Source: a gamma proteobacterium symbiont of Ctena orbiculata (GTDB lineage Bacteria > Pseudomonadota > Gammaproteobacteria > Chromatiales > Chromatiaceae). Taken from it: a stretch of 33,491 nucleotides of DNA. The notes below the pieces were generated by a model. It saw nothing but the letters and a program-made list of their open reading frames with translations. It was not told the DNA's origin and made no database searches. Positions 1-33,491 of this stretch are shown here, piece by piece (within the stretch, counting starts at the first letter, position 1; each line of letters begins with the position of its first letter). The stretch covers positions 1 to 33,491 of the forward strand of contig NATV01000076.1 of the NCBI GenBank assembly GCA_003094535.1. Direction: 5' to 3'. Both the position numbers and the translations under genes were made by a program.

Positions 1-43
1 CCTGTTTATCGGGCAAATACACTCCGTTTAGTCGTTTTTAGGA

Positions 44-1267
44 TTATACTTCTTTTTCCAGTTCAAACGCCTCGTGTAATGCGCGCACGCCCAGCTCTAA
101 ATACTTTTCATCGACCACCACGGAAATCTTGATTTCCGATGTGGATATCATTCGGATGTTGATCCCTTCGTTAGCAAGCGCCTCGAACATCTTGCTGGCT
201 ATCCCTGCATGGGAGCGCATACCGACACCCACCAGGGAAATCTTGACAATCTTGTCATCCGCGATCACCTCGCGGGCACCCATTTCTTCGGCGGTCTGCT
301 GCAGAATATCCCTGGCGCGATTGAAGTCGACACGATTTACCGTAAACGTGAAATCGGTGAGCCCGGTGTCGTGGGAGATATTCTGAATGATCATGTCGAC
401 TTCGATATTCTGGCCAGAGACCGGCCCGATGATCTTATGCGCAACACCCGGTTGATCCGGGACACCGAGTATGGTCAGTTTTGCCTCGTCTCGGTTGAAA
501 GCAATACCGGAAATCTTTGCCTGCTCCATGTTCTCTTCCTCAAAGGTAATCAGTGTGCCGTCGCCCGCTTCGAAGCTGGACAGGACACGTAGGGGAACAT
601 TGTATTTGCCTGCGAATTCGACGGCACGAATTTGCAGCACCTTGGAACCGAGACTGGCCATCTCCAGCATCTCCTCAAAGGTGATGCGAGCCAACCGCCT
701 TGCCTTGGGTTCCACTCTGGGATCGGTGGTGTAGACGCCATCGACGTCGGTGTAGATCTGGCACTCGTCAGCCTTGAGCGCGGCTGCCATCGCCACCGCC
801 GTGGTATCCGAGCCGCCACGGCCCAGAGTCGTGATGTGGCCCTGCTCATCCACTCCCTGAAAGCCGGCAACCACAACCACCCGGCCCGCCTCAAGGTCCG
901 CGCGTACACGGGCGGCGTCGATATCACGTATGCGCGCCTTGCTGTAGGCGCTGTCGGTGAGAATATGGACCTGCGCCCCGGTGTAGGAGCGGGCGGGACA
1001 TCCAAATTTATGCAATGCCATGGAAAGCAGGGCAATCGTGACCTGCTCCCCCGTGGACACCAAGACGTCCATCTCCCTTGGATCGGGGGCCTCATCGATC
1101 TCGCCGGCCAGTGCGATCAGGCGGTTGGTTTCACCGGACATTGCAGAGACTACAACGACAACCTGGTCGCCTCTGTCCCTGTAACCTTTTACCTTTTCAG
1201 CGACAGCCGTGATACGCTCGATCGAGCCGACAGAGGTGCCGCCGTATTTTTGCACAATCAGTGCCAT
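44..1267 (-). CDS. lysC: Aspartate kinase (monofunctional, lysine/threonine-sensitive type)
   Basis: Phosphorylates L-aspartate to 4-aspartyl phosphate, the first step towards lysine, threonine, methionine and diaminopimelate. The 407-aa protein has the N-terminal kinase signature KYGGTSVG (residues 7-14), STGEQ (71-75) and the glycine-rich GRGGSDTTA (149-157). Two C-terminal ACT domains follow (about 264-330 and 343-407), the usual place for allosteric feedback. The length is normal for the roughly 400-residue class, which has no fused homoserine dehydrogenase. It lies 113 bp downstream of alaS on the same strand. In many gammaproteobacteria csrA follows, which would fall just outside the window (inference). 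The ATG is preceded by an AAGGG purine stretch and the protein start matches the family. Confidence 0.97.
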   Translation of the reverse strand: MALIVQKYGGTSVGSIERITAVAEKVKGYRDRGDQVVVVVSAMSGETNRLIALAGEIDEAPDPREMDVLVSTGEQVTIALLSMALHKFGCPARSYTGAQVHILTDSAYSKARIRDIDAARVRADLEAGRVVVVAGFQGVDEQGHITTLGRGGSDTTAVAMAAALKADECQIYTDVDGVYTTDPRVEPKARRLARITFEEMLEMASLGSKVLQIRAVEFAGKYNVPLRVLSSFEAGDGTLITFEEENMEQAKISGIAFNRDEAKLTILGVPDQPGVAHKIIGPVSGQNIEVDMIIQNISHDTGLTDFTFTVNRVDFNRARDILQQTAEEMGAREVIADDKIVKISLVGVGMRSHAGIASKMFEALANEGINIRMISTSEIKISVVVDEKYLELGVRALHEAFELEKEV

Positions 1268-1380
1268 CTCAATTCAAAACCCTTAATAAACAGTTGAGCC
1301 TATAAAAAAGTTGCACATTAAACACCAAAGCCGTCCGCAACGGAACCGTATTGCCCCTGTCGTGACTAGGTCGACACAAC

Positions 1381-4014
1381 TCAGCCTATGCCCATTCGTT
1401 CCCTGACCCAGGTCTCGACGACCGCGAGAGCCTGCGGCAGGGCATCGGGATTGCTCCCTCCCGCCTGTGCCATATCGGGGCGACCGCCACCCTTGCCATC
1501 GACCTTCTCCGCCGCCAGTTTCACCAGATCTCCCGCCTTCAGCTGCGCGGTTAGATCCTTGGTTACGCCCGCTACCAGCGAAACCTTACCGCCTGCAACG
1601 GCCGCCAACAGGATAACCGCTGAGCCAAGCTTGTTCTTTAACTGATCCATGGTCTCGCGCAGCGATTTCGCATCGGCGCCGTCCAATGCCGCCGCCAGAA
1701 CGTTCACCTCGCCCACCTTGATGGCGCCCGACGCCAGATCACTGCCGGCGGCGCTGGCGAGTTTTCCCTTCAGCTGCTCCAACTCCTTTTCCAATCGACG
1801 ATTGCGTTCCAGGAGCTGACCCAGTCTATCCTCGATTTCGTCGCGCCCGGACTTGATCATTTCCGCAATCCGCTGCACCCGCTCTTCGTCCGCCTCCATC
1901 CACTCGATGGCGCGTTGACCGGTTACCGCCTCGATGCGGCGAACGCCTGCGGCAATACCGCTCTCCGAAGTGATCTTGAACAGACCGATATCGCCCACCG
2001 CGTTGACATGGGTTCCGCCGCACAACTCGGTGGAAAAATCGCCCATGCTCAAGACCCGCACCTGATCGGCATACTTCTCCCCAAACAGCGCCATGGCCCC
2101 GGAATCCTTGGCCTGATCCAGGGACATGAGTTGCGTATCGACCTGGTGATTGTGTCGAATCTGCCGATTGACCAGCTGTTCAATCATCTGCAGCTGTTCG
2201 CGAGTGATGGGTTCGAAGTGGGAGAAATCGAAACGAAGCCGCTCCGCATCGACCAGCGAACCTTTTTGGGTTACATGGGTGCCCAACTCCTGACGCAGGG
2301 CTGCATGCAACAGATGGGTCGCCGAGTGGTTGAGTGCGGTGGCTTCGCGGGTATAGGCGTTGACCTGTGCCGTCACCTTGTCGCCCACCGCGAGTGAGCC
2401 CTCCTCGAGCTTGCCGATGTGGGCGTAGTGTTCTCCACCCTGTTTCTGGGTATCCTCCACCTCGAACAGCAGTCCCCCTCCCTCGAAGACACCCTGATCG
2501 CCCACCTGGCCGCCGGACTCGGCATAGAAGGGCGTGTTATCCAGAAACACCATGCCCGACTCCCCCTGCTGCAGGGTTGGGACCGCCTCGCCATCCCGTA
2601 GAATGGCAACGACCTGCCCCTGATCCTCGAGCCGGTCATAGCCGGAAAACGCCGTCTCCCCTTCCAGCTCCAGATCCACGCTTTGCGCCGTCCCGAACTG
2701 ACTCGCTGCCTGGGCGCGCTCACGCTGTGCCGCCATTGCCGCATCAAAGCCTGACTGGTCGATGGTCAATTCGCGTTCACGGGCAATATCCGCGGTCAGA
2801 TCCCTGGGAAAACCGTAGGTATCATAGAGCTTGAAGACGATTTCTCCGGGAATGGTCTTGCCATCGAGTTCCGAGATCGTCTCCTCGAGTATCTTCATGC
2901 CCTGCTCAAGGGTCTGGGCAAATCGCTCCTCTTCCAGGCGCAGCACCTTTTCAACCTGGGAGCGCTGAGCCGGGAGCTCCGGATAGGCCGCCCCCATCTC
3001 GTCACATAGCGCGCCGACGAGTTTGTGGAAGAACGGTTCCTTTACCCCGAGCATATAGCCGTGGCGAATGGCGCGGCGGATAATTCGCCGTAACACGTAA
3101 CCGCGGCCCTCATTGGATGGCAGGACACCATCGACGATGAGAAAGGCGCAGGAACGAATATGGTCGGCGATGACCCGCAGCGATTTCTCTTCGAGATTGC
3201 CGCATCCGGTGAGCTTGGCCGCGGTCTCTATGAGATGGACGAAGAGATCGATCTCGTAGTTGCTGTGAACATCCTGCAGCACGGCAGCCAGGCGCTCCAG
3301 CCCCATTCCAGTATCAACAGACGGTTTCGGCAACGCTGTCAGGACGCCATCGCTATCCCGGTTGTATTGCATGAAGACCAGGTTCCAGATCTCGATATAG
3401 CGATCGCCATCCTCTTCCGCGGTGCCGGGTGGACCACCCCAGATCCCCTCGCCATGGTCGTAGAAGATCTCCGAGCAGGGGCCGCAGGGGCCGGTATCCC
3501 CCATTGACCAGAAGTTGTCGCTCTCATAGCGTTTACCGCCAGGCTTGTCGCCAATCCTTGTAAAACGGCTTTTATCGATGCCGATCTCGTCGAGCCAGAT
3601 CTGCGCCGCCTCGTCATCCTCCTGGTAGACGGTCACCCACAGCTTATGCGGCGGCAGACCGATGGTTTCGGTAAGAAACCCCCAGGCGAATTTGATGGCA
3701 TCGCGCTTGAAGTAGTCGCCGAAGCTGAAATTGCCCAACATTTCGAAAAAGGTGTGGTGACGAGCGGTGTAACCCACATTCTCCAGATCGTTGTGCTTTC
3801 CACCTGCGCGTACACAGCGCTGGGAACTCGCCGCTCGCTGATAGCCGCGCTTCTCACGACCGAGAAATAGGTCCTTGAACTGCACCATACCGGCGTTGGT
3901 GAAGAGCAGGGTCGGATCGTTCTGCGGCACCAGAGGGCTGCTGGCAACCACTTCATGGCCATGTTCGGCAAAATAGTCCAGAAAGGCTTTACGTATATCG
4001 GCGCTGGTTTTCAT
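1381..4014 (-). CDS. alaS: Alanyl-tRNA synthetase
   Basis: Charges tRNA-Ala with alanine in the cytoplasm and edits mischarged Ser and Gly. The 877-aa protein is full length for bacterial AlaRS. The class II catalytic core shows the [17 protein letters not shown] stretch (about 86-102), [12 protein letters not shown] (171-182) and [10 protein letters not shown] (233-242). The editing domain carries HSATHLLHA and, further on, CGGTHV, which provide the zinc ligands. The C-terminal region has a charged coiled-coil-like part and a glycine-rich [12 protein letters not shown] segment typical of the C-Ala domain. It lies downstream of recA-recX, a common gammaproteobacterial order. No strong Shine-Dalgarno sequence is visible before the ATG, but the N-terminus [15 protein letters not shown] fits the family start. 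Confidence 0.98.
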
Positions 4015-4067
4015 ATTGGGGGAAAATTAACCGCGAAAACAAACCGTAAAAGATAGCAGGATCGGAG

Positions 4068-4103
4068 AAAAAAAGCCCGTTTTGGTTACATCAATCGAGC
4101 CTC
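4068..4103 (-). terminator. Weak intrinsic-terminator-like hairpin between recX and alaS
   Basis: Read on the minus strand, an AGAGGCTCG arm can pair (with G-U wobbles) with CGGGCTTTT across a 16-nt loop, and a run of seven T follows. It sits 128 nt after the recX stop and about 55 nt before the alaS start. It could end the recA-recX transcript or act in the alaS leader. The stem is wobble-rich and the loop long, so this is a tentative call. Confidence 0.3.
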
Positions 4104-4230
4104 TTCCAGGCGCTCTCTATTCAGCATGTCCGGCCAACCCTGGAATCGTTCGAGGTGGAGCGCGCAAACCGACATCCCGAACCGATTTGTGGATGCAGGC
4201 CAAAGCACCTGGATACCGGCAATTCGGGGA

Positions 4231-4629
4231 TCAATCGAAGAGAAAGTTACGGATCAATTCACTTGGGAAGCCCCGGTATTCGAGAAACCGTGCCTGTTTT
4301 GCCAGTGACTTCCGGTCTCTAGCCGGTTCCGTCCCATACTTTGCATCATGGACCTGTTGCAACAGTGAAGGCCACAAATCAACATAGGCCTCTAGCTGAC
4401 GTTCGATCACCGATTCATCGATTCCGCGCTCGCGCAGCTCGGCCCTGATACGTATCGGACCGCTGCCTCTCTCGGTCCGGCTGGCGATATAGTTATCGGT
4501 GTAGCGGTCATCGCTCTGCAGACCGGATCCGGCCAGCTGAGCTATCACGCTTTCGATACCGCTCTCATCGAAACCGCGGGAGCGCAGCTTTAGCTGCAAC
4601 TCCCGCTGCGAATGCTCCCTTTGGGTCAA
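4231..4629 (-). CDS. recX: RecA regulatory protein RecX
   Basis: RecX binds RecA filaments and modulates recombinase activity. The 132-aa reading has the family's three-helix repeats: QREHSQRELQLKLRSRGF near the N-terminus, a middle DDRYTDNYIASRTERGSGP segment, and a C-terminal ARFLEYRGFPSELIRNFL tail. It follows recA on the same strand, the classic arrangement. The start is uncertain. The only standard start codon in this open frame is TTG at 4629, but family-like residues (AAAIRLL) are encoded just upstream. The frame opens at a CTG (4675-4677) overlapping the recA stop, with GAGG seven nt before it. Starting there would give 148 aa, nearer the usual length of about 150. A coordinate ending at 4677 is therefore a serious alternative. 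Confidence 0.9.
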   Translation of the reverse strand: MTQREHSQRELQLKLRSRGFDESGIESVIAQLAGSGLQSDDRYTDNYIASRTERGSGPIRIRAELRERGIDESVIERQLEAYVDLWPSLLQQVHDAKYGTEPARDRKSLAKQARFLEYRGFPSELIRNFLFD

Positions 4630-4673
4630 CAGCCGGATCGCTGCCGCCTCGATCTCCTTGGTATCGTCCCCGT

Positions 4674-5702
4674 TCAGGCTTCAGCCTCGGCAAGCGCTTC
4701 TTCACCCTCCTGAGAGGGCAGCAGCTCGTCGCGGATGCGGGACTCGATCGCCGTGGCGATATCGGGATTCTCCTTGAGAAAGTTGCGCACGTTCTCTTTG
4801 CCCTGGCCGATGCGGTCACCGTTGTAGCTGTACCAGGCACCCGACTTGTCGACAATGCCCTGCTGTACGCCCAGTTCGATGATCTCGCCCTCGTGGGAGA
4901 TGCCCTCGCCATAGAGGATCTCAAACTGCACCTGTTTGAAGGGAGGGGCGACCTTGTTTTTCACAACCTTGACCCGGGTGTCGTTGCCGACCACCTCTTC
5001 GCCCTTCTTGATCGCACCGATGCGGCGAATATCGAGACGCACGGATGAATAGAACTTCAGCGCATTGCCGCCGGTGGTGGTTTCGGGATTGCCGAACATC
5101 ACGCCGATCTTCATACGGATCTGGTTGATGAAGATCACCAGGCAGTTGGTGCGCTTGATATTGGCGGTCAGCTTACGCAGCGCCTGGGACATCAGTCGCG
5201 CCTGCAGGCCGACATGGGAATCCCCCATATCGCCTTCGATCTCCGCCTTCGGGGTCAGCGCCGCCACGGAATCGATAACCACCACGTCCACCGCGCCGGA
5301 ACGCACAAGCATGTCGGTGATCTCCAGGGCCTGCTCGCCGGTATCGGGCTGCGACACAAGCAACTCATCCACATTGACGCCCAACTTCTCGGCATACTGC
5401 GGATCGAGTGCATGTTCTGCATCGATGAAGGCGGCGGTGCCTCCCATCTTCTGCGCTTCCGCAACGACCTGCAGGGTCAGCGTGGTCTTGCCTGAAGATT
5501 CCGGTCCATAGATCTCCACAACGCGACCTTTCGGCAGTCCGCCGATGCCCAGCGCGATGTCGAGGCTCAGGGAACCGGTAGAGATTGCATCGATGTTGCG
5601 AACTGCGCTGGCGTCACCCATCCGCATCACGGATCCCTTACCGAACTGTTTCTCAATCTGCCCCAGGGCGGCGCTTAGTGCTTTGGCACGGTTTTCATCC
5701 AT
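4674..5702 (-). CDS. recA: Recombinase RecA
   Basis: ATP-dependent strand-exchange protein for homologous recombination and coprotease for LexA. The N-terminus [20 protein letters not shown] is the standard gammaproteobacterial one. Walker [10 protein letters not shown] lies at about residues 66-74, followed by the conserved [18 protein letters not shown] and [20 protein letters not shown] stretches. I chose the ATG at 5702 (342 aa) over the in-frame ATG at 5717. GAGG lies eight nt before 5702, it gives the canonical N-terminus, and no Shine-Dalgarno sequence precedes 5717. The acidic C-terminal tail ([12 protein letters not shown]) is typical. I see no CTGT-N8-ACAG LexA box in the 240 bp upstream. 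Confidence 0.98.
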
Positions 5703-5740
5703 TCGGTCAATCCTCATCAGTTGAATTTAAGCTAAACGCC

Positions 5741-5754
5741 GGGCATCCCTGCCC
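5741..5754. repeat. Small hairpin with ATCCCT loop upstream of recA
   Basis: GGGC pairs with GCCC across an ATCCCT loop, about 40 nt upstream of the recA start. The loop matches those of the two larger foldback elements at 28123-28232 and 29692-29786 (there read as AGGGAT or ATCCCT). No long flanking arms are visible here, so it may be a degenerate family member or chance. Confidence 0.35.
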
Positions 5755-5943
5755 AGCGCTCGGTCATCAAGGGTTGAAATTATCACATAGCCACAGGCTC
5801 ACGTCATGAGTCGATGCACGGGGTTTTTCGTCTATTGGCACTCGAGTAATTTCTTAAGAAAAATGGATATTCTCAATGAAATCGAGTTGTTATATTCACC
5901 ACTTAGAGACGTATTTAAATAGAGCCGAGATTGAGAGGGAGCA

Positions 5944-7164
5944 TTATGAGCCTTCCGCTCTCTCCACAGCAGCCACAGGGCGATCAGGCAGCGGTTTGCG
6001 ACTGCCCAGCCAAAGGGTGATGCCAAAGGTGATACAGAGAACGATCAAGGAGCCGAAGATCACACCCTCCCACCGGGCCCAGCGCCAGAAGGGTTCCAGA
6101 TAGAGCCCCCCCAGGGTCGCACCTGCATAGTAGAACATGAGATAGAGCGAAGTGGCGCTGGCGCGGGCGGATCGGGCATGCCCCGTGACCCAACCCGCGG
6201 CCAGTGAGTGGGTGAAGAAAAAGCCGCAGGCATTGATGAAAAAACCGGCGACGATCAGAACCAGGTTGGGTGCCAGGGTTAACAGGGTGCCGCTCATAAA
6301 GAGCAGGATGCCCACTGCCATTGCCCCGGTTTGCGAACGGTTCCGCACCAGTCGTCCGGAAACAGAGGCGGCCAGGGTGCCGGTCAGGTAGGTGAGAAAG
6401 AACAGTCCCAGCCAGCCGGAAGAGAGGCGGTAGGGCGCATCCGCCAGCACATAAGTGATATAGCTGTATTGGTTGACAAAGATAAAGAAGTTGAGTCCGC
6501 CGATGAAACAGGCAGCGAGAATCATCGGATTGCGCAGGTGAAGAACGAGATCGGATCCCATCTGGCGGAATCGAAACGGCCTCGGCTGAAAACGCCTTGA
6601 TGCAGGCAACAGCCAATAGACCAGCAACAGACAGATCAGGTCAAACGCACCGAGGAAAAGGAAGCTGCTCCGCCATCCCCACTCGGCGGCAACCACACCG
6701 CTGACCAATCGACCGCTGACACCCCCCAATGAGTTGGCACCGATATAGAGCCCGACCGCCACCAACATAGCCTTGGATTCGAACTCCTCACCCATATAGG
6801 CCAAGGCGGCCGCAGGCAGCCCGGCGATCAGGACCCCCTGGATAGATCGCAGAATCAACAGATCTGTGTAGTCCACGGCGAATGCGGTGGCGGTGGTGAC
6901 CAGACAGAGTAACAGCAGAGTGGTGAGGATAACCGCCCGGCGTCCGATGGCATCGGAGAGCGGGCCGAAAAAGAGCAGGCACACCCCCAGGGAGAGGGTA
7001 GCGACGGAGAGACTCAGGGTCGCCTCCAGGGAGTCGATATCGAATGCCTCACGTAGCGCAGGCAGCAGGGGCTGGGTGATATAGAGATTGCTGAAGACCA
7101 TCACCGAGCCGATGCAGAGTGCCAGGGTGGCGTACCAGAATGGCCTTGTGTTTGACTCAATCAT
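5944..7164 (-). CDS. MFS transporter, drug/sugar efflux type (YnfM-like)
   Basis: A predicted 12-helix inner-membrane major facilitator transporter, 406 aa from the ATG at 7164. The N-terminal half has NLYITQPLLPALREAF and, after TM2, the loop FFGPLSDAIGRR, which matches the MFS motif A pattern G-x-L-S-D-x-x-G-R-R. Alternating hydrophobic helices continue to a basic tail (GSRKPLPDRP). It resembles the YnfM/arabinose-efflux group; the substrate cannot be read from sequence. It is divergent from a LysR gene, as E. coli ynfM is from ynfL, so the regulator probably controls it. The open frame extends to 7251, but the extension is not hydrophobic, overlaps the regulator's promoter, and MIESNTRPFWYATLAL looks like the natural start. 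No good Shine-Dalgarno sequence adjoins it. Confidence 0.88.
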   Translation of the reverse strand: MIESNTRPFWYATLALCIGSVMVFSNLYITQPLLPALREAFDIDSLEATLSLSVATLSLGVCLLFFGPLSDAIGRRAVILTTLLLLCLVTTATAFAVDYTDLLILRSIQGVLIAGLPAAALAYMGEEFESKAMLVAVGLYIGANSLGGVSGRLVSGVVAAEWGWRSSFLFLGAFDLICLLLVYWLLPASRRFQPRPFRFRQMGSDLVLHLRNPMILAACFIGGLNFFIFVNQYSYITYVLADAPYRLSSGWLGLFFLTYLTGTLAASVSGRLVRNRSQTGAMAVGILLFMSGTLLTLAPNLVLIVAGFFINACGFFFTHSLAAGWVTGHARSARASATSLYLMFYYAGATLGGLYLEPFWRWARWEGVIFGSLIVLCITFGITLWLGSRKPLPDRPVAAVERAEGS

Positions 7165-7195
7165 CGATGGTTGAACCCGGATCGGCTGAGGTCTG

Positions 7196-7223
7196 TTGAG
7201 CCTAACTCCTTTCAAGCTATAAT
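7196..7223 (+). promoter_or_regulatory. Sigma-70-like promoter for the LysR gene
   Basis: TTGAGC (7196-7201) and a perfect TATAAT (7218-7223) are separated by 16 nt. This would start transcription near 7230, about 30 nt before the regulator's ATG. It lies in the divergent region between the transporter and regulator genes. Confidence 0.45.
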
Positions 7224-7252
7224 GAAAATATATAAAATATATTGATATCATT
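7221..7252. promoter_or_regulatory. AT-rich imperfect palindrome, candidate LysR operator
   Basis: A 32-nt A/T-rich segment begins AATGA and ends TCATT, with ATATAT-AAA-ATATAT inside. It overlaps the start region expected for the regulator's transcript. LysR proteins usually bind dyads with a T-N11-A core in such divergent regions, so this is a plausible operator for autoregulation and transporter control. No direct evidence supports binding. Confidence 0.3.
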
Positions 7253-7262
7253 CGATTTTATT

Positions 7263-8159
7263 ATGGACATACGACATCTGAGATACTTCATGGCCATATG
7301 CCAGCACGGCGGTTTCACCGCAGCGGCCCGTCAACTCCATATCGCCCAGCCCGCGATCAGTATCGCCATGCGCAAGCTCGAGGCGGAATTGAACCTCACC
7401 CTGCTCCACCGCGGCGAGCGTCAGATCACTCCAACCATCGAAGGTGAAATGCTGCTGGCGCATGCCAAGCGCATACTCGAAATGACAGAGGCCGCCGAGT
7501 TGGAGATGGAGGAACTTCGCGGGCTCACCAAGGGAGAGGTGCGCATCGGCATCCCAAGCATGCTGGGCTCCTACTACTTCCCGCCAATTCTGATGGGCTT
7601 CAAGCATCGCTATCCGGAGCTACGCCTATCAGTCTATGAAGAGGGCACCCGCCGTCTGCAGGAGATGATACGGGTCGGTGAACTCGACCTCGGGGTGGTG
7701 GTGGCGGATGCCCCCCCGGAGGATCTTGAGACCCGTCTGCTGACCCGTGAAGAGATGGTCGCCTGTGTACCCGAGGCTCATCCCCTTGCGCCAAGGGAGA
7801 AGCTATCCATGGAGGAGTTTTTCAGCCATGAACTGGTTGTCTTCAAAACCGGCTATTTCCTGCGTGAGTTTATCGATCGCTACAGCCTGAGCCATGAACT
7901 GTCGCCGAAAATCGCCTTTGAAACCAACCTGATTCCACTCACCAAGGCGATCGTGCGCCAGGGTTTCGGTATCACCACCTTTCTGCGCATGGTGATAGAT
8001 CAGGATGCGCAGGAGGACCTGGTGGCCATTCCCTTCGACGAGCCGGTATTCCTCGATCTCTCCCTGGCCTGGAAGAAAGGGGGCTATCTGTCACGGGCAA
8101 ACCGGGCCTTCGTCGACTATGTCCTGAGCGAGACCGGAAACCAAAGTTCTAGGGTATAA
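7263..8159 (+). CDS. LysR-family transcriptional regulator
   Basis: A 298-aa DNA-binding regulator. The N-terminus MDIRHLRYFMAICQHGGF leads into the LysR winged helix-turn-helix (about residues 1-60, with ARQLHIAQPAISIAMRKLE as the recognition region). A linker helix follows, then a periplasmic-binding-protein-like effector domain beginning near GEVRIGIPSMLGSYYF (about residue 88). Length is typical. The open frame runs back to 7242, but MDIRHLRYF is the usual family start. It is divergent from the MFS transporter, which suggests it controls that gene and itself. The riboflavin synthase gene follows 166 bp downstream on the same strand and may or may not be cotranscribed. The effector is unknown. 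Confidence 0.93.
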   Translation: MDIRHLRYFMAICQHGGFTAAARQLHIAQPAISIAMRKLEAELNLTLLHRGERQITPTIEGEMLLAHAKRILEMTEAAELEMEELRGLTKGEVRIGIPSMLGSYYFPPILMGFKHRYPELRLSVYEEGTRRLQEMIRVGELDLGVVVADAPPEDLETRLLTREEMVACVPEAHPLAPREKLSMEEFFSHELVVFKTGYFLREFIDRYSLSHELSPKIAFETNLIPLTKAIVRQGFGITTFLRMVIDQDAQEDLVAIPFDEPVFLDLSLAWKKGGYLSRANRAFVDYVLSETGNQSSRV

Positions 8160-8325
8160 AAATCCACTTCACCCTACATCTATCCCAATAGCTATTGAAA
8201 AGAAACCTAAAGGATTGTGAACGAAGCGAACACATCAACTCAAAACTTCTTGAACACACGGGCCATCGAATCGCTTGCCGAGTATAATGACCAACCAGTC
8301 ACAGGCTAACCAATTCACTAGCGAT

Positions 8326-8958
8326 ATGTTCACAGGTATTGTTCAAGGGACGGCTGAGGTTGTCCACATCCTACAGAAAGAGGCATTCCGCACCCATCGG
8401 ATACGCATGCCGGAGAGTGCATTGGCGGGCCTGGTACCCGGTGCATCCGTGGCGCACAACGGCTGTTGCCTGACCGTGACCCGCATCGCGGGTGATCTCG
8501 TCGACTTCGATCTGATGCAGGAGACCCTGAGCGTAACCAATCTTGGGGAGCTCAAGACCGGGGACCGCATCAACTTCGAACGCGCCGCCCGTTTCGGGGA
8601 CGAAATTGGCGGCCACGCCATGTCCGGTCACATCCTCTGCACCGCCGAGGTGGTGGACATCGTCAGCAGCGAGAACAACTACCAGGTACGATTCCAACTG
8701 CCAACCCAGTGGCGCCGCTATATCTTTACCAAGGGCTATATCGGTATCGACGGCATCAGTCTCACCATCGGCCGGGTGGACGATGATCAGTTTGAGGTCA
8801 ACCTGATTCCAGAAACCCTGCAGCGCACCAACATCGCCAGCCGCAGGATCGGCGACCGGGTGAATCTCGAAATCGACCCGCAGACCCAGGCAATCGTCGA
8901 CACCGTGACCAATCTGCTGCCGGATCTGCTGCAGCGGCTGGATCTGGAAAACCATTGA
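8326..8958 (+). CDS. ribE: Riboflavin synthase, alpha chain
   Basis: Dismutates two 6,7-dimethyl-8-ribityllumazines to riboflavin and the pyrimidinedione precursor, the last step of riboflavin synthesis. The protein starts MFTGIVQG, the diagnostic N-terminus, and has the expected two lumazine-binding repeats: [11 protein letters not shown] with [12 protein letters not shown] in the first, and [12 protein letters not shown] with NLIPETL in the second. The C-terminal [15 protein letters not shown] helix is also typical. From MFTGIVQG it is 210 aa, the normal size. In-frame upstream starts at 8275 (TTG) and 8287 (ATG) exist, but the extra 13-17 residues are not family-like. It stands apart from any ribD/ribBA/ribH cluster in this window, as does the E. 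coli riboflavin synthase gene. Confidence 0.95.
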
Positions 8959-9003
8959 ACTACGACGCTGTAGGCGCTTCCACACTGCATGCTTGAAAAA
9001 GCA

Positions 9004-9155
9004 AACCGCAAATAAACGCAAATTAAAACCATCCTTCTGTAATGGAAAAAATCCCTCAATAAAAAATCTTGTGAGAAACCGCCACATCGGCAGGTCCATC
9101 CATATGAAGTGATTGCAGTGTACAATCACCAGACTATTAGCGTAAATTTGCGGTG
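9004..9155. repeat. Foldback intergenic repeat, copy A
   Basis: This fills most of the gap between ribE and the cupin gene. The left arm ACCGCAAATAAACGCAAAT (from 9005) and the right arm ATTAGCGTAAATTTGCGGT (9136-9154) are inverted repeats matching at 16 of 19 positions, with about 110 nt of AT-rich sequence between. The same arm recurs at 13494-13612 and 13885-13981. A partial extra arm (GTTTGCGGATTGAATGAAT) follows at about 9166. No coding potential or recombinase signal is seen inside. Confidence 0.65.
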
Positions 9156-9252
9156 ATTGGCATCCGTTTGCGGATTGAATGAATGCCAAATTAATTGATG
9201 GGATTCACCATATTCATCCAGACAATTCCAGTTTTTAGCAGAGAGGTGCCCC

Positions 9253-9576
9253 ATGCAGATCGAACATTGGGACGAAACAGTCGACGGTGAAATCAGTGAA
9301 TCGGCCATGCGTGACAAGCTCGAGGCCCTTGGCTATCGTGTCACCCGTTATATCTATCCACCGGGCACCTATTTTCCTCCCCACGAACATGCCGTCGACA
9401 AGATAGACGGGGTTCTGTCGGGGCGCTTCAGAATGAGCATGGGTAACCGCTCCGTGATTCTCGAAACCGGTGACACCCTGCATATCCCCAGGGGTGCCGT
9501 CCACTCCGCCGAGGTCGTCGGCGAGCAACCCGTAATCAGCCTGGATGCGATCAAAGAGGCGTTTGGCGGAGAATAG
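9253..9576 (+). CDS. Small cupin-domain protein
   Basis: A 107-aa single-domain cupin. Motif 1 is PPGTYFPPHEHAVDKIDGVLSG (roughly residues 36-57; His48 and His50 are metal-ligand candidates). Motif 2 is GDTLHIPRGAVHSAEV (about 74-89, with His85). Such domains fold as a small beta-barrel and often bind a metal; the reaction or ligand is unknown. An AGAGAGG Shine-Dalgarno sequence lies 6 nt before the ATG. It is followed after 9 bp by the adenylyltransferase gene on the same strand, so the two are probably cotranscribed. No signal peptide, so likely cytoplasmic. Confidence 0.85.
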   Translation: MQIEHWDETVDGEISESAMRDKLEALGYRVTRYIYPPGTYFPPHEHAVDKIDGVLSGRFRMSMGNRSVILETGDTLHIPRGAVHSAEVVGEQPVISLDAIKEAFGGE

Positions 9577-9585
9577 TCTGCTGCC

Positions 9586-10503
9586 ATGACAACGCGACTT
9601 ACAACGGGAACGCTGTGGCAACAACTGTGCTCACGCACCGAGGCGGCCATCGCCAATGGTGCGCTTCACTCCATTGCAACCGATTACCACACCTTGAAAC
9701 AGGGCGGGATGGAGTTCGTGGTTCGTGTCGCGCTCAACCTTAAACGCAAGGCCCGGGAAAAGCGGAGGCAAACCGCAAAATCATCGGATCTGCCGTTCAA
9801 CCCTTTCCTGCCTCCGGAAACAGACCTGACGGTTGCCGATATTTCGCCCACCCACCTCTCGGTACTGAACAAATTCAATGTGGTTGAGCATCACCTGCTG
9901 ATTGTGACCCGGGACTATCAAGACCAGGAACGACTGCTGACCCTCGAGGACTTCGAAGCACTCTGGCTCTGCATGGCGGAATATCCCTCTCTGGGATTCT
10001 ATAACGGGGGCGAAATGGCTGGAGCCAGTCAACGGCACAAGCACCTGCAGCTGGTTCCCCTACCCCTCTACCGGGGGCAATCCTCAATCCCGTTTGAATC
10101 CCTCTTCGCCGCGGCGCCAAGAACGGAGGGGATGCAAAGCCTGAAACGGCTCCCGTTCCTCCACTGCTGGGCTCCGTTGCCGAATAGAATAGCCGATGAT
10201 CCGTCGACTGCGGCGAAACAGATCCTGTCACTCTATCTGCAGATGCTGGGCGTCGTGGGCATCAAAACAGTGAAACGGCTGCATGGAGAGTATCAAGCGG
10301 CGCCCTATAACCTGTTGCTGACAAGGGAGTGGATGCTGCTTGTCCCCCGCTCGCAAGAGTATTGTGAAACCATTTCGGTCAATGCCCTTGGCTATGTGGG
10401 ATCACTATTCGTCAAGGAGCGCTCCGAGCTGGAAACCCTGACCAGGATCGGACCGATGAACCTGCTGCAGGCTGTGTCGCTGTCTGGAGACAGTTTTGAG
10501 TGA
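9586..10503 (+). CDS. ATP adenylyltransferase / Ap4A phosphorylase (HIT-like family)
   Basis: Predicted to cleave diadenosine tetraphosphate with phosphate into ATP and ADP (and the reverse), like yeast Apa1/Apa2. The 305-aa protein has the family's N-terminal region with FNPFLPPETDLTVADISPTH, a central NVVEHHLLIVTRDYQDQ strand segment, and the catalytic HIT-like motif ASQRHKHLQLVPLP (residues 147-160; His151 and His153). A C-terminal YNLLLTREWMLLVPRS completes the domain. It begins 9 bp after the cupin stop, so a two-gene operon is likely. A physiological role in clearing alarmone-like dinucleotides is inferred from the family. Confidence 0.9.
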   Translation: MTTRLTTGTLWQQLCSRTEAAIANGALHSIATDYHTLKQGGMEFVVRVALNLKRKAREKRRQTAKSSDLPFNPFLPPETDLTVADISPTHLSVLNKFNVVEHHLLIVTRDYQDQERLLTLEDFEALWLCMAEYPSLGFYNGGEMAGASQRHKHLQLVPLPLYRGQSSIPFESLFAAAPRTEGMQSLKRLPFLHCWAPLPNRIADDPSTAAKQILSLYLQMLGVVGIKTVKRLHGEYQAAPYNLLLTREWMLLVPRSQEYCETISVNALGYVGSLFVKERSELETLTRIGPMNLLQAVSLSGDSFE

Positions 10504-10533
10504 GGAGAGCGGCAATGAGATTCGGGTGCGCCA

Positions 10534-10812
10534 TTACTGATTTGTAATAAATCCTTCGATGATCCTGAGCTTCTGCTCCCGGTTCATCTGCTTAATCTCA
10601 TATTCACGGCGTAGCGCCTCTCCATGAGAGTTCACGGCTTCGGCAAAAACCAGTTCAACGGGAGCACGCCCCCGGGTATATTTTGCACCGCTGCCGCTGT
10701 TGTGCTCAGCCACTCGCCTGACAACATCCTTCGCAATACCCGTATAGATTGTTCGGTCGGCACAGCGAACCATGTATACATGCCAGAAATGGGGGTCATT
10801 GCTCGGTTTCAT
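10534..10812 (-). CDS. GIY-YIG domain protein (YhbQ/UPF0213-like)
   Basis: A 92-aa protein that is essentially one GIY-YIG nuclease-fold domain. VYMVRCADRTIYTGIAKDV supplies the two tyrosine motifs, followed by RRVAEHNSGSGAKYTRGRAPVELVF and a C-terminal EALRREYEIKQMNREQKLRII with the expected glutamate. Small stand-alone members are widespread; nuclease activity on branched or damaged DNA has been reported for some relatives, but the role here is unknown. It is convergent with the adenylyltransferase gene (30 bp between ends) and divergent from soxX. Confidence 0.9.
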   Translation of the reverse strand: MKPSNDPHFWHVYMVRCADRTIYTGIAKDVVRRVAEHNSGSGAKYTRGRAPVELVFAEAVNSHGEALRREYEIKQMNREQKLRIIEGFITNQ

Positions 10813-10876
10813 TGCATAAGTTTTAGCCAGATTCGGCTGGCAAATGCAAATCTTGTAGAAAAAAGACTACTTTTCC

Positions 10877-10909
10877 ATAGTGGATACCGGGGTAAACCAC
10901 TATCTTTTT
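10877..10909 (+). terminator. Terminator-like hairpin upstream of the sox cluster
   Basis: ATAGTGG (10877-10883) and CCACTAT (10897-10903) form a 7-bp perfect stem with a 13-nt loop, followed by C and a run of five T. In the plus direction it could stop read-through from the adenylyltransferase gene before soxX. The A-rich left side makes it weakly bidirectional. The rest of the 279-bp gap (10813-11091) shows no clear promoter. Confidence 0.4.
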
Positions 10910-11091
10910 CACCATTTTCTGGACTTTACACAGCATTGTTATAAGAATAACAATGCTCCAAGCCAATAATACGTCCATAAGAGACACTGGCACTTTAGCG
11001 ACTTGTTGTACCAACCTAACATGAGAAACCGGGCTTTACCGCCTAAACAACAACAGGTTAGAACCACATTCACCCCCATCTGGAGGATATA

Positions 11092-11463
11092 ATGATTGGT
11101 AACACCAAAAAGTGGATAGGAGTGGCCGGCACAATCACTGTCCTAGCCGGTCAGTTTCTGATCTCCCCCGCAATCTTCGCCGCCGGAGGCAATGCCATTG
11201 AAGAGGGAAAGAAGATTGCCTTTGACCGAAAAAAAGGGAATTGCCTTGCCTGTCACAACATCATCAACGCTCCATCGCCGGGCAACATCGCACCTGCACT
11301 GGTGGCGATGAAAGCCCGCTACGCATCAAAGGAAGAACTGCGCATGCAGATTTGGGATGCAACCATCAAGAATCCTGAATCGGCCATGCCGCCATTCGGC
11401 AAACACGGCATCCTCTCCGAAGCTGATTTGGAAAAAGTCATCGAATATGTCTGGACACTCTGA
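11092..11463 (+). CDS. soxX: Sulfur-oxidation c-type cytochrome SoxX
   Basis: Monohaem subunit of the periplasmic SoxAX cytochrome, which oxidatively joins thiosulfate to the carrier SoxYZ. The 123-aa precursor has an N-terminal signal peptide (hydrophobic residues about 8-30, ending IFAA), one haem site CLACH (51-55), and the distal Met in the family motif NPESAMPPFGKHGILSE (Met99). The C-terminal helix EKVIEYVWTL is typical. A strong GGAGG Shine-Dalgarno sequence lies 6 nt before the ATG. It is the first of four genes, soxX-soxA-soxK-soxL, ending at a terminator near 13488. Confidence 0.95.
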   Translation: MIGNTKKWIGVAGTITVLAGQFLISPAIFAAGGNAIEEGKKIAFDRKKGNCLACHNIINAPSPGNIAPALVAMKARYASKEELRMQIWDATIKNPESAMPPFGKHGILSEADLEKVIEYVWTL

Positions 11464-11515
11464 GAGTGAACCGACACCCGTATCTGACAGCAACTCCTTT
11501 GAGGATAGAAAGATC

Positions 11516-12355
11516 ATGAAACAACTATTTCGTCACTTAACCTTGATGGTTATAACCTGCGGCTTTATCACCGCAGCGCAGGCAACGACCCCTGAAGAGG
11601 ATCTAAAGGCCTTCCAGAACTTCTATAAAAAGCGTTTTCCCAATGTAGAGTATCTCGATTACGTCAACGGCGCCTATGCCATCGATCCGGTGGGACGGGA
11701 AAACTGGGAGGCCATCGAAGAGTTTCCACCCTATGAACCCTTCATCGATGAAGGACAGGCGATTTGGGAAAAGCCCTTCGCCAACGGCAAGAGCTTCAAG
11801 GACTGCTTTCCGGACGGCCCCGCCCTTGGCTCCAAGTATCCGAGCTGGGACAAGGAGAAAGGCATGGTCATGACCCTGCCCCTGGCGCTCAACAACTGCC
11901 TCGAGGCAAACGGGGAAAAGCCCATGAAATATAAGAAAGGGCCGATCAACGACATCCTCTCCTATATCGCCTTCGAATCACGGGGTCAGATCACCAATGT
12001 GGTGATTCCCAGTGATGATCCGCGGGCGCTCGAAGCCTATGAGGACGGTAAAAAATTCTACTATACCCGTCGCGGGCAGCTCAATTTTGCCTGTGCTCAC
12101 TGCCATCTGCAAAATGCCGGTATGATTCTGCGTACCGAGATTCTCAGCCCCGCGCTTGGGCATACCACCCACTTCCCCGTCTATCGTTCCAAATGGGGAA
12201 CCGTGGGCACACTGCATCGCCGCTTTACCGGCTGCAACAAGCAGGTTCGCGCCAAGCCCTTCAAGGCACATGGCGAGGAGTATCGTAATCTCGAATACTT
12301 CCTCACCTACATGAGCAATGGCCTGCCGATGAATGGTCCTGGTGCCAGAAAGTAG
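11516..12355 (+). CDS. soxA: Sulfur-oxidation c-type cytochrome SoxA, monohaem form
   Basis: Catalytic subunit of SoxAX. The 279-aa precursor begins with a signal peptide (MKQLFRHLTLMVITCGF, ending AAQA). A single CXXCH (CAHCH, 193-197) binds the active-site haem. Cys240 in RFTGCNKQ matches the conserved cysteine that carries the persulfide haem ligand. No first CXXCH is present; Cys97 and Cys128 lie in that region and may form a disulfide, as in known monohaem SoxA proteins (inference). The frame is open from 11357, overlapping soxX, but the ATG at 11516 has GAGG upstream and starts the signal peptide. It follows soxX by 52 bp. Confidence 0.95.
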   Translation: MKQLFRHLTLMVITCGFITAAQATTPEEDLKAFQNFYKKRFPNVEYLDYVNGAYAIDPVGRENWEAIEEFPPYEPFIDEGQAIWEKPFANGKSFKDCFPDGPALGSKYPSWDKEKGMVMTLPLALNNCLEANGEKPMKYKKGPINDILSYIAFESRGQITNVVIPSDDPRALEAYEDGKKFYYTRRGQLNFACAHCHLQNAGMILRTEILSPALGHTTHFPVYRSKWGTVGTLHRRFTGCNKQVRAKPFKAHGEEYRNLEYFLTYMSNGLPMNGPGARK

Positions 12356-12405
12356 AAACTTCAACCAGCCAACGATAAAAGATTTATGCAATCGGAGTGA
12401 AAGCG

Positions 12406-12738
12406 ATGCAAAAGAAATCAGTACTCATTTCAAGCCTGCTGGCCTGGATGTTAAGTTCCAGCCTGGCAACCACGGCCGTGGCGGATGAAGTCTCGGCCGA
12501 AAAGGTAAAAAAATTGATTGAAGCCGCGGATGAAGCCAGAAAACAGGCGGCCAGTGTTGGCGGCGAATGGCGTGATACCAGTAAAATGATTAAGAAGGCG
12601 AAAGGACTACTGGAGAAAGGTGACTTTGTGGCGGCCGCCAAGCTTGCCAACAAGGCAGCCAAACAGGGACATTTGGGGTATGAACAGGCAATGTCCCAGA
12701 AAGAGCTGAAAATGCCTTCTTACATACACTACGAATAA
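12406..12738 (+). CDS. soxK: SoxAX-binding accessory protein SoxK
   Basis: A small exported protein (110 aa) with a signal peptide (MQKKSVLISSLLAWML to ATTAVA), then a lysine/alanine-rich helical domain. The motif ASVGGEWRDTSKMIKKAKG and the later GDFVAAAKLANKAAKQGHLGYEQAM fit the SoxK/SAXB family, reported to bind SoxAX and raise its activity. I chose the ATG at 12406, with GGAG eight nt upstream; the in-frame GTG at 12397 overlaps that Shine-Dalgarno sequence. It sits between soxA (50 bp) and soxL (25 bp). The gene order X-A-K-L is known from purple sulfur bacteria. Confidence 0.88.
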   Translation: MQKKSVLISSLLAWMLSSSLATTAVADEVSAEKVKKLIEAADEARKQAASVGGEWRDTSKMIKKAKGLLEKGDFVAAAKLANKAAKQGHLGYEQAMSQKELKMPSYIHYE

Positions 12739-12763
12739 TGGCTAACGCCTGGAGGAAGACAGA

Positions 12764-13435
12764 ATGAAGTTTGTAAAAGCACTCATGCTTAGCGCACTTG
12801 TCAGTGGCGTAGCAGTTGCACCCCAGCTCCATGCAATGGAAGGCAATCAGATCACGCCCGGACTGCAGTCCGTCGAGGTGACTCACGGTGGAGAGAAGGT
12901 GATTATCAGCCGCGCATCCGACAAAACTGCGAAAATCCCGGGTACCTTCGCCAAGGTCGCGCGTCATTGTCCCCCGTTCTGCATCCAGCCCGCGACTGTC
13001 GCCGCCGGCGTCGAGACCGTGGGTGAACTGGAGGTTCTCGGTTATCTGAAGAGAATCGGCGACGGCGATCGCAAGGTCATGGTCATCGATTCCCGTACCC
13101 CGGACTGGATCATCCGCGGCACCATTCCCGGCTCGGTGAATATCCCATGGAACAAGATCAACGTGGACCTTGAGGGCACCTTCGAGATTGCCGCGGAAGC
13201 GGATGGCGTGCATGACATCCTGGTCGACCAACTCGGGGTTCAGGAGGTTGACGGCAATCTCGACTTCCGCAATGCCAAGACCCTGGTTCTCTTCTGCAAC
13301 GGGATCTGGTGCCCGCAGTCATCATCCAATATCAAAACCCTGATCAAACTGGGATATCCCTCCTACAAGCTAAAATGGTATCGGGGCGGTATGCAGGACT
13401 GGGTCAGCCTGGGGCTTACTACAGTCAATCGCTGA
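12764..13435 (+). CDS. soxL: Periplasmic rhodanese-like protein SoxL
   Basis: A 223-aa exported sulfurtransferase-like protein. The signal peptide spans about residues 1-24 (MKFVKALMLSALVSGVAVAP). A cysteine pair CPPFC (69-73) lies before the rhodanese domain (about 85-220), which has VMVIDSRTPDWIIRGTIPGSV and the active-site region LFCNGIWCPQSSS, where Cys178 or Cys183 would carry sulfane sulfur. SoxL is thought to help recycle sulfur on SoxYZ; the exact reaction is not settled. GGAGG precedes the ATG. It is the last gene of soxXAKL, and a strong terminator follows 26 bp after the stop. Confidence 0.88.
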   Translation: MKFVKALMLSALVSGVAVAPQLHAMEGNQITPGLQSVEVTHGGEKVIISRASDKTAKIPGTFAKVARHCPPFCIQPATVAAGVETVGELEVLGYLKRIGDGDRKVMVIDSRTPDWIIRGTIPGSVNIPWNKINVDLEGTFEIAAEADGVHDILVDQLGVQEVDGNLDFRNAKTLVLFCNGIWCPQSSSNIKTLIKLGYPSYKLKWYRGGMQDWVSLGLTTVNR

Positions 13436-13460
13436 GACAAACCCGACATGGCTTGAGATA

Positions 13461-13488
13461 AAAGGGCTGCCGCAAGGCAGCCTTTTTT
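13461..13488 (+). terminator. Intrinsic terminator of soxXAKL
   Basis: GGCTGCC (13465-13471), loop GCAA and GGCAGCC (13476-13482) form a perfect 7-bp stem followed by six T. A short A-run precedes it, so it may also work weakly on the other strand. It begins 26 bp after the soxL stop. Confidence 0.9.
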
Positions 13489-13493
13489 ATGCA

Positions 13494-13612
13494 AACCGAG
13501 AATGAACGCGAATCACCGCTAAGATACGCAAATTGGATATATCCATGTATCGCGGATTATTGAGCGGCAACCATCCAGTTCCTAATTCCCTATGCGTTCA
13601 TTCGCGGTTATT
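13494..13612. repeat. Foldback intergenic repeat, copy B
   Basis: The left arm AACCGAGAATGAACGC (13494-13509) is matched by the inverted right arm GCGTTCATTCGCGGTTATT (13594-13612). About 84 nt lies between. A second partial unit (CCGCTAAGATACGCAAATT) follows the left arm. It occupies the gap between the soxL terminator and tRNA-Pro. Same family as copies A and C. Confidence 0.6.
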
Positions 13613-13675
13613 AGTAGTTGTTATTTGATCCCGGCTTGCGGTTAACCGATCACCCCGACAGACAAACTGAAACAC

Positions 13676-13706
13676 AAAAAAAGGGTCACCTGCGACAGGT
13701 AACCCT
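13676..13706 (-). terminator. Intrinsic terminator of tRNA-Pro
   Basis: Read on the minus strand, AGGGTTACCTG, loop TCG and CAGGTGACCCT form an 11-bp stem (one G-U pair) followed by seven T. It starts 6 nt after the tRNA's CCA end and should end the tRNA transcript. Confidence 0.9.
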
Positions 13707-13711
13707 ATTAT

Positions 13712-13788
13712 TGGTCCGGGCGGGGTGATTCGAACACCCGACCCCTACAACCCCATTGTAGTGCGCTACCAGACTGCGCTACGCCCGG
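13712..13788 (-). tRNA. tRNA-Pro (anticodon GGG)
   Basis: A full cloverleaf of 77 nt including the encoded CCA. The acceptor CCGGGCG pairs with CGCCCGG, discriminator A. The D-arm begins at TAGCGC, and the anticodon stem CTACA/TGTAG holds loop ATGGGGT with anticodon GGG. The T-arm contains GTTCGAATC. The C1-G72 pair is typical of bacterial tRNA-Pro. It lies downstream of ihfA and the MerR-like gene, a conserved gammaproteobacterial neighbourhood. Confidence 0.96.
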
Positions 13789-13884
13789 AAAGAGCGGCAA
13801 TACTAGGCACTTGAGCGGCTTATGTCAATCTGGAAAGGCGCTTTTCAACGAATGCCGCCAGTGAGTTAATCTGTGTTTTGAAGT

Positions 13885-13981
13885 CCGCAAATGAACGCGA
13901 ATCGTAAATAAGTCGATCGTCTCCGCAACAGCTGGCTAGCATGAACCCAAATACTTGCTTTTATTAGCGTTTATTTGCGGA
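13885..13981. repeat. Foldback intergenic repeat, copy C
   Basis: The left arm TCCGCAAATGAACGCGAAT (from 13884) and the right arm ATTAGCGTTTATTTGCGGA (13963-13981) are inverted repeats matching at 17 of 19 positions, with about 60 nt between. The right end lies 9 bp from the end of the MerR-like gene. Same arm consensus as copies A and B. Confidence 0.65.
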
Positions 13982-13989
13982 ACAATAAG

Positions 13990-14349
13990 CTATCGCTTCA
14001 GGATTTGCAGCACCTCTTCCAGTTCACTGCGTATCTGCTTGATGATCTGCTGGCTTTGTTGCTGATCTTCCTTAGCGGTATCGCCGGAGAGTTGTTGGCG
14101 GGCGCCACCGATGGTAAATCCCTGTTCATAGAGGAGACTGCGTATCTGCCTGATCATAAGAACATCGTGGCGCTGATAGTAGCGTCTGTTACCACGCCGC
14201 TTGACGGGCTTAAGCTGCGGAAACTCCTGCTCCCAGTAGCGCAAGACATGGGGTTTGACCTGGCAGAGATCACTTACCTCGCCGATCGTAAAGTAGCGTT
14301 TCCCCGGTATTGCGGGTAGATCTAGATTACTGCTGCTCGGATCCAGCAT
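13990..14349 (-). CDS. MerR-family transcriptional regulator
   Basis: A 119-aa MerR-type DNA-binding protein. The winged helix-turn-helix has [47 protein letters not shown] (about residues 17-63). A long dimerisation helix follows, rich in Q and E ([27 protein letters not shown]). No cysteine-based metal site is visible. The ATG overlaps the 3' end of ihfA by 23 bp, so the two are translationally coupled. This ihfA-MerR pairing is widespread in gammaproteobacteria; the target genes are not established. Confidence 0.92.
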
Positions 14350-14629
14350 AGGCTTCCACTCGTGCCTTCAACTTTTGACCGGGTCTGAAAGTAACCACGC
14401 GGCGTGCGGAGATGGGTATCTCCATTCCTGTCTTGGGATTACGTCCGGGTCTCTGTTTTTTCTCACGCAGATCGAAATTTCCAAAACCGGAAAGTTTCAC
14501 CTGTCCCCCTCTTTCAAGAGACTGGCGGATCTCCTCGAAGAACATCTCGACCATCTCTTTGGCCTCACGTTTGTTCAAACCAAGCTCATCGAAAAGCCTG
14601 GCGGCCATATCTGCTTTTGTTAGTGCCAT
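14327..14629 (-). CDS. ihfA: Integration host factor subunit alpha
   Basis: Forms the IHF heterodimer, which bends DNA in recombination, replication and transcription. The 100-aa protein starts [35 protein letters not shown] and carries the beta-arm sequence [37 protein letters not shown] with the proline that intercalates into DNA. It starts 12 bp after pheT, the usual order, with AGGG nine nt before the ATG. Confidence 0.97.
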
Positions 14630-14640
14630 CTCCGTCTACC

Positions 14641-17019
14641 CTAGTCTCTGAGTTTTGCGCCAAAATCTTCGGCCAAACGGTTTAAAACCTTAGCGACCAC
14701 ATCCTCCACTTCTTTATCTGTAAGAGTGTGTGATTTTTCCTGTAAAATCAATCCCAATGCGAGACTTTTTCGTCCCGAATCTATGTTTTCCCCAGTATAG
14801 ACATCAAATAAGATAATGTCTGTAACTATTTTGCCGGATTGGTCACGAATAAGATTCCTAATTGACTCGAAAGTGACCGATTGGTCGACAACAATGGCGA
14901 TATCCCGGCGGATCGAGGGAAATTTCGACAGGGTTTCAAAAGCGGGAAGACTGCCCTGGGCCACCTTGTCCAGCTTGATTTCGAAAACAAGGGCGGGATC
15001 GTTGAGATCGAGCTTTTTTTCGATTTGCGGATGCAGCATCCCAATCAGACCGATATTTTCCCCGGCCAGGCTGATCGCTGCAGACTGACCAGGATGAAGC
15101 GCCGCGTGTTCGGCAGTGGTGAAAGTGAACGCTTCCCGCCGACCGCTGAGTGACAACAGGGCCTCCACGTCGGCCTTCAGATCATAGAAATCGGCCGCTC
15201 GACTCGCGCCGCCCCACTGCTCCGGGAAGCGATCCCCGGTAACCAGGCCGGCCAAAACCGGTTCCTGGGTGATCTCGCCATCCTCCCTGAAGAAACAGAG
15301 ACCGGTCTCGAAGATACGCACCCTCTGCTGCTGTCTCGACTGGTTGTAGCGCGCCGTCTGCAGCAAGCCGGGCCAGATCGAGGTCCGCATCACCGACATG
15401 TCGGCCGAGATTGGGTTTGCGAGTCGGATGCCGCTCTTTTCTGGATCGATCAAGGCCTCTATCTCGGGACTGACGAAACTGTAGGTGATGACCTCCTGGT
15501 AGTCGCGGCCCACCAGCAGCATCCGGGCCCGATTCAGATCGAAATCGGTTTCGGGACGTTCACGCATCTCCATTGCCGAGAGTCCTCGATGGGCGGGTAT
15601 CCGCGCATAGCCATAAATGCGTCCAATCTCTTCGATCAGATCCTCTTCAATGGCGATATCGAATCGGCTGCTTGGAGCCCTCACCTGCCAGCCCTGCTCA
15701 GTCTTGTTCACCGCCATCTCGAGCCGGATGAGAATATCGTTCACCTCGTCGCCATCGATTTCAACCCCCAGAACTTTGTTGACCCGTTCAGCCCTCAATT
15801 CGATAAGCGGCCGCGGCTCGATCCGCTGCTCATTGCAGGCTTCCACTATGGGACCTGGGCGGCCGCCCGCGATCTCGATCAGCAGGGCAGTGGCACGTTC
15901 CATCGCCATGGCCTGAAGCTGCGGATCGACACCACGCTCAAAGCGGTGGGATGAATCGGTATGAAGGCCATAGCTTCTGGCCTTGCCGCTGATCGCAGTG
16001 GGTGCGAAAAAAGCGCTCTCCAGGAGAATGTGCCGGGTGGTATCATTTACCGCCGAGGCCTCGCCGCCCATAATGCCTGCCAATGCCACGGGTTGATCGG
16101 CATCCGCAATGACCAGGGTCTCAGTATCCAGGTCAACCTCCTGGCCGCCGATCAGAATCAGCTTTTCACCCGCCTGTGCCATACGCACGCGAATCTTTTC
16201 GCTGATCCGCTCCAGGTCGAAGCCATGCATCGGCTGACCCAGTTCCAGCAGCACGTAGTTGGTTACGTCCACCACTGGGCCCAGGCTGCGGATATCGCTG
16301 CGGCGCAGTCGCTCCTGCATCCACAGCGGGGTCTGCGCATTGACGTCAACATCGCGCACCACCCGGCATAGATAGCGGGGACAGGCCTCGTCGGCCTCCA
16401 GATCAACCTCGACCCGGTCATCGATGGCGGCCTCAACCGCATCTATCGCCGGTGGTTTCACCTGACAGCGGTTGATCACACCCACTTCCCTGGCGATGCC
16501 CGCAATGCCGAGGCAGTCGCCCCGGTCGGGGGTCAGATCGACATCGATGGCGCTGTCCTCGAGCTTCAGATATTGCCGGAAATCCTCACCGACGGGCGCA
16601 TCCTCCGGCAGCGGCATGATGCCGTCCGAGCTCTCGGCCAGACCCAGCTCGCTGGCGGAACAGATCATGCCGGAGGACTCCACGCCGCGTAACTTCGCCT
16701 TCTTGATCTTGAAATCTCCGGGAAGCAGGGCTCCGACAGTGGCGACCGGGACACGCATGCCTGCGGCTACGTTCGTCGCACCACAGACAATCTGCAGCGG
16801 TTCACCGCCGTCGACATTTACCCTGCAGACACTGAGCTTGTCGGCATCGGGATGCTGTTCACGGCTCAGCACCTCGCCGACGACAACTCCATTGAAGGCG
16901 GCGGCTACAGATTCCACGGAGTCGACCTCGAGACCGGCCATGCTCAACTGATCGGCCAACTCCTGGGTGGTCACCGTCGGATCCACCCATTCGCGCAACC
17001 AGGATTCACTGAATTTCAT
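14641..17019 (-). CDS. pheT: Phenylalanyl-tRNA synthetase beta subunit
   Basis: Large subunit of the alpha2-beta2 PheRS, carrying the tRNA-recognition and editing domains. The 792-aa protein is of normal length. It has an EMAP/OB-type tRNA-binding domain (about residues 40-150), the B3/B4 editing region around PLWMQERLRRSDIRSLGPVVDVTNYVLLELGQPMHGFD, the inactive synthetase core, and a C-terminal ferredoxin-like anticodon-binding domain (from about 700: FPSIRRDIAIVVDQSVTFESIR). GGGAGG precedes the ATG. It follows pheS by 15 bp and precedes ihfA. Confidence 0.98.
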   Translation of the reverse strand: MKFSESWLREWVDPTVTTQELADQLSMAGLEVDSVESVAAAFNGVVVGEVLSREQHPDADKLSVCRVNVDGGEPLQIVCGATNVAAGMRVPVATVGALLPGDFKIKKAKLRGVESSGMICSASELGLAESSDGIMPLPEDAPVGEDFRQYLKLEDSAIDVDLTPDRGDCLGIAGIAREVGVINRCQVKPPAIDAVEAAIDDRVEVDLEADEACPRYLCRVVRDVDVNAQTPLWMQERLRRSDIRSLGPVVDVTNYVLLELGQPMHGFDLERISEKIRVRMAQAGEKLILIGGQEVDLDTETLVIADADQPVALAGIMGGEASAVNDTTRHILLESAFFAPTAISGKARSYGLHTDSSHRFERGVDPQLQAMAMERATALLIEIAGGRPGPIVEACNEQRIEPRPLIELRAERVNKVLGVEIDGDEVNDILIRLEMAVNKTEQGWQVRAPSSRFDIAIEEDLIEEIGRIYGYARIPAHRGLSAMEMRERPETDFDLNRARMLLVGRDYQEVITYSFVSPEIEALIDPEKSGIRLANPISADMSVMRTSIWPGLLQTARYNQSRQQQRVRIFETGLCFFREDGEITQEPVLAGLVTGDRFPEQWGGASRAADFYDLKADVEALLSLSGRREAFTFTTAEHAALHPGQSAAISLAGENIGLIGMLHPQIEKKLDLNDPALVFEIKLDKVAQGSLPAFETLSKFPSIRRDIAIVVDQSVTFESIRNLIRDQSGKIVTDIILFDVYTGENIDSGRKSLALGLILQEKSHTLTDKEVEDVVAKVLNRLAEDFGAKLRD

Positions 17020-17034
17020 GACGCTCTACCCTCC

Positions 17035-18165
<1,131 letters not shown>

Positions 18166-18178
18166 TCACGACATGCAC

Positions 18179-18538
18179 TTAGCTGGAAAGAGCGGCCTTG
18201 GCCTGTTCCGCCAGCACACTAAATGCGGTTTTGTCGTTGACAGCCAGATCGGCCAGCATCTTGCGATCGACCTCGATATTGGCCATGTGCAGGCCGTTTA
18301 TCATGCGGCTGTAGGAGAGACCGTTTTCCCGTGCACCCGCATTGATACGGGCAATCCAGAGGGTGCGAAACTGGCGCTTTTTCTGACGGCGGTCACGGTA
18401 GGCGTATTGCCCTGCCTTGATTACCGCCTGCTTGGCGACACGGTAGACCTTGCTGCGGGCACCATAATAACCCTTTGCTTCTTCAAGCACCTTTTTGTGA
18501 CGGGCGCGTGCTTGTACACCACGTTTTACTCTTGGCAT
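18179..18538 (-). CDS. rplT: 50S ribosomal protein L20
   Basis: A 119-aa basic ribosomal protein, starting [26 protein letters not shown] and containing the conserved [15 protein letters not shown] helix. L20 binds 23S rRNA early in assembly and, in E. coli, represses its own operon. It lies 23 bp after rpmI in the infC-rpmI-rplT cluster. Confidence 0.98.
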
Positions 18539-18561
18539 TTTTCAGATCCGATTCTTGGTAG

Positions 18562-18759
18562 TCAGGCGTAAGGCATCATGCGACGGGCAATGGCCGCATC
18601 CGCTTTTGCGATGGTATTGGGGGCACGCAACTGGCGTTTCCGCTTGGTGCTCTTCTTCGTCAGGATATGGCGACGATGGGAGCAGTTGCGTTTGAATGAA
18701 CCGGATGAGGTGCGCTTAAAACGCTTCGCCGCACCACGATTTGTCTTGATTTTGGGCAT
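18562..18759 (-). CDS. rpmI: 50S ribosomal protein L35
   Basis: A 65-aa, very basic protein with the L35 signature [20 protein letters not shown] and a following [18 protein letters not shown]. It lies between infC (45 bp) and rplT (23 bp), the conserved order. Length is exactly typical. Confidence 0.98.
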
Positions 18760-18804
18760 TGTATCTAAACTCCGCTATTTGGGCGTTACAAGACGCCGTT
18801 ACAG

Positions 18805-19323
18805 TTACTTTTTCTTGGGACTCAGCACCATCACCATCTGGCGGCCCTCCATGATCGGTTTCTGCTCGATCTGGCCGTAGTCGGCAAGATCCCGCTCCAC
18901 CCGTTCAAGGAGTTCCAGGCCCAGCTCGCGATGGGCGTGCTCTCGACCGCGGAAACGCATGGTCACCTTGGTCTTGTCCCCGTCTTCAAGGAAACGTATC
19001 AGGTTGCGCAGTTTTACCTGATAATCTCCTTCACCCGTCCCTGGCCTGAATTTGATCTCTTTGATGTGTACCTGCTTCTGCTTCTTTTTCGCGGCCTGTT
19101 TCTGCTTTTTCAATTCGAAAAGAAACTTGCCGTAATCCATGACGCGACAAACAGGGGGTTCCCCATTCGGTACAATCTCTACCAAATCGAGTGCCGCCTC
19201 CTGGGCCGCTTCCTGGGCCTTTTCGATCGAGACAACACCTACCTGTTCACCATCAGCCCCTATGAGTCTTACCTCAACGGCTGTTATGTCATCATTAAGA
19301 CGGTGCTTTTTTACAGCAGCGAT
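18805..19323 (-). CDS. infC: Translation initiation factor IF-3 (probable AUC start)
   Basis: IF-3 keeps 30S subunits free and proofreads the start codon. The two IF-3 domains are clear: the N-domain around [30 protein letters not shown], a lysine-rich linker ([14 protein letters not shown]), and the C-domain with [20 protein letters not shown]. The start is the notable feature. A strong GGAGG lies eight nt upstream of an ATC codon (19321-19323), which gives 172 aa and an N-terminus of family length. The first standard start in the open frame is far upstream at 19368, without a family match. Rare start codons on infC are known and allow IF-3 to repress itself. Confidence 0.94.
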
Positions 19324-19390
19324 AACCGGTTCCTCCAAAAAGTCCAAACCCGAAAAGTAGAAAAGCACCGGATCGACCGATGCTTAACAC

Positions 19391-21307
19391 TCAGCTCACA
19401 CGTTGCATGACTTCAGATTTCATACGTTCGATAAAAGCATTGACAGGCATGGCGCCCAGATCTTCACCTCCTCGCGTACGAACAGCCACCGTGCCCTCTT
19501 CCATCTCCCGGTCACCAATGACCAACAGATAGGGCACCCTCATCAACGTGTGTTCGCGGATTTTAAAGCCAATCTTCTCATTTCTCAAGTCCGATTCGAC
19601 TCGAAAACCGTTATCTTGCAAGGATTTGAGACATTTTGTCAGATATTCGCTCTGGCGATCGGTGATATTCATCAAAACCGCCTGAACCGGGGCGAGCCAG
19701 AGCGGCAGCGCGCCGGCGTAGTGTTCGATCAGAATTCCGATAAAGCGCTCCAGCGAACCGAGGATCGCCCGGTGCAGCATCACCGGCACCTTCTTGCTGT
19801 TGTCCTCGGCGATATAACTGGCGCCAAGGCGCTCGGGCATGGAGAAATCGAGCTGGATGGTGCCCAGTTGCCAGATCCTGCCGAGGCAGTCCCGCAGGGA
19901 GAACTCGATCTTCGGGCCGTAGAAGGCCCCCTCTCCCGGCTGCAGTTCCCAATCCAAGCCCTGCTGGTTCAGCGCTTGTTCAAGTGCTTTCTCAGCTTTA
20001 TCCCATACCTCGTCTGACCCAACTCGCTTTTCAGGACGGGTGGATAGTTTGACGAGAACCTCATCGAAACCGAAATCCCGGTAGACCTCCAGCAGCAGGT
20101 TATTGAAGGCCTCCACCTCACCGAGTATCTGCTCCTCGCTGCAGAAGATATGGGCATCATCCTGTACGAAGTTGCGCACCCGCATCAGACCATGCAGGGT
20201 CCCCGAGGGCTCGTTGCGGTGACAGGAGCCGAACTCCGCCAGGCGCAGGGGCAGGTCCCGGTAGCTCTTCAGGCCGTGGTTGTAGATCTGGATATGGGCC
20301 GGGCAGTTCATCGGTTTGATGGCATAGACCCGGTCGTCGGTCTCGGTGATGAAGATATCGTCGCGGAACTTCTCCCAGTGGCCCGACTTCTCCCACAGGG
20401 TGCGATCGATCACCTGGGGCGTATGCACTTCCTGGTAGCCATGGGCCTTCAGCTTGTCGCGGATATAGTCTTGAATCGTGAGATAGATGCGCCAGCCCTT
20501 GTCGTGCCAGAAGGCCATGCCCGGTGCCTCTTCCTGGGTATGGAACAGGTCCTGGGCCTTGCCGATCTTGCGATGGTCCCGCTTTTCCGCCTCTTCCAGA
20601 CGATGCAGATAGGCATTGAGCTCCTTCTTGTCGCGCCAGGCCGTGCCGTAAATGCGCTGCAGCATCTCGTTGTTGGAGTCACCCCGCCAATAGGCTCCCG
20701 CCACCTTCATCAGCTTGAATCCCTTGCCCAGCATCCCGGTGCTGGGCAGGTGGGGTCCGCGGCAGACATCGAACCAATCGCCCTGGCGGTAGACAGAGAC
20801 CTCCTCCCCCTCGGGGATGAACTCCCTGATGATCTCGACCTTGTACTTCTCACCGATGGAATCGAATGTCGCTATCGCCTCTTCCCTGTCCCATACCTCC
20901 CGCTGCAGCGGCAGGTTGCGCTTGACGATCTCATGCATGCGCTGTTCGATCTTCTTCAGATCATCCGGTGTAAAGGCCTCTTCACGGGCAAAATCGTAAT
21001 AGAAACCATCCTCGATGGCGGGCCCGATGGTGACCTGGGTGCCGGGATAGAGCTCCTGCACCGCCTGCGCCATGACATGGGCGGCGTCGTGGCGGATCAG
21101 CTCCAACGCCTCTTCGTCCCGGCTGGTGACAATGGCGACCTCGCAATCCTGCTCCACAAGATAGGAGGTATCGACAAGACGACCGTCCACACGGCCGACC
21201 AGAGCGGCCTTGGCGAGACCGGGGCCGATATCCGCGGCGATCTCATGGACCGTCACCGCTTTATCGAATACACGCTGGGAGCCGTCGGGGAGAGAGATAA
21301 CTGGCAT
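19391..21307 (-). CDS. thrS: Threonyl-tRNA synthetase
   Basis: Charges tRNA-Thr. From the ATG at 21307 the protein is 638 aa with the full domain set: TGS ([20 protein letters not shown]), the N2 editing domain containing [16 protein letters not shown], the class II core with [28 protein letters not shown] (zinc cysteine in MNCP), and the anticodon domain at the C-terminus ([28 protein letters not shown]). The frame runs on to 21403, but GAGGA lies eight nt before 21307 and the TGS domain begins there. It heads the cluster thrS-infC-rpmI-rplT-pheST. Confidence 0.97.
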
Positions 21308-21354
21308 AGTTTGCTTCCTCATCAGTGGTGGCCCATACGAGAGGCCACATGAAA

Positions 21355-21383
21355 ATAAAAAAAAGCCGCGCCATGAGGCCGGC
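21355..21383 (-). terminator. Terminator-like hairpin in the thrS leader
   Basis: On the minus strand GCCGGCC, loop TCAT and GGCGCGGC form a GC-rich stem with one bulge, followed by eight T. It lies 48 nt before the thrS ATG. It may end transcripts from the zinc operon (stop at 21676) or act as an attenuator of thrS. A second hairpin (ACGGC/GCCGT) sits just upstream, near 21409-21422. Confidence 0.65.
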
Positions 21384-21594
21384 CAAACGGATTTGATAGG
21401 CAAATAGACGGCTTGTGCCGTTCACCACGCCCCGTAGTAAGCCATGTCGATCACATGCCTGGTTTGTTGTCATGAAATCAAGGGCTTATCGAGCAATGCC
21501 TGATGCAGGCGAAGTCTATACACACCAGCTCGACAAGTCAAAGCCGGCATACGAAACAGACCAAGCAGATCAATATTTCAACTCAGCTATTGGT

Positions 21595-21651
21595 GGTGCG
21601 GCATGCCGCACCCTACATATCAATTGACCGTAGGGCGCGGCTTACCGCACC
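21595..21651. repeat. REP-like palindromic pair
   Basis: GGTGCGGCATGCCGCACC (21595-21612) is a perfect 18-nt palindrome followed by CTAC. A second unit, GTAGGGCGCGGCTTACCGCACC (21630-21651), is a near-exact inverted copy of the whole (19 of 22 positions). The pair can form either two hairpins or one long one. It lies just after the zinc permease stop and could protect or end that transcript. Confidence 0.75.
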
Positions 21652-21675
21652 ATTGTTCTCTAAATAGCGGCAGAA

Positions 21676-22455
21676 CTACGATGTTCCGATCTCCGGTGTT
21701 GTGATTTTCTGCTGTTGCATCCAACCACCCATGAGCGATGCTATCGCCAGGGTGTAGACGATCATTGCCCCTGCCGGCAGATCGAATAGCGCGGCCAGCA
21801 CCAATCCCAACCCATATCCCGTTGCCGCTATCAGATAGCCGAGGAAATCGGCTCCACTATCCTTCTGCCGGACAGCCAATGCGGGAAGAATGAGGGTGGC
21901 GAAGACCAGAAAGATCCCAACCAGTTGTACGGAGGCGGTGATAGCGACGGCAAACAGCAGATAAAAAAGTAGTTGCGAGCGTTTGCGCAAAGGCGAGAAC
22001 CACAGTGCAAGCACGGCTACATAGAGGAGCGCTACTGGAATAATCTGCTGATAGCCGACCCACAGTATCTGACCCACCAGCAGTTCCCTCAGCCGCTCCC
22101 CGCCATGGGGATTGGCCGCCAGTAACAGCACGCTGCCGCTGGACGCGAGGATGAAGAGGCAACCGATCAGGGCCTCCTGGATCTCCGGCCAGCGGCTCTC
22201 GGTGAGGTGGAGCAGATAGGCCGCGAATACTGCAGCGCTGACCGCGATCAACTGAACCTGCCAGCCTCCGGGTTCCCAATCCAGGGTATGGGCCGCCACC
22301 AGACCCATACCCGCAGTCTGTGCCACCGCCAGATCGAGAAAAATGATTCCCCGTTTCAGCACCTGCCGTCCCAGGGGAACATGGGTGGATGCCACCACCA
22401 GTCCGGCCAGAAAGGCAGGACCCAGGATTGTGACATCAAGACCCTCCCAACTCAC
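21676..22455 (-). CDS. Metal (zinc) ABC transporter permease, second copy
   Basis: A 259-aa integral inner-membrane protein of the ABC-3 (ZnuB/TroC) family. About seven to eight hydrophobic helices are visible, with the family patterns RGIIFLDLAVAQTAGMG near the N-terminus, LVGQILWVG in the middle, and FATLILPALAVRQ near the C-terminus. The GTG start overlaps the stop of the upstream binding-protein gene (GTGA), so the two are translationally coupled. No ATPase gene follows on this strand. It may use the ZnuC encoded in the divergent operon (inference). Zinc is the likely substrate from the Zur-box context; manganese or iron cannot be excluded. Confidence 0.88.
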   Translation of the reverse strand: MSWEGLDVTILGPAFLAGLVVASTHVPLGRQVLKRGIIFLDLAVAQTAGMGLVAAHTLDWEPGGWQVQLIAVSAAVFAAYLLHLTESRWPEIQEALIGCLFILASSGSVLLLAANPHGGERLRELLVGQILWVGYQQIIPVALLYVAVLALWFSPLRKRSQLLFYLLFAVAITASVQLVGIFLVFATLILPALAVRQKDSGADFLGYLIAATGYGLGLVLAALFDLPAGAMIVYTLAIASLMGGWMQQQKITTPEIGTS

Positions 22456-23357
22456 GGTATCACCTCGAGCAGGCGTTTCAGGGTTTCATCGAACAGGGTA
22501 AAAAGATCGACGACACCCTCGGCGCCACCTACCGTATAGGGGAGTTCAACGGCGGGTATGCCGGTAATCTGCGACAGGCGCTTGGCTGCCCTTGGACTCT
22601 GGTAAGCGGTATAGATGATGGCGAGAGGCGGCTCCTGCTGCAGCCTTTTTTTCAGTTTGACGATATGTCCGGATGACACCGGCAAGCCGGGCTTTGGCTC
22701 CAACGATCCTGCCCTGATGATCCCGAGCCAATCGAAGAAATACTCCCAATCCTGGTGATGAACGACCAAGCGCGCACCCACCAGGGGCAGCGCACGCGTT
22801 TTCCACCGCTGCAGCGCCTCCTCCCAACTTTGGGAAAACTCATCATGACGCTTGCGATAGTAGTCGGCATTGGTTGGATCAAGGTTTGCCAGACGATCGC
22901 TCAGGGCAGTGGCGATGGTCGACAGCCTGCGCGGATCGAGATGAACGTGGGGATTGCCCGAGGCGTGGATATCCCCCATGGAGCGATCCAAGCTGTCGGG
23001 AATGCCGAGGCGCTCGATCTGATCCGCCGCCTCGAAATAACCCGGCTGCCCCCGCAGAACCTTAGGATTGCCGGCCTGGCGTTGCAGCATCGGCAACCAG
23101 CCGATCTCCAATTCGGCACCGCTGCAGACCAGCAGGTCGGCGCGCCTCACCTTGGCAATGAGGCTCGGCCTCGCCTCGATGCGATGGGGATCCTGATAGG
23201 CGGTGGTTGCGGACACCACCTTCACCCGATCACCACCCAGGGTCTCGGCGAGGGATGCCCACTCCGGCTCGCAGGCAAAAACGTTCAACGCGGCAAGACT
23301 CGATTTGGTCAGCCCCATTGCCAGTACCAATAGAATAATTCGATAGTTAAGCCTCAT
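22452..23357 (-). CDS. Metal ABC transporter substrate-binding protein, ZnuA-like without His-rich loop
   Basis: A periplasmic cluster A-I metal-binding protein, 301 aa, with a signal peptide (residues 1-22, ending SSLA). Candidate ligands by position are His58 (YQDPH), His137 or His139 (GNPHVHLDP), and His200 or His201 (VVHHQDWEYF). The usual fourth ligand Asp (ELDPLG in ZnuA) is replaced here by ELPYTVGG, so Glu271 may serve. There is no His-rich loop, unlike the ZnuA at 25064. The ATG at 23357 has AGGGG seven nt upstream and lies 10 bp beyond the porin stop; ATG 23360 is the alternative. Encoded with an outer-membrane protein before it and a permease after it. Confidence 0.88.
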   Translation of the reverse strand: MRLNYRIILLVLAMGLTKSSLAALNVFACEPEWASLAETLGGDRVKVVSATTAYQDPHRIEARPSLIAKVRRADLLVCSGAELEIGWLPMLQRQAGNPKVLRGQPGYFEAADQIERLGIPDSLDRSMGDIHASGNPHVHLDPRRLSTIATALSDRLANLDPTNADYYRKRHDEFSQSWEEALQRWKTRALPLVGARLVVHHQDWEYFFDWLGIIRAGSLEPKPGLPVSSGHIVKLKKRLQQEPPLAIIYTAYQSPRAAKRLSQITGIPAVELPYTVGGAEGVVDLFTLFDETLKRLLEVIP

Positions 23358-23367
23358 CATCCGACCC

Positions 23368-24567
23368 CTAGAATTTATGTGCGCCATGGGGCCCAAGGCT
23401 CATGACAAACTGCAGTGTCAGGATATCGTCCGACTCCTCGTACGAGTCATCTTTGGCATACTGCAACCTCAACCTGCTGTACTCGCTATGGGAGTAGTCG
23501 GCCATCAAGGTGACCCGCTCCGGCGTATGGCCCTCGTCATCGAGTCCCGCCTCGGCGAGCACCTCCTCATCCGATCCCTTATTGTCCGCCTCAAGCCAGT
23601 CATAGCGAAGTCCGACACGCCAGCGGGGCATGAACTGGTAGACCGCCTGCAGATACCAGCCCTTCTGTTCGCCATCGTAGGTGGTCGCTTCCGGTGAAGC
23701 CGAACCATCATCCATAATCACATCACCATCTTCATCGCGGATAAAGTACTCGCCCTGGAGCTTGAAGTTGCGCTCGCTGGCATTACCGCGCGGTGCCCAT
23801 TTCCATACGAAATCGATGCCGCTGACCCGGCTGTCGCCGCTGAAGGTCGGCACCTCTTCCGCCTCGCCTTCATGGGCATGTCCACCTGAGGTGCGGTTTT
23901 CCACATCGGCCCGCCAATGGGAGAGACCCAGCTGCCAGGCGTGACTCACTCCAATATCGCCACCGATCTTGGCGAAGAGAGTGCTCGCGCCCTTGCCGTC
24001 ATTACTGGCGCCACCGGCGGGGAAGCGTTCGCCCCGCAGCAACTCACCTCCGACCTGCAGATAGATATCGGTGGGGGCAACCCAACCGATCTGCACGCCG
24101 TCATCGATCAGCTGTTCGCCAAACAGGCCCCGATAGATCAGGGGTGCATCGACAAAGTCCCAAGCGTGTCCATGCTGCTGATTAAGATAGCCGATAGCGG
24201 AAAAGAAGCGGCCGGCCCTGATGCTCAGGCCATTGCCCAGTGCCTGGGTTTCGATAAATGCCTCTTCCAGCTCCACCTCCGTCTCCCCTTCGTGATCTGC
24301 AATCGCGGTGGTGAGCTTGCCGTAAAACAGGTCGTCCACGTTAGCGCTGATGGCCAGTTCATTGTGACCGAGATGCAGTCCTTCCTCGCCGCGTCCCGCT
24401 TCACCACCGAGCATGAAACCGGGCAGCTCGTATTCAGATTCATTATCGAATGCGCTGTAACGACCATCCAGAATCAGGCTGATTTCAGGATTGAAGGAAT
24501 CCACCGCAATAGCGTTGGTGGTCAGAGCCAGTGACACAGCAGAGGCAAGAGAAAGCCGTAAAAACAT
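23368..24567 (-). CDS. Outer-membrane beta-barrel protein of the zinc operon (porin-like)
   Basis: A 399-aa exported protein with a signal peptide (MFLRLSLASAVSLALTTNAIA). Alternating aromatic/polar strands run throughout, for example NGLSIRAGRFFSAIGY, GWYLQAVYQFMPRWRVGLRYDW and SRLRLQYAKDD. The C-terminal phenylalanine (HGAHKF) is typical of barrel substrates of the BAM machinery. There is no TonB box or plug domain, so it is porin-like rather than a TonB-dependent receptor. A His/acid-rich stretch (GGHAHEGEAEE) lies in a likely loop and could bind zinc (inference). GGAG precedes the ATG. It is second in the leftward operon and 10 bp ahead of the metal-binding protein, so a role in outer-membrane zinc entry is likely. 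Confidence 0.82.
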   Translation of the reverse strand: MFLRLSLASAVSLALTTNAIAVDSFNPEISLILDGRYSAFDNESEYELPGFMLGGEAGRGEEGLHLGHNELAISANVDDLFYGKLTTAIADHEGETEVELEEAFIETQALGNGLSIRAGRFFSAIGYLNQQHGHAWDFVDAPLIYRGLFGEQLIDDGVQIGWVAPTDIYLQVGGELLRGERFPAGGASNDGKGASTLFAKIGGDIGVSHAWQLGLSHWRADVENRTSGGHAHEGEAEEVPTFSGDSRVSGIDFVWKWAPRGNASERNFKLQGEYFIRDEDGDVIMDDGSASPEATTYDGEQKGWYLQAVYQFMPRWRVGLRYDWLEADNKGSDEEVLAEAGLDDEGHTPERVTLMADYSHSEYSRLRLQYAKDDSYEESDDILTLQFVMSLGPHGAHKF

Positions 24568-24644
24568 GATGATTCTCCAACAGAGAGTGGAGCGTGCATA
24601 GGCGCACCCTCCCTTAATGAAACAGATTGTGTTTTATCTCTGAG

Positions 24645-24917
24645 TCAGATGGAGAATGGCGGGGCCCGGCTAGAATAGTGGCTTCTCGACCCCTCAATGA
24701 AAACCGACGCCGATTGGGAAGGGATGGGGAGGTAATCCCGATTGAGGCTGAGGTATTGGGATAGGGAGACAACACCCTGACCTTGAGCATGTCCCAGCAG
24801 ACAGATCTCGCAGACCTCATCATGATCGGCATCATGCTGATGATACCGGTGATCTATCCACCCGCCCTGTGCCATGAGAAAGCAGAGGACAAGCAGTGTG
24901 CATGGTACTCTTCTCAT
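24645..24917 (-). CDS. Small secreted His/Cys-rich protein, candidate zinc chaperone
   Basis: A 90-aa protein starting MRRVPCTLLVLCFLMAQGG, a signal-peptide-like N-terminus. A metal-ligand-dense segment HRYHQHDADHDEVCEIC follows (His23, 26, 28, 32; Cys36 and Cys39) with His43 behind. The C-terminus ends SRAPPFSI. Small exported proteins of this look occur beside zinc-uptake genes and are sometimes annotated as zinc chaperones; that name is from memory and the function is inferred. It is the first gene left of the Zur-box-like palindrome (start-to-palindrome distance about 82 bp). A TTG at 24929 is an alternative start. It precedes the barrel protein by 77 bp. Confidence 0.68.
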   Translation of the reverse strand: MRRVPCTLLVLCFLMAQGGWIDHRYHQHDADHDEVCEICLLGHAQGQGVVSLSQYLSLNRDYLPIPSQSASVFIEGSRSHYSSRAPPFSI

Positions 24918-24998
24918 CTCGACTTTCAATCCTGTATCTTGAGGACGAGTTTTGGCGGCATGGTATTGAGCTCAATGCCAATCGCGAACGGATAGCAA

Positions 24999-25017
24999 AT
25001 GTTATAATATAACGTAA
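24999..25017. promoter_or_regulatory. Zur-box-like operator between divergent zinc operons
   Basis: AATGTTATAATATAACGTA contains the perfect palindrome GTTATA-A-TATAAC (25001-25013). This closely matches the gammaproteobacterial Zur operator, whose E. coli znuA/znuC site has GTTATAATAT. A TATAAT (25003-25008) falls inside it, so bound Zur would block a rightward promoter. Its place between the znuA and His/Cys-rich protein genes, with zur itself in the cluster, supports control of both operons. Confidence 0.85.
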
Positions 25018-25063
25018 CATAGTGGAATAAATTTTATCAATCCAGGACAGCGTACGCGTACTC

Positions 25064-26017
25064 ATGGGAAAATCGCGGATATATCTGCTAGCGGCACTGC
25101 TGCTTCTCGGCCCTACAGGCACGAGCTTCGGGGCACTGAATGTGGTGGTCAGCCTGAAACCGATCCATTCCCTGGTGGCGGCACTGATGCAGGGTGTGGC
25201 GGAACCGAAGCTGTTACTGACCGACGCTCAGTCTCCGCACAGCATGACGTTGAGACCGTCGCAGATGAGAATGCTGACGGATGCTGACCTCATCGTCTGG
25301 ATCGGCCCTGCCCTGGAACCGTCTCTCTCTCAAGTTCTTCAATCCGATCGATACCGGGCAGCGCTGGTCAGCCTGATCGATGTGCAAGATCTCCATCTGT
25401 TGCCTATTCGCGAGCACGAGGCGTGGCAGTCCCATGGCCATGCCCATCACCAAGAGCATACACAACCGGACAGCGCTTCTGAGGCTCCGATCTACGACAG
25501 TCATATCTGGCTTTCGCCGGAGAATGCAGTCCGGATGGTTCGCTATCTGACCCGGATTCTGACCGGACTGGATCAATCCCATCGCGAGCAGTACATGGAA
25601 AACAGCCGTGCCCTGCTGGCACGGCTGCAGACCTTGGACGATCTGATCCGCGTCAAACTCGAACCGATAAAAAATATCCCTTACGTGGTGTTTCACGACG
25701 CATATCAATATTTTGAAGCCCACTATGGACTGAACACGGTGGGCAGTGTCAATATCGATCCGGATCGGCTCTCCGGCCCCCGGCATATCCATCGCCTGCA
25801 AGAGACCATTCGGCGCACCAAGGCGCGCTGCCTCTTCAGCGAACCCCAGTTCGAACCGAAGATGGTTCACACCCTGGTGGAGAAGCTCGGGCTGGGGAGC
25901 GCCGAGCTGGATCCATTGGGCCAACAGCTGGCAGCCGGCCCCGACAGCTATTTCATCCTGATGAAGGGGCTCTCCGACAACCTGACCGGCTGTCTCTCCA
26001 GGGAGATGAATCAGTGA
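25064..26017 (+). CDS. znuA: Zinc ABC transporter substrate-binding protein ZnuA
   Basis: The periplasmic zinc-capturing protein of ZnuABC. The 317-aa precursor has a signal peptide (about residues 1-23) and the expected ligands: His59 (QSPHSMTLRPS), His147 (YDSHIWLSP), His211 (VVFHDAYQYF) and Asp283 (ELDPLG). A His-rich loop (HEAWQSHGHAHHQEH, 118-132) lies between the first and second ligand regions. Cys256 and Cys310 match the positions of the C-terminal disulfide. It is the first gene right of the Zur box. The ATG has only a weak Shine-Dalgarno sequence. Confidence 0.95.
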   Translation: MGKSRIYLLAALLLLGPTGTSFGALNVVVSLKPIHSLVAALMQGVAEPKLLLTDAQSPHSMTLRPSQMRMLTDADLIVWIGPALEPSLSQVLQSDRYRAALVSLIDVQDLHLLPIREHEAWQSHGHAHHQEHTQPDSASEAPIYDSHIWLSPENAVRMVRYLTRILTGLDQSHREQYMENSRALLARLQTLDDLIRVKLEPIKNIPYVVFHDAYQYFEAHYGLNTVGSVNIDPDRLSGPRHIHRLQETIRRTKARCLFSEPQFEPKMVHTLVEKLGLGSAELDPLGQQLAAGPDSYFILMKGLSDNLTGCLSREMNQ

Positions 26018-26523
26018 AATCGAACAAACATCCAACAAATTTTCCCAGCGCCGATCATGATCACAGGCGTTGTGTGGCTAGTGCCCTGGACAAGGCTGAG
26101 AGTTACTGCGCTGCCCAGGGTGTCCGCCTGACCAAGCTGCGCCACCGCGTGCTGGAACTGATCTGGGCCAGTCATCGACCGGTCGGCGCCTACGACCTGC
26201 TGCAGCAGCTGACCCTGGAGGGCCACAAGGCGGCGCCGCCCACGATCTACCGCTCCCTCGACTTCCTCCTCAACAACGGACTGATTCACCGCATCAACTC
26301 GCTCAACGCCTACGTCGGCTGTGAGCACCCGGGGCTCGATCATGCGGCACAATTTTTCATCTGCGGCGCCTGCGGCCAGGCCGCCGAACTGGATGATGCC
26401 AGGATAGAATCGGCGATCATCGGTCATGCGAAACGCATCGGATTCACCATTGAGCGAAAAACCATCGAGGTCAGCGGCACCTGCGCCAACTGTCAAGATC
26501 AGCAGCGTGATCGCCAGGGATGA
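26014..26523 (+). CDS. zur: Zinc uptake regulator Zur (Fur family)
   Basis: A zinc-sensing repressor of 169 aa. The N-terminal winged helix has [31 protein letters not shown] and [20 protein letters not shown] (recognition helix). The C-terminal dimerisation domain has two structural zinc pairs, Cys117/Cys120 (CGAC) and Cys157/Cys160 (CANC), plus Cys103 and nearby His residues for the sensory site. The GTG start overlaps the znuA stop (GTGA), and its own stop overlaps the znuC start. It therefore autoregulates through the upstream box. Confidence 0.95.
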
Positions 26524-27290
26524 ACGAAAAGATGACACCGCTGCTGGAAGCCAGGGAGATCAGTATCAGACTGCAGGGCCGACAGCTCCTTGAGCGGGTC
26601 AGCCTGCAGGTAGGCCAGGGAGAGATCGTCACCCTGATCGGACCCAACGGAGCAGGCAAGACCACCCTGGTACGGATCATCCTCGGCCTGCTGAAGGCCG
26701 ATCAGGGAGAGGTTGTTGTGAAGCCGGGTGTGCGCATCGGCTATATGCCTCAACAGCTTGCCCTGTCTGAAAACATGCCTTTGCGGGTGGAGCGCTTTTT
26801 GTCCCTGGGAGCAGACAGGTCAGCCAGCGATTTTGCAACCATCGTCGATGAGCTGCTTATCGGCAAGCTGCTGCGGCAGCCGATGCAACGGCTCTCCGGC
26901 GGCGAGCGCCAGCGTGTCCTGCTGGCCCGGGCACTGATGCGGCGACCCGAGCTTCTGGTCCTCGACGAGCCGGTACAGGGTGTGGATGTCACCGGCCAGG
27001 CGGCACTCTACTCGTTGATCACCGAGATACGTGAACGTTTCGGATGCGGGGTACTGATGATCTCCCACGATCTCCATCTGGTGATGGCCACCACGGATCA
27101 GGTGCTCTGCCTGAATCAGCACGTCTGCTGCTCAGGGCACCCCGAGAGCGTCAGCCAGCACCCCGCCTATCTCGAACTGTTCGGGGCGCCCGCCAGCGCC
27201 AGACTGGCGGTCTACACCCACCATCACGACCATACCCACGACATCCACGGCGATGTGGAAACGGAGTCTGAGGAGCACTCCCATGGATGA
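26520..27290 (+). CDS. znuC: Zinc ABC transporter ATP-binding protein ZnuC
   Basis: The ATPase that powers zinc import. The 256-aa protein has Walker [10 protein letters not shown] (41-49), signature LSGGERQRV (125-133), Walker B LLVLDEP (145-151) and the switch His in SHDLH. The tail is His/acid-rich ([23 protein letters not shown], from about 233), as in other ZnuC proteins, and may sense or buffer zinc. The ATG overlaps the zur stop. It is the only ATPase gene in the island, although two permeases are encoded. Confidence 0.96.
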
Positions 27291-28074
27291 CTTTCTGCTG
27301 CGGGCGCTGATCGCCGGCCTGGGGGTCGCACTGGTGGCGGGACCCCTGGGGGTGTTCGTGGTGTGGCGGCGCATGGCCTATTTCGGCGACACCCTCGCCC
27401 ATTCAGCCCTGCTCGGGGTCGCCCTCGGTTTTCTCCTCGGCATCAACCTCAATCTCTCGGTGATCCTGCTGGGCATAGTGCTGGCGCTGCTGCTTGTCGC
27501 CATGGGCGGCAACCGCCAGCTGTCGCAAGACACCCAACTCGGCATCCTGGCCCACAGCGCGCTCTCCCTGGGTCTGGTGGTGATGGCGTTTCAGACCTCG
27601 ATCAGGGTCGATCTGATGGGCTATCTGTTCGGCGATATCCTGGCGGTCACCGCCAGCGACCTGCTGTGGGTCTGGGGTGGCGGACTCTGCGTGCTGCTGG
27701 CCCTGGGCCTGTTCTGGCAACCCCTCCTCTCGCTGACGGTGCATGAAGAGCTGGCCCAGGTCGAAGGCGTGCCGGTGGCCAGGATGCGGCTGCTCTTCAT
27801 GCTCCTCATCGCCCTGGTGATCGCGGTCTCGATGAAGATCGTCGGGGTGCTGCTGATCACCTCCATGATGATCATTCCGGCCGCGGCGGCGAGGCGCTTC
27901 AGCCGCAGCCCGGAACAGATGGCGCTGATCGCAGCCGGCATCGGCGCCATCGCGGTGGCATTGGGACTGGCCGGTTCCTGGCACTGGGACACCCCCGCCG
28001 GACCCTCGGTGGTGGTCGCGGCGGCGCTGCTATTCGCTGCAACACAGCTCGGTGGCAAAACTGGATATCCATGA
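27283..28074 (+). CDS. znuB: Zinc ABC transporter permease ZnuB
   Basis: A 263-aa inner-membrane permease of the ABC-3 family, starting [50 protein letters not shown]. This contains the typical first-helix and R-R-M-x-Y-F-G-D-x-L-x-H-S patterns. About eight hydrophobic helices follow, including GYLFGDIL and [20 protein letters not shown]. The ATG at 27283 overlaps the znuC stop (ATGGATGA); the 10-residue upstream extension in the open frame lies within znuC and is not family-like. It closes the rightward operon. Confidence 0.95.
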
Positions 28075-28122
28075 TCCTTCACTGAACTACTGATTTGCTG
28101 ACTATTTAACAGTACCACTCGA

Positions 28123-28232
28123 GTCATTGCGACGTTAGCCGTATAGGAAAGTGTCGGCCGCAGGGATGCGGCCGTCAAGCGCCCAGGGATGGGTTTACAG
28201 CGTCTTTCCTATACGGCTAACGTCGCAATGAC
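28123..28232. repeat. Foldback element with 29-bp perfect arms (element 1)
   Basis: The arms 28123-28151 and 28204-28232 are perfect 29-nt inverted repeats (beginning GTCATTGCGACGTTAGCCGT). The 52-nt centre holds a second hairpin, CGGCCGC-AGGGAT-GCGGCCG (28155-28174), and a smaller CCC-AGGGAT-GGG. It lies between the convergent ends of znuB and the 388-aa gene and could act as a two-way terminator. No transposase or duplicated target site is visible. Confidence 0.85.
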
Positions 28233-28263
28233 GATCTCAGAAATTGAACCAACACCAACGACT

Positions 28264-29430
28264 CTAATCGGCTGGCCAATAATCGGTCCCGATCCCATCC
28301 CCCAGATCGGCCTCGATGAGGCGGCGTCTCACCTCCAGCAACCTCTCCAACAGCGCCGGCTCTGCCACACCATAGGCCTCCGCGTCGGGCACCCGCTTGA
28401 CCACCACCCCCAGCAGCTCGGTGATGGCGTTGCCGATGGAGTTCTGACTGATGGTTACGATCAGCTTGTCCGCCTCGTTGCGATAGATGAGCTGCTTGAA
28501 TGCGGGCTGCCAACGGATGGCATTGGCATACTTGGCATCGACGATGCATTGATCCCTGACCCGCTTCGCCGTGGCGATAAAATCGTTGTTGAAAAGGAGT
28601 ACGTTCTCCACCTGATCCGGGTAGTAGACATCCTTCGGTATCGGCGCGTTGCGGGTTGAGACCTGGCTGAAGAAGGTTCGATAGAAATCGATGAAGCCCT
28701 CGAGAATGGCATCGTACTCATGCCAGAAGCGAATATTCTTCAATGCCTCCACGCCGCCTCTTATCTCCCAGCAGGGCAGCCCCTGGGGATAACCGGTCAG
28801 TTGGATGTTCGACGCCTCCGAGCTGATCGGCTTCAACACCTTGAGTTCCAGGGCGCGGTCGAAAAACTCCCGATAGACGTCCCGCATGTAGGACTGGAAA
28901 AGGCTGTGCTGCCCCCCGTCCGTGAGATTGGGATTGTCGGTATCCGCCAGCTTCGCCGCCCGCAGCCGCGCCATGGGAAACACCATGAAGTGGTTGTGCA
29001 GCATGCGAATACTCGGTACCCCGGGGGAACTCAACGGCCAGGTTGCATCCAGGCTCGCCTCGCCCGCCAGCAGCAGGTGGCTGGCCGGATCGGGATAGAG
29101 CTCGTCCATGTAGCCGATGATGATCTGGTTCATGCGGTTCCAGACATGGCGGACGTTTTCCGGCACCTGGGTCCGCCGCACCGGCCGGCCGAGGGGGTCG
29201 AGGATCACCTGGGAGGTATTGTAGATGATGGAGGTATCGAACTCGTTGCTGTGGCCGAGGGCCTTGCGATAGAGCAGCAGATGTTCCGGATTGATCAACA
29301 GGCCGTTGTTGTGGATCAGGTCGTTGAGGTTTTCCGTGCTGTTGAAAAACTCGTTGGGTTTCATCCCTTCCGGTACGTCCAGCGGTATCGGGCGAAAGGG
29401 GTTGATGATCTCGCGGGGTCCGTACTCCAT
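28264..29430 (-). CDS. Conserved-looking protein of unknown function, 388 aa
   Basis: I do not recognise this protein. It has no signal peptide or membrane segment and looks soluble, slightly acidic, with even codon use like its neighbours. Visible stretches include an N-terminal NPFRPIPLDVPEGMKPNEFF, a central SIRMLHNHFMVFPMARLRAAKLADTDNPN (His at both sides of Asn), a Trp/aromatic-rich IRFWHEYDAILEGFIDFYRTFF, and a C-terminal RLIEADLGDGIGTDYW. The HNHFMV stretch loosely recalls the His-x-His of HIT-like enzymes, but no other support exists. GGAGG lies eight nt before the ATG, so it is a real gene. It is bounded by two foldback elements and diverges from the kinase/lactonase fusion gene across 442 bp. 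Confidence 0.85.
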   Translation of the reverse strand: MEYGPREIINPFRPIPLDVPEGMKPNEFFNSTENLNDLIHNNGLLINPEHLLLYRKALGHSNEFDTSIIYNTSQVILDPLGRPVRRTQVPENVRHVWNRMNQIIIGYMDELYPDPASHLLLAGEASLDATWPLSSPGVPSIRMLHNHFMVFPMARLRAAKLADTDNPNLTDGGQHSLFQSYMRDVYREFFDRALELKVLKPISSEASNIQLTGYPQGLPCWEIRGGVEALKNIRFWHEYDAILEGFIDFYRTFFSQVSTRNAPIPKDVYYPDQVENVLLFNNDFIATAKRVRDQCIVDAKYANAIRWQPAFKQLIYRNEADKLIVTISQNSIGNAITELLGVVVKRVPDAEAYGVAEPALLERLLEVRRRLIEADLGDGIGTDYWPAD

Positions 29431-29872
29431 CTAAGAAGCCTCCAGGTGTTGAACTGCATAACGATTCCCGACAGCAACCGTTGTGTATTACCCTAAACAG
29501 CAGGCTCGACGAAAACAAGATCATAGAAAATCTTATGGGTCTATTGAGTGATTTTGCGTGAACAGATAATCATTAGTTTTTTCAAAGTTGCTCGTCTATG
29601 CTGAATTGCACATAACTGGCTCTAAATCTGTTAACCCTTCATTCAGCAGTGTACGTTATTAAAACAACCACTATTTGTCTGCCCCCGGCAACTGACGGTT
29701 GTCTTTCTCCGACGCCCCGACAGCACATCCCTGTGCTGACGGGGCTTACGCGGCAACCTGCCGCTACTGCGAAAGACAACCGTCAGGCGCCTGCCATCGT
29801 TCACTTGGTTTTTGGACTAACACTAGGTTTGTCGGATTCAAAACTACAGCTCATTGAGGATGTCTGAGAAGC
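29431..29872. other. Divergent intergenic region between the 388-aa gene and the gluconate gene
   Basis: This 442-bp gap contains the foldback element 29692-29786 and should hold the promoters of both divergent genes. I see no convincing -35/-10 pair. A 72-codon open frame (29649-29867) runs through the foldback element and has no protein-like character. Confidence 0.5.
29692..29786. repeat. Foldback element with 16-bp perfect arms (element 2)
   Basis: The arms CTGACGGTTGTCTTTC (29692-29707) and GAAAGACAACCGTCAG (29771-29786) are perfect inverted repeats. Inside lies a strong hairpin, GCCCCG-A-CAGCAC, loop ATCCCT, GTGCTG-A-CGGGGC (29714-29745), then a GCGGCA/TGCCGC hairpin. The loop ATCCCT is the complement of the AGGGAT loops in element 1, so the two look like relatives in opposite orientation with different outer arms. 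Confidence 0.8.
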
Positions 29873-31171
29873 GTGATCATTATTCTTATGGGAGTCTCAG
29901 GCTCCGGCAAGACCACCATCGGAAAAGGCCTGGCGCAGCGCCTGGGATGGCGCTTCATTGAGGGTGACGACTACCACCCGGCAGACAACCGGGAGAAGAT
30001 GTCGGCCGGCATTCCCCTCGATGACAGGGACCGTCTACCCTGGCTGGATGCACTTCAGCGGGAGATCACGCATGCCATCGAGTCGGGGGAAGACGCGGTC
30101 CTCGCCAGCTCAGCCTTGAAACAGCGCTACCGGGAGCAGCTGCGGGTCGATCCTGAACAGGTTCGACTGGTCTATCTCTGCGGGTCCTACGAACTGATCC
30201 TGGAGCGGCTGAAACAGCGCATCGACCATTTTATGAAGCCGGAGATGCTGCGCAGCCAGTTCGATGACCTGGAAAGGCCCGCCAACACCCTGGTGATTGA
30301 CATACACCAGGCTCCCGAATCGATTGTCGATCAGATCATCGACCGGCTAACGCTGCCTGCCACCCGACTGCTGCTGGATGGGCTGATGTTTCCCGAGGCG
30401 CCTCGTTGGCGGGACGGCTGGCTTTGGTTCACCGATCAGCATGCCCAACGCATCGTACGGGTCACGCCCCGGGGAAATGCGGAGACTGTCGCCACCCTGG
30501 ATGACCTGCCGGGGGGGCTTGGCTGGCTGCCGGACGGCCGTCTGCTGGTGGTATCGATGACCCGGCGGCAACTGCTGGTACTCGAAGAGGACGAACTTCA
30601 ACCCTATGCCGACCTCTCGGATCTCGCCTCATTTCACTGCAACGATATGTTGACCGATGCCCAGGGCCGCTGCTATGTGGGCAATTTTGGCTACGATCTC
30701 CATGGCGGCGCGGCGCAGAGCCCCGCCGAGCTGATCCTGGTGAATGGGCAGGGTGAAGCTTCGGTTGTGGCCGACGATATGATCTTTCCCAACGGCTGCG
30801 CCCTCACCGCGGACGGTTCCACGCTATTGGTGGCCGAGACGTTTGCCTCGCGTATCACCGCTTTCGATGTGGCAGGTGACGGCGCCCTCTCGAACCGACG
30901 TGTTTGGGCCGACTTGGGGGACGCCTATCCGGATGGCATCTGTCTGGATAGGGAGGGACTGCTATGGATCGCCGCACCCAATCAGTCGCTTTTGCTACGG
31001 GTGCGCGAGGGCGGAGAGATCGTGCGCAGGATCGAACCCATGGGTGCACCCTACGCCTGCACGCTCGGCGGCGATGCCGGCGATCATCTCTTTATCGCCA
31101 GTTCAGAGACCGATGATCCCGAGACGGCGAAACGGCAACAGAGCGGCAGAATTGAGCTATTGAGCATCTAG
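29873..31171 (+). CDS. Gluconokinase / SMP-30 gluconolactonase fusion protein
   Basis: A 432-aa two-domain enzyme. Residues 1-160 are a thermoresistant-type gluconokinase: Walker A GVSGSGKTT (7-15), EGDDYHPADNREKMSAGIPLDDRDR (30-54) and a C-terminal LRSQFDDLERP motif. Residues about 168-432 are an SMP-30/gluconolactonase beta-propeller with the metal ligands Glu175 (FPEAPRW), Asn257 (CNDM), Asn307 (FPNGC) and Asp354 (YPDGICLD). Together they would hydrolyse gluconolactone and phosphorylate the gluconate to 6-phosphogluconate. The GTG at 29873 keeps the first kinase strand (MIIILMG); the next start, ATG 29888, would cut it. There is no signal peptide, so the lactonase acts in the cytoplasm. 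It is convergent with the glucosidase gene, 9 bp apart. Confidence 0.93.
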   Translation: MIIILMGVSGSGKTTIGKGLAQRLGWRFIEGDDYHPADNREKMSAGIPLDDRDRLPWLDALQREITHAIESGEDAVLASSALKQRYREQLRVDPEQVRLVYLCGSYELILERLKQRIDHFMKPEMLRSQFDDLERPANTLVIDIHQAPESIVDQIIDRLTLPATRLLLDGLMFPEAPRWRDGWLWFTDQHAQRIVRVTPRGNAETVATLDDLPGGLGWLPDGRLLVVSMTRRQLLVLEEDELQPYADLSDLASFHCNDMLTDAQGRCYVGNFGYDLHGGAAQSPAELILVNGQGEASVVADDMIFPNGCALTADGSTLLVAETFASRITAFDVAGDGALSNRRVWADLGDAYPDGICLDREGLLWIAAPNQSLLLRVREGGEIVRRIEPMGAPYACTLGGDAGDHLFIASSETDDPETAKRQQSGRIELLSI

Positions 31172-31180
31172 CCGGCACCG

Positions 31181-33491
31181 CTATCTCGCCAACGATTCAT
31201 CCTCGTGCCCGAGAAAGACCGGAATATCCTTACGGTAACGCCGCATCACCAGATTGGCCAAGAGACCTGTCCAGCCGGTCTGATGGCAGGCGCCGAGTCC
31301 CTGCCCCGACTCCGCATGAAAATATTCATAGAAGAGATTGAGATGACGCCAGCTCTCCTCGGACTGAAAGGGGCTGTCGCGACGCAGCGCCGGTATATAG
31401 CCCTGCTCATCCCGCCGATAGAGATCAACGAGCCGCTCCGAGATCAGCGTTGCAATCTCCTGCAAGGTCAACTTTTCGCCCTGGAGACAGGGCACGGGAT
31501 AGGTGAATTCGTCACCCAGGAAACGGTGGAACTTCTCCAGCGCCTGTACCAGGGCATAGTTGGTGGGGAGCCATACCGGCCCGCGCCAGTTGGAGTTGCC
31601 GCCGAACAGCCCACTCTCGGACTCACCCGGCAGGTAGCGAATCGTGGTCTCGCCTATTCCGGGCAAATAGCCCAGATTCTGATAGTTTTGGTGCAATTTG
31701 CTGAGACTGCGCACGCCATAGGGCGAGAGGAACTCATCCTCGCTGAGCAATCGGTTGAGGATTCGGGGCAGCATGTTGTGATCGACCAGCGCCAACAGGT
31801 GTTCCCCGCGATCGTTCTCCCAATCGGGGCAGGCACAGACGTAGCTACCCTGAAACAAGCCTTTCTTGTGTTTTTTCAGCATCTCGCGAAAGCGGGGCAC
31901 ATTCGACAGCAGGCGGTGATCGACCACCTCGGTGGCAAACAGGGGGATCAAGCCGACCCAGGAGTAGACATCGATGCGATGGTGCGATCCATCCGGTGTT
32001 ATCAGCAGATCCTTGAAGAATCCCGTTTCCATGTCCCAGAGTGAAGGGCCGTTCTCGTCGCCGCCGCTGATCGCCTTGGCGATGGCGAGAAACTGCTCAT
32101 AGCACTGCACGGCAATCGCTTCGTAGTCATTGTCTTCAACCGCCAGCTCCAAGGCAATCATGGTCATGTTAAGGGCAAACATGGCCATCCAGCCGGTGGC
32201 ATCCGCCTGCTTGAGACTAAACCCCGGTGGCAGGGGTTTGGAACGGTCATAGACCGAGATATTGTCGAGACCGAGGAATCCGCCTTCGAAGAGATTCTGC
32301 CCATGCTTGTCCTTGCGGTTGATCCACCAGGCGTAGTTGAGCAGCAGTTTGTGGAACACCCGCTGCAGAAATTTTCTGTCCCCACTCCCCCGCTGCACCC
32401 GCTCGGCACGGTAGACCTTGAGGGTGCCCCAGGCGTGGACGGGGGGATTGACATCCTCGAAGGCCCACTCATAGGCTGGGATCTGGCCATTGGGATGGAG
32501 ATAGTGCTCACCCAAGACAACCTCGATCTGTTGCTTGGCGAACTCCACATCGACCAGGGCCAGCGCCACGCAGTGAAAGGCGAGATCCCAGGCGGCGAAC
32601 CAGGGGTACTCCCAGGCATCCGGCATCGACAGGACATCCGCCGCGCGGAGATGCCGCCAGCGATGGTTCCTACCCTGTCTGCGTTCCCGGGGTGGGACTG
32701 TCTGATCCCCCTCCAGCCAGCGCTGCACATCGAAGTGAAAAAACTGCTTTGTCCAGATCATCCCGGCAAGGGCCTGACGCATGATCCGATGATCCTCCAC
32801 TCCGCCCTCCGGCAACAGTTCGTCATAGAAAATATCCGCTTCTGACCGGCGCAGGGCAAAGAGCTTTTCCAGCTCCTGAAAAGGTTGTTCAAGGGGGCTG
32901 TCGCTGAGTACAAGGTCGATCTTTTTCGAGCTGCCGCCGGCAACCCTGAGATGGTATCTTGCAGCGAATTTGGTCCCCCTGGCCTCGGGATTGACAGCAT
33001 CGCTATCGCCCTCTACCAGATAGCGGTGAAAAGCATCCTTCACATAGGGAGAGGATGAGCTACTCCCCCATAGCCGTTCCCCGTTGGTCTCATTTTCCGT
33101 GAACAGCAGATCCGCCTCATGCACGGCATAGAGCCAATAGCTGCCCAGGGTGGCATGTTCACTCCGTACCCCCCAGGCAGCTCCGCCCGCGATCTGCGCT
33201 TCCTGTCGTAATTCAGGTTTTACGCTCTCTTCATCCCCCCATGACCAGGTGTTGCGAAACCAGAGCTGAGGCAATAGATCGATCTCGGCATCATCATCGG
33301 AGCGATTGGTGACGGTGATGCGGATCGCAATCCTTCCGGGCGAGGCCTTGGCGTAGCAGACATCCACATCCCAGTAGCGCTGTTCATCGAAGAGACCGCT
33401 GTCGAGCAGGTTGAAGGGGGAATCAAGCCGGTTGCGCCGGGCGTTCTCTGCCACCAGTTGCTGGTAGGGATAGGCTCCATGGGGATATTTA
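31181..33491 (-). CDS. GH63-like glucosidase (5' end outside the window)
   Basis: At least 769 codons of a large glycoside hydrolase of the MGH1/GH63-like (alpha/alpha)6-barrel type. The N-terminal part (to about residue 230) is a beta-rich region with FRNTWSWGDEES and ERLWGSSSSSPYVKDAFHRYLVEG. The barrel includes DAWEYPWFAAWDLAFHCVALA (a catalytic-acid region in relatives), YEWAFEDVNPPVHAW, GGFLGLDNISVYDRS and the C-terminal GNSNWRGPVWLPTNYALVQAL. The frame continues past the GTG at 33454 (KYPHGAYPYQQL encoded up to the window edge), so the gene is truncated by the window. Relatives cleave glucosyl or mannosyl units, including glucosylglycerate-type compatible solutes; the substrate here is not known. 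Confidence 0.88.
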   Translation of the reverse strand, partial: KYPHGAYPYQQLVAENARRNRLDSPFNLLDSGLFDEQRYWDVDVCYAKASPGRIAIRITVTNRSDDDAEIDLLPQLWFRNTWSWGDEESVKPELRQEAQIAGGAAWGVRSEHATLGSYWLYAVHEADLLFTENETNGERLWGSSSSSPYVKDAFHRYLVEGDSDAVNPEARGTKFAARYHLRVAGGSSKKIDLVLSDSPLEQPFQELEKLFALRRSEADIFYDELLPEGGVEDHRIMRQALAGMIWTKQFFHFDVQRWLEGDQTVPPRERRQGRNHRWRHLRAADVLSMPDAWEYPWFAAWDLAFHCVALALVDVEFAKQQIEVVLGEHYLHPNGQIPAYEWAFEDVNPPVHAWGTLKVYRAERVQRGSGDRKFLQRVFHKLLLNYAWWINRKDKHGQNLFEGGFLGLDNISVYDRSKPLPPGFSLKQADATGWMAMFALNMTMIALELAVEDNDYEAIAVQCYEQFLAIAKAISGGDENGPSLWDMETGFFKDLLITPDGSHHRIDVYSWVGLIPLFATEVVDHRLLSNVPRFREMLKKHKKGLFQGSYVCACPDWENDRGEHLLALVDHNMLPRILNRLLSEDEFLSPYGVRSLSKLHQNYQNLGYLPGIGETTIRYLPGESESGLFGGNSNWRGPVWLPTNYALVQALEKFHRFLGDEFTYPVPCLQGEKLTLQEIATLISERLVDLYRRDEQGYIPALRRDSPFQSEESWRHLNLFYEYFHAESGQGLGACHQTGWTGLLANLVMRRYRKDIPVFLGHEDESLAR

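Follow-up and report, generated by a model that had tools for sequence, protein, structure and literature searches.

The window, meaning the whole stretch of 33,491 nucleotides analysed, contains an island of two divergent arms, for which ORF calls, Pfam and NCBIfam all agreed with the gene reading of an earlier note (Table 1). On the rightward arm, znuA-zur-znuC-znuB follow one another with successive overlaps of 4, 4 and 8 bases, as the note had described. The leftward arm carries the genes it had read there, encoding a small His/Cys-rich protein, a barrel, a second, ZnuA-like binding protein (SBP2) and a second ABC-3 permease (perm2), and its claim that no ATPase is encoded at the locus between perm2 and thrS was confirmed by the ORFs. 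The same island was found again in relatives.

Table 1. Features of the divergent island, in window coordinates
Feature	Position	Strand	Evidence
perm2: ABC-3-family permease without coupling-helix segment, ZnuBII-like	21676..22455	-	PF00950, alignments, AlphaFold2
perm2 residues 153-160: short turn at canonical coupling-helix site	21976..21999	-	AlphaFold2 model, alignments
SBP2: ZnuA-like periplasmic metal-binding protein, ZnuAII-like, without His-rich loop	22452..23396	-	PF01297
Probable outer-membrane beta-barrel, Omr-like	23368..24567	-	Weak PF07642 and PF00593, conservation
Small secreted His/Cys-rich protein	24645..24929	-	ORF
Zur box between arms	25000..25014		Zur-like palindrome
znuA, His-rich loop present	25064..26017	+	PF01297, 209 bits
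zur	26014..26523	+	PF01475; Zur model NF008646 match below cut-off
znuC, ATPase	26520..27290	+	NF007090, 324 bits, over cut-off
znuB, the canonical permease (ORF open from 27253)	27283..28074	+	NF007089, 301 bits, over cut-off
znuB ExxAxxxG segment, coupling helix by homology, absent from perm2	27724..27786	+	Alignment

SBP2 belongs to the binding-protein family of ZnuABC (PF01297, 132.8 bits), and its relatives with solved structures are of the ZnuA/PsaA type. The barrel (399 aa) matched BBP2 (PF07642) and the TonB-receptor barrel (PF00593), both below cut-off. It could not be classed as a TonB-dependent receptor, since a plug domain was absent from its Pfam matches and the receptor match reached only 19.9 bits against a cut-off of 27. 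Comparison of 74 barrel sequences identified an invariant HxH and a C-terminal GAHGAHxF, and no solved relative was recovered by sequence search. The small His/Cys protein had no Pfam or NCBIfam match. Barrel, SBP2 and perm2 form a widespread cassette with conserved gene order, and small proteins 5' of the barrel also occur in part of this family.

The divergent layout around a Zur box that the earlier note had proposed was upheld by a Zur-like palindrome with one mismatch. The chance expectation for the Zur pattern was 0.21 matches at three or fewer mismatches, and 7 of 100 shuffles gave at least two matches, one palindrome counting twice. Genome-wide, at two or fewer mismatches, the pattern occurred 7 times per strand and its reversed control 6 times, which weakens the case for Zur; the three genome sites with 0–1 mismatch all adjoin zinc-linked genes. 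A Zur box (two or fewer mismatches) was present 5' of the barrel in only 16 of 148 loci compared with 0.6 expected, with 11 of the 16 being this island or close relatives. Judged from the sequence, a single Zur box probably governs the joint induction of both permeases here. A second palindrome, CCnATAAGCAn6TGCTTATnGG, precedes the barrel at 17 of 144 loci, and scanning the genome with it returned unspecific matches.

Docking segment and metal site of perm2

Membership of perm2 in the ABC-3 permease family of ZnuABC was indicated by a PF00950 match of 60 bits, over cut-off, and by hhalign, which gave a profile probability of 99.7 % against canonical permeases. The Pfam match is in two pieces that jump over profile positions 143–167, a feature the earlier note had not picked up, and the hhalign alignment has a clean gap at the docking segment. 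Measured from anchor to anchor, this region comprised 68 residues in all 53 canonical permeases and 44–53 residues in 187 of 191 cassette permeases, a shortening of 15–24 residues. The other four cassette permeases, which are divergent, retain 61–65 residues, and this counts against an ATP-independent reading of the family; they were not basal in the cassette clade (FastTree, weak support).

The stretch missing from perm2, which carries ExxAxxxG in znuB, aligns with the ExxAxxxG stretch of the type II importers HmuU (4g1u) and HI1471 (2nq2). Among 19 canonical sequences, the A and G of this motif were each conserved in 90 % or more. In a single-chain AlphaFold2 model of perm2 (mean pLDDT 93.5), the helices stop at residue 152 and restart at residue 161, and the interval holds a single helical turn of five residues. 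The coupling helix of ZnuABC is therefore missing from perm2, although this loss does not prove that an ATPase cannot bind.

The transmembrane metal site also differs. ABC-3 permeases carry a D-H-D triad, as set out in the accessible text of PMC8487065, and its residues were present in 41 (D), 51 (H) and 50 (D) of the 53 canonical permeases. In perm2 the triad is instead D-Q-E, with the first D moved by one, and these residues (D41, Q46 and E94) were found in 190 of 190 cassette permeases. Compared with ZnuABC and PsaBCA-type importers, the cassette thus shares the binding-protein and permease families and, here, a Zur box, while differing in coupling helix, triad and, at the locus, the ATPase.

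The cassette in other genomes

The earlier note had called for a survey of the barrel, binding-protein and permease trio, and this was carried out by recording whether an ABC ATPase gene lay no more than 1.5 kb from the permease gene. Such a neighbour was present at all 40 canonical ABC-3 loci and at just 3 of 158 loci encoding SBP2 and perm2, so that the cassette, unlike ZnuABC, is not encoded with a cognate ATPase. None of the three exceptions was ZnuC-type: two loci (L157 and L158) have a FetA-like ATPase followed by a permease-like ORF, and the nearby ATPase of the third (L207) is an ABC-F protein. At a further cassette (L286), a canonical ATPase-permease pair is oriented towards the cassette, which again speaks against ATP independence.

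The cassette is not new, as Vibrio homologues have already been published as zinc-starvation genes. The earlier note's remark that the coupling of barrel and binding protein is less described was fair, these publications notwithstanding. In Vibrio parahaemolyticus, omr-znuAII-znuBII (VP_RS21430-21420; znuAII is vpa1307) matches the cassette in both its gene types and their arrangement (barrel, then binding protein, then permease), belongs to a predicted Zur regulon and is upregulated 1034-, 543- and 283-fold, respectively, in low zinc (PMC9817125). In strain RIMD2210633, loss of znuAII by itself caused no growth defect (PMC9817125), whereas vpa1307 was found to help growth under zinc depletion, with a contribution from its conserved His residues (PMC3794297); the binding protein has thus been seen to aid growth in one of two Vibrio strains (PMC9817125, PMC3794297). 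Vibrio campbellii has a locus of the same order, and its SBP2 agrees, on visual inspection, with the residues specified by the primers published for vpa1307 mutagenesis. The likeness of V. parahaemolyticus ZnuBII to perm2 is drawn from its description and from the V. campbellii locus rather than from its own sequence. In their accessible text, these papers name znuBII a metal ABC transporter permease and omr a TonB-dependent outer membrane receptor, and are silent on the missing ATPase, the missing coupling helix and the wide distribution. No mention of the cassette's missing motor and docking site was found in the literature.

Phylogenetic reconstruction with FastTree placed the cassette permeases in one clade, and cassette members occur in two phyla. 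The permease of locus L173 was the sister of this clade (UFBoot 88; IQ-TREE, smaller sample). Together with L354, L173 represents an ATPase-bearing ABC-3 subgroup whose permeases share Q46 and E94 with the cassette, the L173 permease also carrying the PHG motif; both differ from the cassette in having an adjacent ATPase and the full 68-residue region.

These data bear on whether perm2 is a decaying ZnuB paralogue. Its low Pfam score would fit decay, as would one broken cassette (L129, with SBP2 in two pieces and the barrel absent) and a dN/dS of 0.87 against the nearest relative, a value derived from very few changes. However, dN/dS was 0.11–0.17 against three relatives, and perm2 is under purifying selection. 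The single clade, its spread over two phyla and the retained gene order also argue against decay, as does the vpa1307 growth result in the accessible text of PMC3794297, leaving this explanation highly improbable.

ABC ATPases and energy coupling

The earlier note had suggested that ZnuC drives both permeases, or that the second uses an ATPase encoded elsewhere. As a general answer, ZnuC sharing was rejected because half of the cassette genomes examined (36 of 72) had perm2 as their sole ABC-3 permease, because 35 of these 36 had no ZnuC match (NF007090, 1e-35) and because LptB was the protein closest to ZnuC in all seven single-contig cassette-only genomes (searched down to 1e-20); the missing docking segment also weighs against it. 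Canonical ABC-3 systems were present in the other 36 genomes. Since a canonical permease was found in about 198 of 370 class genomes (best E below 1e-35, hand count), there is no positive association between the two systems. The ZnuC model at 1e-35 also missed 8 of the 36 cassette genomes that possess a canonical permease.

In the genome studied here, NF007090 at 1e-35 recovered ZnuC only. A dedicated ATPase elsewhere gained no support: among ten other proteins classified from 71 ZnuC-like matches, no unpaired ABC-3 ATPase was found. They included LptB, two members of the ABC-F group, an ATPase of haem type with BtuC-like genes next to it, and ATPases of the polyamine, sugar and nitrate types, while three matched no model at 1e-75. 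The ATPase of another canonical ABC-3 system (C102), which adjoins its own permease, was assigned from neighbour genes. This C102 ATPase scored 64.7 bits against ZnuC, below LptB at 78.2 bits. Given this score and the misses of the ZnuC model, a divergent ATPase may have escaped notice in the seven single-contig genomes.

Perm2 might therefore still borrow an ATPase, ZnuC if present and otherwise another shared or divergent ABC ATPase. One ATPase can serve several permeases, as for MsiK and FhuC, znuC lies about 4 kb from perm2 here and in the same-island relatives, and a C102-like ATPase would evade the searches of other genomes. Set against this are the 36 genomes lacking a canonical ABC-3 permease, the contrast in adjacent ATPases between canonical and cassette loci, with no ZnuC type among the exceptions, and the loss of the coupling segment. 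Borrowing is considered unlikely, with an appreciable chance of being right. Less probable again is that SBP2 and perm2 are not importers alone, with perm2 acting as a sensor or as a mixed-dimer partner of ZnuB with one working docking site. Probable co-induction of the two permeases would suit such a role, but perm2 stands alone in half of the genomes examined and the residues at its triad positions are invariant.

The left arm is instead judged moderately likely to encode a zinc importer of ABC-transporter descent that is fed by a binding protein and works independently of an ATPase. Encoded without a motor and lacking the part that would grip one, perm2 may import zinc without ATP. The arm would then be a self-sufficient zinc-uptake operon: the barrel would admit zinc, the presumed substrate in this organism, across the outer membrane, perhaps assisted by the small His/Cys protein; SBP2 would bind incoming zinc in the periplasm; and perm2 would pass the ion on to the cytoplasm without hydrolysing ATP, its ATPase-driven ancestor having lost the ATPase and coupling helix. 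The driving force could be the membrane potential together with tight cytoplasmic zinc buffering, or co-transported protons; by calculation, -150 mV alone sustains a gradient of about 10^5-fold for a 2+ ion. The zinc system spanning both membranes envisaged in the earlier note is probable. TRAP transporters, ZIP uniporters and solitary ECF S components provide analogous binding-protein-fed or ATP-free import, in mechanism only, as their folds are unrelated to those of the cassette.

A broader proposal, made tentatively and with nearly even chances, is that a family of ABC importers became binding-protein-dependent secondary transporters or uniporters by discarding the ATPase and coupling helix and rewiring the metal site. 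This family would then have spread as a cassette of barrel, binding protein and permease, on which many Proteobacteria would rely as their sole ABC-3-type metal importer. Annotation is affected as well: the label given to such genes is 'metal ABC transporter permease', as in a Sulfurovum record, and this matters in that the cassette permease is the only one of its family in half of the 72 genomes. ATP-driven coupling is the defining property of ABC importers, and a conserved, selected binding protein and permease without an adjacent ATPase or docking helix would suggest that such a system can operate with its motor removed. The cassette would allow the question of what zinc import needs ATP for to be addressed experimentally.

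Layout of the zinc island and its Zur sites

The divergent layout described in the earlier note was recovered, with a znuA-zur-znuC-znuB operon running one way and four left-arm genes the other, and the left arm holds no ATPase gene before thrS. The products of these four genes are a small His/Cys-rich protein that is secreted, a probable barrel of 399 residues, a binding protein of the ZnuA family (SBP2) and a second permease of the ABC-3 family (perm2), the last three being referred to here as the cassette. A Zur box lies between the two arms and is one of three sites with zero or one mismatch in the genome. The second, on contig C125, is flanked by a CobW/COG0523 gene on one side and a dksA-like gene on the other; the third, on contig C102, precedes a pair of DUF1826 genes together with a NicO gene, in a region that also carries ZrgA-family and znuA-like genes. 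With up to two mismatches, the pattern was hardly commoner in the genome scan than its reversed control (7 vs 6 per strand). The whole island, including zur, was found again in relatives, for example in Candidatus Thiodiazotropha records (L176, L178), which makes this genus of clam symbionts the very probable source of the window. A palindrome, CCnATAAGCAn6TGCTTATnGG, is kept in 17 cassette loci (L197, L200, L192, L236, L245, L213 and 11 others), 163-340 bases 5' of the barrel ORF (425 in L189), and occupies the place of the Zur box in other loci.

Coordinates of features in the window and on contig C102 of the symbiont genome
Feature	Location	Remarks
Barrel gene	window 23371-24567	Invariant across the family are two His of a C-terminal GAHGAHxF, as well as an HxH (H132, H134)
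Possible small repeat element, 3' of znuB	window 28120-28235	Stretch of ~28 bases with GACGTTAGCCGTATAGGAAAG recurs inverted (by eye)
ZrgA-family zinc protein ORF	C102:15952-16716 (L037:11956-12717)	First ~35 residues resemble a Zur/Fur N-terminus (by eye), giving the look of an in-frame fusion to a zur remnant
Further ZrgA gene	C102:11451-12002	2-mismatch Zur-like site close by

Distribution of the cassette and the search for an ATPase

At 1e-5, relatives of perm2 were detected in 104 of the 369 class genomes searched, a count that includes some ZnuB cross-hits; in a phylum-wide sample, 44 of 398 genomes had them at 1e-20. From the class, 79 loci were fetched together with control L173, and 80 more were taken from named records, where at least 566 relatives were confirmed. 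The two sets overlap (L113 and L193, for instance, come from a single contig), and the 159 loci comprise 152 distinct perm2 C-terminal halves. SBP2 lies upstream of perm2 in 158 of the 159 and the barrel is present in 154, some cut by contig ends; four of the five barrel-less loci (L106, L228, L248 and L253) have less than 1 kb of upstream sequence and the fifth, L129, is a broken cassette. Some loci encode a small protein directly upstream of the barrel, in families that span 26, 15 and 5 loci; apart from these small proteins, no other gene family generally neighbours the cassette in the stretch compared. A search by sequence for a solved relative of the barrel found none. Vibrio campbellii (L314) and Sulfurovum mangrovi (L315), a campylobacterote, also carry the cassette; the record of the latter annotates the genes as a 'zinc ABC transporter substrate-binding protein' and a 'metal ABC transporter permease'. 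Divergent loci from another class of the phylum (L306-L313) have SBP2 in 8/8 and a piece of the barrel in 3/8.

Of 158 cassette loci, 3 have an ABC ATPase no more than 1.5 kb from perm2, compared with 40 of 40 hand-picked canonical ABC-3 loci. In L157 and L158 the ATPase is FetA-like, scores under the cut-off of the FetA model and precedes a permease-like ORF, and the nearby ATPase of L207 is an ABC-F protein. In L286, one of 29 further phylum loci, perm2 adjoins a canonical ABC-3 ATPase-permease pair that is oriented towards it, and these are natural neighbours for testing ATPase sharing; no ABC ATPase was seen within ~1.5 kb of perm2 in the remaining 28. A ZnuC-like ATPase was found in neither of the 12.7-kb stretches from V. 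campbellii and S. mangrovi, and the fetched neighbourhoods of L164-L167 gave no ABC ATPase match.

The earlier note had proposed that ZnuC drives both permeases, or that an ATPase for perm2 is encoded elsewhere. PF00950 matches in the symbiont genome were perm2, ZnuB, a C102 permease encoded alongside an ATPase and a binding protein of its own and, weakly, a BtuC-type system that also has its own ATPase. The ZnuC model at 1e-35 identified one ZnuC, and none of the ten other ZnuC-search matches classified was named an ABC-3-type ATPase, three being without a model at threshold. ABC-3 permeases were surveyed in 72 of the 104 perm2-positive genomes, all at least 90 % complete and with a substantial perm2 match (containing a stop in G232). 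In 36 of the 72, perm2 itself was the best ABC-3 match (E 1.8e-8 to 2.9e-29) and a canonical ABC-3 permease was not detected. At 1e-35 the ZnuC model had a match in 29 of the 72 and, among the 36, in G062 only, at a contig end; this genome holds the broken cassette L129. In all seven single-contig genomes of the 36, including two (G122, G132) from the L164-L167 clade, the most ZnuC-like protein was LptB, above its own NCBIfam cut-off. This indicates that ZnuC cannot be the general partner of perm2. A divergent ATPase serving perm2 could still escape ZnuC searches: eight genomes that have a canonical permease also lacked a match at 1e-35, and the C102 ATPase ranks under LptB against ZnuC in the symbiont genome (64.7 vs 78.2 bits).

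Coupling region, metal site and descent of perm2

Measured between two anchors on either side of the loop, the distance is 68 residues in 53/53 canonical permeases and 44-53 residues in 187 of 191 cassette permeases (49 in 150), with 61-65 in the other four. In canonical alignment A4 the loop carries an ExxAxxxG stretch (A and G conserved in 90 % or more of 19 sequences), which we take to be the coupling helix, the element by which the permease of a type II importer docks on its ATPase. The A4 profile aligned this stretch with LGDEEAHYLGV of HmuU (4g1u, E 0.0015) and LDEKEAKALGV of HI1471 (2nq2, E 0.04), and hhalign placed a single clean gap in perm2 over it, at an overall homology probability of 99.7 %. 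AlphaFold2 modelled perm2 (mean pLDDT 93.5, pTM 0.88) with only a 5-residue turn between helices 135-152 and 161-179. Coupling helices are reported to be important in PsaBC and MntBC (PMC11779740). The 61-65-residue version belongs to the divergent cassette clade L164-L167 (G230, G122, G132, G184), and the SBP2-perm2 pairs of L306-L313 are also without the coupling segment.

MntC is reported to require the triad Asp47-His51-Asp94 (PMC8487065), and manganese to be coordinated by Asp46 and His50 of PsaC (PMC11779740). At the triad positions, 53 canonical sequences have D in 41, H in 51 and D in 50; in the cassette permeases the corresponding residues are D (shifted one position earlier), Q and E, without exception in the 190 that have a residue there. 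H25 was present in 177 of 190 cassette permeases and in no canonical sequence. The dN/dS of perm2 was 0.11-0.17 against three relatives (ZnuB 0.08-0.11, ZnuC 0.10-0.12); against its nearest relative, L171, from which it differs by very few changes (dS 0.03), it was 0.87. Cassette permeases formed one clade (support 0.94 with 107 sequences; UFBoot 94 with 28), the sister of which was the ATPase-bearing permease of L173 (UFBoot 88). Q46 and E94 are also common to L173 and L354. Together, these results make an ATPase-bearing ABC-3 transporter the most likely ancestor of the cassette.

Vibrio homologues and a proposed route for zinc

In V. parahaemolyticus, omr, znuAII and znuBII are listed in the Zur regulon and reported to rise 1034-, 543- and 283-fold, respectively, under zinc deficiency (PMC9817125); they were tied to the present family through the V. 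campbellii cassette and primer-encoded residues compared by eye. Deleting znuAII alone reportedly left growth unimpaired, and the gene had a minor role once zrgA was deleted (PMC9817125). In another strain, vpa1307, the binding protein equated with znuAII (PMC9817125), is described as contributing to growth under zinc depletion, as are its conserved histidines (PMC3794297). The available text of both papers makes no mention of a missing ATPase. A literature search of titles and abstract openings found no description of an ATPase-free ABC-3 permease.

For a 2+ ion, -150 mV alone was calculated to support a gradient of ~1.2 x 10^5-fold. Zinc is tightly buffered in the cytoplasm, and on these two grounds ATP is thermodynamically unnecessary for its entry. 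The barrel, SBP2 and perm2 would together take zinc across both membranes, with perm2 importing it without ATP and the membrane potential or protons possibly providing the driving force.
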